A program made the translations under genes and the position numbers. From Candidatus Cloacimonadota bacterium (lineage in GTDB: Bacteria; Cloacimonadota; Cloacimonadia; Cloacimonadales; Cloacimonadaceae): a stretch of 47,441 nt of DNA. Below are positions 1 to 47,441 of the stretch, one piece after another. Each line of letters begins with the position of its first letter. The stretch's first letter is position 1. The stretch lies in contig JAJBAV010000022.1 of the NCBI GenBank assembly GCA_020532085.1, forward strand, positions 1-47,441, given 5' to 3'. The notes beneath the pieces were generated by a model. That model was not told the DNA's origin. It saw nothing but the letters and a program-made list of their open reading frames with translations, and searched no databases.

Positions 1-57
1 CATCCGGCGCTTGAGCTCTTCTGCCGGCATCTTGTCACTTACTTGGATCTGTCTCAT
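1..57 (-). CDS. 5' end of an unidentified gene, cut by the window edge
   Basis: An ATG on the minus strand at 57 is preceded by a strong ribosome binding site (GGAGG, seven bases upstream in the minus sense) and opens a frame that runs off the left edge after 19 codons. The peptide begins MRQIQVSDKM and continues with an acidic/basic helix-like stretch (PAEELKRRM). This faintly recalls the N-termini of helix-turn-helix IS630-type transposases, but 19 residues cannot establish a family. A possible promoter lies upstream on the same strand (TTGCAT and TATTGT, 16 bases apart, around 93-120). Only the start and its ribosome binding site are well supported. Confidence 0.5.
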   Translation of the reverse strand, partial: MRQIQVSDKMPAEELKRRM

Positions 58-191
58 CTGTACCTCCAGTAAACTGAAACTGGAGATACAATAACCTATA
101 TTTGGAATTATGCAAGCGAAATGGTATCAGTAAGTCTGGATCAGCGATCCAGCCATCTTGCCCTTGGCGCATGAAGTGCTTTGGCAGTACC

Positions 192-228
192 TGAAAAAGA
201 CCCACCAAGCCTTTGTCGCCAGGTGGGC
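192..228 (-). terminator. Rho-independent terminator of the aldo/keto reductase gene
   Basis: In minus sense, CCCACC (222-227) pairs with GGTGGG (201-206) around a 15-base loop and is followed at once by a TCTTTTTC tract (193-200). It lies about 45 bases downstream of the aldo/keto reductase stop. The stem is short but the T-tract is well placed. Confidence 0.55.
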
Positions 229-273
229 CACTTATGCTTCAATCCAAGTTCAATGAAAGAAACGGGGGAGGGG

Positions 274-1404
274 TCAGTCTCCGAAATACTCGGCCACGGT
301 CTCCATCCACTCCGGGATGGGGATGTGGTGGGGACATTTGCTGAGGCATACGCCGCAGTTGACGCATTTATCCGCTCGGGCGGCGGCGGGGATCCAGCCC
401 TGGTATTCCTGTTTGTGGCGTTCTTTTTCGCCGAACATCATCGCTTCGTTGTAGTGCCCGAACACTGAGGGGATGGCCACCCCATGAGGACAGGGCAGGC
501 AGTAGCGGCATGCGGAGCAGGGAATGGCGATGCGGTGGATGTATTCCAGGCGGGCCTGTTTGTAAAGGCCAAGTTCGCGCTCGTCGATCTGGCCGCGCTT
601 GAAGGAGTTGGCCAAGCGGATGTTTTCCTTCAGCTGGTCCAGGTTGCTCATGCCGGAGAGGTTCACCGAAACGGAATCCAGGTTCCAGATCCAATTCAGG
701 GCGCGCTGGACCGGGCTCCAGTCGTGTTTGCTCTTGGCCCAGACGTCTTTCACGGCGTCCGGCACCTGCTGCACCAGTTTTCCGCCGCGCAATGGCTCCA
801 TGGCGATGATGCCCATGCCCTTGGCTGCGGCTAGTTTAGAACCGTTCAGGCCGGCCTGGTAATGGGTATCGAGAAAGTTCAGCATGAACTGGCAGAAATC
901 CCAGTCATAGCGCTCGACGATCTGTTTGAAGACAGGATACTTGTCGTGGAAGGAAAAGCCGATGTGGCGGATCCTGCCGTCGGCGCGAGCGCCCTCCAGC
1001 CAGTCCAGAACGCCCAGGCGCAGCATTTCTTTCCAGGAACGCTGGTTGAGGGCGTGGAGCAGGTAGTAGTCCACGTGATCGGTCCGCAGCCGTTCGAGCT
1101 GTTGGTTCAGGTAGCTGTCCATGTCGGCGCGGGTTTTCACCAGCCAGCAGGGCAGTTTGGTGGCGATGTAAAACCTGGAGCGGTCGTTTTGGGCCACAAA
1201 TTTGCCCAGCAGGGGTTCGCTGGCGCCGTCGTGATAGCCCCAGGCGGTGTCGAAATAGTTCACACCCTGTTCCAGCGCGTATTGCAGCATGGCGAGGGCC
1301 TTTTTTTCATCGATCCTGCCGGCTTTTGTCTGCGGCAGGCGCATCAGGCCGAGGCCCAGGGCCGAGAGCTTGTCTTTGGATTTGGGCATGGTTCTATATC
1401 GCAT
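274..1404 (-). CDS. Aldo/keto reductase with C-terminal 4Fe-4S ferredoxin-like domain
   Basis: A 376-residue oxidoreductase of the aldo/keto reductase superfamily, in the subgroup with an added iron-sulfur domain (COG1453-like). Residues 1-280 form the barrel, with the catalytic tetrad visible as D52 and Y57 (FDTAWGY), K83 (ATK) and H117 (YYLLH). The C-terminus holds two cysteine clusters, C296/C299/C302/C305 and C347/C350/C353/C357 (CVNCGVCLSKCP), as in two-cluster ferredoxins, so electrons probably come from or go to ferredoxin as well as NAD(P)H. The substrate cannot be read from the sequence. I chose the ATG at 1404 rather than a longer frame starting at 1548, because AAAGGA lies eight bases upstream and homology begins there. 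It is monocistronic and divergent from rocD. Confidence 0.9.
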   Translation of the reverse strand: MRYRTMPKSKDKLSALGLGLMRLPQTKAGRIDEKKALAMLQYALEQGVNYFDTAWGYHDGASEPLLGKFVAQNDRSRFYIATKLPCWLVKTRADMDSYLNQQLERLRTDHVDYYLLHALNQRSWKEMLRLGVLDWLEGARADGRIRHIGFSFHDKYPVFKQIVERYDWDFCQFMLNFLDTHYQAGLNGSKLAAAKGMGIIAMEPLRGGKLVQQVPDAVKDVWAKSKHDWSPVQRALNWIWNLDSVSVNLSGMSNLDQLKENIRLANSFKRGQIDERELGLYKQARLEYIHRIAIPCSACRYCLPCPHGVAIPSVFGHYNEAMMFGEKERHKQEYQGWIPAAARADKCVNCGVCLSKCPHHIPIPEWMETVAEYFGD

Positions 1405-1539
1405 AATGAATTCCTTTGTAAATGCCAAGCTGTTGGCCGGGTGGATCCTGTCAATGGAATTTCGCGCCGCGGCCAAACGTTCGCCCCGCCCGAAACTGAC
1501 TGCAGACAAGGGATCCGGCCCCGCCAGGCAAAGAATGTC

Positions 1540-1568
1540 TTGACACAAAGGTGAGCCATAGGTTTTGG
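1540..1568 (+). promoter_or_regulatory. Putative promoter of rocD
   Basis: A perfect TTGACA (1540-1545) lies 66 bases before the rocD start. No good TATAAT follows at 17 bases (TTTTGG); TAGGTTTTG at 1559-1567 may serve instead. The call rests on the -35-like box and its distance to the gene. Confidence 0.35.
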
Positions 1569-1610
1569 CTTTGGGTAAAGAAAAAAATATCCATATATGG
1601 AGGAAAAAAG

Positions 1611-2852
1611 ATGTCCGAGAATCTCAAACACGGAACTATCAGCTCAAGCGAGTCCATGGAACTGGAAGAGAAGTACGGAGCGCACAACTACCACCCACTG
1701 CCGGTGGTGCTGGCCAAAGGCGAGGGAGTGTTCCTCTGGGATCCCGAAGGAAACCGTTATTACGATTTCCTTTCGGCCTACTCCGCCGTGAACCAGGGAC
1801 ACTGCCATCCCAAGATCATCCAGGCCCTCATCGACCAGGCCAAGGAACTCACTCTCACCTCCCGGGCGTTTTTCAACAACAAGCTGGGTGAATACGAAAA
1901 GTATATCACCGAGTATTTCGGCTACGACATGGTGCTGCCGATGAACTCCGGCGCGGAAGGCGTGGAAACGGCCCTCAAGCTGGCCCGCAAATGGGCCTAC
2001 CAGGCGAAGGGCGTGGAAAAGGACGGCGCGATCATCGTTTTCGCCGAAAACAACTTCCACGGCCGCACCCTGGCGGTGGTTTCAGCCTCCACGGATCCCG
2101 ACTGCTATGAAGGTTTCGGGCCCTTTATGCCCGGCATCGCCAAGATCCCCTACAATTCCCCGGAAGCCCTGAAAGACTATCTGGAAAAGCACGGCAAGAA
2201 TGTGGCTGCCTTCATCGTGGAGCCCATCCAGGGCGAAGCTGGCGTCTTCGTTCCGGACGAAGGCTACCTGAAAACCTGCTATGACCTCTGCAAAGAGCAC
2301 AACGTGCTGTTCATCGCCGACGAGATCCAGACCGGCATAGCCCGCACGGGCAAACTACTGGCCTGCGATTACGAGGACGTCCGCCCGGACATCCTGATCC
2401 TCGGCAAGGCCCTGGCTGGCGGCGTGCTGCCGGTTTCAGCCGTTTTGGCCGACCGCGGGATCATGCTCACCATCAAGCCCGGCCAGCACGGCTCCACCTT
2501 CGGCGGTTTCCCCCTCGCCTGCGCGGTAGCCAAAGCTTCGCTGGAAGTGGTGAAAGAAGAAAACCTGGCTGCCCGCGCCTTTGAGCTGGGCGAGAAATTC
2601 CGGGCCGCCCTGAGGGCCATCAACAACCCGATGATCAAGCTGGTGCGCGGCAAAGGCCTGCTGAACGCGATCGTGGTGGAGCCCAAAAACGGCTACGAGG
2701 CCTGGGACGTTTGCCTCAAGCTGAAGGAACGCGGCGTGCTTTGCAAGCCCACCCACCGCCACATCATCCGCCTGGCACCACCCCTGGTGATAACCGAAGA
2801 ACAGCTGAACGAAGTGGCGAAGATCATTGAAGAAGTCTTCAACGCCATCTGA
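1611..2852 (+). CDS. rocD: Ornithine aminotransferase (ornithine--oxo-acid transaminase)
   Basis: A class-III PLP aminotransferase of 413 residues, the usual RocD length. It interconverts ornithine plus 2-oxoglutarate with glutamate 5-semialdehyde plus glutamate in the cytoplasm, linking arginine and ornithine use to proline and glutamate. Visible landmarks are the cofactor-binding [15 protein letters not shown] (112-126), NNFHGRT (147-153), EPIQGEAGV (204-212), the PLP-contacting D237 in FIADEIQTG, and the Schiff-base lysine K266 in LGKALAGG, followed by HGSTFGG. These match ornithine aminotransferase better than acetylornithine or 4-aminobutyrate transaminases. The start at 1611 follows a textbook GGAGG; an upstream in-frame GTG at 1551 lacks one. 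In an amino-acid fermenter the enzyme may work in the catabolic direction, which is inference. Confidence 0.9.
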
Positions 2853-2870
2853 ACTGATACAATTGACATC

Positions 2871-2903
2871 GAGGGCGGACCACAGCTCCGCCCTCAGGTT
2901 TTC
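2871..2903 (+). terminator. Hairpin between rocD and era, likely terminator or attenuator
   Basis: A perfect 9-bp stem, GAGGGCGGA (2871-2879) with TCCGCCCTC (2887-2895), has a 7-base loop and is followed by AGGTTTTC. It starts 18 bases after the rocD stop and ends right at the era start codon, so it could terminate rocD transcription or hide the era ribosome binding region. Confidence 0.55.
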
Positions 2904-3791
2904 ATGAACGATCGCCCGGACTTCCGCAGCGGCTTCGTGGCCATCATCGGCAAGCCGAATACCGGCAAATCGACCCTGATGAACCGGATTCTGGGTGAAA
3001 AGCTTTCCATCACCTCGCCCAAGCCCCAAACCACGCGTTACGCCATCAAGGGCATCCTCAACCGCCCCGACTGCCAGATCATCTTCATCGACACCCCCGG
3101 CTACCTCAAACCCCGCTACGAGCTGCAGGAGCGCATGCAGAGGATCTGGAGCGACGCTTTCAAAGACGTGGATCTGGTGCTGTTCATGAGCGACGTGCAG
3201 AGGTTTCCCACCCAATACGACACCGAGGTGCTGGAACACCTCAAACACGTGCGCACGCCTCAGATAGCCGTGTTCAACAAGCTGGACCTCGATCCCGGAG
3301 TGAACCGCGATTTCTTTTTGAACCAGTTGCCGGATTCCTTCACGGCTACGCTGTTCATCTCCGCAGCCACCGGCGAAGGCATTCCCGAACTGCTGGACAA
3401 GCTGATGTTCCACATCCCCTATCACGAGCCCTACTATCAGGAGGACCAGCTTTCCGACCTGCCTCTGCGCTTTTTCGCCCAGGAAGTGGTGCGCGAAGCG
3501 ATCTTCCACAATTTCGCCCAGGAAATTCCCTACGCCGCGGCTGTGCTGATCGAGAAATACACGGAGGAAGCGGACAGGGTGGTGATCGACGCGGTGATCT
3601 GGCTGGAGCGGCAGAGCCAGAAGCCCATCATCATCGGCATAAGGGGCGAGAACCTGGCCAGGATCCGCAAACACGCCGAAACACAGCTTTCCGCCTGGCT
3701 GGAAACGGAAGTGCAGGTGCATCTCTGGGTGAAGATCAAGCCGGGTTGGCGAAAAAAATCAACAGCTTTGAAGGAATTGGGCTTCGATTGA
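2904..3791 (+). CDS. era: GTPase Era
   Basis: A 295-residue Ras-like GTPase needed for 30S ribosomal subunit maturation; it binds the 3' end of 16S rRNA. The G1 loop GKPNTGKST is at 16-24, followed by the switch/G2 threonine region, DTPG (G3) and NKLD (G4). The C-terminal third is a KH RNA-binding domain with its GxxG loop in IGIRGENLARIRKHAE. Length and domain order are those of a complete Era. The start at 2904 is the only ATG that leaves the usual short lead before the G1 loop; no clear Shine-Dalgarno sequence is present because a hairpin abuts the start. It lies 51 bases after rocD on the same strand and may have its own weak promoter (TTGACA at 2863). Confidence 0.95.
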   Translation: MNDRPDFRSGFVAIIGKPNTGKSTLMNRILGEKLSITSPKPQTTRYAIKGILNRPDCQIIFIDTPGYLKPRYELQERMQRIWSDAFKDVDLVLFMSDVQRFPTQYDTEVLEHLKHVRTPQIAVFNKLDLDPGVNRDFFLNQLPDSFTATLFISAATGEGIPELLDKLMFHIPYHEPYYQEDQLSDLPLRFFAQEVVREAIFHNFAQEIPYAAAVLIEKYTEEADRVVIDAVIWLERQSQKPIIIGIRGENLARIRKHAETQLSAWLETEVQVHLWVKIKPGWRKKSTALKELGFD

Positions 3792-3813
3792 GGGTTCCGG
3801 CCCCGAAATTCTA

Positions 3814-3846
3814 TTGACACATTTCCACCCGCGCCAAATGTAGGTT
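3814..3846 (+). promoter_or_regulatory. Putative promoter of coaX
   Basis: A perfect TTGACA (3814-3819) lies in the 113-base gap after era. With a 17-base spacer the -10 position reads AATGTA, and TAGGTT follows directly. The -10 is poor, so the call rests mainly on the -35 box and its position. Confidence 0.35.
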
Positions 3847-3904
3847 CCCAAGCGAATCAGGCTTTGTTTTTTGTTTTTCCAAACTTATGCAACGCGTGGA
3901 GAAT

Positions 3905-4693
3905 ATGCACTCAAACAGAGAAGAGAAAGCCACTCTGGTAGTGGACATCGGAAACACGAACATCACCTGCGGGATCTACCAAAGCGACCAAATGACCTGG
4001 TTTGCCAGGTTCCACAGCTCCCACAGCCGCACCGCCGACGAGTATTACTCGCTGCTGAAACCGCTGCTGAGCGGCCTCAGCGGGGAGTCCATCAGCTCGA
4101 TCGCCATGGCCAGCGTGGTTCCGGAACTCACCCGCATCTGGCAGCATCTCTTCCAGAAATATCTGCAGGCCGGGGTCTGGGAACTCACCGCCCTCAGCGT
4201 GCCCGGGCTTAGCTACAAGGTGCCGGATCCTTCCTTCATCGGCGCTGACCTGATCGCCAACGCCTACGGGGCCTGGCGCAAATACGGAACTTCATGCCTC
4301 ATCCTCGACTTGGGCACCGCCACCAAGGTGCAGCTGGTTTCCGCGGAGGGATGTTTTGAAGGCACCGCCATCGCTCCTGGGCTGAAAACCGGGGCCGACC
4401 AGCTGTTTGAAAAAGCCGCCCTGCTTTCCCCGATCGAGCTCACCGCGCCTGCCGTGCTGCTGGGCACCAACACCCGCGACGCCCTCCTTTCCGGGATCGT
4501 GCAGGGCCACGCCTTCATGCTGGAAAACTACGTCCGCCAGGTGAAACTCCACTACTTCGACCACAAGGACATGCGTGTGATCCTCACCGGCGGGATCGCC
4601 GACCTGGTGAAGCCCCTTGTCCCCGCTGCGGACATCGTGGACAAATCCCTCACCCTGGACGGTATCCACCTGGCCTGCAAAGACAGCCGCTGA
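3905..4693 (+). CDS. coaX: Type III pantothenate kinase
   Basis: Catalyses ATP-dependent phosphorylation of pantothenate, the first step of coenzyme A synthesis. The protein is about 262 residues and belongs to the ASKHA-fold CoaX family. The N-terminal phosphate loop VVDIGNTN (12-19) is diagnostic, followed by GADLIANAYGA and the second nucleotide/metal loop LDLGTATK, then the family segment APGLKTGADQLF. Two starts are possible: ATG 3887 with no ribosome binding site, and ATG 3905 with GGAG close upstream. I prefer 3905, though the spacing is short. The gene ends 11 bases before sprA, so the two may be cotranscribed although they share no obvious function. Confidence 0.92.
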   Translation: MHSNREEKATLVVDIGNTNITCGIYQSDQMTWFARFHSSHSRTADEYYSLLKPLLSGLSGESISSIAMASVVPELTRIWQHLFQKYLQAGVWELTALSVPGLSYKVPDPSFIGADLIANAYGAWRKYGTSCLILDLGTATKVQLVSAEGCFEGTAIAPGLKTGADQLFEKAALLSPIELTAPAVLLGTNTRDALLSGIVQGHAFMLENYVRQVKLHYFDHKDMRVILTGGIADLVKPLVPAADIVDKSLTLDGIHLACKDSR

Positions 4694-4704
4694 ACCACCC
4701 GCGC

Positions 4705-7700
4705 ATGAGAAAATCCCTCCTTCTGGCCCTTTTGCTGTCCGCGCTGACAGCGCTTTTTGCCAGTCCGGAGTTCTACCCCCGCCTCTGGATCGAGGGCTAC
4801 AACCCCTTGGTTTACAACACCGTGGACATCTACAAGCTTTACCGGGGCAACAATTACCTGAAACAGAGCCCCTATTTCATCAGCACCTTCGCGCCCACCC
4901 AGGATGAACTGATCGATTTTGAAAGCGGCAAGGTGGTGATCACCACAAAGGTCGGCGACTATGAGCTCGATCCCGGCCGCACCATCAGTTTCGACCGCTA
5001 TTTTGCCAACCTGAGGGGCAAGGCCTTCCGCCGCTCGCTGTTCGAGCACTACCGCAACCGGAGCACCCAAACCGAGATCACCAACACCGGCCTGATCAAG
5101 GAATACGTGCTGGAACTGCCCACCATCGCCGTGCCCAAGAGCGTTCAGAAGGTTTTTGGCAGCTCGGCCGGCAAGCTGAACCTGGACGGCACGGAGAAAG
5201 TCACCATCGAGGTGGGCAGCACCAAGCGCAAGAACGTGGCCATCTACGAGACGGAAAACACCGGCCAGTTCGACATCAAGATGGAGCAGGAAACCAACCT
5301 GCGCCTCACCGGCACCATCGGCGACAAGATTGGCGTGAACCTGAAATACAACAGCAAGCAGGACGAACAGCTTTTTGACCCCAACAACATCAGCATCAAA
5401 TACACCGGCAACGAGGACGAACTGATCCAGACCATCGAGGGCGGAAACATCACCCTGGCCCTCTCCGGCTCCCGCTACATCAGCTATTCCACCGCTTCCC
5501 AGGGCCTCTTCGGCGTAACCTCCAAGCTCAAATACAAAAACCTCGACCTCACCCTCATCGCCAGCACCGAAGAGGGGCAGAAAAACACCCAGAATTACGT
5601 GGGCACCAGCCAGGCGGACTCCACCGTCTTCCGCAGCCGGGACTACGCCTCCCGCACCATGTACTATCTGGAGGACCCCTACGAGCTTTACGACCTTTAC
5701 ACCCAGGCCGAGGTCTCGAACTCCGTACCCGAGGGCTGGGTGAACAACGCTGTGAAGACCGATCCCACCGGCGCCTGGATCATCAAGAACCCCAACCTCC
5801 TGCCCGAGAACGGCAGCGTGCGCGTCTATCTGGACGACGCAAACACCACCAACAATGTGGCCGCCGCCGAGGGAGAAACCGTCTATTTCAGTGATACGGA
5901 CTTTTACACTCCCTACTATGATGAGCTGATCGAGGGCACGGACTATGTTACCGACTACACGGCCGGGATCATCCGCCTGAACAAGACCATCGACCGGCGC
6001 TACACCATTGCCGTGCGCTATGTGCGCCGTGACGGCATTCCCGTGCCCCTGAACAGCGATACGGAGGACGGCATCCTCCACGCCAAGGTGATCCGCCGCC
6101 GCAACCAGGAATACGACCCCGGCGACCCCAACAACGTTTGGCATTACCAAATGCGCAACGTTTACAACATGAACAAGACCAACATCAAGAACGACGGCTT
6201 CACCCTCAACGTTTACACGGTGAACGTCGACCTCACGCGAAACTTTCTGGTGCCGGATTCCCTGGCCACACCAAACATCGTTACCTACACCGATTACCTG
6301 CGCCTGGACAGCACCGGCGACGGCCTCATCAACGGCGATGACAACACCGTGAACCTCACCACCGGCCTTGTGGTGATCCCTTTCCTGGAACCCTTCCGGC
6401 CCCTCGGCGATGAGATCGTTTACACCGACGAGGGCGAAAGCGTGAGTTATCTGGACATCGACCTCTACATGTCTGTGAAGGGCAAGATCGGCCGCGAATC
6501 GGTGGACCTGGCCCAGGGAGGCATCCTCAAGGGCAGCGTGATCGTGAAGGTGAACGGCTTTGAACAGAAGGAGAACATCGACTACATCGTGGATTACGAT
6601 TTTGGCCGGATCACCTTCCTAACCACCGCCGGCAAGGACCCGGACGCCAAGATCGAGATCGACTATGAGTACCGCAGCGCCTTCGAGGTGGCCAGCAAAT
6701 CCCTCGCCGGCGTGCGCGCCGACTGGAATATCACCGACTGGGCCAAGCTGGGCGGCACCTTCATCTACCGCTCGGAAAACGTGGCGGACCGCCGTCCCCG
6801 CGTGGGCAACGAAAACATCGAGATGTACATGGCCGATCTCGACGGCACCCTCACTTTCAAGCCCGCCTTCATCACCCGCTGGCTGAATGCCCTGCCGCTC
6901 ATCAACACCACCGCGGAAAGCCGCATCACCCTCTCCGGCGAGGTGGCCTACACCATTCCCAATATTTACGGCGACCCCAACGAAAAGCGCAAGGAAGCCT
7001 ATCTGGACGACATGGAATCCATCATGGATTTCTACCCCATGGGCGTAACCATCGGCTCCTGGAGCCAGGCCAGCAAACCTTACAACAGCTCCCTGGCCCG
7101 AGGGCGCACCAACTGGTACAACCCCAAGAACGTTCGCCGCGAACAGGTGGAGGACCCCTCCACGCTCACCGACGCCGAAAAGCGCGAAACCGTTACCGTT
7201 CTGGCCATGAAGGTCTTTCCCGCAAATCTCGGCGTGCCCAACTCAGACCTCTGGAGCTGGGGCGGCGTGATGAAATACCTGGGCAACCAGCTGGATTTCT
7301 CGCAGAAAAAATACATCGAGCTGATGGTTAAGGTGGTGGGCACCGACAGCGGGCCTCAGCCCGATCCTGTCCTGAGGATCGACCTGGGCGACATCAACGA
7401 GGATTTCTACACCGAGTTTGGCGGCCAGAACGTGCTCAACACCGAGGACAAGAACAATGACGGCGTGCTCACCCTGGAAGAGGACACCGGCCTCGACGGC
7501 ATTTTTTCCGGCGAACCCGGCGCCGACCCCAACGACTTGGCCGACAACGAGATCGACCAATACGGCGATTATCCCCAGATCAACGGTACTGAGGGCAACC
7601 GCGTGCTGGATACCGAAGACCTGGACGGAAACGGCGTTCTAAACAACCTCGACCGCTATTTCAGCTATTCCTTCGCCCTTTCCGACTCTACCTTCCTCCA

Positions 7701-10700
7701 AAACGTGAACCAGGACGGCTGGCGCCTCTACCGCATCCCCATCACAGACCCCAATTTCTACGAGGTGGTGAACAACTCCTCCGCCGGAGTTTCGCCCACC
7801 CTTAAAAAGGTCTCCTACGGACGCCTCATCATGGAAACCAACCTCCCCGCCAAGGTGCTCATCTACGATTTCAACGTGGTCGGAAACAAGTGGGAGGATT
7901 TCTATGTGCGCAACCTGGAAGGCCAGATCATTCCGGACGTGCTGGTGAACACCTACGGCACGAACTACCTCTCCGGCATCGTGAACAACCAGAAGAACAG
8001 CTCCCACTACGTATCGCCGGAAGGCAGCTTCTACATCGAGCTGCGCCGCGAATCCAGCGAATCCGCCCTCACCCTGGCCGTGGAAAACCTCCAGCCCGGC
8101 CATCAGGTGCTGCTCCGCCAGAGGCTGTTCGATCCTTACAGCCTGCTTTCCTATAACAAGGTGAAGTTCTGGGTCTATCCCGAGGCCCGCGAGGGCGCCA
8201 GCTACCATCCGGATTCCCTGGACGTGGTGTTCCGCGTGGGGGCCGACAGCCTGAACTTCTACCAGATCCGCCAGCGCGTGCCGGTGTTGCCATACCTCAC
8301 CAAGATGGAGCGCGATGCCTGGATCGAACTGGTTTACGACCTCCAGGCAATGACCTCCCTCAAGGAGGAGTTCCCAGACGAGACCTCCGGCCAGATCGTT
8401 GACGGCAACACGGTTTACAGCTTCCGCGGCGCGCCCACCCTCACCAACACGCGCGACATCTATTTCGGTGTCTATTCGCCCCTCGACGTCCAGGCACCCC
8501 AGCCTTACACCGGCATCCTCTACCTCAACGACCTCCGGGTGGCCGAACCCTACGAGGACATAGGCATCGCCAAGCGCGTCTCACTCAATTCCGTCTTTGC
8601 CGACCTCAGCTCGCTGGACATCGATTACGAGGATAAAAGCGAGAACTTCAACACCATCATCCAGCGCGGCCGCGCCAATTCCTTCACCAGCTCCAAAACC
8701 CTGAACATCAACAACCGCTATTTCCTGAACAAGCTCTTTCCCGCCGCCTGGGGCCTGGACATACCCGTCAGCCTCACCCGCAATTACACCCTCGGAATCC
8801 CGCGCTTCCAAGCCAATTCCGACCTCCTGCGCGAAAACATCGACGATCCCCAGGAAAAGGACCGCCAGCGCAACGAATCTTTGGTCTATTCCGCCGATTT
8901 CGGCTTCAGCCAGCGCACCGCCCCCAAATCCAAGCTCCTCCAGTACACCCTCTACCGCACTTCCCTCAGCGGCCGCATCGAAAAAGCTTACCGCTTTACG
9001 CCCACCGCCGCCGACACCACCCTCACCTGGCGCGGCACCCTGAACTACAACCTCAGCCTCCCCAGCGACAAGGTGAGCTTCCGTCTCTTCCGCGATTACC
9101 GCCTCGGCTGGTTTCCCACCACTTTCAACAACAGCTTCACCATCAACAACACCGATCCCCTCAGCTGGAACTGGGAGCGCCGCGACGGCGTTTACGGCTG
9201 GCATCCCCGCGCCCAAACCGTGCCCACCCGCGTCTTCACCACGGACACCAACGTGAGCTGGGGCCTCACTTCGGACATCGCCCTCAACCTCCGCCTCAAT
9301 TCCGAGCGCGACCTCATCCAGCAGGTGCTCTGGCAGAACTTCAACATCGGAAAACTCACCAAATACGTCCAGGACCTTGGCCTGAACTACAATCCCACCT
9401 ATCTGCGCGATGTCTTCAGCTTCACCGTGAGCGGCACCTCCCGCTTCAGCGAACAGCAGCGCAAATACTATCAGAACACCGATAATGGCCAGGAAGCCTA
9501 TTTTGAAAGCGACGGCAGCTCCAACCGCACCGTACGTGCCAATTTCACCCTCATGAACTCCAACCTCCTGGCCAGTTGGGCCGGCAGCGTGAAAACCGCC
9601 CACGAGGCCAAAGTGGCCAGCCAGCCACCTGAGGATAAACCCGAACCCGGGGAAGGTACCGGCGAAGCACCCCCAGACGAGCCGAAGGAAGACCTCAGCG
9701 AAGAGGACAAGAAGCGGCTGGACGAGGAACAGCGCAAAAAGGACGAGGAACAGGCCTACCTGGAAAAACTCAAACAGCAGGACGGCCTCAGCGAGGAGGA
9801 CAAGAAGCGGCTGGACGAGGAACAGCGTAAAAAGGACGAGGAACAAGCCTACCTGGAAAAACTCAAACAGCAGGATCTGGACGGCAAGGAAGGCCTGGAA
9901 CCTCCGAAAGACGGCGATAAACCCAGTGACAGCGACAAACCCAAGGATGGAGACAAGCCCGGAGACGGCGGCAAGGAACCCCGCGAGAGGTTCTATTTCC
10001 CCTTCGCGGCTCTCAACCTGCTTTCCAAGATAAAGAATGTGACCGCCACCTACCAGAACTCCTACGTGCAAACCTATTCACGCAAGCAGGAAACGCCTCC
10101 CTTCCTCTTCCAGCTGGGCGTGCCCCACAGCGTTCCCCAAGATTCCCTCGATTCTGTGGCCGACAACAACACCCTCTCCCTGGCCAGCGGCGTCACCTTT
10201 TCCCGCGCGCTCGACAGCGTGATCCGCTATTCCCTCACTTTTGACCAGACCCGCTCCAACGCCTCCAACCAGGCCGTGGCCATCACTTTCCCGGACGTCA
10301 CCATTTCCCTGCTGGATTTCCAGAACTGGTTCGGCCTGGAAAAGGTGCTCACCAACGCCCGCCTCAACAGCGGCTTTCAATACACCACCCGCGCCACCGG
10401 TGATCTGGACTGGGAACAGCCTAAACAAGAAGCCTCCACCCTCGCCCTCAATCCTTTGGTGGGCTTCACCGGCACCTTCATCAAAAGCCTCAGCACCAAC
10501 CTCAGCTATTCCCTCTCCACCGGCGAAAACATCACCGACATGGATACCTACGACATCATCAAGACCACCCTCACGCACTCCCTGAACGGCAACCTATCCT
10601 ATTCTTTCCGCAGCGGACGCGGCTTCACCGTGCCCTTCACCAAGAAAAAGATCCACATCAAAAATGAACTCACCTCCAGCCTGAACTTCCTCTGGGAAAA

Positions 10701-10908
10701 GAAATACGACGAAACCTTCGGCCGCGAATCACTCTCCCAGGTGGATCAGGACAACACCCGCATCGCCATCACCCCCAGCGCCACCTACCAGTTCGATGCC
10801 AACATCCGCGGCGGCCTCACCGGCACCTGGGAAAAAACCGCCGACAACAAACGCGACACCGGCCTCCGCACCTTCCGCATCGGCGTCTGGGTGGAAGTCA
10901 ACCTATAG
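4705..10908 (+). CDS. sprA: SprA/Sov-type outer-membrane translocon of the type IX secretion system
   Basis: A 2067-residue outer-membrane protein. SprA (Sov in Porphyromonas) is the giant beta-barrel through which T9SS substrates leave the cell. A Sec signal peptide is visible (MRKSLLLALLLSALTALFAS). The body is rich in alternating aromatic/polar strands and in SprA-typical segments such as the motif around 915-980. Calcium-loop-like sequences occur at D535 (DSTGDGLING), D915 (DKNNDGVLTLEED) and D972 (DLDGNGVLNNLD), the last followed by RYFSY as in SprA homologues. Residues 1664-1724 contain a tandem charged repeat followed by a K/D/P-rich linker to about 1755; this stretch looks like an inserted flexible loop. 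The protein is shorter than Flavobacterium SprA (about 2400). No other T9SS gene adjoins it, but two likely substrates lie within 12 kb. Confidence 0.9.
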   Translation: MRKSLLLALLLSALTALFASPEFYPRLWIEGYNPLVYNTVDIYKLYRGNNYLKQSPYFISTFAPTQDELIDFESGKVVITTKVGDYELDPGRTISFDRYFANLRGKAFRRSLFEHYRNRSTQTEITNTGLIKEYVLELPTIAVPKSVQKVFGSSAGKLNLDGTEKVTIEVGSTKRKNVAIYETENTGQFDIKMEQETNLRLTGTIGDKIGVNLKYNSKQDEQLFDPNNISIKYTGNEDELIQTIEGGNITLALSGSRYISYSTASQGLFGVTSKLKYKNLDLTLIASTEEGQKNTQNYVGTSQADSTVFRSRDYASRTMYYLEDPYELYDLYTQAEVSNSVPEGWVNNAVKTDPTGAWIIKNPNLLPENGSVRVYLDDANTTNNVAAAEGETVYFSDTDFYTPYYDELIEGTDYVTDYTAGIIRLNKTIDRRYTIAVRYVRRDGIPVPLNSDTEDGILHAKVIRRRNQEYDPGDPNNVWHYQMRNVYNMNKTNIKNDGFTLNVYTVNVDLTRNFLVPDSLATPNIVTYTDYLRLDSTGDGLINGDDNTVNLTTGLVVIPFLEPFRPLGDEIVYTDEGESVSYLDIDLYMSVKGKIGRESVDLAQGGILKGSVIVKVNGFEQKENIDYIVDYDFGRITFLTTAGKDPDAKIEIDYEYRSAFEVASKSLAGVRADWNITDWAKLGGTFIYRSENVADRRPRVGNENIEMYMADLDGTLTFKPAFITRWLNALPLINTTAESRITLSGEVAYTIPNIYGDPNEKRKEAYLDDMESIMDFYPMGVTIGSWSQASKPYNSSLARGRTNWYNPKNVRREQVEDPSTLTDAEKRETVTVLAMKVFPANLGVPNSDLWSWGGVMKYLGNQLDFSQKKYIELMVKVVGTDSGPQPDPVLRIDLGDINEDFYTEFGGQNVLNTEDKNNDGVLTLEEDTGLDGIFSGEPGADPNDLADNEIDQYGDYPQINGTEGNRVLDTEDLDGNGVLNNLDRYFSYSFALSDSTFLQNVNQDGWRLYRIPITDPNFYEVVNNSSAGVSPTLKKVSYGRLIMETNLPAKVLIYDFNVVGNKWEDFYVRNLEGQIIPDVLVNTYGTNYLSGIVNNQKNSSHYVSPEGSFYIELRRESSESALTLAVENLQPGHQVLLRQRLFDPYSLLSYNKVKFWVYPEAREGASYHPDSLDVVFRVGADSLNFYQIRQRVPVLPYLTKMERDAWIELVYDLQAMTSLKEEFPDETSGQIVDGNTVYSFRGAPTLTNTRDIYFGVYSPLDVQAPQPYTGILYLNDLRVAEPYEDIGIAKRVSLNSVFADLSSLDIDYEDKSENFNTIIQRGRANSFTSSKTLNINNRYFLNKLFPAAWGLDIPVSLTRNYTLGIPRFQANSDLLRENIDDPQEKDRQRNESLVYSADFGFSQRTAPKSKLLQYTLYRTSLSGRIEKAYRFTPTAADTTLTWRGTLNYNLSLPSDKVSFRLFRDYRLGWFPTTFNNSFTINNTDPLSWNWERRDGVYGWHPRAQTVPTRVFTTDTNVSWGLTSDIALNLRLNSERDLIQQVLWQNFNIGKLTKYVQDLGLNYNPTYLRDVFSFTVSGTSRFSEQQRKYYQNTDNGQEAYFESDGSSNRTVRANFTLMNSNLLASWAGSVKTAHEAKVASQPPEDKPEPGEGTGEAPPDEPKEDLSEEDKKRLDEEQRKKDEEQAYLEKLKQQDGLSEEDKKRLDEEQRKKDEEQAYLEKLKQQDLDGKEGLEPPKDGDKPSDSDKPKDGDKPGDGGKEPRERFYFPFAALNLLSKIKNVTATYQNSYVQTYSRKQETPPFLFQLGVPHSVPQDSLDSVADNNTLSLASGVTFSRALDSVIRYSLTFDQTRSNASNQAVAITFPDVTISLLDFQNWFGLEKVLTNARLNSGFQYTTRATGDLDWEQPKQEASTLALNPLVGFTGTFIKSLSTNLSYSLSTGENITDMDTYDIIKTTLTHSLNGNLSYSFRSGRGFTVPFTKKKIHIKNELTSSLNFLWEKKYDETFGRESLSQVDQDNTRIAITPSATYQFDANIRGGLTGTWEKTADNKRDTGLRTFRIGVWVEVNL
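9694..9876 (+). repeat. 93-bp in-frame tandem duplication inside sprA
   Basis: Two adjacent copies (9694-9786 and 9787-9876) encode the same 30-residue unit, starting LSEEDKKRLDEEQRKKDEEQ. Over 90 compared bases they differ at four sites, all synonymous. The unit is a highly charged, probably helical or coiled-coil segment within the barrel protein. Confidence 0.95.
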
Positions 10909-11071
10909 TTTCAGCACCCACGGGCTTGGGATTGCTGTTGTCATATAGTATGGCCTATTTTACATGAGTGGGTGATCCTGTGGTTTCCAGCCCACTCGGT
11001 TTGAAAGAGCCCCAATACTTGTTATCACCAGGACCCGCCCTTTGCCCCAGCCTACTCGCCCCCTGTGCGCC

Positions 11072-11112
11072 TCCCGCTTAGTTCCCGCCTGACAGGCGGG
11101 AAGTTAGCGGGA
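11072..11112. repeat. GC-rich intergenic hairpin
   Basis: A nested palindrome: an inner CCCGCCTG-A-CAGGCGGG within a longer imperfect stem whose outer arms are TCCCGCT and AGCGGGA. It lies in the gap between convergent sprA and the YD-repeat gene. A similar CCCGCCT/AGGCGGG hairpin occurs at 24405-24450. No T-tract follows, so it is more likely an intergenic repeat than a terminator. Confidence 0.6.
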
Positions 11113-11212
11113 AGTGAATGGGATGTGAATGGGCGACGGCAAAGGGGGAGGAGTTGTCATTCCGGGGAAGGGGCCCCAAATCCAGGAACCATCAACACAT
11201 AGCCCCAAACCT

Positions 11213-11395
11213 ACGTCATTCCGGACGCAGGTGCTTCAGCGCCGGAGATCCGGAATCCAGGCCTTGCGGGAATAGCTGATCCAAGACCAGGCATGAAGCG
11301 GGTCCGATACAGGCGAAGCCTGCGTCGGACCCTTGTCAGGGCATTACCGGGATCGTCTGGATTCCGGGCCCGACTGCGTCGTCCCGGAATGACGT
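11213..11395. repeat. Composite palindrome of GTCATTCCGG...GGAATCCAG units
   Basis: One unit at 11215-11260 begins GTCATTCCGG and ends CGGAATCCAG. A second at 11357-11393 is inverted, reading CTGGATTCCGGG to CCCGGAATGAC, so the outer ends (TACGTCATTCC and GGAATGACGTA) are inverted repeats. Between them lies a hairpin (11300-11332) with an 8-bp stem GGGTCCGA/TCGGACCC and an inner CAGGC/GCCTG stem. A partial third unit sits near 11157-11195. This is a known style of interspersed intergenic palindrome. The frame running through 11293-11508 looks non-coding. Confidence 0.7.
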
Positions 11396-11474
11396 ATTGG
11401 AAGAATCTTCAGCTTACGCGGCTACGGGGGTGGTCAATCCACTTACTTATGGAGATCGGAGTGGGATGTTCATG

Positions 11475-11753
11475 TTTTAACGGACTTTTAACGCAGTTAA
11501 ATCCATAACCTGCAGTTAGTTGTTAAGATGTTAAAAACTTTCGCCATTATTCTTGTTTATTTTCAGCATGAATTCTCCTGGAGTAGAGAATCTTTTTAAC
11601 AACTTAACAAGATCATGCCACATAGCAAGTTACACGACTTACTATTGCCAACAGGTTTTAACGTTTTAACAACTTCATGCAGGATATGGACATACGCGTT
11701 TTCAAGAATCGCTAAGTTAACAATATGCAGAGCGGTTATGGAGAGTTTTTAAC
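11475..11753. repeat. AT-rich array of paired TTTTAAC sites
   Basis: Eleven TTAAC/GTTAA pentamers occur in about 280 bases (starts near 11477, 11488, 11496, 11522, 11530, 11596, 11604, 11658, 11666, 11716 and 11749). Several form pairs exactly 8 bases apart, giving a 15-mer close to TTTTAAC-NNN-TTAAC at 11594-11608 and 11656-11670 on plus, and at 11522-11536 on minus. Degenerate copies lie at 11486-11500 and 11747-11762. The stretch is clearly AT-rich against a GC-rich background and has no convincing gene. It lies between two convergent gene ends, where promoters are not expected. Confidence 0.65.
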
Positions 11754-11884
11754 AAGTGTAACAAACGCATTAAGTTGGCAGTGTCTGCCTAGTCAGGTTC
11801 AGATAATCGCGGCCATTCTCTTCACATTCAATATGATAGACACCCAGTTCCGTTATTCGGGGCGGCGTTGCTCCAACGGGTCAT

Positions 11885-12628
11885 TCATTCAGGAAAGTAT
11901 TGATAGACGCGGGTGGAAATCTCTTCCAGGACCTCGCCGGCGCTATCTCCGTAATCGATGAATTTGCGGGAACTGAGGATGTTTCCGCGCTCATCGTAGG
12001 TGTATTCAAAGCGGGTGAGGAGGACCTGGTTTTCGGGAAGCTCCCACTGGCGGGTGAGGAGGCGATTGCCGTAGGCGTCGAAGCTGTGGATGCTGTATCC
12101 TGGGGGGCTGTAGGGAGAAGCGGGGCGGATGGACTGGAAGAGTTGCCCCGCGGAATTGTAGGCGTAGCTTTCCACCCAGACCAGCTCGTTCATTTCGTGG
12201 GTGGTGGCGAGGGATTTGCGGCCCTCGAGGTCCCAGAACGTCCTTTCGGTGAAGAGGATGCCCGCGCCTTCGGAGTTCCTTACGGACTGGAAGAGGTGGC
12301 CGTCCACGTCGTAGTGGAAGGTTTCGGTATGGGCGCCCTCGTTGCCGGGCAGGGTGAGGGAGATCAGTTTGCCGGTGCTGTCGCGTTCAGGGGTGAAGTC
12401 GGCGTCGGCGAAGACATAGCCCATGTCCAGGATGTGGAGGTGGAGGTAGTTTCCCAGGGAGTCGAAGGTGGTGGTTTCGGTGTAGAGGAAATCATCCTCA
12501 CCGGTGGTGACGCTGAGGGATTTCACCCGGCCCCTCAGGTTCAGGCGTTCCCAGCCGTTGGTGGCGGGATGGGCGGTCAGGACAGTGAGGGCCGCCAGCA
12601 GGAGCGTGATGACAAGCAATTTTTTCAC
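11885..12628 (-). CDS. Secreted YD-repeat (RHS-like) protein of unknown role
   Basis: A 247-residue protein with a clear Sec signal peptide (residues 1-19, ending LTAHP), so it is exported. The mature part carries several YD-type repeats: FDSLGNYL, YDVDGHLFQS, YNSAGQLFQS, FDAYGNRLL and YDERGNILSS. These are the beta-strand units found in RHS/wall-associated proteins and in small orphan secreted proteins of FCB bacteria. It is far too short for an RHS toxin shell and shows no toxin domain or C-terminal T9SS signal. The start is GTG at 12628 with GAGGAT just upstream; no in-frame ATG is suitable. It lies 104 bases downstream of the DUF1905 gene on the same strand. Function unknown. Confidence 0.75.
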   Translation of the reverse strand: MKKLLVITLLLAALTVLTAHPATNGWERLNLRGRVKSLSVTTGEDDFLYTETTTFDSLGNYLHLHILDMGYVFADADFTPERDSTGKLISLTLPGNEGAHTETFHYDVDGHLFQSVRNSEGAGILFTERTFWDLEGRKSLATTHEMNELVWVESYAYNSAGQLFQSIRPASPYSPPGYSIHSFDAYGNRLLTRQWELPENQVLLTRFEYTYDERGNILSSRKFIDYGDSAGEVLEEISTRVYQYFPE

Positions 12629-12732
12629 TTTATCCTCATGGTTTTGGGGTCATCGTCACAGGGGACGGGTAGGGAGTAACTGAGGGAAGGCGTGCCGCGC
12701 CAAGACTGGTGTTCGGGAATGGCTTGGCGGAT

Positions 12733-13218
12733 TCAATTCTTTTCCCTCAGTTTGGCAACAAGCTGCTCCAGGCGTTTGGCGCGGGTTTCCTCGCGTTTGG
12801 CTTCCTGAAGCCAGGCCAGGTGTTCCTTCTGGTGGGAATAGCTCTGATTTTCCCGGGCGGGCAGCACTCCGGCGCGTTCAAGGCCGGTCCTCAGCTCCGG
12901 AGGGAGTTCCACCACCCGGGGAGCGAAATCCCGCTCCAGTTTCAACTGGAAACTGTCGCCGGCCTGATAGCCGGTCGCGTCGCGCAGTTCGCGGTTGAAT
13001 ACGATCATGTATTCCCCGGCGTAGCGGGCCAGGTTGCGGCGAAACTGCTTGCCGTCTATGGTCATCACGACAGGCACGAGGGCCTTGGTGCCGAAAACGG
13101 CCTGAACGTCGAAAGAGAAAACCGCGTAAGCCGAGCCGGGAAACTCTGGATTGGAGACCAGTTGCACGTCCAGGCTGATCGCGTTGGGGAACTGGCTGTA
13201 GTCCGATTCTTTCTTCAT
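12733..13218 (-). CDS. DUF1905/OmdA-type protein (YdeI/OmpD-associated family)
   Basis: A 161-residue protein with two recognisable parts. Residues 10-100 resemble DUF1905, a small beta-barrel fold, with VVMTIDGKQFRRNLARY and a GDSFQLKLERD strand. Residues about 105-161 resemble the OmdA helical tail (PPELRTGLERAG, then QEAKREETRAKRLEQLV). Proteins of this family are called bacteriocin-protection or OmpD-associated proteins, but their biochemical role is not firmly known. The ATG at 13218 has AAGGAG eight bases upstream. The same frame stays open far upstream across the MBOAT gene, but that part is a shadow. A weak terminator separates it from the MBOAT gene. Confidence 0.8.
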   Translation of the reverse strand: MKKESDYSQFPNAISLDVQLVSNPEFPGSAYAVFSFDVQAVFGTKALVPVVMTIDGKQFRRNLARYAGEYMIVFNRELRDATGYQAGDSFQLKLERDFAPRVVELPPELRTGLERAGVLPARENQSYSHQKEHLAWLQEAKREETRAKRLEQLVAKLREKN

Positions 13219-13229
13219 GGTGGCTCCTT

Positions 13230-13260
13230 GGTAAATAATAACGCTCAAGCCGGGTTGAGC
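13230..13260 (-). terminator. Weak terminator after the MBOAT gene
   Basis: In minus sense GCTCAA (13255-13260) pairs with TTGAGC (13243-13248) around CCCGGC, whose middle can extend the stem. GTTATTATTT follows. It lies in the 62-base gap between the MBOAT and DUF1905 genes. The T-tract is interrupted, so partial read-through is possible. Confidence 0.4.
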
Positions 13261-13280
13261 AAGCTTCGCGGGAGGCGGCC

Positions 13281-14771
13281 TCAGAACTGGAAGTAGATGA
13301 AGGGCTGGATATCGGCGGAGCGGAACTGGAAGACGACCCAGATGACAACAGCCAGGATCAGCGCCTGCACGGGCACGGGACTCTTTTGGAGGAAGCCTTC
13401 GAAGCCGGTCTTGAACTTCCGGGGCAGCCAGTGGAGCAAGTAGCCCGCGGCGATGAGCGCGGCCACCACCTGGTATTCCTGCAGCCAGATGAAGAAGAGG
13501 CGTGGGTTCAGGTTCGTGAAAATGCGTTCGATCATGGCGAGGGCGTCGGCGAAGGTGCGGCTGCGGAAGAAGATGCGGGTGAAGGTGATGAAGTTGAAGG
13601 TGAAGATCACGCCCAGGACTTTCAGCAGCAGCGGGGTTTGGCGGAGCGGGGCGTTTTTGTTTCCGGAGCGCGGCCAGAAGATGTTGTGCACAAATCTGTC
13701 GATGCTGAGGCCCACGCCGTTGAGGGCGCCCCAAAGCACGAAATTCCAGGAAGCGCCATGCCAGAGTCCACCCAAAACCATGGTCACCATGAGGTTCACG
13801 TAGGTGCGCACCTTGCCCTTGCGGCTGCCGCCGAGGGGGAAATAGAGGTAATCTCGCAGCCAGGTGCTGAGGGAGATGTGCCAGCGGTGCCAAAAATCGC
13901 CGAGGGAGGTGGCGCGGTAGGGCGAATTGAAATTGGCCTGAAGCTCGAAACCCATCATGGTGGCCAAGCCGATGGCGATGTCTGAATAGCCGCTGAAATC
14001 GCAATAGACCTGCAGGGAATAGCCGTAGAGGGCCAGGAGATTTTCCAGGCCGGAATAGAGGGCGGGGTTGTCGAAAACGCGGTCCACGAAGTTGATGCTG
14101 ATATAGTCGGCGATCACGCCTTTTTTCACCAGCCCGGTGAAGATGAGCAGCAGGGCTTTGGCCACCTGTTCCTTGTTGAGGGAGAGGTGTTTGTTGATCT
14201 GGGGGATGAACCAGGAAGCGCGGAGAATGGGACCCGCCACCAGCTGGGGGAAGAAGGAGACGAAGAAGAGGAAATCGGCAAAGCTATGGATGGGCTTCAG
14301 TTTGCGGTAATAAATGTCCAGGGTGTAGCTCATCGTTTGGAAGGTGAAGAAGGAGATGCCCACCGGAAGGAAGATGTCCAAGGCGGGCAGATTTCCGCCG
14401 AAGAGTCCGTTGACGCTGTCGATGAGGAAATTGGAATATTTGTAATAACCCAAGGAACCGAGGTTCCAGACCACGCTGAGGGCGATGAGCAGCTTTCGGC
14501 GACGCTCGCTGGGTGAGTTTTCCAACCCGAAGCCAATGAGGTAGTTGATCCCGGCGGTGATCACCAGCAGCAGCACGAAGATGCCGCTGGTCTTGTAATA
14601 GAAGAAGAGTGAGGCGAGCATCAGATACCAGGTGCGCGCTTTGATCTTTTTTACCAACAGGGGATAGAAGAACATCAGGGCGGCGAAGAAAAAGAGGAAG
14701 AAACTGCTGTTGAAGATCAGCGGGTTCTTGGGGTCGTAAACCAGGCTGTGCAAGAATTTTTCCAGGATCAA
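13281..14771 (-). CDS. MBOAT family O-acyltransferase (AlgI/DltB-like)
   Basis: A polytopic inner-membrane acyltransferase of 496 residues that should move acyl (probably acetyl) groups across the membrane to an envelope polymer. About ten hydrophobic segments are visible. Family landmarks are the LPVGISFFTFQTMSY segment (135-149), FFPQLVAGPI (173-182), DFWHRWHISLSTWLRDYLYFP (292-312) and the catalytic histidine H338 in GGLWHGASW. I place the start at TTG 14771, whose TTGA overlaps the TGA of the upstream SGNH gene; GGAG lies about ten bases upstream. A longer frame to 14945 would overlap that gene by 178 bases. Adjacent SGNH partners support an AlgI/AlgJ-like acylation system. The polymer acylated is unknown. 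Confidence 0.9.
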   Translation of the reverse strand: MILEKFLHSLVYDPKNPLIFNSSFFLFFFAALMFFYPLLVKKIKARTWYLMLASLFFYYKTSGIFVLLLVITAGINYLIGFGLENSPSERRRKLLIALSVVWNLGSLGYYKYSNFLIDSVNGLFGGNLPALDIFLPVGISFFTFQTMSYTLDIYYRKLKPIHSFADFLFFVSFFPQLVAGPILRASWFIPQINKHLSLNKEQVAKALLLIFTGLVKKGVIADYISINFVDRVFDNPALYSGLENLLALYGYSLQVYCDFSGYSDIAIGLATMMGFELQANFNSPYRATSLGDFWHRWHISLSTWLRDYLYFPLGGSRKGKVRTYVNLMVTMVLGGLWHGASWNFVLWGALNGVGLSIDRFVHNIFWPRSGNKNAPLRQTPLLLKVLGVIFTFNFITFTRIFFRSRTFADALAMIERIFTNLNPRLFFIWLQEYQVVAALIAAGYLLHWLPRKFKTGFEGFLQKSPVPVQALILAVVIWVVFQFRSADIQPFIYFQF

Positions 14772-15733
14772 GGGTGGTTCTCCGCGTATCGTTTGTAGGC
14801 CCGCATCAAGGCCTCGTAAAAAAGCTGGCCCTGCAGGCGGTAGCCCGGGGCGCTGAAATGGACCATGTCCTTGCCCGCGATCCCGCCGGAGCGCCATTTG
14901 CTGATGGACCCCTGCCCGCCCATAACCGTTTGGAGGTCCCAACACACATGGCCGTGGGCTTGGGCATAGGCGGCGATCTCGGCGCCCACCTTGGCCACGT
15001 CTGCGTTCGGGACCCCATTTTTGTAAGAATCCGGGGGCAGGATGAAGAGGATGAGGGCGTCACCGCTGTATTTATAGAGCTTGGCCATGAAATTGGTGAG
15101 GGCGGAGCGGAAACGGGTGGCGCTGTAGGTGCCCTGGGCGTCGTTGGTGCCCATGGAGACGGCGATGAGGTCGGGCTTGAGATCCCGGCAGAGGTTGAAG
15201 ATCTCCTGATTGTTCAGCAGGTTGCGGAAGGAAGCGCCGTTGATGCCCTTGAAATGGAATTTCAGGGTGGGGGAGGAGCCTTCCGCGGCAGCTTCGGCCA
15301 GCCATTTGGCGAATTCCTTTTCCGTGGCCCCGGCAAACCAGCCGGGCTTGATGTGGGAGCCGCCAAACTGGAAGAGGGTCACCTGCTTGCGCAGGCCGGC
15401 GCGCAGCTCCATCAGCTTTTCCAAAAAGGGTGCCAGCAGCGAATCCGGGGCGGGGATCAGGTTGGCGTCACGCTTCAGGAAGCCATAGCCGCTGAAAGTG
15501 CCTTCAATGGACCGCAGGGCGAAGTGGCTGTGAATGAACTCGTCCAGGGGGTCGATCCCCTCCGGCAGTTCCTCGCCGGGCCAGGCTTCCGGATATTCTG
15601 GCAATTCCTCCTCCGGCTGCCCTTCGCCCGGAGGGGATTCAGGGATCAGGCCGTCTGCCGTTTCCGCGCAGGCCAGGGCTGAAACCAGCAGGCAGAGCGG
15701 CAGGAGCAGCAGTTTGCGCCAGAGCTCAGTCAT
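14768..15733 (-). CDS. SGNH-fold envelope protein, probable partner of the MBOAT acyltransferase
   Basis: A 321-residue exported protein with a Sec signal peptide (to about residue 23, ending ALACAE) and a proline/glutamate-rich linker (30-60). The SGNH blocks are block I around S126 (FGGSHIKPG), block II at GINGASF (163-169), block III at MGTNDAQ with N197, and block V with D289 and H292 (DMVHFSAPGY). Block I reads GGSH where related proteins have GDSH; the nucleophile is kept but the preceding aspartate is not. Such proteins act with MBOAT proteins as periplasmic acetyltransferases or esterases. The gene overlaps its upstream neighbour by 8 bases and its downstream neighbour by 4, indicating coupled expression. 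Confidence 0.85.
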   Translation of the reverse strand: MTELWRKLLLLPLCLLVSALACAETADGLIPESPPGEGQPEEELPEYPEAWPGEELPEGIDPLDEFIHSHFALRSIEGTFSGYGFLKRDANLIPAPDSLLAPFLEKLMELRAGLRKQVTLFQFGGSHIKPGWFAGATEKEFAKWLAEAAAEGSSPTLKFHFKGINGASFRNLLNNQEIFNLCRDLKPDLIAVSMGTNDAQGTYSATRFRSALTNFMAKLYKYSGDALILFILPPDSYKNGVPNADVAKVGAEIAAYAQAHGHVCWDLQTVMGGQGSISKWRSGGIAGKDMVHFSAPGYRLQGQLFYEALMRAYKRYAENHP

Positions 15734-17156
15734 TTTTGCCGGTGGTGAGCACCTTGTGGAGCATTTGGGCCAGTTTATCGGCCCCGGCGCGGGTGAAGTG
15801 GGTGTAGTCCTTGGCCGCGAGGGAGGGCCGGGCGTTCACGTAGCCGGGCATGGAATTGTAGCCGCCCATGGCCTCGTAGAGGTTCCAAAAGGCGGTGCCG
15901 GTCTCGGCCGCGAACTGGCTTTGGGTTTGCACCAAAATGGGGATGTCCGGTGAGGTCTGGTAGGTTCCGTTCTGTTTGCTGCTGCGGTCCTGCACCCCGA
16001 TCACCAGGATGGGCACTCCGGGCAGGGCGCGCTGGATGTGGCGGATGGATTCCGTCATGCCTTTTTTGTAACGGGAATAATCCCTTACCTTGGGGCTGGA
16101 AACGTTGCCGCCGTACTGCAACACCACCAGGTCGTAATCCAGATGGCGGTGGAAAGCGCCCATGAATTCGGCGGGAATGGCATTGAAATACATTCCGGAA
16201 AAGCCGCGGACGGCAAAATTGTCCACATAGACACCGCTGCGGTCGTCGAAGGAGACGCCGTAAACGTGGATGGGGTCTGTGGGGCTGAAAGTGAGCCTGA
16301 TTTTGGTGACGGGGGTGGCGGGGCTGAGGTCCAGCATCTGCACGCCTTCGCCGGGGGTGAGGGCGTGGGTGGTCTGTTCGCCGCCGTCGAGCGAAACCCG
16401 GACGGTGGAACTGGCAGTGGCGCGGGAATAGAAGAGGCGGATGCGGCGGAATTCCGAAGCGCCGCCGGGGGTTTTTACGCCAGTGTATTCCACCCAGGCG
16501 GGGCCGCTGACGTTGAAGCGGCGGGTTTCCTTGCGCGAGCTGGAGGCCTGGCCGGAGGAGATCACGTTGCCCAAAGAATCCAGGACCTCCGGGATGGCTT
16601 TGGTTTCGATCACAGACTCCTCGAAGCCCCAGGTGCGGGGTATGAAAGTATAGCCCACCAGGCCGAGGGGAAATTTGTCGGCGCCGCGCTTCATGAAGGA
16701 AACGGTTTCCCAATTGCGGGAAAACTCGTGCTTGATGGTCCGGCGGAAGCCGTGCACGATCGAAGTGATGGGCACCAGGCCGACCCCATGGCCGCCATAT
16801 TGAGCCTGGAGCAGTTCACGCAGCTTGCCGGTGAGCAGGTCGCCCTCAATGATGGAATCGCCGAAAAAGGCCACGCGCAGGTTTCCGGAAGGGTTTTGGC
16901 CCTGCTGCTGGAGCTTTTGCAGGAAAGGCGCGAGGGGCTGCAATTCGCTGGCTATATGCAACTGCCTGGCCTTCTCGGTGAGGGTGTCCGCGGCGGCGGC
17001 AACCTCTTCGGGTTTGGCCGTGAGGCTCTTCACGGGGTCGAGCTTCTTGATGGAAAACACCTTGTTTTCCCGGGCGGGGATCAGCGGAGCCAGAGCGGCC
17101 AGCAGCCCGATGGCCCCGGCCGTGATCAGAAAAGGACGCCAGAAAGATTTGTTCAT
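15726..17156 (-). CDS. SGNH/GDSL-type hydrolase or acetyltransferase, membrane-anchored
   Basis: A 476-residue protein with one N-terminal hydrophobic segment (10-26), either an uncleaved anchor or a signal peptide. The catalytic blocks are complete: FFGDSIIEGD with S101, a glycine block in FSGMYFNA, GGN in LQYGGNVSS, and the C-terminal D450/H453 pair in KDYTHFTRAG. Between blocks I and III lies a beta-rich insertion (about 190-300), resembling the carbohydrate-binding modules inserted in some SGNH esterases. Its ATG overlaps the stop of the upstream T9SS substrate gene (ATGA), and its end overlaps the second SGNH gene by 8 bases. Together with the MBOAT gene this looks like an envelope polysaccharide O-acetylation cassette. 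Substrate unknown. Confidence 0.87.
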   Translation of the reverse strand: MNKSFWRPFLITAGAIGLLAALAPLIPARENKVFSIKKLDPVKSLTAKPEEVAAAADTLTEKARQLHIASELQPLAPFLQKLQQQGQNPSGNLRVAFFGDSIIEGDLLTGKLRELLQAQYGGHGVGLVPITSIVHGFRRTIKHEFSRNWETVSFMKRGADKFPLGLVGYTFIPRTWGFEESVIETKAIPEVLDSLGNVISSGQASSSRKETRRFNVSGPAWVEYTGVKTPGGASEFRRIRLFYSRATASSTVRVSLDGGEQTTHALTPGEGVQMLDLSPATPVTKIRLTFSPTDPIHVYGVSFDDRSGVYVDNFAVRGFSGMYFNAIPAEFMGAFHRHLDYDLVVLQYGGNVSSPKVRDYSRYKKGMTESIRHIQRALPGVPILVIGVQDRSSKQNGTYQTSPDIPILVQTQSQFAAETGTAFWNLYEAMGGYNSMPGYVNARPSLAAKDYTHFTRAGADKLAQMLHKVLTTGKND

Positions 17157-18772
17157 TCATCCACCAACAGAATTTTGCCGGTCTCAGGGCCGGCCTTGAT
17201 CAGATACACTCCGCAGGGACAGCGCGCGCCGGTTTCGTCGCGGGCGTCCCAGGTAAAGGAAGAGCCGGAAGCGGCGCGCAGGGCGCGGACCAGTTGTCCT
17301 CGGGAATTGTAGATCCTGGCCTCGGCAGCGTCCCTGGCCCTGAACTGAAATCTGTGGCTGCCGGGATTGGGATGGCAACTGAGGCCGGGCGGGGGAACCA
17401 GGGCTGGATCGTTCGCGTCTGTATCCGTGTAATCGTAAACCGCCAGGAAGCAATCCAGGTTGGTGTCAGAACCGCTGTCCAGAACGTGCTGACCGAAACG
17501 CATCACGCCGCTGAACCAGCCGGTGACCACGAATTTGTCCTCACCCAGCCATTTGACGTCCGTGCCCACGTCAGCATTCATGCTGCCAGCGCTCACCGGG
17601 GGCCGGTACTCGTCCTTCACCGCGATGTCCCAGGCACCGTTTGAAACCAGATTCCAGGGTCCGAAGGCAATCTCATCCTCATAGGAGGAGAGCGAAATTT
17701 CCCAGTTCACACCCCTGATATCCACCGCGCGGCCTTTGTCGGAGCCGGGGCCGCCGAATTGCTGCACGTCCAGCCAGTTTCCCACCATGTCGAAATGGGC
17801 GATATAAATGTCGTCGGAGCCGTTCACGCTGTTGAGAGTGGTTCCGCCCACGCTGCCGCTGCCGGTCACGCGTCCAATCACGGCATTGATGGTGGGGGTG
17901 AGGTGGTTGTCCGCGGCGATGTTGATGGCGCCAAGCCCGTAGGATGGCAGCACCCAGGCGGTGGAGCCGTCACTCTCGTAACAGGCCACGAACATGCCTT
18001 CGGCATCTGTGATGATGCCGCCAAAATTGCTTCCCGGGCTGGCGCTGCCGGTGATGTAGGCTATGGACATGGTGTCGGTGGAAAAAGTATCCAGCTTGTA
18101 GCCGTATTCCACCCCGGGGCCGCCGGCGTGGCGCGCCCAGAGGGGATTTCCGTCTGTGTCGCAGCGCAGCAGGAAGATGTCGCTGCCGCCAAAGCTGGTG
18201 AGGCTGATGTCATCTGAAAACACGATGGTGTCGGCAAACCAGCCGGTGAGATAGACACTTCCGTCCAGAGCTGTTTCGATGCCGTAGCCCATATCGTTGA
18301 GGGGGCCGCCAAAGGTCTTGAACCAGAGCAGATCGCCCGTGGGGTCCAGTTTGCCGTAGAAAACGTCCCACATCCCCGCGTGGGGATAGGACTGGCCGTT
18401 GAAAACAACCTGCCCGGTGCAGAAGCCGATGAAATAGCAGTTGCCGTCTGCGTCAGCGGCGATGGAGAGGGCCACGTCGCCGTCGTTGGAGCCGAAACTC
18501 CTCACCCAATGCAGGGTTCCGTCAATGCCAAACTTGGCCACAAAGCAATCCGAAAGGCCATTGGAGGGATAACTAACCCCGCCGATGGTGAGCGAATCTG
18601 TGAATTCGCCGCAGACCCAGATCTCCTGGGGGAAAGAGTCGTAGGGATGCACGGCCAGGTCCCAGGCCGATTCCATCGCCTGCGAACCGAATCCGGTGGC
18701 CCACTGCCAGGCTCCGGCGCTGAGCGCGAACGTTAGCAGTGTGAACAGTATCAGCGTTGCATTAGTTTTCAT
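17153..18772 (-). CDS. Secreted beta-propeller (SBBP-type) protein with T9SS C-terminal domain
   Basis: A 539-residue secreted protein. The signal peptide is about 1-21 (LLTFALSAGA). The body is built from repeats of about 50 residues with patterns such as FVAKFGIDGTLHWVRSFGS, YGKLDPTGDLLWFKTFGG and LRCDTDGNPLWARHAGG, typical of SBBP beta-propeller blades. The last 75 residues match a T9SS-type A sorting domain: a CHPNPG start, IYNSRGQLVRAL, a WDARDETG turn and CGVYLIKAG, ending in hydrophobic residues and DE. It should therefore cross the outer membrane through SprA. The start at 18772 follows AGGAGC; a longer frame to 18907 lacks support. It leads a cluster with two SGNH genes and the MBOAT gene and overlaps the next gene by ATGA. 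Confidence 0.85.
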   Translation of the reverse strand: MKTNATLILFTLLTFALSAGAWQWATGFGSQAMESAWDLAVHPYDSFPQEIWVCGEFTDSLTIGGVSYPSNGLSDCFVAKFGIDGTLHWVRSFGSNDGDVALSIAADADGNCYFIGFCTGQVVFNGQSYPHAGMWDVFYGKLDPTGDLLWFKTFGGPLNDMGYGIETALDGSVYLTGWFADTIVFSDDISLTSFGGSDIFLLRCDTDGNPLWARHAGGPGVEYGYKLDTFSTDTMSIAYITGSASPGSNFGGIITDAEGMFVACYESDGSTAWVLPSYGLGAINIAADNHLTPTINAVIGRVTGSGSVGGTTLNSVNGSDDIYIAHFDMVGNWLDVQQFGGPGSDKGRAVDIRGVNWEISLSSYEDEIAFGPWNLVSNGAWDIAVKDEYRPPVSAGSMNADVGTDVKWLGEDKFVVTGWFSGVMRFGQHVLDSGSDTNLDCFLAVYDYTDTDANDPALVPPPGLSCHPNPGSHRFQFRARDAAEARIYNSRGQLVRALRAASGSSFTWDARDETGARCPCGVYLIKAGPETGKILLVDE

Positions 18773-19030
18773 TTGGCTTGCTCCTGATCGCCAATTTTCA
18801 CATGGCTTTTTTTTGACAAGGGAAAAGTTGGGAAATCTGTTGACAAAAGAGGCGGGGCGGAAATCGTGGCTTGGCCAGGCGCAGTGCAACGGCAGCTTGT
18901 GAACCATGTCAGATCAGGAATGAAGCAGCATTAAGCAACGCGGGCCGTGTGCCGCTGTTAGCCTGGCATTTTTTCAAAACTGGTTGCGGCCTGATTTTTG
19001 CATTATTTTTAGTTTATCAAGGAATCATAG

Positions 19031-21946
19031 ATGAAACAACAATTACTCATCCTCATCCTGATGCTGCAGAGCGCGCTGGTCCTAGCCTTTCCGGCCCGGA
19101 TCGGCAGCTGGGATGTGGACAGGGACGTGAAAGCCCTGAACAAGCTGAACATCAGCGTGGACAACGTGAACCGGTCCACCGGGACCATCATTGTTTACCT
19201 GCGGGACGACAGCGAACTGGCGCTTCTGATGGACAACGGCTTCGCGGCCGAAAAACTACCCGACCTGGCGCGGGAAAACGCCGCCCGCCTGCACCAAAAC
19301 AGCTCCAAAAACGCGCCCAAAGACGAGTATTACACCATCACCCAATACAACCAGTTCATGCAGGACACAGCCGCGCAATATCCCGGCATCTGCTCCCTGA
19401 GCCAGATCGGCACCTCCGTGCAGGGCCGGCCGCTGTACTTTCTGAAGATCACTGACAATCCCGCCCTCGAGGAAGCCGAACCGGAATTCAAATACATCTC
19501 CTCCATCCACGGCGACGAGGTGGTGGGCTACGACATGTGTATCCGCCTGATCCAACTGCTCACCTCCCAATACGGAAGCGACACCCGCATCACCAACCTG
19601 GTGAACGGCACCGAGATCTGGATCTGCCCGATGCTCAATCCCGACGGATTTGTGCTGGGCCAACGCTTCAACGCCGCGGGGATCGACCTCAACCGCAATT
19701 ATCCCATGCCCTTCGGAGGTGACCAGCATCCCGACGGCAGCGCTTGGGCCCCCGAAAACATCGCTGTGATGGACTTCGGCAACGGCCACAGCTTTGTGCT
19801 TTCCGCCAATTTCCACGGCGGGGCCCTGGTGGCCAACTATCCCTGGGACTACACCCACGCCCTGGCCCCGGACAACGATCTGCTGATCGAGGCCGCGCTC
19901 ACTTACACCCGCCACAACCTGCCCATGTACAACAGCACGGAATTTGACCAGGGCATCACCAACGGCGCCGCCTGGTATGTGATCACAGGCTCAATGCAGG
20001 ACTGGAACTACGGCTTCACCGACTGTATGGACATCACCATGGAGATTGGCAACAACAAATGGCCGCCGGCTTCGCAGCTGCCTACATTCTGGGCGCAAAA
20101 CCAGGAATCGATGCTCAGCTACATGGAATTCGTCCACCGCGGCATCCACGGCCTGGTGACCTCGCCGGCCGGAAGCCCGCTGCCCGCCACCATCACCGTG
20201 CAGGGCAACGCCAAGGTGATGCACACGGATCCCGCCGTGGGCGATTTCCATCGCCTGCTGCTTCCCGGCACCTACACCGTTACCGCCGCCGCTGCCGGTT
20301 ACCTGCCCCAAACGGCGCAGATCACCGTGCCGGCCTCCGGTTCCGTGGAACACAATTTTGTGCTTGATGCCGCCCAGGCGGTCGATCTGATCGGTCAGAT
20401 CCGGGACATTGAAGGCTTCGGCATCCCCGGCCTGAGCGTGAGCATCGATACCCAACCCGCCGGCAACGCCACCACCGACGCCCAGGGCTGTTTCGTTTTC
20501 AGCGGCATCCCCGAGGGCCAGTATCACATCACTTTCAGCTCCGGAAGCCAGCTGGTGCATGAACAGGACTTCCTGCTTACGGTGGCGTCCAACCGCCTCG
20601 TCTTTGTGCGGATAGAACCGCAGCAAAGCTTTTCGGACCCCTGCGAGAGCATCGCCAACTGGACCGCCTCCGGCTCTTGGGCGGCGGTGACTTACCTGGG
20701 TGAAAGCGTAATAACAGACTCCCCCTCTGGAAATTACAGCAACAACTCATTTAGAACACTTACCATCACCAATCCCATCTCATTGCAAAATATAACTGAA
20801 CCCACGCTGATCTTCAAGGCCGTTTACGATCTGGAAAGCGGCTACGACTTTGTGCTGGTGCAGGCTTCGACCTCAACCTCCAACTGGACTGAGCTGGGCC
20901 GGATCAGCGGCACCCAGGCCGACTGGCAGGACTTCAGCTATTCCCTGGAGCAGTTCGCTGGCCAGAGCGTTTACATCCGCTTCGCCCTGGATTCGGACTG
21001 GAGCGTGAACGGCGATGGCATCTACCTAAATGACATCTCCGTGGCCGGTTTTGGCGCCGACCAGATCGTTTTTGGCGATGTGGACAGCGACCGGCTGATC
21101 AGCGTGCAGGACGCCCAGGCCGTGATCGACCACAGGGTGGGCTTTGACCCGCTGCCGCAGCTGGATCCCCTGCCCTGGACAGACGCCCGGGTGACCGCCG
21201 CGGACGTTGATCAGAGCACGGTTTTGGATTCCGAGGACGCCTGGCTGATCGGGCAGTATCTGCTCGACCCCCAGTTCCGCTTCCAAGCCCAGAGTGGGGA
21301 AGAGGCGGTGCTGCCGGCTGTTTCCCTGCAAGCTAAGCATATCGATGATCAGAATTTTATCCATTACCTGGTGAGCGGAAACCCCGACGGGGAGTTTCGC
21401 TGCATTGACTGGCAGTTGCTTCCCCCGGATGGTTTCACCTCTCTTGAGGCCTCAGTTACCGGGGACATTTTTGACGGCATATCGGCCTACAACCCTCAGC
21501 TGCTGAAATACGCCCATGCCCAGTTGGGCGGAGGTGGCGACCTGAGCTTCACCTTCATGTACAACACCGCCCTGCCCGGCATAGACCTCGCTTACAGCGC
21601 CAACGGCCAGCCCGGCTTGCTGAACCTGCCCTCCGGCGTGGCGAACGAGGAGCAGAACGATTCCCCGGCTGTGTTTGCCCTTCAGCAGAATTTCCCCAAT
21701 CCCTTCAATCCCAGCACCAGGATCAGTTTTTCTCTGCCCGCCAGCCAGGACGCCTGGCTGGGCGTTTACAACCACCGCGGGCAGTTGGTCAGGACCCTTC
21801 ACGCCGGCCCCCTGGCCAAAGGTGACCACCAGATGGTTTGGAACGGACTGGACGACAGCGGCCGGCCTGTGAGCAGCGGCATCTACCTCTGCAAACTTGT
21901 TAGCGGCAACCTCAGCCAGACCCGCAAAATGGTGCTGCTGAAATGA
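19031..21946 (+). CDS. Secreted zinc carboxypeptidase (M14) with T9SS sorting domain
   Basis: A 971-residue exported metallopeptidase. After a signal peptide (1-19) and a propeptide-like region (20-90), the M14 domain spans about 100-370. Its zinc ligands are H160/E163 (SIHGDE) and H262 (ANFHGG), with PDGF and the substrate-binding DLNRNYP between, and catalytic E338 (TMEIGN). Two carboxypeptidase-regulatory beta-sandwich domains follow (about 373-445 and 450-530), then a jelly-roll-like domain (535-675), a dockerin-like segment (676-750) with GDVDSDRLISVQDA and AADVDQSTVLDSEDA, and a C-terminal T9SS type A domain starting QNFPNPFNPSTRI. The start has AAGGAA upstream. The next gene overlaps it by ATGA. 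Confidence 0.92.
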   Translation: MKQQLLILILMLQSALVLAFPARIGSWDVDRDVKALNKLNISVDNVNRSTGTIIVYLRDDSELALLMDNGFAAEKLPDLARENAARLHQNSSKNAPKDEYYTITQYNQFMQDTAAQYPGICSLSQIGTSVQGRPLYFLKITDNPALEEAEPEFKYISSIHGDEVVGYDMCIRLIQLLTSQYGSDTRITNLVNGTEIWICPMLNPDGFVLGQRFNAAGIDLNRNYPMPFGGDQHPDGSAWAPENIAVMDFGNGHSFVLSANFHGGALVANYPWDYTHALAPDNDLLIEAALTYTRHNLPMYNSTEFDQGITNGAAWYVITGSMQDWNYGFTDCMDITMEIGNNKWPPASQLPTFWAQNQESMLSYMEFVHRGIHGLVTSPAGSPLPATITVQGNAKVMHTDPAVGDFHRLLLPGTYTVTAAAAGYLPQTAQITVPASGSVEHNFVLDAAQAVDLIGQIRDIEGFGIPGLSVSIDTQPAGNATTDAQGCFVFSGIPEGQYHITFSSGSQLVHEQDFLLTVASNRLVFVRIEPQQSFSDPCESIANWTASGSWAAVTYLGESVITDSPSGNYSNNSFRTLTITNPISLQNITEPTLIFKAVYDLESGYDFVLVQASTSTSNWTELGRISGTQADWQDFSYSLEQFAGQSVYIRFALDSDWSVNGDGIYLNDISVAGFGADQIVFGDVDSDRLISVQDAQAVIDHRVGFDPLPQLDPLPWTDARVTAADVDQSTVLDSEDAWLIGQYLLDPQFRFQAQSGEEAVLPAVSLQAKHIDDQNFIHYLVSGNPDGEFRCIDWQLLPPDGFTSLEASVTGDIFDGISAYNPQLLKYAHAQLGGGGDLSFTFMYNTALPGIDLAYSANGQPGLLNLPSGVANEEQNDSPAVFALQQNFPNPFNPSTRISFSLPASQDAWLGVYNHRGQLVRTLHAGPLAKGDHQMVWNGLDDSGRPVSSGIYLCKLVSGNLSQTRKMVLLK

Positions 21947-22440
21947 AGCTGAGAAAACTCTCTCTGCTTGCTTTATCCGCGCTGCTCAGCCTGGCCCTGG
22001 GCGCTTGCAAGCCCAAAAGTGAGGAACCCATGCCCGCATCCATGCCCGGAACAGAATTCCGCCGTGACGCCACCCTCACCGTCACCGCCCCGGACGGCAG
22101 CCTGAAGGCCACTTTTGAAGTGGAGATCGCCGCCACGCAGCAGGCCATCATCCAGGGCCTGATGTATCGCGAGGAGATGGCCCCCAACCGCGGCATGCTC
22201 TTCGATCCCGACAGGCTTTCAGACACCTATTTCTGGATGAAGAACACCTACATCCCCCTGGATATCATTTTCATTGACGCGGATCAGCACGTGCTGAACA
22301 TCGCGCGCGACACGGTGCCTTTCAGCACCGAACAGATCCCGCCGGACGGCGTTTACAGATATGTTCTGGAGATCAATGCCGGCCTCGCCCAACAACACCA
22401 CATCGCCATCGGAGACAAGATCGAATGGACAACAGAATAG
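21943..22440 (+). CDS. DUF192 family lipoprotein
   Basis: A 165-residue protein with a lipoprotein signal (LSLALGAC, cysteine at residue 22), so it is probably membrane-anchored outside the cytoplasm. Residues 42-162 match DUF192, with the characteristic QGLMYREEMAPNRGMLF, YFWMKNTYIPLDIIFID and LEINAGLAQQHHIAIGD segments. The biochemical role of DUF192 proteins is not established. Its ATG overlaps the stop of the M14 peptidase gene by 4 bases, and its end overlaps the next gene by 16, so it belongs to the same transcription unit. Confidence 0.9.
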   Translation: MKLRKLSLLALSALLSLALGACKPKSEEPMPASMPGTEFRRDATLTVTAPDGSLKATFEVEIAATQQAIIQGLMYREEMAPNRGMLFDPDRLSDTYFWMKNTYIPLDIIFIDADQHVLNIARDTVPFSTEQIPPDGVYRYVLEINAGLAQQHHIAIGDKIEWTTE

Positions 22441-23387
22441 TGAGAACACTGATATTGCTGCTCAGCCTGCTGGCGCTGAGCCTGGTTTTTTCCTGCGACA
22501 GGGAAGAGGGCTCCGACCCCGAACAAAGCATTGTGCTGAAAAGGGGCACGCCCCGCGACAGGCAGGAAGAAGAGATTGAGATCGGAGACCTAAGCTCCGA
22601 GGACAGCCTGAAAACCGCGAAGAAAACTGAAGAGAAAGAGGAAAAGCCGGCCAAAAAGGATGGCATTTCCTCGCCTTTGGCGAAATTTGAATACAACTGG
22701 TCTGATGCCTCCGGGATTCCGGACATCGTGATCGTGGTGGACGATTTTGGCAACAGCGCCGCCTTGCTCGAAGACTATGCCCAGTTGCCTTCCGAAGTGG
22801 TTTTCGCCGTGCTGCCCGATCTTTCCGCCACCCAGAGGTCCGGCCAGGTGGCCTCCCAAAACGGCCACGAAGTGATCATTCACGTGCCGATGCAGGCCGA
22901 GGGCGGCGGCAATCCCGGCAAGCGATACATCAAAACCACCTCCACCAGCGAGGAGATTGCGGAGCTGATCACCGCCTTCAAGAGCCAACTGCCCATGGCC
23001 ATCGGGGCCAACAATCACATGGGCAGCGCCGTGACCGCCAACCGCGACGTGCTCGAAACCGTGCTGAGGGAACTGCACTCCCACAAGCTCTTTTTCCTGG
23101 ACAGCTACACCTCCGGCTCCAGCAAAGGCCCCTCCCTGGCCCGCACCCTGGGCTATCCCGCCCTCAAGCGCGACATGTTTCTGGACGTGCCGGACAGTTC
23201 CGACGCCACCCTGGCCGCCAAGATCAATTCCCTGAGCAAATTCAAGGGACGCCGCGAACCCATCGTGATCATCACCCACTGCCACAACAGGGAAAAACTG
23301 GCCGCCCTACAGAAATTCATCACCCAAATCAAGGGCATGGGCCTCAAGCTCACCACCCTCTCCCGGGCCAGGAACATCGCCGCCTGA
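22425..23387 (+). CDS. Divergent polysaccharide deacetylase family protein (YibQ-like)
   Basis: A 320-residue exported protein whose N-terminus has a lipobox-like LVFSC (C at about 24), followed by a charged, low-complexity linker (25-80). Residues about 95-315 are the Polysacc_deac_2 domain with IVIVVDDFGN (metal-binding aspartates), FAVLPDLSATQ, HEVIIHVPMQAE, the signature GANNHMGSAVT, FFLDSYTSGSS, RDMFLDV and a late VIITHCHN. Family members are predicted envelope polysaccharide or peptidoglycan deacetylases with little direct biochemistry. It overlaps the DUF192 lipoprotein gene and is followed 13 bases later by the TfoX-like gene. Confidence 0.9.
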   Translation: MDNRIVRTLILLLSLLALSLVFSCDREEGSDPEQSIVLKRGTPRDRQEEEIEIGDLSSEDSLKTAKKTEEKEEKPAKKDGISSPLAKFEYNWSDASGIPDIVIVVDDFGNSAALLEDYAQLPSEVVFAVLPDLSATQRSGQVASQNGHEVIIHVPMQAEGGGNPGKRYIKTTSTSEEIAELITAFKSQLPMAIGANNHMGSAVTANRDVLETVLRELHSHKLFFLDSYTSGSSKGPSLARTLGYPALKRDMFLDVPDSSDATLAAKINSLSKFKGRREPIVIITHCHNREKLAALQKFITQIKGMGLKLTTLSRARNIAA

Positions 23388-23400
23388 TCCCGGAAAAAGC

Positions 23401-23739
23401 ATGGGCAGCAAACAGGAAATAGCAGACTACATCGTCGGCCAGATCAGCTCTGCTGGCGAAGTGTTCGCCAGGAAAATGTTCGGTGAGTATGGGCTCTATT
23501 GCGACGCCAAAATGATCGCCCTGATCGCTGATGACCAGCTTTTCATCAAGCCCACCGATGCCGGCAGGGCCTTCATCGGAGATGTGGAGGAAGCCGCTCC
23601 CTATCCCGGGGCGAAACTCTGGCTGCTGATCCCGGAGGAACGCTGGGAAGACGCTTCCTGGCTGACTGAATTGGCGAAACTCACTGGGGCAGCTTTGCCC
23701 CCACCCAAACCCAAGCCGGCCAAAAAACCCAAACCATGA
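23401..23739 (+). CDS. TfoX/Sxy N-terminal domain protein
   Basis: A 112-residue protein matching the TfoX N-terminal domain alone: a helix followed by FARKMFGEYGLYCDAKMIALIADDQLFIKPTDAG and a YPGAKLWLLIPEE strand. In Haemophilus and Vibrio TfoX regulates competence, but single-domain versions are widespread in non-competent bacteria and their role is unclear, so competence should not be inferred. The C-terminus is a lysine/proline tail (from about residue 99) that may bind nucleic acid. The stop overlaps the ATG of tag (ATGA). Confidence 0.85.
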   Translation: MGSKQEIADYIVGQISSAGEVFARKMFGEYGLYCDAKMIALIADDQLFIKPTDAGRAFIGDVEEAAPYPGAKLWLLIPEERWEDASWLTELAKLTGAALPPPKPKPAKKPKP

Positions 23740-24314
23740 CAGCCAAACAGCGCTGCCCCTGGCCCGGCGCGGATGCCCGGATGCTGCGCTACCACGACGA
23801 GGAGTGGGGCGTTCCCCTCCATGACGACCGCAAGCTCTTTGAATTCCTGGTTCTGGACGCCTTTCAGGCCGGCCTCAGCTGGTCCTGCGTGTTGCACAAA
23901 CGGGAGAATTTCCGCGCCGCTTTCGCTGGTTTCGAGCCCCGGCTGATAGCAGCCTTCGAGGAAGCGAAGATAAACTCCCTGCTCGCTGATCCCGGCATCA
24001 TCCGCAACCGCCTCAAGGTTCTGGCCACCATTTCCAACGCCCGGGCCTTTCTGGCTGTTCAGGAGGAATTCGGCTCTTTCGACCCCTATATCTGGCAGTT
24101 CACGCAGGGCAAAACCCTGGCCAACGCTTGGACCGAAGAAAGCCGGATCCCGGTCCGCAGCGCGGAATCCGACGCCATGAGCAAGGATCTGAAAAGCCGC
24201 GGCTTCAAATTTGTGGGCAGCACCATCTGCTACGCCTTCATGCAGGCCGCGGGGATGGTGAACGACCATCTGGTCAGTTGTTACCGCCACCGGGAAGTCC
24301 AGCTGATCCACTAA
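23736..24314 (+). CDS. tag: DNA-3-methyladenine glycosylase I
   Basis: A 192-residue base-excision-repair glycosylase removing 3-methyladenine from alkylated DNA. The family zinc site is visible as C7 and H20 near the N-terminus (RCPWPGADARMLRYHDEEWG) and H178/C182 near the C-terminus (NDHLVSCYRH), corresponding to Cys4, His17, His175 and Cys179 of the E. coli enzyme. The helix-hairpin-helix core with FQAGLSWSCVLHKRENFRAAF and the GFKFVGSTICYAFMQAAGMVNDH signature are intact. Its ATG overlaps the TfoX-like stop, and it is the last gene of this plus-strand run before the repeat-rich region. Confidence 0.95.
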   Translation: MTAKQRCPWPGADARMLRYHDEEWGVPLHDDRKLFEFLVLDAFQAGLSWSCVLHKRENFRAAFAGFEPRLIAAFEEAKINSLLADPGIIRNRLKVLATISNARAFLAVQEEFGSFDPYIWQFTQGKTLANAWTEESRIPVRSAESDAMSKDLKSRGFKFVGSTICYAFMQAAGMVNDHLVSCYRHREVQLIH

Positions 24315-24404
24315 AACAGGATCCAGGACGCGCCCCCGCCAGCCGCTTGTCCCCGCGTTTTCGGCAGTCCCCTTCACTTTCCTAACCCTCCCTGGTTCCA
24401 ATCC

Positions 24405-24450
24405 CGCCAGCCTCCCGCCTGATGCCCGCACTCGAGGCGGGGATCTGGCG
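24405..24450. repeat. GC-rich intergenic hairpin
   Basis: CGCCAG (24405-24410) and CCCGCCT (24414-24420) pair with AGGCGGG (24435-24441) and CTGGCG (24445-24450). It resembles the hairpin at 11072-11112. It sits 90 bases after tag without a T-tract, so it may be an intergenic repeat or act only in mRNA stability. A second hairpin, GAGGCAGG (24632-24639) with CCTGCCTC (24654-24661) followed by TGTTTT, lies just before the first repeat element. The bases between hold only a 35-codon frame (24514-24621) with no recognisable product. Confidence 0.5.
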
Positions 24451-24668
24451 AGGGGCGCCTGCTCAGCAAGGCCCTCTGCCCTCAGGTAGTTTCACCAGAG
24501 CGGGGTGAACCTGATGCAGCGTCAGGCGATCATCTGCCATGAAAGGGATTCGGGGTACCGAAACAGGGTGAGCCTGGTTTACAGCCTCAATCCCGGATTG
24601 AACGACGTGGATATCGCCTGACCCAACCAGGGAGGCAGGGTGGCGAGATACTGCCTGCCTCTGTTTTA

Positions 24669-24941
24669 AGGCTCTCTTTCAAACCAAGGGGTGGAAGTGA
24701 TCAACCTAAAAGCAACCCAGAGGGCGACAGAACCATAGCGAGGGCGCGTAAGCCCCTCGTTGCGCGACAGAACAATGATAAATGAAAATTGCCACCACCC
24801 CTCCCAGGAAACGCACCGCGTTTCGGGCGTGGGGTGCTGGCCTTGATGTTGAGGCATGATATACCCGATGTACGAGGGGTTCCGTCGCTATCATTCTGTC
24901 GCCCTCACGGGCTGTACCCACTTGATTTGAAAGAAAGCCTG
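24669..24941. mobile_element. Palindromic repeat element, copy A (MITE-like, no gene)
   Basis: A 273-bp sequence with long imperfect inverted ends. The left end reads AGGCTCTCTTTCAAACCAAG, then GAGGGCGACAGAACCATAGC, GAGGGCGCG and CCCCTCG. The right end, read on the minus strand, gives AGGCTTTCTTTCAAATCAAG, GAGGGCGACAGAATGATAGC and CCCCTCGTAC in the same order. The left half has a 21-base insertion relative to the right. The centre holds no gene. The motifs recur in copies B (25310-26007) and C (27655-27987). Confidence 0.7.
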
Positions 24942-25006
24942 TTTCAATGGTTCTAATTCTTCTAACATTTACCCAGTCTTCAACCCTCACGGAGCGTTTT
25001 AATCTA

Positions 25007-25248
25007 TCTAATTTTTTAATAGTTCCCTGTCTCGGAGCCGGAGCAAGGAGGGCGAAGGCCATAAGTGACATCATAAAAGCATAACACTATATATATCATA
25101 TATATACCTATATAAATACTAATACCTACTATATTAGTATATATAATATCTATATAGTATATATATCAGTATCTTACATGCCCCTCATCCTGGTCCTGGA
25201 TGGAAATGAGATAAAGGTGGTGAGACAGGGAACTATTAAAAAATTAGA
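25007..25248. repeat. 242-bp AT-rich palindrome with perfect 27-bp arms
   Basis: The left arm (25007-25033, starting TCTAATTTTTTAATAG) and right arm (25222-25248, ending CTATTAAAAAATTAGA) are exact reverse complements over 27 bases. They enclose 188 bases, of which 25083-25170 is almost pure A/T with overlapping TATATA/TACTA palindromes that could extrude as a cruciform. No gene is present. It lies between repeat copies A and B and shares no clear sequence with them, so it looks like a separate element. Confidence 0.8.
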
Positions 25249-25309
25249 ATAATCAAAAATGGTGGCCGCCGATTCGCGCTGCCGATTCCGGTATGGGGTT
25301 AACAAATCA

Positions 25310-26007
25310 GCCTCGCAGAGGCGAAATAACGATAGCGAGGGTGTGCAGTGAGCGCAGCGAACGGAACCCCTCGTAAGAAGCCCAATACAATATTTGAGCC
25401 CCTCGAGGGCGAAAACAACTTTATCTTGACATCCATCCCCCCCTCAACAATCATACGAAAAAACACATTCAGAGGAGAACTTATGCCCGCCTCATATGCC
25501 CATTTAACCGTCCATATCGTTTTCTCCACCCACAACCACAAAACCTGGCTGAAAACCTGAAATCCGCGACGCCATGCACTCCTACCTGGCCGCGATCATC
25601 AACCGAACAGGCGGCAAGGCGATCAAGGTGGGCGGAACCCAAGACCACATTCACATCCTCTGTTTATTGCCTAAAAATCTCTCACCCGGCGAATTCATGG
25701 CCAAGATCAAGGCGAATTCCAGCAAATGGATCCGCGAAAAACATTTTCCAGACTTCCATTGGCAGGATGGTTACGGGTTGTTTTCGGTGAGTAAATCCGA
25801 CCTGAACAAGGTGAAGGATTACATCGAAAACCAATTGGAACACCATTACAACCTGAGCGCCTGGGAGGAATTTGACAGACTTCTGGCACGACACCAGGAG
25901 GAGTGAGCTTCTGAGCCCACAAGGGGCTCGGGGGTCGTCGTCGTTGCGTTTCGAGGGGCTTCGCTGCGCTCCGCGCCCTCGCTATCGTTCTGCCGCCTCT
26001 GCGAGGC
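25310..26007 (+). mobile_element. IS200-like element flanked by inverted repeats (copy B)
   Basis: A 698-bp unit, a usual IS200 length. The left end (25310 to about 25373) and right end (about 25943-26007, read on minus) share GCCTCGCAGAGGCG, AACGATAGCGAGGG, GAGCGCAGCGAA and CCCCTCG in order. The inner parts carry GAGCCCCTCGAGGGCG on the left and GAGCCCACAAGGGGCTC on the right. The core holds a Y1 transposase gene with a frameshift. TTGACA at 25426-25431, 52 bases before its start, may be its promoter. The ATAGCGAGGG/CCCCTCG motif is shared with copies A and C, so this is the only copy in the window that carries the protein. Confidence 0.72.
25483..25906 (+). pseudogene. tnpA: IS200-like Y1 (HUH) transposase, frameshifted
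   Basis: The single-strand transposase of IS200/IS605-type elements, or a related REP-associated transposase. The first 25 codons (MPASYAHLTVHIVFSTHNHKTW) start at ATG 25483 behind AGAGGAG and stop at 25558. The rest continues in the +1 frame, reading EIRDAMHSYLAAI. Removing one A from the run at 25552-25555 restores a single frame of about 140 residues. The HUH metal motif is DHIHIL, and the likely catalytic tyrosine lies in VKDYIENQLEHH. IFSTHN, SSKWIREK and FHWQDGYGLFSVS are family landmarks. The C-terminus stops after LLARHQEE, short of the usual aromatic tail. A sequencing error in the A-run is possible. Confidence 0.85.
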
Positions 26008-26017
26008 TTTGCCTGGA

Positions 26018-26148
26018 TGCCAGCCTGCGCTGGCATGACGTGGCGCTGGCGTAGAGTGAAGAAAGAGCATAGACGACAGCATATAAAACCCCCAATCATC
26101 TTCCACATCCCCTGGCGTCCATGCCCACTGCGTTCGCTGGACGCCAGG
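26018..26148. repeat. Two hairpins downstream of the IS200-like element
   Basis: TGCCAGC (26018-26024) pairs with GCTGGCA (26029-26035). CCTGGCGTCC (26111-26120) pairs exactly with GGACGCCAGG (26139-26148). They fill part of the 400-base gene-free stretch between the transposase element and the SUMF1-type gene; nothing else recognisable is present before the promoter at 26331. Confidence 0.55.
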
Positions 26149-26330
26149 CTTCTGCGCTGGCTTGAAGTCACCATTTCCGTGGCTTGGCTTCAGCACACAA
26201 GGCCTGTTGACATAATTCAACAAAGCTATGGTTGGCTGAACCGCCTTTCAGCGGGCAAATCAAAATCGTTATCATCCCCCGAGAAGTTTATCCGCGGATG
26301 GAAAAAATAACGGAAACTCGGATTTTATGC

Positions 26331-26359
26331 TTGACAGGATAGACCCGAGCCTGTACCAA
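26331..26359 (+). promoter_or_regulatory. Putative promoter of the SUMF1-type gene
   Basis: TTGACA (26331-26336), a 17-base spacer and TACCAA (26354-26359) stand 50 bases before the start codon. A second AT-rich box, TTATTATATAAC, follows near 26371-26382 and could be an alternative -10. Confidence 0.4.
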
Positions 26360-26408
26360 TCCAAGAGTCCTTATTATATAACGGATAAGAACTTACATGG
26401 GAGGAAAC

Positions 26409-27401
26409 ATGAAATGGAGCATACTGGTCGCCGCGCTGCTGTTGATATTCGCAGCCGGTCCGGGGCTGAGCGCCAGCGGTAATGATCTACAGCTGGTCGA
26501 GGCCGTGGAGGATCTGAGCATTTCCACAAACGGAAGCGATGTGACCCTAAGCTGGAGCCCGGTTGCTGAGGCCACAGAATACAAGGTTTATTCGTCCGTC
26601 TCCGCGGAGGGGGAGTTTTCGGAAGACGCGAACGGGGTTTTCTCCGGCGCCAGCTGGACCGCTCTGGCATCTGGATCCCGCCGCTTTTATCAGGTGACGG
26701 CCCTGATTGATGTCGCACCAGAAGGATTCGCTTTTGTGGAAGGCGGCACCATCAATCCTCCTGATGGCCATTACACCGGCGGCTTGAGCGTGGGAAGTTT
26801 TCATATCGGCAAATATGAAGTCACCAACTTTGAATGGAACGCGGTGATGGGCTACGGTGAACCTGACACCTATCCCCATGGCGATACCTGGTGCTACATC
26901 ATTGTATATTGCAACCAGAGAAGCATACAGGAGGGCCTGTCCCCATGTTATTCACACACCACCTATGGCACTGATCCCGATGACTGGCCTCCTTGGTTCT
27001 TGATCTATGGACAGGACCACAATATTAGCTGTGACTGGTCTGCCACAGGTTACAGGCTGCCCAGCGACGCGGAATGGGAATTCGCGGCCCGGGGCGGTTT
27101 GAACACCAATGGCTGCACGTACAGCGGCAGCAACGATCTGAACGAGGTAGGCTGGTATGTTGAAAACAGCGGATTTGCTGTTCATCAAGTGGGGCAGCTC
27201 GCGCCCAACGAACTGGGGGCCTTTGACATGAGCGGCAACTTTTGGGAATGGTGCTGGGATGAATTTGGAACCAATGCCCGCGTGATCCGCGGCGGTTATT
27301 TTGGCAACAGCCACACCTCCTGCGCCGTCTCGTTCCGCTCCGGCGCTGGTCCTGGAAAATACGGCAACATTGGCTTCCGCGTCTGCAGGACTTCCCCCTG
27401 A
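26409..27401 (+). CDS. Secreted SUMF1/FGE-sulfatase-fold protein with fibronectin III-like domain
   Basis: A 330-residue exported protein: signal peptide about 1-22 (LLLIFAAGPGLSA), a fibronectin III-like domain (about 32-100, VTLSWSPVAEATEYKVY) and a SUMF1-type domain (about 105-330). The latter shows FVEGGTI, FHIGKYEVTNFEWNAVMG, GYRLPSDAEWEFAARGG, FDMSGNFWEWCWD, RVIRGG and IGFRVCR. SUMF1 folds include the formylglycine-generating enzyme but most bacterial secreted members have other or unknown roles; I see no clear pair of active-site cysteines for sulfatase activation. The ATG at 26409 has a strong GGGAGG; an in-frame ATG at 26397 overlaps that site. It is monocistronic, between mobile repeats, with its own promoter. 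Confidence 0.85.
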   Translation: MKWSILVAALLLIFAAGPGLSASGNDLQLVEAVEDLSISTNGSDVTLSWSPVAEATEYKVYSSVSAEGEFSEDANGVFSGASWTALASGSRRFYQVTALIDVAPEGFAFVEGGTINPPDGHYTGGLSVGSFHIGKYEVTNFEWNAVMGYGEPDTYPHGDTWCYIIVYCNQRSIQEGLSPCYSHTTYGTDPDDWPPWFLIYGQDHNISCDWSATGYRLPSDAEWEFAARGGLNTNGCTYSGSNDLNEVGWYVENSGFAVHQVGQLAPNELGAFDMSGNFWEWCWDEFGTNARVIRGGYFGNSHTSCAVSFRSGAGPGKYGNIGFRVCRTSP

Positions 27402-27545
27402 TTTTTGCCTTTCACTAACTAAGAGGATGACACAAACCCGGGCCTCAGAATGGCTCAAGGGGAACCCCAGATGGCGCTGCCTTGCCGCCAGGGTGTGCCC
27501 TTGATCTCATGCTAGGTCCGGGTCCCGGCTTTGCCGGCGCAAGCC

Positions 27546-27580
27546 CTCACGGGCGGTTGAACCACTTGGTTCAGGGAGCA
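27546..27580. repeat. Degenerate end fragment of the palindromic repeat family
   Basis: GCCCTCACGGGC followed by TTGAACCACTTGGTTCA resembles the right end of copy A (GCCCTCACGGGC, CCCACTTGATTTGAAAG). The rest of 27402-27654 shows nothing recognisable. Confidence 0.4.
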
Positions 27581-27654
27581 AAATCCAAGGGGCAGATTCT
27601 ACAAATTCACAGATTCCCCGCTGGGCAGCTCCTGATATTTAACCGTATGAAACA

Positions 27655-27987
27655 AAGGCTCTCATTCAAACTGGGTGGGTTGGCCCTGAGGGCGACAGAC
27701 TATAGCGAGGGTGCGAAGTGACCGGGGTCACTGCGGAGGGCGCAGCGATGCCGTGGGGTGGGAACGGAACCCCTCGTATGAGGAATAAACGAAGGATCGA
27801 ACCCCTTGCGGGCGACAGAACCCCGGAGATCGATTTCTGTGGCCCACAAGGGCTCTCATTTTGTTGTTGCTCTTGTACGAGGGGCTTCGTTCCGCTGCTC
27901 ACCATCGCTATGATCTGTCGCCCTCAGGGCTGGTCTGTCAAGCTACTCATCGATTTAGCCACTCGGTAAGGAAGTGATTTGAAATAG
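27655..27987. mobile_element. Palindromic repeat element, copy C (MITE-like, no gene)
   Basis: The left end reads AAGGCTCTCATTCAAAC, GAGGGCGACAGACTATAGC, GAGGGTGCG and GGAACCCCTCGTA. The right end on minus gives TATTTCAAATCACTTCC, then GAGGGCGACAGATCATAGC, ATGGTGAGCAG and AAGCCCCTCGTAC. The inner right part, GGCCCACAAGGGCTC, matches the inner right part of copy B. No coding sequence lies inside. The right outer end carries about 40 extra bases before its TTTCAAA terminus. Confidence 0.7.
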
Positions 27988-28018
27988 ACAATGGCCAAGT
28001 CTGCGCAGCACTTTTCGC

Positions 28019-28047
28019 TTGACAGAAAAAGGGCCGTCAAAAAGTGT
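28019..28047 (+). promoter_or_regulatory. Putative promoter of tRNA-Asp
   Basis: TTGACA (28019-28024) lies 60 bases before the tRNA. The -10 is unclear: AAGTGT stands at a 17-base spacer, while TAAACT (28051-28056) is too far from the -35 box. Confidence 0.3.
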
Positions 28048-28078
28048 GCCTAAACTTGATAAGTGAATGAACAGCGCC

Positions 28079-28156
28079 GGGGGCGTAGTTCAGTTTGGTT
28101 AGAACGTCTGCCTGTCACGCAGAAGGCCGCGAGTTCGAGTCTCGTCGCTCCCGCCA
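28079..28156 (+). tRNA. tRNA-Asp (anticodon GTC)
   Basis: A 78-base tRNA with encoded CCA. The acceptor stem pairs GGGGGCG (28079-28085) with CGCTCCC (28146-28152), including one G-U pair; the discriminator is G. The anticodon stem TCTGC/GCAGA encloses CTGTCAC with anticodon GTC at 28114-28116. The T arm shows GTTCGAGTC. It stands alone next to repeat copy C. Confidence 0.97.
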
Positions 28157-28164
28157 TAATACTC

Positions 28165-28193
28165 GGATGCCGGAAACGGCATCCTTTTTTTTT
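28165..28193 (+). terminator. Strong Rho-independent terminator after tRNA-Asp
   Basis: A perfect 8-bp stem GGATGCCG/CGGCATCC closed by a GAAA tetraloop is followed by nine T residues (28185-28193). It starts 8 bases after the tRNA CCA end. Confidence 0.95.
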
Positions 28194-28233
28194 GAGGGGG
28201 AGCGGATCCCCCGAGGCCGGGAGACCTGAACGA

Positions 28234-29232
28234 ATGAGAGAGACAAACGAACGCGAGTGCATGCATTACCAAACCCTGGAGGGTCAGGCGGTACGCTGTC
28301 TGCTTTGCCCGCACCACTGCCGTTTGGAGGCGGGGCAGAGGGGCCTCTGCCGGGGACGGGCCAACATCGACGGGAAGCTGATGGCGATAAACTACGCCCG
28401 CAGCATCGGGGTGGCGCTGGATCCCATCGAGAAAAAGCCTCTTTACCATTTCCGGCCAGGATCACGCGTCATCTCTTTGGGCCCCAATTCCTGCAACTTG
28501 AGCTGTTTTTTCTGCCAGAACTCCAACAGCAGCCAGGAAGAATGCCTCACCCGCCGGATGAGCCCGGAGGAGTTGCGCGACTTGGTACAGAGGGAGAGTG
28601 GGGAAGAGGCGCGGCAAGTGGCTTTCACCTACACCGAACCGCTCACCTGGTACGAATACATTTACGACTTCGCCCAGCTGGCCCGTGAGGTGGACATCGT
28701 GCTGGTGACCAACGCTTTCATCGATCCGGAACCCCTGGATGAGCTTTTACCATACGTCAAGGCGATGAACATAGACCTTAAATCGATGCGAACGGAGTTT
28801 TACCAAAAGCATTGCGGCGCCACGCTGGAACCCGTTCTGAGAAACATCAGGAGCGTGTTTGAAGCGGGCGTGCATCTGGAGCTGACCAATCTGCTAATCC
28901 CCGGGCTTAACGATTCCGAAGCGGAGATCAAGGAACTGGTGGAGTTCGTGTCCGGGCTTGGCAAAGAGATCCCGCTGCACTTTTCAGCCTATCACCCTGC
29001 TTTCCGAGCAATTATCCCGGCCACCCCGGAAAACACGGTCCTGCAGGCTTGCCGGATCGCCTCACGCAAGCTGGACCACGTTTACGCCGGCAACATCCGT
29101 TCCGCGGAATTCCAGGCCACCCTCTGTCCAAACTGCTCATCGGAAGTGATCTCCGCGCGCAGGCAGCCGCTGGCCTTGACGGCTGAAGGCTGCTGTTCCC
29201 ACTGTTCCCAGCCTATCCACGGGGTGTTTTGA
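28234..29232 (+). CDS. amrS: AmmeMemoRadiSam-type radical SAM enzyme
   Basis: A 332-residue radical SAM protein of the AmrS/PflA-related group. The cluster-binding motif is CNLSCFFCQN with C87, C91 and C94. The N-terminus has the family's cysteine pattern VRCLLCPHHC (C22, C25, C29) and GLCRGRANIDGKL, and the C-terminus has two CxxC-type pairs (CPNC and CSHC) suggesting a zinc or extra-cluster site. Members usually accompany AMMECR1 and Memo proteins; neither is present here. The reaction is not firmly established. The ATG at 28234 has GGGAG ten bases upstream; ATG 28261 is an alternative. The frame is open upstream through the tRNA but that part is not coding. The stop overlaps the next ATG. 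Confidence 0.87.
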   Translation: MRETNERECMHYQTLEGQAVRCLLCPHHCRLEAGQRGLCRGRANIDGKLMAINYARSIGVALDPIEKKPLYHFRPGSRVISLGPNSCNLSCFFCQNSNSSQEECLTRRMSPEELRDLVQRESGEEARQVAFTYTEPLTWYEYIYDFAQLAREVDIVLVTNAFIDPEPLDELLPYVKAMNIDLKSMRTEFYQKHCGATLEPVLRNIRSVFEAGVHLELTNLLIPGLNDSEAEIKELVEFVSGLGKEIPLHFSAYHPAFRAIIPATPENTVLQACRIASRKLDHVYAGNIRSAEFQATLCPNCSSEVISARRQPLALTAEGCCSHCSQPIHGVF

Positions 29233-29597
29233 TGTTCCGCCGGCTGCGCGAGCACATGAGCCTCGCGGATTTTTTACTGATCCTGGCTGTGGTCGCGGCC
29301 ATCATCGCCAGCGGCTTCATGTTCCTCAGAAAAGACGAACAGCGCTATGTGCATATCTACAAGGACAACCTGGCCGTGGGCGTCTATCCTCTGGACAAAG
29401 ACCGGGTGATCCGTATCGACACGCACAACACGGTGGAGATCAGAAACGGCAAAGTGCGAATGCTGGCTGCCGACTGTCCGGACAAGCGTTGCGTGAAACA
29501 GGGCGCCGGCGACGTGCTGCCGATAGTGTGCCTGCCCAACCGGGTGGTGGTGGAGATCCGTTCCAGCAACGCCGAGCGGGGACTGATAGTCCAGTGA
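29232..29597 (+). CDS. NusG domain II-containing membrane-anchored protein
   Basis: A 121-residue protein with one N-terminal transmembrane helix (about 13-32, DFLLILAVVAAIIASGFMF) and a C-terminal NusG_II domain exposed outside the cytoplasm. The domain shows VYPLDKDRVIRID, the cysteine-bearing DCPDKRCVKQG and IVCLPNRVVVEI, which are the family's conserved segments. Function is unknown; such proteins often lie near flavin-insertion (ApbE) or redox genes, and an apbE gene occurs 12 kb away in this window. The ATG overlaps the amrS stop by one base. Confidence 0.88.
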   Translation: MFRRLREHMSLADFLLILAVVAAIIASGFMFLRKDEQRYVHIYKDNLAVGVYPLDKDRVIRIDTHNTVEIRNGKVRMLAADCPDKRCVKQGAGDVLPIVCLPNRVVVEIRSSNAERGLIVQ

Positions 29598-29604
29598 GGT
29601 CATC

Positions 29605-31572
29605 ATGTTGAATTTTGTAATCTACGTTTCCGACCACGGCTTTGGGCATGCCACCCGCATGGCCGCCCTGGCGGAGGAATTCATCCGCTTCGGCATCTTC
29701 GTGCACATCCGCAGCGCGCGACCGGAGTTCCTCTGGCAAGGACTGGACCCCAACTACAGCGAGATCCACGCCCAGGCCACTGATGTGGGAGTGAAGCACG
29801 GCACCAACCTTACCGCCGACCTGGAGGCCACCCGGGCAGCCTTGTTGGACCTGATGGGGCAGAGGCTGCAGATCGTGGAGCGGGAGGTGGAGTTCCTGCG
29901 GAGTGAAAAGATCGACCTCATCATCGCCGACGTCCCCTGGCTGGCTGTGGAAGCTGGAACCTACGCGGGCGTGCCGGTTTTTGCCGTCTCCAATTTCGAC
30001 TGGGTGTTCATATATGAAAGGCTGTTCCGCCCCAGCGCGGAACTGAGGCCGGTGTTGAATACCATCTTTGGCCTCTATCAGCGGGTGGACCGCGCTTTCA
30101 GGCTGCCAATGAGTTCTCCAGCGAGCATGGGCAGCTTTCGCAAACTGGAAAAAACCGGGCTGGTGGCGGCCAGAAGGATGTCAAATCCTGATCTGATCAG
30201 GGATATGGGCATCGATCCCGGCCAGCCGCTGCTGGTTTGTTCCTTTGGCGGGGCAGGAGAGATGGAACTGGACCTGAAGAAGCTTTGCGCCGCTTTCGCG
30301 GGAACGGTGGCAACTTCCGGAAACCTCAAGAGCGCTGGCAATCACATCTGCGTGCCCCGGGAAACAGATTTCTCCTCATTGATCGGAGCGGCGGACATTT
30401 TACTCACCAAACCCGGCTACGGCAGTTTCGCGGAGTCCATCCAGAGCGGAAAGCACCTCATCTTCAGCCCCCGCGCCAACTATCCCGAGGAAGATGTCCT
30501 GATCCGCGGCATCGCCGGCTATCCCGCCAAAACGGAACTGCCCTCCCTGCTGCTTTCGCAGGCAGAGTGGAAACGTGTCTTCAAATCCATCCAAGACGGT
30601 CAAAAGCCGGTGAAAAAGGTGCCGAACGCCAACGCCGCCGTGGCCGCGCTGATCATCCGCAGGTACATGGAACTGCGTTATGGCGGCAGGAAATTGCTCT
30701 CGGTCTTTGATGCGGGATCCAACAACCTGAATTACTCGCTCTGCGAAGCCGGAAAGCCCCGACCCATCCACACCGCGCAGATCAGGACCGGCCTGGGCCA
30801 CGAATACCATGAGCTGGAAGACGGACGGGTGAGCGTGCCAGCCAGGCAACTGGCAGGGTTCAAACGCGCCGTGGCAGGATTCATGCGCTACGACCGGGGC
30901 ATAGTTTCCCACAAACAGGTGCTGGCCACCGGCATCCATCGCCGCGGCGATTTCAGCGCGGACCTCGCCAACTGGTTCCAAACGCGGTGGAACGCGCCCT
31001 ATAAAGTTTTGAGCGGCAGGGATGAAGCCGAACTGGCGGCCCTGGCGGCCAAAGACCTTGTTCCGGAAGGCAGGCAGGCGGTGATCGTGGATATCGGCGG
31101 TTTTTCCACGGAGATCGTTTCGGCCGGAGCACCTTCCAAACCATCTCCAACCAGCCTGCCGTTGGGTTTGCTGACCCTGAACCAGGCCAGTCTGGACGGC
31201 CGTGAAGCCGAACCGCTGATCCTCGAGCAATTGGAAAAACTTGCTGCCCTTGCGGCTGAGACGGTGATCTGCGTGGGACTATCCGCTGTTTTACTGGCCA
31301 AGATCATCAGGCAGATCCCCAAGTACCAGCCGGCGCGAATCCACGGCCTCAGGATCAGCCGGCAGGAATTGCTGCGGTTTCAACAACAAGCCGCGGAGGG
31401 CGACCCAAACTGTCTGATGCGCTGGTCTGTGGAGCGTCAGTCGTTGCCCTTCCTGAGCCTCAGCGCCCGCTTTTACACGCTTCTGCTGGACAAATTCGGC
31501 GCCTCGGAATTTATTGTCTGTCATTATGGAATATCAAGCGGATACAATCTTTGGAAGAAACGCAAGCGCTGA
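29605..31572 (+). CDS. Fusion of a GT-B glycosyltransferase-like domain and a Ppx/GppA-like domain
   Basis: A 655-residue two-domain cytoplasmic protein. Residues 1-355 resemble MurG-type GT-B glycosyltransferases and the N-terminal part of plant L-arabinokinase: YVSDHGFGHATRMAALAEEF at the start, IIADVPWLAVEAGTYAGVP, VCSFGGAGE and the nucleotide-sugar segment GAADILLTKPGYGSFAESI. Residues about 365-655 resemble exopolyphosphatase/GppA proteins of the ASKHA fold: SVFDAGSNNLNYSLCE (D369, first phosphate loop), RTGLG, VLSGRDEAELAALAA and VIVDIGGFSTEIV (D496, second loop). The second loop has F where the usual motif has a third glycine, so activity may be altered. No frameshift or stop marks a join. 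It lies 7 bases after the NusG_II gene. Substrates are unknown. Confidence 0.82.
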   Translation: MLNFVIYVSDHGFGHATRMAALAEEFIRFGIFVHIRSARPEFLWQGLDPNYSEIHAQATDVGVKHGTNLTADLEATRAALLDLMGQRLQIVEREVEFLRSEKIDLIIADVPWLAVEAGTYAGVPVFAVSNFDWVFIYERLFRPSAELRPVLNTIFGLYQRVDRAFRLPMSSPASMGSFRKLEKTGLVAARRMSNPDLIRDMGIDPGQPLLVCSFGGAGEMELDLKKLCAAFAGTVATSGNLKSAGNHICVPRETDFSSLIGAADILLTKPGYGSFAESIQSGKHLIFSPRANYPEEDVLIRGIAGYPAKTELPSLLLSQAEWKRVFKSIQDGQKPVKKVPNANAAVAALIIRRYMELRYGGRKLLSVFDAGSNNLNYSLCEAGKPRPIHTAQIRTGLGHEYHELEDGRVSVPARQLAGFKRAVAGFMRYDRGIVSHKQVLATGIHRRGDFSADLANWFQTRWNAPYKVLSGRDEAELAALAAKDLVPEGRQAVIVDIGGFSTEIVSAGAPSKPSPTSLPLGLLTLNQASLDGREAEPLILEQLEKLAALAAETVICVGLSAVLLAKIIRQIPKYQPARIHGLRISRQELLRFQQQAAEGDPNCLMRWSVERQSLPFLSLSARFYTLLLDKFGASEFIVCHYGISSGYNLWKKRKR

Positions 31573-31576
31573 AAAG

Positions 31577-32854
31577 ATGAAGTTTTACATCGAAACCTAC
31601 GGCTGCCAGATGAACGTCTCGGACAGCGAACTGGTTGGCTCCATCCTCCTCGGCGCCGGCTGGGAACCCGCGCCCTCAATCGACGCGGCCGACCTCATCC
31701 TCTTCAACACCTGCTCCGTGCGCAAACACGCTGAGGATCGGGTGTTGGGGCGCATTTCCAACGAACGTCACCGCAAACAGCTGAAACCCGCGCTAAAGAT
31801 CGCCGTGATCGGCTGCATGGCCCAAAGAATGGGGAAGAGGCTGCTGGACAGCGACATCGGCGTGGACTACGTGGTGGGGGTGGACCGGTATCTGGAACTC
31901 CCAGCCCTGCTTGATCAGCCAGGCGGCCAGGATACGGATTTCGACTTTCAACAGTTCTATCCAGGCTTGCGGCCCCTGCATGGCAACAAAACCTGCGCCT
32001 TCGTGACCATCATGCGCGGCTGTGACAATTTCTGTTCCTACTGCATCGTGCCCCACGTGCGGGGACGGGAGCGCAGCGTGGATTTCCGCCAGATCCTCTC
32101 CGAGGTGCGCGCCTGTGGCGACAACGGATTGAAAGATGTCACTTTACTGGGGCAAAATGTCAATTCATACCGCTGGGGCGGCTACGATTTTCCCCGCCTG
32201 CTGCGGGAACTGAACCAGGTGGATTCCATTCAACGGCTGCGTTTCGTAACTTCCCATCCCAAAGACCTTTCGGACGGACTGATCGAAGCGATGGCCGCCG
32301 GCGGCAAGATCTGCGAACATCTCCATCTGCCTTTGCAGAGCGGCAACAACGGGGTTCTGAAGGCCATGAACCGCAAATACACGATCGAAGTTTACCTGCG
32401 CCTGGTGCAAAAGCTAAGGGCGGCCATGCCGGAAATATCCCTGACCACCGATCTCATAGCCGGTTTCCCCGGTGAAAGCGAGGCGGATTTCTCGGATACC
32501 CTGCAGGTGATGCGCGAGGTCCGCTACGACCACGCTTTTTGCTTTAAATACAGCGAACGCGAGGGCACATCGGCCTGCGGCCTGCCGCACCAAGTGCCGG
32601 AAGCGGAACGCCTGCGCCGTTTGCAGGAGATGATCGAACTCCAGCGCGGGATCACCTTGGCAAAGTTCTCCGCCCAGACCGGCAAGGATGTTGAGGTCTA
32701 TGTGGAAAGCCTGAGCAGAAAATCCCAGCAAATGGTTTCCGGGAAGACCCGTGATTACAAGATCGCCGTGTTGAGCGGCGACGCCACCGACATCGGCAAA
32801 CTTAAGACCGCCCGGGTGATGAAAGCGACGGCCGGGACCCTGATCTGCGCATGA
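31577..32854 (+). CDS. miaB: tRNA-2-methylthio-N6-dimethylallyladenosine synthase
   Basis: A 425-residue radical SAM methylthiotransferase that adds the 2-methylthio group to i6A37 of tRNAs reading UNN codons. The N-terminal UPF0004 domain holds three cysteines for the auxiliary cluster (YGCQMN, NTCSVR, GCMAQR). The radical SAM motif is CDNFCSYC with C149, C153 and C156, followed by IVPHVRGRERS, which separates MiaB from RimO and MtaB. A C-terminal TRAM domain follows (about 360-425). I start at ATG 31577, where homology begins, five bases after the preceding gene; the ribosome binding site is weak. An in-frame ATG at 31526 would overlap that gene. Confidence 0.95.
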   Translation: MKFYIETYGCQMNVSDSELVGSILLGAGWEPAPSIDAADLILFNTCSVRKHAEDRVLGRISNERHRKQLKPALKIAVIGCMAQRMGKRLLDSDIGVDYVVGVDRYLELPALLDQPGGQDTDFDFQQFYPGLRPLHGNKTCAFVTIMRGCDNFCSYCIVPHVRGRERSVDFRQILSEVRACGDNGLKDVTLLGQNVNSYRWGGYDFPRLLRELNQVDSIQRLRFVTSHPKDLSDGLIEAMAAGGKICEHLHLPLQSGNNGVLKAMNRKYTIEVYLRLVQKLRAAMPEISLTTDLIAGFPGESEADFSDTLQVMREVRYDHAFCFKYSEREGTSACGLPHQVPEAERLRRLQEMIELQRGITLAKFSAQTGKDVEVYVESLSRKSQQMVSGKTRDYKIAVLSGDATDIGKLKTARVMKATAGTLICA

Positions 32855-32906
32855 GCAGCCTGGCAGCCAAGCTTGCTGATAAGACATGTTATGTAAACTT
32901 GCATAC

Positions 32907-32943
32907 GGGAGAGTTAAGTTCTTGAGGCTCAGCCTGCTCTCCC
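32907..32943 (+). promoter_or_regulatory. Leader hairpin upstream of yicC
   Basis: GGGAGAG (32907-32913) pairs with CTCTCCC (32937-32943), with a small inner AGGC/GCCT stem. It lies 25 bases before the yicC start with no T-tract, so it may be a leader structure rather than a terminator. TAAACTTG at about 32894 may be part of a promoter. Confidence 0.35.
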
Positions 32944-32968
32944 CCACGACAATGATAAGGACAGCACC

Positions 32969-33844
32969 ATGAAAAGCATGACCGGCTACGGAGTGGCCAA
33001 AGCTCACGCCAACGACATCGACCTGGAATTTGAACTGAAATCGATCAACGGCAGATATCTGGACCTGCGACTCTATCTGCCGCGGGAGATCAGTTTTTTT
33101 GAATACGCCCTCCGTCAGCGCATCTCCGCCTCCCTCAGCCGGGGCACGGTGGAAGTGCGGGCCAGCTTCACCGATCACCGAGAACCTCGGATCAAGCTGA
33201 ACAAGACCAAGCTGGAGAAGTATCACGCGATCGTGACCGAAGCGGCCTCGGCCTTGGGCCTGGCCGGCAACGTCTCCTTGGAGTTTCTGCTCAACGAGCC
33301 CGGGATCATCGAAAACGCCAACAACTTGGATGAGGACGCCATCCTTAACGATATGCTGCACAAGACCTTGAACGAAGCTCTGGTTAACTTGGTGAGTTCG
33401 CTTTCCGCCGAAGCCGGCAACATCCGCCAGGTGCTGAGCACTTCCTGCGCGCGCATGCTGGGAGTTCTGGCCGAGATCGAAGTGGAGATCCAACCATACA
33501 AGAAAGAGCTGTTCGAGGGCATGAAGACCCGCACGGCAGAACTGCTGAACTCCTTTGGCAAAGACAATCTGGAGCAGCGCCTGTTCCAGGAACTGGCCAT
33601 CTACATCGATAAATACGACATCCACGAGGAATTGTCCCGATTGCGCAGCCATATCTCCACCCTGCTGAGCAACTTGGAAAAAAGCGAAGACAACGGCAAG
33701 ACCCTCAATTTCATCCTGCAGGAGATGCAGCGCGAGGCCAACACCCTGGGCTCAAAGTTTTCCACAGCCAAAACTTACCCCCACATCCTCATCCTGAAGG
33801 AAGAGGTGGAAAAATGCCGGGAGATAGTGCAGAATGTCGCCTGA
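32969..33844 (+). CDS. YicC family endoribonuclease
   Basis: A 291-residue protein of the YicC/YloC family, recently associated with endoribonuclease activity on small RNAs. The signature start MKSMTGYG is present, followed by LEFELKSINGRYLDLRLYLPREI and a basic RQRISASLSRGTVEV segment. The C-terminal DUF1732 part contains RLRSHISTLLSNLEKSEDNG and the near-invariant LNFILQEMQREANTLGSK. Length is typical. AAGGAC precedes the ATG. In other bacteria yicC often sits with gmk and rpoZ; here it is followed by an overlapping small membrane protein gene and rnr, so an RNA-metabolism context remains. Confidence 0.93.
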   Translation: MKSMTGYGVAKAHANDIDLEFELKSINGRYLDLRLYLPREISFFEYALRQRISASLSRGTVEVRASFTDHREPRIKLNKTKLEKYHAIVTEAASALGLAGNVSLEFLLNEPGIIENANNLDEDAILNDMLHKTLNEALVNLVSSLSAEAGNIRQVLSTSCARMLGVLAEIEVEIQPYKKELFEGMKTRTAELLNSFGKDNLEQRLFQELAIYIDKYDIHEELSRLRSHISTLLSNLEKSEDNGKTLNFILQEMQREANTLGSKFSTAKTYPHILILKEEVEKCREIVQNVA

Positions 33845-34271
33845 ACCCCTGCTGAGCTGGCGTTCCTGGCCCTTTGTGGAAAGGCCGAGGAGTTCAGCGC
33901 TGTTGCTGGCTTTTCTGGCTTTTCTGGCCTGGTTTCTCTGGAATCTGGCCGTGAAGCAATGGCAGCAACCCTGGTTCTACTTTCTGGGAATGCTGCTGGT
34001 TTTGGGCAACCTTCTCCCCTACTTCATCCCCACCACCTACCAGCTTTATGAATATGAGATAGTGATCCACTATCTGTTTTTGAAGATCACCCGCCGCTAC
34101 GCGGATTTCGGCTGTTTTTACAGCGACAAGCGGGGCATCATGCTCAGCACTTTCAAGCTACCCCGGCGCCTGGACGCCTTCAGGGGGCAGTCTTTACGCT
34201 TTTCCAAGGCTCAGGCCGAGAAGGAACAACTCATCGAGATCCTCACCCGCAAGATCGGCAAACAGTATTAG
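33834..34271 (+). CDS. Small membrane protein with PH-like domain, unidentified
   Basis: A 145-residue protein. Two adjacent hydrophobic helices (about 22-40 and 46-65) are followed by a soluble part with YELYEYEIVIHYLF-like strands, a Phe-rich FGCFYSDK stretch and a basic tail. The layout of two helices and a compact beta-rich domain recalls bacterial PH-domain (bPH) membrane proteins, but no signature proves it. The gene overlaps yicC by 11 bases and ends 9 bases before rnr, so it is probably cotranslated with them. Function unknown. Confidence 0.75.
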   Translation: MSPEPLLSWRSWPFVERPRSSALLLAFLAFLAWFLWNLAVKQWQQPWFYFLGMLLVLGNLLPYFIPTTYQLYEYEIVIHYLFLKITRRYADFGCFYSDKRGIMLSTFKLPRRLDAFRGQSLRFSKAQAEKEQLIEILTRKIGKQY

Positions 34272-34280
34272 AGGTACAAA

Positions 34281-36575
34281 TTGAAAAACATGAATATCAG
34301 TGACCGGGTCGTTGGCCTGTTTACCCGCAGCAACAATAAACCATTGTCCTACAACGAACTGGTGGGGGAACTCCAGCTCAGCAAGAAAGAGAAAGCCCTG
34401 CTATCGGAGACCCTGCAGGCCATGATGGCCGAGGGCACTGTGGCCAAGAAAAGCCGCAAGTTTTCCCTCATCATCACCAAACCCGTGCCCACCGCGCCCG
34501 CTCCCGAACCCCTGAATCCCAAACTACTGGAGGGAGTTTTCGACGCCACCCCGCTGGCCAAAAACCTCTCCTTCGCCTTCGTGCGCACGGAAAAGGGGGA
34601 TTTTTTCATCAGTGCCGAAGATACGCTCAACGCTTATCACGGCGACGTTGTGAACATCGAGCCCATTTTCCGCAAGGGTAAGTCGGACCGGGCCTTCGTG
34701 CGCAAGATCGTGAAACGCGCCAACGAGATCCTGGCCGGCGACATCCGCTCCAGCGGCCAGCGCCTGATCTTTATCAGCAGCAACCTCAAGATCCACAACT
34801 GGTTTGAGGTGAACGATACCGGCGCCGCCAAGGAAGGCGAAAAGGTGGTCCTGCAGGTTAGCAACTGGGGAAATTCCGTGCTGGGCAAGATGCCTGTGGG
34901 CAACGTGGTCGAGATATTGGGCCCCTCCGGCGATCCGCAGGTGGAGTTGATGGCCGTCATCCGCCAATACCAGCTGCCGCTGCAGTTTTCGGAGGAGGTG
35001 CTGGCCGAAGTGCAGAATATCCAGGTCGAGATCCCAGCCGGGGAATATGGCAAGCGCTTGGACCTGCGCGAACTTTTCACCTTCACGATCGACCCCGCCT
35101 CCGCCAAGGATTTCGATGACGCCATTTCGCTGGAAACCACCTCCCGGGGCTGGCGCCTCCATGTGCACATCGCGGACGTGGCCCACTACGTGAAACCCGG
35201 GGGAGCCATCTTTGCCGAAGCGGCAGCCCGCGGTAACAGCTTCTATTTCCCCAAAAAGGTGATCCCCATGCTGCCGGAACTGCTTTCCAACAAGGTTTGC
35301 AGCCTCCGCCCGGACGAGGAGAAACTCACCCTCTCGGTGATCACGGAATTTGACGCCAACGGCAGGGTCCTGGAGCAGAAACTGGCGGAAACAGTGATCC
35401 GCAGCAACCACCGCCTCAGCTATGAACAGGTGGACCAGCTGTTTGAAGGCGTCCGGACCGATCTGCCCGCGGAGCTCACCAACGTTCTCTTTGAGGCGCG
35501 CAAGCTTTCCGCCGTGCTCTCCAAGAAACGCCTGGCTGAAGGCTATATCTTCTTCGACCTGCCGGAACTGGAATACGAATACGACGACGAAGGCCTGATC
35601 CGCAGGTTCAACCTGGCTGAGGAAACCGAATCCCACAAGCTGATCGAAAACTTCATGCTGGTGGCCAATGAATACACGGCCAAAAAACTCACCCAACTCT
35701 CCCCCACCACCCTCTACCGCATCCACGAGGATCCGGACACGGAGAAGATCGAGAAACTGGCCAACCTGCTGGCCCAGTACGGCATTGCCTATTACGACCG
35801 CGGTTCGCTGAACTCCTCGCTGCAATATCTGCTGACCTCCCTGCCGGGTCCTGACTATCACAGGGTTTTCGACCACATCATCCTGCGCAGCATGAAAAAG
35901 GCAAAATACTCCACCCAGCACATCCGTCACTTTGGCCTGGGCATGGAAACCTACACGCACTTCACCAGTCCCATCCGCCGCCTCTGCGACCTGCTCATCC
36001 ACCACCTCTGCAAAACCCACATCCTCAAATCCAGCGCCATTCAATTTTCGGCCGAGAACCTACGCCACCACGCCTATGTGTCCTCAGAGCAGGAACTGAG
36101 GGCAGACCAGGCAGAGCGCGACATCGAGCGCAACTACAGCATGGCCTACATGAAGAAATTCGTGGGCGAACGCTTCAGCGGGATCGTGGTTTCCGCCAAA
36201 TCCGCTGGCCTCATCATCCGCCTCAACGAAATCCCCATTAGCGCGATCCTGAAAACGGTGGACCTCCCCGGCGGCAAATGGCAGTACCGGGACAGGGAAA
36301 TGCGTTTTGTAAATCCTTCCAACAATAATTACTTCCAACTGATGGATAAAGTATTGGTTCAGATCATGGACGTTAGTGATGACATCTATCTGGAGTTACA
36401 GAACGTACCCAACGCCCACCAGCACTTGGCCACGGTTTTGCCCAAAATCGCCAATTCACCTTCTGACAAACGCTTGGACCAAAAGAGGAACTCCCGGGGC
36501 AGAAATGCCATTGACCGTAAAGGCGGCCGCAAAAAAAGTGGCAAGACCAACAACAAGCGCAGGACCAAGAGATGA
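34281..36575 (+). CDS. rnr: Ribonuclease R
   Basis: A 764-residue 3'-5' exoribonuclease of the RNase II family that degrades structured RNA. Order: N-terminal helix-turn-helix (about 8-65), two cold-shock domains (about 80-240), the RNB catalytic domain (about 258-590) with metal-binding D271, D277, D279 and D280 in DPASAKDFDDAISLE, an S1 domain (about 630-715), and a lysine/arginine-rich tail (730-764) typical of RNase R rather than RNase II. TTG 34281 lies five bases after GAGGT; the in-frame ATG 34290 would be too far from it, so TTG is the likely start. The last four bases overlap murI (ATGA). Confidence 0.95.
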   Translation: MKNMNISDRVVGLFTRSNNKPLSYNELVGELQLSKKEKALLSETLQAMMAEGTVAKKSRKFSLIITKPVPTAPAPEPLNPKLLEGVFDATPLAKNLSFAFVRTEKGDFFISAEDTLNAYHGDVVNIEPIFRKGKSDRAFVRKIVKRANEILAGDIRSSGQRLIFISSNLKIHNWFEVNDTGAAKEGEKVVLQVSNWGNSVLGKMPVGNVVEILGPSGDPQVELMAVIRQYQLPLQFSEEVLAEVQNIQVEIPAGEYGKRLDLRELFTFTIDPASAKDFDDAISLETTSRGWRLHVHIADVAHYVKPGGAIFAEAAARGNSFYFPKKVIPMLPELLSNKVCSLRPDEEKLTLSVITEFDANGRVLEQKLAETVIRSNHRLSYEQVDQLFEGVRTDLPAELTNVLFEARKLSAVLSKKRLAEGYIFFDLPELEYEYDDEGLIRRFNLAEETESHKLIENFMLVANEYTAKKLTQLSPTTLYRIHEDPDTEKIEKLANLLAQYGIAYYDRGSLNSSLQYLLTSLPGPDYHRVFDHIILRSMKKAKYSTQHIRHFGLGMETYTHFTSPIRRLCDLLIHHLCKTHILKSSAIQFSAENLRHHAYVSSEQELRADQAERDIERNYSMAYMKKFVGERFSGIVVSAKSAGLIIRLNEIPISAILKTVDLPGGKWQYRDREMRFVNPSNNNYFQLMDKVLVQIMDVSDDIYLELQNVPNAHQHLATVLPKIANSPSDKRLDQKRNSRGRNAIDRKGGRKKSGKTNNKRRTKR

Positions 36576-37372
36576 AAAAGCCGATCGGGATATTTGATTC
36601 CGGGGTGGGAGGCCTCACCGTTTACAAGGCGATCCGTTCCGCGTTTCCGGAGGAGGATCTGATCTATTTCGGAGACACGGCCCGGGTTCCCTATGGCCCC
36701 AAATCCCGCAATACCATCATCGAATACTCGGTTCAGAACGCCCGGTTCTTGCTTCAGAAAGGGATAAAGATCTTGATAGTGGCCTGCAATACATCTTCAG
36801 CCGTGGCGCTGCCGGAACTGATGGCCCTCACCAACATTCCGATCATCGGCGTGATCGGCCCCGGCGCTGAAATGGCCGCCAGGCTAACACAAACCAAGCG
36901 GATCGGCGTGATCGGCACAGAAGGCACGGTGCGTTCAGAAGCCTACAGCCGGGCCATCAGCGAGATCATTCCGGAAGCCGAGGTCTTCTCCCGGGCCTGC
37001 CCCCTCTTCGTGCCGTTGGTGGAGGAAGGCTGGCTGGAGCAACCCGCCACGCGCCAGATCGTGCACGAATACCTCGATCCCTACCTGGCTTTGGATATCG
37101 ACACCCTGGTGCTGGGCTGCACCCACTATCCCTTGCTGAAAGAAATGATAAGCGAGGTGCTCGGTGCCAGGGTGGCACTGGTGGACAGCGCCGACGCCAT
37201 AGCCAGTTATCTGCGGTCGCTTCTGCCTGCGGAATACGACGGCCAGGCCGGCACCGACAAGTTTTACGTGAGCGACAACGAGGATAAATTCGCCCGGATC
37301 GCCGGACGCATTTTGGGCACTGAGCCCAGCCAGCTGCAGCGGGTCCGCCTGTTCGAAAGCTGGTTTGAATAA
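36572..37372 (+). CDS. murI: Glutamate racemase
   Basis: A 266-residue enzyme converting L-glutamate to D-glutamate for peptidoglycan. The two catalytic cysteines are C72 in VACNTSSA and C183 in LGCTHYPL. The N-terminal GIFDSGVGGLTV (D9, S10), YFGDTARVPYG and the central IGVIGTEGTV are family hallmarks. The length is normal. Its ATG overlaps the rnr stop (ATGA). It ends 30 bases before kce; TATATA in that gap (37387-37392) could be a weak promoter box. Confidence 0.96.
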   Translation: MKKPIGIFDSGVGGLTVYKAIRSAFPEEDLIYFGDTARVPYGPKSRNTIIEYSVQNARFLLQKGIKILIVACNTSSAVALPELMALTNIPIIGVIGPGAEMAARLTQTKRIGVIGTEGTVRSEAYSRAISEIIPEAEVFSRACPLFVPLVEEGWLEQPATRQIVHEYLDPYLALDIDTLVLGCTHYPLLKEMISEVLGARVALVDSADAIASYLRSLLPAEYDGQAGTDKFYVSDNEDKFARIAGRILGTEPSQLQRVRLFESWFE

Positions 37373-37393
37373 ACAGAAATGTTAAGTATATAA

Positions 37394-38235
<842 letters not shown>

Positions 38236-38236
<1 letters not shown>

Positions 38237-40479
38237 TGGTTCTCAGCGATAATGCAAAAGTGGTGTTGGAACGGCGCTATTTCCGCAAGAACGACGCCGG
38301 TGAGACCATCGAGGACTGGGCTGCCCTGATCGGCCGCGTGGCCAAAGACATCGCCGGCGGCGATCCGGACAAGGAAAAGCGCTATCAGGAGCTGCTTGAT
38401 TCCGGATACTTTTTGCCCAACTCCCCCACCCTGATGAACGCCGGCAACGACCTGCAACAGCTATCCGCCTGTTTTGTGCTGCCCATCGAGGACAGCATGA
38501 ACAGCATCTTCGAAACGGTGAAGAACGCCGCCCTGATCCACAAAAGCGGCGGCGGCACCGGCTTTTCCTTCAGCCGGCTGCGCGAGGCCAACGCCCGGGT
38601 GCGGTCCACCAACGGCGTTTCCAGCGGCCCGATCTCCTTCATGAAGGTCTTCAACGCCGCCACGGACGCTGTGAAGCAAGGCGGCACTCGGCGCGGCGCC
38701 AACATGGCCATCCTCAATGTGGACCATCCCCAGATCCTGGACTTCATCCAGTGCAAGGCGGATACGCGTGAACTCACCAACTTCAACCTCAGCGTGGGCA
38801 TCACCGAAACCTTCATGCGGGCCGTGATGGACGATGAAGAATACGATCTAGTCTCACCCCGCAGCGGCGAGGCCGTGGGACGGCAGAAAGCGCGCGACGT
38901 GTTCAGCCTGATCGTGGATATGGCCCACAAGAACGGCGAACCGGGGATCGTGTTTCTGGACAGGATCAACGCCGCCAACCCCACCCCCCACATCGGCAGC
39001 ATCGAATCCACCAATCCCTGCGGCGAACAGCCCCTGCTGCCCAACGAGGCCTGCAACCTCGGCTCCATCAACCTGGCCGTGCTGATCAAGGACGGCAGGG
39101 TGGATTGGGAGCGGCTGCGCGAAGTGACGCGCCTCAGCGTTGATTTCCTGGACGACGTGATCGACCGCTCGAAATTTCCCCTGCCCCAGATCGACGAGAT
39201 GGTGAAGGCCAACCGCAAGATCGGGTTGGGCGTGATGGGCTGGGCGGACCTGCTCTACCAGCTCAGGATCCCCTACACCAGCGACGAAGCGGTGGCCCTG
39301 GCCGGCGAACTGATGGAATTCATCGATTTCGCAGCCAAGCAGCGCTCCGCCGAACTGGCCGCGGAGAAAGGCAGTTTCCCCAATTTCCCCGGCTCCATCT
39401 ACGCTACCCGGAGCCTGCAGCGCCAGCCGCTGAAAATGGACTGGGCCGCGTTGGGCGAAGACATCGCCACCAGGGGCATCCGTAACGCCACCCTCACCAC
39501 CATCGCCCCCACCGGCACCATCAGTATGATCCTGGATACCTCCAGCGGCATTGAACCTCAGTTCTCTCTGGTCTTTGTGAAAAACGTGATGGACGGCGAC
39601 AAGCTGCTATACGTGAACAAATGGTTTCGCCAGGCTTTGGAGGATGCGGGCCTGCTGAGCCAGGAGCTGCTGGAAAAAGTGGCGCAAGCCGGCACCATCG
39701 CCGGTTTCGAGGAGATCCCCGCCGCCTTACGCGACATCTTCCTCACCGCCCACGACATCAGCCCGGAGTGGCACATCCGCATGCAGGCTGCTTTTCAGCT
39801 TTACACAGACAACGCCGTGAGCAAAACCATCAATTTTCCCCATGACGCCACGGTGGAGGACATCCGCATCGCCTATGAGCTGGCCTACCAGCTGGGCTGC
39901 AAGGGCTTAACGGTCTATCGTGACGGCAGCCGCGAAAACCAGGTGCTAAGCAGCGGCAGCGGTTCCCAGCCCAGCGAACGCAAAGTGGCCCCGCGCAGCC
40001 GGCCCGAGGTTACCCACGGAGTTACGCAACGCCTGGAAACTGGCTGCGGGCATATGTATGTGACCATCAACACCGATGAACAGGGTGCCTGCGAGGTGTT
40101 CGTGCAAATGGGTAAAGTGGGCGGCTGCGCTTCCGCGCAACTGGAAGCGATCGCCCGGCTGTCTTCCCTGGCCCTGCGCTCCGATGTGAAGCTGGAAGCC
40201 ATCATCCGCCAGCTGAAAGGCATCCGCTGCCAGTCGCCGATGTGGCACAAAGGCAAGATGATCACCTCCTGCGGCGACGCCGTGGGCCAGGCTTTGGAAA
40301 CCTTTCTCAAAACCTGGGCCGGGGGCGAACTGAAAGCCGTGCAGTTAAGCTCCGGGGAGGCTGAAATTCCTGAAGCCGGGGCCATGAACTCCATCGCGCT
40401 CTGCCCGGACTGCGGTTCTTCCATCGAACATGTGGAAGGCTGCCTCAAATGCCCAGCCTGCGGATGGTCCAAATGCTAA
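38236..40479 (+). CDS. nrdJ: Adenosylcobalamin-dependent ribonucleoside-diphosphate reductase
   Basis: A 747-residue class II ribonucleotide reductase, making deoxynucleotides without oxygen and needing coenzyme B12. Visible landmarks: C79 in LQQLSACFVLP, IHKSGGGTGFSFSRLR (nucleotide/B12 region), the active-site cluster NPCGEQPLLPNEACNLGSINL with C262, E264 and C273, and ATLTTIAPTGTISM. The C-terminus carries a zinc-ribbon (CPDC and CPAC) ending in GWSKC, typical of NrdJ. No intein is present. The ATG at 38236 overlaps the kce stop (TGATG) and has GGAGCGG upstream. A class II enzyme fits an anaerobe that already makes cobalamin for amino-acid mutases, which is inference. Confidence 0.95.
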
Positions 40480-40512
40480 CCAGATCATTAACTTACTTAT
40501 ACGGGAGTGAAC

Positions 40513-41310
40513 ATGCGCTGTAAACACTGCGACGCCCGCCTGGCCGCCCACGATTTTTGGTGCGCCAACTGCGGCAAACAGACTCAGGTGGTGAATCAGG
40601 ACCTTTCCGCCTGGGCCAGCTTGAAAATCACTTGGGGCAAATACAATCCCCTCAAGGGCCTGAACATCCCTGCCGCCGCCTTTCCGGTCATCGCCGGAGT
40701 GGTTCCCTGCCTGATCCTGCTGTTCGCGCTCAACGCCTTTGGACGCCTTAACCTCTCGCAAGACCAGGCCACTGGAACCATGCTGCTGAACCTGTTTCTC
40801 ACCGCCGCGGGCCTGTCCATATTTCTTCCCATCCTCCTGATACCTTACAAACCGGCTTGCGCGGAACCGGGCCACACCATCACCCTGAAGGAAATGCTGG
40901 CCGGAATGAAGCAGTATCCCCGCTATCTAGCGCTGGTGCTGATGGCGGCGCTGTATTTCGTGCTCATCCACGTGATCTGCTTCGGCCTGCCCCTGTTCAG
41001 CAGCGATCCCATTCTGCGCCTGGTCTGGATCGTTCTGGTGAACTACTTCCTGGCCGTGTTTCTGCCCGTGCCGGTGCTGATGCAACGCCTGAAACTGGGA
41101 CCCTGGCAGGCTATCAGGCTTTCCTACCGGAAATTCCACGTGGTCCGCTGGCAACTCTATCTGCTGGCCCTGATCCTGGTGCTGGTCAACTTTGTGGCCA
41201 CCGCTCTGGCCCTGGTGCCGCTGATCTTCACGCTGCCGCTTTCCTGGTTTGCCGTGCGGGATTACTTGGACCGCCTGCTGGAGTACGAGATCATCAGGGA
41301 CTATAAGTAG
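40513..41310 (+). CDS. Zinc-ribbon multi-pass membrane protein, unidentified
   Basis: A 265-residue protein that starts with a zinc ribbon (MRCKHC at 1-6, then CANCGKQ around 17-24) and continues with about five to six hydrophobic segments (roughly 50-75, 88-110, 130-155, 165-190, 210-245). Such zinc-ribbon plus membrane-domain proteins are common and mostly uncharacterised; the fold loosely recalls DUF-type proteins with a Yip1/ABC-like membrane part. The ATG follows GGGAGTGA. It sits between nrdJ (33 bases) and apbE (9 bases). Function unknown. Confidence 0.8.
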   Translation: MRCKHCDARLAAHDFWCANCGKQTQVVNQDLSAWASLKITWGKYNPLKGLNIPAAAFPVIAGVVPCLILLFALNAFGRLNLSQDQATGTMLLNLFLTAAGLSIFLPILLIPYKPACAEPGHTITLKEMLAGMKQYPRYLALVLMAALYFVLIHVICFGLPLFSSDPILRLVWIVLVNYFLAVFLPVPVLMQRLKLGPWQAIRLSYRKFHVVRWQLYLLALILVLVNFVATALALVPLIFTLPLSWFAVRDYLDRLLEYEIIRDYK

Positions 41311-41319
41311 GGAGCAGTT

Positions 41320-42351
41320 TTGACCAAAAAGGATATCATCTCCCTGATCCTGTTGCTGGCCGTGATCGCCTACGGGGCATGGACCTGGTTCAACCGCTCC
41401 TACCGCGACACCAGGCTGGACCAGGACCTGCTGGACACCGTGGTGACCATTTCTGCGAAATCCCAGAGCAAAAACGTGGGTGCCCAGATCGATTCTGTTT
41501 TCGCCTACATGCACACCTTGGAAGCCAAATTCAACGATTACGACCCCACCAGTTGGGTCTCGAAAGTCAATACTGCCAACGGCAAAGCCGTGCCCATGGA
41601 CCCCGACGCCTACGAACTCCTCTGCCTGGCGGACAGCCTTTACCAGCTTGCCGGCGGGGCTTTCGACATCACCATCAAACCTCTGTACGACCTCTGGGGA
41701 TTCAACCGGCCCATCCCGCCAAACGACTCCCTAACGCAAATGCCGCCGGATTCCCTGGTTATCAGGGAAACGCTGAAGAACATGGGTTTCAACAGGGTGC
41801 GCTTCAACCAAAAGAGGATCATCCTGCCCCGCGGCATGCAGATCACCTTCGGTGCCCTGGCCAAGGGTTACGTGCTGGACAAGGCCCGGGACTACATGGC
41901 CGCGGGCAAGTTCATCAGCGGACAGATAGACTGCACCAGCAGCATGAGCTTTTTCGGCCAGCCGCTGGCCCAGATCGTCAGTGTGCGCCATCCGCGGGCG
42001 AACCAGCAGCTGCAAACCATCGGCAGCTTCAAGATCCGCGACGGCTCCCTGAGCACTTCCGGGGATTATCAGCAGTATTTTGAATATGAGAACCGCCGCT
42101 ATCACCACATCCTGCACCCCAAAACCGGGTATCCGGTGGAAAACGTCTTTTCCGTTACCGTGATCCATCCTTCAGCCGCCTGGGCGGACGGCCTTTCCAC
42201 CGCGCTCTTCCTGCTGCCGCCGGAAACCGCGATCGAAAAGCTGAAGCGTTATCCCGAAAGCAACGCGGTGATCTTTTACCAGGCCAACGGCGAGATCGTT
42301 TCCCTGAAGAGCCTGGGCATGAAAGACCTGGAATGGCACGACGAAGGATGA
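41320..42351 (+). CDS. apbE: FAD:protein FMN transferase (ApbE)
   Basis: A 343-residue membrane-anchored flavin transferase that links FMN to threonines of exported proteins such as Rnf and Nqr subunits. An N-terminal helix (5-23) anchors it on the periplasmic side. Family segments are AKFNDYDPTSWVSKVN, GGAFDITIKPLYDLWGF, ITFGALAKGYVLDKA, SLSTSGDYQQYF, HHILHPKTGYPV and the metal-binding AWADGLSTALFLL. The start is TTG 41320 with GGAG at 41311; no in-frame ATG is suitable. No flavinylated target is visible in the window, though a NusG_II protein lies at 29.2 kb. The stop overlaps folE2 (ATGA). Confidence 0.92.
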   Translation: MTKKDIISLILLLAVIAYGAWTWFNRSYRDTRLDQDLLDTVVTISAKSQSKNVGAQIDSVFAYMHTLEAKFNDYDPTSWVSKVNTANGKAVPMDPDAYELLCLADSLYQLAGGAFDITIKPLYDLWGFNRPIPPNDSLTQMPPDSLVIRETLKNMGFNRVRFNQKRIILPRGMQITFGALAKGYVLDKARDYMAAGKFISGQIDCTSSMSFFGQPLAQIVSVRHPRANQQLQTIGSFKIRDGSLSTSGDYQQYFEYENRRYHHILHPKTGYPVENVFSVTVIHPSAAWADGLSTALFLLPPETAIEKLKRYPESNAVIFYQANGEIVSLKSLGMKDLEWHDEG

Positions 42352-43127
42352 ACATCCCCGACCTCCAGTCCCAGCCAGACTCCCGCCGCATCGGCATCGA
42401 CAAGGTGGGCGTGAAGGGCATCCGCTATCCCATAGTGGTGGACGACCGCGACCACAAGCTGCAGTCCACCATCGGCGAATTCAACATCTATGTGGACCTT
42501 CACCACAGCAAGCGCGGAACCCACATGTCCCGCTTTCTGGAAGTTTTAAACCGCTATCACCGCGACGCCATCATCGGCCAGTTGGACAAACTCCTGCTGG
42601 AGCTGAAATCCTCTCTCAAAGCCGACGCCGCCTACATCGACATCCTTTTCCCCTATTTCCTGCGGAAGCGGGCCCCGGTCTCCGGGATCAGTTCCCTGAT
42701 GGATTACCAGTGCTTCTTTCATGCTTCCTATGCGGAGGATTACAAGCTCTGGATCGGCGCTGTGGTGCCAGTCACCGCGCTCTGTCCCTGCTCGAAGGAG
42801 ATCTCGGAAGCCGGGGCGCACAACCAGCGCTCGCTGGTGACCATCAAGCTGCGCTACACTGGATTCGTCTGGCTGGAAGAGCTGATCGCCATCGCCGAGG
42901 AAGCGTCCAGTTGCCCCGTCTATCCCCTGCTGAAGCGCCGGGACGAAAAATACGTTACCGAAACCGCTTACGCCAGGCCCCGCTTCGTGGAGGACATCGT
43001 GCGCGAGGTCACCCAAAGGCTGGAATCCGATCCCCGGGTGCTGGAGTTTTACGTGGAAGCCGACAACTTTGAATCCATCCACAACCACAACGCCTACGCG
43101 ATGGTCTATCGCCTGGGGCGTGCTTGA
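42348..43127 (+). CDS. folE2: GTP cyclohydrolase FolE2 (type IB)
   Basis: A 259-residue enzyme converting GTP to 7,8-dihydroneopterin triphosphate for folate and related pterins. The tunnelling-fold landmarks are IDKVGVKGIRYPI near the N-terminus, HMSRFLEVLN and the metal-binding TALCPCSKEISEAGAHNQRS, with C146 as the likely ligand. FolE2 is structurally related to FolE but can use metals other than zinc. I choose ATG 42348, whose ATGA overlaps the apbE stop, over ATG 42333; homology begins there, although no well-spaced Shine-Dalgarno is present. The stop overlaps the TTG of the peptidase gene. Confidence 0.94.
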   Translation: MNIPDLQSQPDSRRIGIDKVGVKGIRYPIVVDDRDHKLQSTIGEFNIYVDLHHSKRGTHMSRFLEVLNRYHRDAIIGQLDKLLLELKSSLKADAAYIDILFPYFLRKRAPVSGISSLMDYQCFFHASYAEDYKLWIGAVVPVTALCPCSKEISEAGAHNQRSLVTIKLRYTGFVWLEELIAIAEEASSCPVYPLLKRRDEKYVTETAYARPRFVEDIVREVTQRLESDPRVLEFYVEADNFESIHNHNAYAMVYRLGRA

Positions 43128-45754
43128 GCCCGGTCCCGCGCGCCTTGCCTGATTTCCCCGTCCAACCTGCGGTTTCGGGTTTTCTGCCCAACGGCCTGAA
43201 GTACATCCTCAGCGCCGACGCCTCCAATCCCGTTCTCTGCCTGCAGCTTTTCATCCGGATCGGCAGTGCCTGGGAGACGGAGCGCGAAGCCGGTTATTCC
43301 CATTTCATGGAACATTTGGCCTTCAAATCCACCCGTGATTTCGGCTACAACCAGATCACCGGCTTTGTGAACGGCTTGGGCGGTTCCATCAATGCCTACA
43401 CGGATTTTGACTGCACCTGCTACTATCTGCTGCTGCCTTCGGAGTATTTGGCCGAGGGCTTGAAAGTGCTGGCCGAACTGGCCATGCATCCTTCTTTCAC
43501 CCCAGCGGACCTGGCCATGGAAAAGGATATCATTATCGAGGAGATGGAGCAGAACAAGAACGATCCGGAGGCGGATTTCCTGGATTTCATCCAAACCGCG
43601 GCCTTTCAGCGCAATCCCCTCCGCCTTCCCGTGATGGGCACCCCGGCCTCGGTGAAAACAGCCGGGATAGCGGATCTGCGAGCCTTTCACACCAAATATT
43701 ACCAGCCCGCGAACTCCTTTCTGGTGATCGTGGGAGACTTGGACCGGGACAAGGCTGGCCAAATCCTCAACACCTGCTTTGGCGCCTGGCAAAACACCGC
43801 CCCTCTTCCCCACTCCCGCGGCGGAAGCTTCACCGAACCGGAAGCTCCGGGCCAACCCTCGGTCTGGCGCAGGCACAAGCAGGAATTCCTCACCTACATC
43901 CTGCCGGAACTCTGCGACACCCATCCCGGCAGCGATCCCCTGCTGATCGCCATGCGCTATCTGGCTGTAGGGCGGTCTTCCCGGCTGTTCAAACGTTTGG
44001 TGGAAGAGGAAAAACTGGCCTCCTCGGTGAAGGTTTCATCCTACAGCGGCGTGATGAGTGGAGTTTCGGCGATCGTGGTCGCTCCCATGGGCAAAGCCAA
44101 CGTCCCCAAGATCCAGTCTGTCTTTCAGCAGGAATACCAGGCTTTGCTGCAAGGGGCCGTCGATCCCGCCGAGATCGAGCTGGTGAAGCGCGACATCATC
44201 AACTCCTGGCGCTACGGCTTCGACGGCGTGGAAAACCTGGCCGGGATGCTGGGGGCCGAGGAATTCATCTCCGGCTACGAAACGCTTTACACCTACGACC
44301 GGCAGATCCTGCCCCTCGGCCTGGAAGATGTGCTCGCAGCCGTCCGCAAATACTGGCAGCCCTCCAGCTTGCAGATCATCCACCAGTCCCCCCGGGAAGT
44401 GGACCTGGCCCTGTCGGTGCCGCCGCTCAAACCCCTTGGGAAAAACCACGCGTTCCGTCAAGTCCTCCTGCCGGAGGCCACCCCTTCCTCCGCGAACGCG
44501 AAACTCAGCCTGGAACAATACTCGGAGGATGTTTTCACCGCCACCCTCTCCAACGGGCTGAAATTCATTTACCGCTGGCAGCCCCAGCGTCCCATCAGCG
44601 GTTTTGCCCTCTCCACGGATGTCTGCCAGCTGGGCGAAGCCCCCGGACAGCGCGGACTGAACTATCTCTGCTCGGCTGCGATGCTGCATTCCACCCAAAG
44701 CCGCAGCTACGCCGAAATGCTCACCACCAGCCGCGAACAGGGAATCAGCCTCAACGTGGAGCCCCATCCCGACACCACCGTTTTCCGGGGAAAATGCTTT
44801 CACACGGCCCTGCCCACCGCGCTGTCCATTCTGGCCGAGATCTTCTGGCAGCCAGCCTTTGATCCCAACCATATTCGCCTCCTGAAAAGCACCTCCATCG
44901 ATCTCCTGCGCCGCGATAACCAGAATCCCTCTAGCCTGGCCTGGCTGCGCTGGTTTCGGCTGCTCTTTGGTCCCAACAGCCCTTACGGCCGCTATTCCGG
45001 TAACATCGGCGACCTGGCCGGCCACAACCGCGAAGCGATCCGCGCCTGGTACACCAGCCATTACCGGCCGGAACGTTTCAGCCTGGCCATCGTTAGCTCA
45101 GTTGAGCCGCGTCAGGCTCTGGACCTGGTGGGTTCCCTCTTCGAGGGTGGCAAGCCGTCCGGAGATTTGGATCTGCCCGCTCCCCCGGCGCCCCGACCCA
45201 GCCGTGTGCGGATGCGGACCCAGCTTCTGGATTCAGGCCAGGCGATCATCCACCTGGGCGGATTCGCGGCCCCAGCCAGGGACAGCATTTCCACCACCGC
45301 CTGGCACATTCTGGCCCAGATAATTGGCGGCGACATGGATTCGCGCCTATTCAACCTGGTGCGGGAAAAATACGGCTACGCCTACCAGACCGGCATGGAA
45401 TACAGCAGCACGCGTGAACTGGGCTATTGGTTCGCCTATTCCTACTGCGATCCCGATGACCGCAAACCCTGCCTGAGACTGATGCGCGAGGTCCTGGCCG
45501 CCGTTTGCGCGGAAGGCGTGGGCGCTCAGGAACTGCTGCAAGCCCAAAACTACCTCTGCGGCATGAACCGCTTCGACGCGGAAAGCGCCGCCCTCCAGGC
45601 CGTGCTGCTTTCCAGCCTCAGCGCCCTCGGCTATGAGCCCGGTTTCTATCTCAACCGCGAACAGCGCATCCGGGCAATGGATCTGGACACCGTGAACCGC
45701 GTCGCCCGCGAGTGGCTGCGGCCTGATAACCACTGGACCCACATCCTCGCATGA
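43124..45754 (+). CDS. M16 family zinc peptidase (insulinase-like, two-module)
   Basis: An 876-residue protein made of two M16 modules. The first (about 15-430) has the inverted zinc motif H60-F-M-E63-H64 in YSHFMEHLAFKST, with a downstream EEMEQNKNDPEADF supplying the third ligand. The second (about 470-870) lacks HxxEH and probably forms the other half of the clam-shell; it contains GGDMDSRLFNLVREKYGYAY, the typical C-terminal R/Y substrate-binding motif. No signal peptide is seen, so it is probably cytoplasmic or exported by an unclear route. The start appears to be TTG 43124, overlapping the folE2 stop as TTGA, with GGGG upstream; TTG 43145 is an alternative. The stop overlaps the next gene (ATGA). 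Confidence 0.88.
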   Translation: MSPVPRALPDFPVQPAVSGFLPNGLKYILSADASNPVLCLQLFIRIGSAWETEREAGYSHFMEHLAFKSTRDFGYNQITGFVNGLGGSINAYTDFDCTCYYLLLPSEYLAEGLKVLAELAMHPSFTPADLAMEKDIIIEEMEQNKNDPEADFLDFIQTAAFQRNPLRLPVMGTPASVKTAGIADLRAFHTKYYQPANSFLVIVGDLDRDKAGQILNTCFGAWQNTAPLPHSRGGSFTEPEAPGQPSVWRRHKQEFLTYILPELCDTHPGSDPLLIAMRYLAVGRSSRLFKRLVEEEKLASSVKVSSYSGVMSGVSAIVVAPMGKANVPKIQSVFQQEYQALLQGAVDPAEIELVKRDIINSWRYGFDGVENLAGMLGAEEFISGYETLYTYDRQILPLGLEDVLAAVRKYWQPSSLQIIHQSPREVDLALSVPPLKPLGKNHAFRQVLLPEATPSSANAKLSLEQYSEDVFTATLSNGLKFIYRWQPQRPISGFALSTDVCQLGEAPGQRGLNYLCSAAMLHSTQSRSYAEMLTTSREQGISLNVEPHPDTTVFRGKCFHTALPTALSILAEIFWQPAFDPNHIRLLKSTSIDLLRRDNQNPSSLAWLRWFRLLFGPNSPYGRYSGNIGDLAGHNREAIRAWYTSHYRPERFSLAIVSSVEPRQALDLVGSLFEGGKPSGDLDLPAPPAPRPSRVRMRTQLLDSGQAIIHLGGFAAPARDSISTTAWHILAQIIGGDMDSRLFNLVREKYGYAYQTGMEYSSTRELGYWFAYSYCDPDDRKPCLRLMREVLAAVCAEGVGAQELLQAQNYLCGMNRFDAESAALQAVLLSSLSALGYEPGFYLNREQRIRAMDLDTVNRVAREWLRPDNHWTHILA

Positions 45755-46512
45755 TCACCCTCGGACTCGACATCGGCTCCCGCAACACCAAGCTGGTCAT
45801 CTACAACTCTGATGACCGCTCCATCCTTTTTGCCAAGTGGATTTCAACCGAAGTGAACCCCCTCGCGTCCGTGGAGGCCCTTTTGGCCCAAGCGCTCGCC
45901 CAAACAGGCTCCGAGACTCCCGGTACGGCAGCCTGCACAGGATACGGCCGAAAACTCTGGAAACACGGCAGGGTGCTTTCGGAGATCTCCTGCCATGCCG
46001 CCGGGGTGCGCCATTTCCATCCCGAGGCCAGGACCATCATCGATATCGGCGGCCAGGACGCCAAGATCATCACCCTCGCTGCCGACGGCAAGGTCCGCGA
46101 TTTTGTGATGAACGACAAATGCGCTGCCGGCACCGGACGCTTTCTGGAAATGACGGCGCTGCGCCTGGATTGCACTCTGGACCAGCTTTCCCAGCTGGCT
46201 TCGCTTTCCACGGCCGCCCTGAATATCTCCTCCACCTGCGTGGTCTTCGCCGAATCCGAGATCGTGGGCATGATCGCCGAAAACGCCGCTCCGGCCGATA
46301 TCGCCCGTGCCGTCCACAACTCCATCGCCAGCCGCGTTCTCACCCAGATCAGCGCCCTGGCTTTCGAACCCCCGGTGGTCTTCACCGGCGGAGTAGCCCT
46401 CAACAACGACCTGGTGGCTTGTCTGGCCAGGCAACTGCAACTCCCCGTTGGCGTTCCTCCCTCTCCGGAGATCACCGGCGCTCTCGGCGCAGCCATTCTC
46501 GCGGCAACATGA
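45751..46512 (+). CDS. BadF/BcrA-type ATPase, 2-hydroxyacyl-CoA dehydratase activase-like
   Basis: A 253-residue ASKHA-fold ATPase of the HgdC/BadG group, which drives electrons into 2-hydroxyacyl-CoA dehydratases or benzoyl-CoA reductases. Phosphate loops are GLDIGSRNTKLVI at the start and IIDIGGQDAKII in the middle. The two cysteines that bind a bridging 4Fe-4S cluster in the homodimer are C124 (DKCAAGTGRF) and C163 (SSTCVVFAESEI). The C-terminal FTGGVALN is present. A single short domain fits HgdC-type activases. The dehydratase subunits are not adjacent, so the partner is unknown. The ATG and stop overlap both neighbours by ATGA. Confidence 0.9.
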   Translation: MITLGLDIGSRNTKLVIYNSDDRSILFAKWISTEVNPLASVEALLAQALAQTGSETPGTAACTGYGRKLWKHGRVLSEISCHAAGVRHFHPEARTIIDIGGQDAKIITLAADGKVRDFVMNDKCAAGTGRFLEMTALRLDCTLDQLSQLASLSTAALNISSTCVVFAESEIVGMIAENAAPADIARAVHNSIASRVLTQISALAFEPPVVFTGGVALNNDLVACLARQLQLPVGVPPSPEITGALGAAILAAT

Positions 46513-47261
46513 AAATAGACTATCATCTTCATACAGAGTATAGTTACGATAGTAAACTTAAAGCTTCGGATTTGATCTATAAGGCTATCGAACTCAATTA
46601 CGAAGCCATCGCCATCACGGAACACCTCGATCTGTATCCCTATGAACTCACCCGCTTTGGCCTGCCCTCCTTTGCCCGCTACATAAAACAGCTTGCCTCC
46701 CTGAAAGATCAATTCGCCTCTTCCCCGCTCCGGATCATCTGCGGGGTCGAAATCGGCGATTTCCAGCGTGTCAGCGCTTATGCCAACGAGTTTCTGGCCC
46801 AGTTGGACTTCGAGCTCAGGCTTGGGGCCGTGCATTTCCTTTCCGATCACACCAACGTGGCGGTGCCTCTCAAAAGGCCGCTCACCGCCTCCGACCATGA
46901 AGATTACTACCGGCAGAACCTCGCTCTGGTGAGCGCCTGCGAAATCCAGGTGCTGGCCCATCTGGGCGTGCACAAACGCTATCTTACGGAGCAGCCGGAT
47001 GAAAACCACTGCCGCGGCCTGCTTGCAGACATCTTTCAGGTGATGATCGAGCGCCGCATCGCCCTCGAGATCAACTTTTCCGCCCTGCGCAAACCCTACG
47101 GGCGCATCCTGCCCGATCTCTGGCAGATCGATCTCTACCGCTCCCTGGGCGGGAAGCTTTTCAGCATCGGTAGCGACGCCCATCTGCTGGAACATTTCGA
47201 CCTCAACTACCATCTGCTGCCCTCCTGGCTGTTCTCTGGGGAGATCGATTTACCCCTCTGA
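46509..47261 (+). CDS. PHP-domain phosphoesterase (histidinol-phosphatase-like)
   Basis: A 250-residue metal-dependent phosphoesterase of the PHP family. Metal-binding motifs appear in order: DYHLHTEYSYDS (5-16), ITEHLD, ICGVEIGDF, a central AHLGVH and a final GSDAH. HisJ-type histidinol phosphatases have this layout, but many PHP proteins act on other phosphoesters, and no histidine-synthesis gene is near. Its first 70 bases use more A/T-ending codons than the surrounding genes. The ATG overlaps the activase stop (ATGA), ending the overlapping apbE-folE2-peptidase-activase-PHP run. Confidence 0.85.
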   Translation: MKIDYHLHTEYSYDSKLKASDLIYKAIELNYEAIAITEHLDLYPYELTRFGLPSFARYIKQLASLKDQFASSPLRIICGVEIGDFQRVSAYANEFLAQLDFELRLGAVHFLSDHTNVAVPLKRPLTASDHEDYYRQNLALVSACEIQVLAHLGVHKRYLTEQPDENHCRGLLADIFQVMIERRIALEINFSALRKPYGRILPDLWQIDLYRSLGGKLFSIGSDAHLLEHFDLNYHLLPSWLFSGEIDLPL

Positions 47262-47283
47262 ACGCGTTTCCCCCACCCCCGCC

Positions 47284-47441
47284 CGCAGGCGTACAGCGAA
47301 CGCAGTGAGGCATGGGCGACAATATGTTTTTGGGGATGCTGTTGTCGATGCTCGTCCCTTGCTCGACGCTAGCTTGGAGTTCAAGGCGCCAAGCCAGATG
47401 CCGGACCCAGCTCAGAACCGAGAGCGCTTTGGACTTCAAAC
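47284..47441. repeat. Right-edge intergenic repeat-like sequence
   Basis: The segment AGCGAACGCAGTGAGG followed by GGGCGACAATATG and, about 20 bases later, TTGTCG recalls the GAGCGCAGCGAA and GGGCGACAG motifs of copies A-C, and GACTTCAAAC stands at the very edge. It may be part of another copy continuing outside the window. No gene is seen on either strand. Confidence 0.3.

Follow-up and report, generated by a model that had tools for sequence, protein, structure and literature searches.

The stretch of DNA analysed here, which we call the window, is the 47,441-nucleotide contig C22 of G000, a genome of 2.81 Mb with a completeness of 99%. Candidatus Cloacimonadota is the source of protein relatives that are 84-86% identical. 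The window contains three related palindromic copies, A, B and C, only one of which encloses a gene, and this raises the question of what these copies are and whether the enzyme encoded in B is the one that dispersed them. An earlier note, made from the sequence alone, had likened the arrangement to REP sequences with their associated transposase, or to MITEs mobilised in trans. The results presented below lead us to assign a probability of roughly 0.85 to the reading that A, B and C are members of a non-autonomous, REPIN-like population and that B is the decayed REPtron of a subclass 1.2 TnpA, with the mechanism proposed below included in that estimate. The features concerned are collected in Table 1.

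Table 1. Positions of the repeat elements, their REP units and the transposase gene in the window.
Feature	Position	Strand	Description
Copy A	24669..24940	+	Gene-free REPIN/MITE-like element; 24-nt inverted ends (GGCTCTCTTTCAAACCGAGTGGGT consensus); no counterpart at G009 orthologous site
Left REP unit of A	24716..24759	+	Hairpin 1 - GACAGAACC - ATAG - hairpin 2 (CGAGGG..CCCCTCG)
Right REP unit of A	24871..24912	-	Inverted; one stem change (CGACGG)
Copy B	25309-26008		Encloses Y1 gene
Left REP unit of B	25309..25374	+	Inverted-arm comparison, unit pattern
Y1 gene in B	25483..25906	+	TnpAY1 subclass 1.2; frameshift near 25556; PF01797 match
Right REP unit of B	25952..26008	-	Inverted
Copy C	27655..27987	+	Gene-free REPIN/MITE-like element; right outer end diverged; no counterpart at G009 orthologous site
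Left REP unit of C	27684..27779	+	ATAGCGAGGG..CCCCTCG, long loop
Right REP unit of C	27874..27930	-	Inverted

The inverted arms of the three copies measure 25 nt (88%) in A, with additional outer arms of 23 nt (87%), 40 nt (85%) in B and 36 nt (86%) in C, and the elements A and C are 270-330 bp in size. That the copies share motifs at inverted ends is borne out by these arms. The further claim that the same ordered motifs stand at both ends of all three requires qualification: GGGCGACAG, ATAGCGAGGG and CCCCTCG are present in this order at the left ends of A and C, whereas variants are found at the right ends of A (ATAGCGACGG) and C (ATAGCGATGG) and in B, which has GGCGAAATA and GGCGGCAGA in the place of GGGCGACAG. 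The intervals between the copies are occupied by other features. Between A and B (24997-25258) is an AT-rich repeat of another family, whose inverted arms are 37 nt long and whose TATATA-rich core is conserved; many copies of this core are present in G000 and in several relatives of the genus, and the outer arms differ in G009. Between B and C (26397-27401) lies a gene resembling those for sulfatase-modifying factors (PF03781); in G005, G006 and G009 the gene on the glycosylase side adjoins the tRNA-side region directly, without the PF03781 gene.

A strict pattern, in which ATAGCGAGGG is followed after 5-35 nt by CCCCTCG, is matched 43 times in the 2.81-Mb genome, and not once when the pattern is reversed as a control, so the shared motifs cannot be ascribed to chance. 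A BLAST search of G000 with copy A returned 66 matches, and the gene-free copies with shared ends that were to be sought in the host are thus present in number. In the repeat unit of G000 a small hairpin, either GCCTCGCAGAGGC or AGCCCGTGAGGGC, is separated by about 10 nt from ATAG and a second hairpin of the form CGAGGG-loop-CCCTCG. Units are located near both ends of an element, inverted relative to each other, and they occur in G000 as inverted pairs, as singles and in one tandem array. In this array (L014, C1:196527-196821) four REP units are spaced about 90 bp apart, and it is missing at the orthologous place in G009. As expected of REPINs, gene-free inverted REP pairs are dispersed between genes throughout G000. 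Inspection of 56 element ends from G000 and its relatives reveals that they align sharply on the one 24-nt arm and that the flanks beyond this arm differ. Directly outside the arm, a run of at least four A or T residues is present at 20 of the 56 ends, compared with a background of 7.5%.

Comparison with related genomes is informative about mobility. In the sister species G009, which is 80-88% identical at this locus, the neighbouring genes are kept and A, B and C are missing. Counterparts are also missing there for two further elements of G000, C15:49610-49906, which adjoins a terminator-like A tract, and C2:133522-133824. Orthologous sites without the elements are in line with the empty-site alleles to which the earlier note had looked for support. 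Some element loci are common to the two genomes (L024 with L207). Absence at orthologous sites is compatible with movement of REPINs in trans. At this degree of identity the junctions are blurred and a target duplication could not be recognised at the G009 sites, so that the ends and any changes in the target can be placed only approximately. Repeats are also found apart from an enzyme: G004 has eight strict units and no Y1 gene at all, and G008 has 26 units of the sibling family, none of them next to a cognate gene. Repeats in genomes devoid of a related Y1 transposase had been named as grounds for rejecting the association, and these two genomes go part of the way. REPs that outlast their transposase are known in E. 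coli (PMC3733652), and by this analogy we read the repeats of G004 and G008 as orphaned.

The gene in B matches PF01797 with an E value of 6e-18, so that its description as a Y1 transposase stands. It is not an intact gene, however, since the frameshift splits it and leaves only the C-terminal frame (25574-25906) undisturbed; B therefore appears to be a relic, unless the frameshift is an assembly error. The predicted protein has DHIH as its HUH motif, WQ (in HWQD) and YIENQLEHH, and these agree with the motifs DH[IV]H, WQ and YxxxQxxHH of TnpAY1 subclass 1.2 (Quentin et al. 2018, PMC6006769), as do a length of about 148 aa and a low intragenomic copy number and identity. We classify it on these motifs as a Y1 single-strand transposase of subclass 1.2, of the IS200 class. 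The fold of an AlphaFold2 model (mean pLDDT 89) matches the IS608 and ISDra2 transposases and the TnpAREP structure 4er8, superposing more tightly on the last (3.3 A over 121 columns), with the swapping of the Tyr helix left undecided by a monomer prediction. No intact cognate transposase for the window family was seen in G000. An intact ortholog, L259, is present in G010; it is 67% identical to the B protein and has DHVH as its HUH motif. The flanks of L259 carry the same outer arm as B, a small hairpin of the GCCC type and ATAG, and hairpin 2 has a diverged stem (CGGTGGG..CCCCCCG). The geometry of the repeat is that of the window unit despite the altered hairpin, and the intact transposase sharing the ends of the family, another expectation of the earlier note, can thus be pointed to with the reservation of the diverged stem. 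The ATAG-hairpin unit co-diverges with its cognate Y1 protein. The repeats were probably moved by the enzyme of which B holds a broken copy.

Subclass 1.2 is listed without REPs in Table 1 of PMC6006769, and that survey places its members mostly in Cyanobacteria and Bacteroidetes. G000 holds three members of this subclass, 41-43% identical to one another, and the two siblings of the B gene each have their own repeat type: L002 is accompanied by repeats of the form GCCCCGCAGGGGC-10 nt-AG-CCCAGGG..CCCTGGG and L001 by CGGTGGCTTCAGCCACCG palindromes. Further types occur in relatives of the genus. The same genome contains four class 2 Y1 genes (L004-L007, on C2, C23 and C30) with the motif YxxxNP and with repeats in the flanks of each, and at least seven Y1 genes with repeats therefore coexist in 2.8 Mb.

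To place the window in a wider context, 80 relatives of the protein were fetched from Planctomycetota, Bacteroidota, Verrucomicrobiota, Acidobacteriota, Calditrichota and others, and 78 of these possess Y---Q--HH. The two 400-bp flanks of each gene were compared, a score of at least 20 being taken as a shared repeat. A repeat common to both flanks was found at 59 of the 73 testable loci and in none of 133 control window pairs; for the most part it is the two-hairpin unit. The range of subclass 1.2 is much wider than in the published survey and most members are flanked by REP-like units, so that the reported, though not defining, lack of REPs does not hold for most of these loci. With a unit detector (hairpin 1, 7-14 nt, AG, hairpin 2) that already requires stem pairing for detection, the unit density was 2.64 per kb within 450 bp of the genes and 0.33 per kb beyond 900 bp. 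Near the genes the distance from hairpin to AG peaks at 10 nt (40 loci), and there is no such peak far away. A narrower detector (8-12 nt) placed a two-hairpin unit near 60 of the 80 loci, compared with 42 of 251 far windows of equal size. Trinucleotide enrichment after hairpins is uninformative because the orientation of a hairpin is ambiguous, and the spacing test was preferred for this reason. The guide-like tetranucleotide before hairpin 2 is ATAG in the window and NTAG, NCAG or NAAG elsewhere, AG alone being constant. The detector is weaker in the AT-rich Cloacimonadota, where it was positive at 17 of 31 subclass 1.2 genes, close to the 5 of 10 for class 2 genes, and where some repeat types have hairpin 1 and TAG but lack a clear hairpin 2. 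The subclass 1.2 genes L286, L289, L297, L093 and L097 are accompanied by units with one hairpin, for example GTTCCGTTAGGAAC, in which a TAG- or TAA-like triplet comes about 10 nt later and a clear second hairpin is lacking; these are possibly a second type of unit.

An Rfam scan connects these repeats with a catalogued family. Acido-Lenti-1 (RF01687) matches the minus strand of all three L002 repeats, the sibling family at this locus scoring 44.5 bits. Its model places an 8-bp hairpin, CUA, a spacer and a 5-bp hairpin in this order, which is how the two-hairpin unit reads in reverse complement. Apart from one tRNA it is the only family to reach gathering level in the 80 loci, with 24 matches in nine loci; 19 of these lie within 500 bp of a subclass 1.2 gene, that is, in 76 of the 449 kb. 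Among 49 genomes selected for a subclass 1.2 gene, 44 have matches (30 above the cut-off), with up to 98 scored copies that are often in inverted pairs; none of 14 control genomes has a match. Matches are present in 39 of 118 Cloacimonadota genomes and adjoin a Y1 gene in six (G000, G009, G010, G023, G077 and G087). The co-occurrence with class 1 Y1 genes at the level of whole Cloacimonadota genomes, counted by eye, is weak (about 27 of 39 versus 39 of 79), because repeats outlive genes and subclass 1.2 genes have several repeat types, and adjacency is the stronger test. The GAGGG units of the window family do not match RF01687 even at an E value of 1, so the link runs through the sibling family and the other phyla. 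Weinberg et al. 2010 (PMC2864571) listed Acido-Lenti-1 as a non-regulatory RNA candidate, and Rfam carries it as an sRNA of unknown function with no link to a transposase. The units might accordingly be structured non-coding RNAs, or 3' elements of mRNAs, whose place beside a transposase is incidental or regulatory. The Rfam class of the sibling unit would agree with this, and units that lie between genes and beside terminators are in many cases probably transcribed. A pairing-asymmetry test of RNA against DNA drew mis-registered arms or chance matches and was left uncounted. We nevertheless regard an RNA identity as improbable, since the units are arranged as inverted pairs or in tandem within sharply bounded elements, sister genomes lack them at the orthologous positions, and Y1 genes stand between units of opposite orientation.

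The 24-nt terminal inverted repeats (GGCTCTCTTTCAAACC ends) and a size of 270-300 bp are also features of ordinary MITEs, and A and C could in principle have been moved through these ends by a DDE transposon, the Y1 gene having hitchhiked between two of them. This is very improbable, given that a target-site duplication is not recognisable at the diverged sites, that the outer arm of the window elements also flanks the intact Y1 gene in G010, and that the inner ATAG-hairpin unit is conserved and changes together with the Y1 protein. Despite a common Y1 HUH fold, IS608 and ISDra2 as the closest solved relatives, hairpin ends and guide bases 5' of the hairpin, a derivation of the elements by decay from classical IS200/IS605 insertions is hardly credible. 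The latter are autonomous and multi-copy with subterminal hairpins in the same orientation, whereas here the ends are inverted, the copies form a numerous, gene-free population of inverted pairs, each Y1 gene of G000 is present once and shares about 42% identity with the others, and the Y motif is that of subclass 1.2 and not 1.1.

The window is therefore best described as holding a putative REPtron/REPIN-like system of an IS200-class transposase, with predicted cleavage and mobility in trans. Its recognition unit, inverted near both ends, would lead from hairpin 1 through roughly 10 nt of spacer and (N)(T/C/A)AG to hairpin 2. TnpA would bind the hairpins while the DNA is single-stranded, presumably on the lagging strand. 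The AG 5' of hairpin 2 would supply the last two guide bases, as in the GTAG of REPs, and the guide would direct cleavage to a C|T step of the outer arm (GGCTCTCTTTC). The 5'-phosphotyrosine link would then be formed by Tyr113 (L259 numbering), and the element, copied or moved, would enter A/T-rich sites that adjoin genes and terminators. Cleavage at C|T in TnpAREP systems takes place 5' or 3' of the hairpin with GTAG as the guide, and in two such systems that were tested the last two guide bases weigh most for cleavage (PMC8266576); by analogy, a similar guide logic is suggested by the invariant AG that precedes hairpin 2, together with a CT-rich outer arm.

The resemblance to the RAYT/TnpAREP REPtrons and REPINs of E. 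coli, Pseudomonas and Stenotrophomonas is extensive: a Y1 HUH protein is encoded between two inverted hairpin repeats that are dispersed in the genome, a tetranucleotide ending in AG stands directly 5' of a hairpin, inverted pairs are scattered, and each gene has its own repeat family. The earlier comparison with REPtrons was in this respect well founded. There are also differences. Class 2 proteins have NP after the catalytic Tyr where QxxHH is found here, the window-type unit has an extra upstream hairpin at a fixed distance, NTAG or NCAG serves as the guide instead of the strict GT[AG]G at the foot of the REP hairpin, and the window elements are bounded by a defined outer inverted end of 24 nt. 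We consider it likely that there is a second, IS200-class kind of REPtron, apart from the class 2 RAYTs and widespread in Planctomycetota, Bacteroidota, Verrucomicrobiota, Acidobacteriota, Cloacimonadota and others, that it employs a two-hairpin, AG-guided repeat, and that the Acido-Lenti-1 "RNA" is its DNA substrate and not a non-coding RNA. In the open-access literature, the suggestion that such a system may be undescribed in lineages outside the known RAYTs looks right, the protein belonging to a subclass listed as free of REPs. An orphan transposase subclass reported without repeats is thereby given a function-level context, with concrete DNA substrates and cleavage sites predicted, and the results suggest that partnerships of REPs with transposases arose from IS200-class enzymes as well as from class 2. 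They also offer an explanation for an Rfam family of which little was said to be known as late as 2026, in a paper that proposed Acido-Lenti-1 as a regulator of proteases (PMC13298647). RF01687 has 48 matches in a Tannerellaceae genome that carries a subclass 1.2 gene (L119), and the Acido-Lenti-1 sites beside the Tannerella KLIKK protease genes may for this reason be mobile repeats and not regulatory RNAs.
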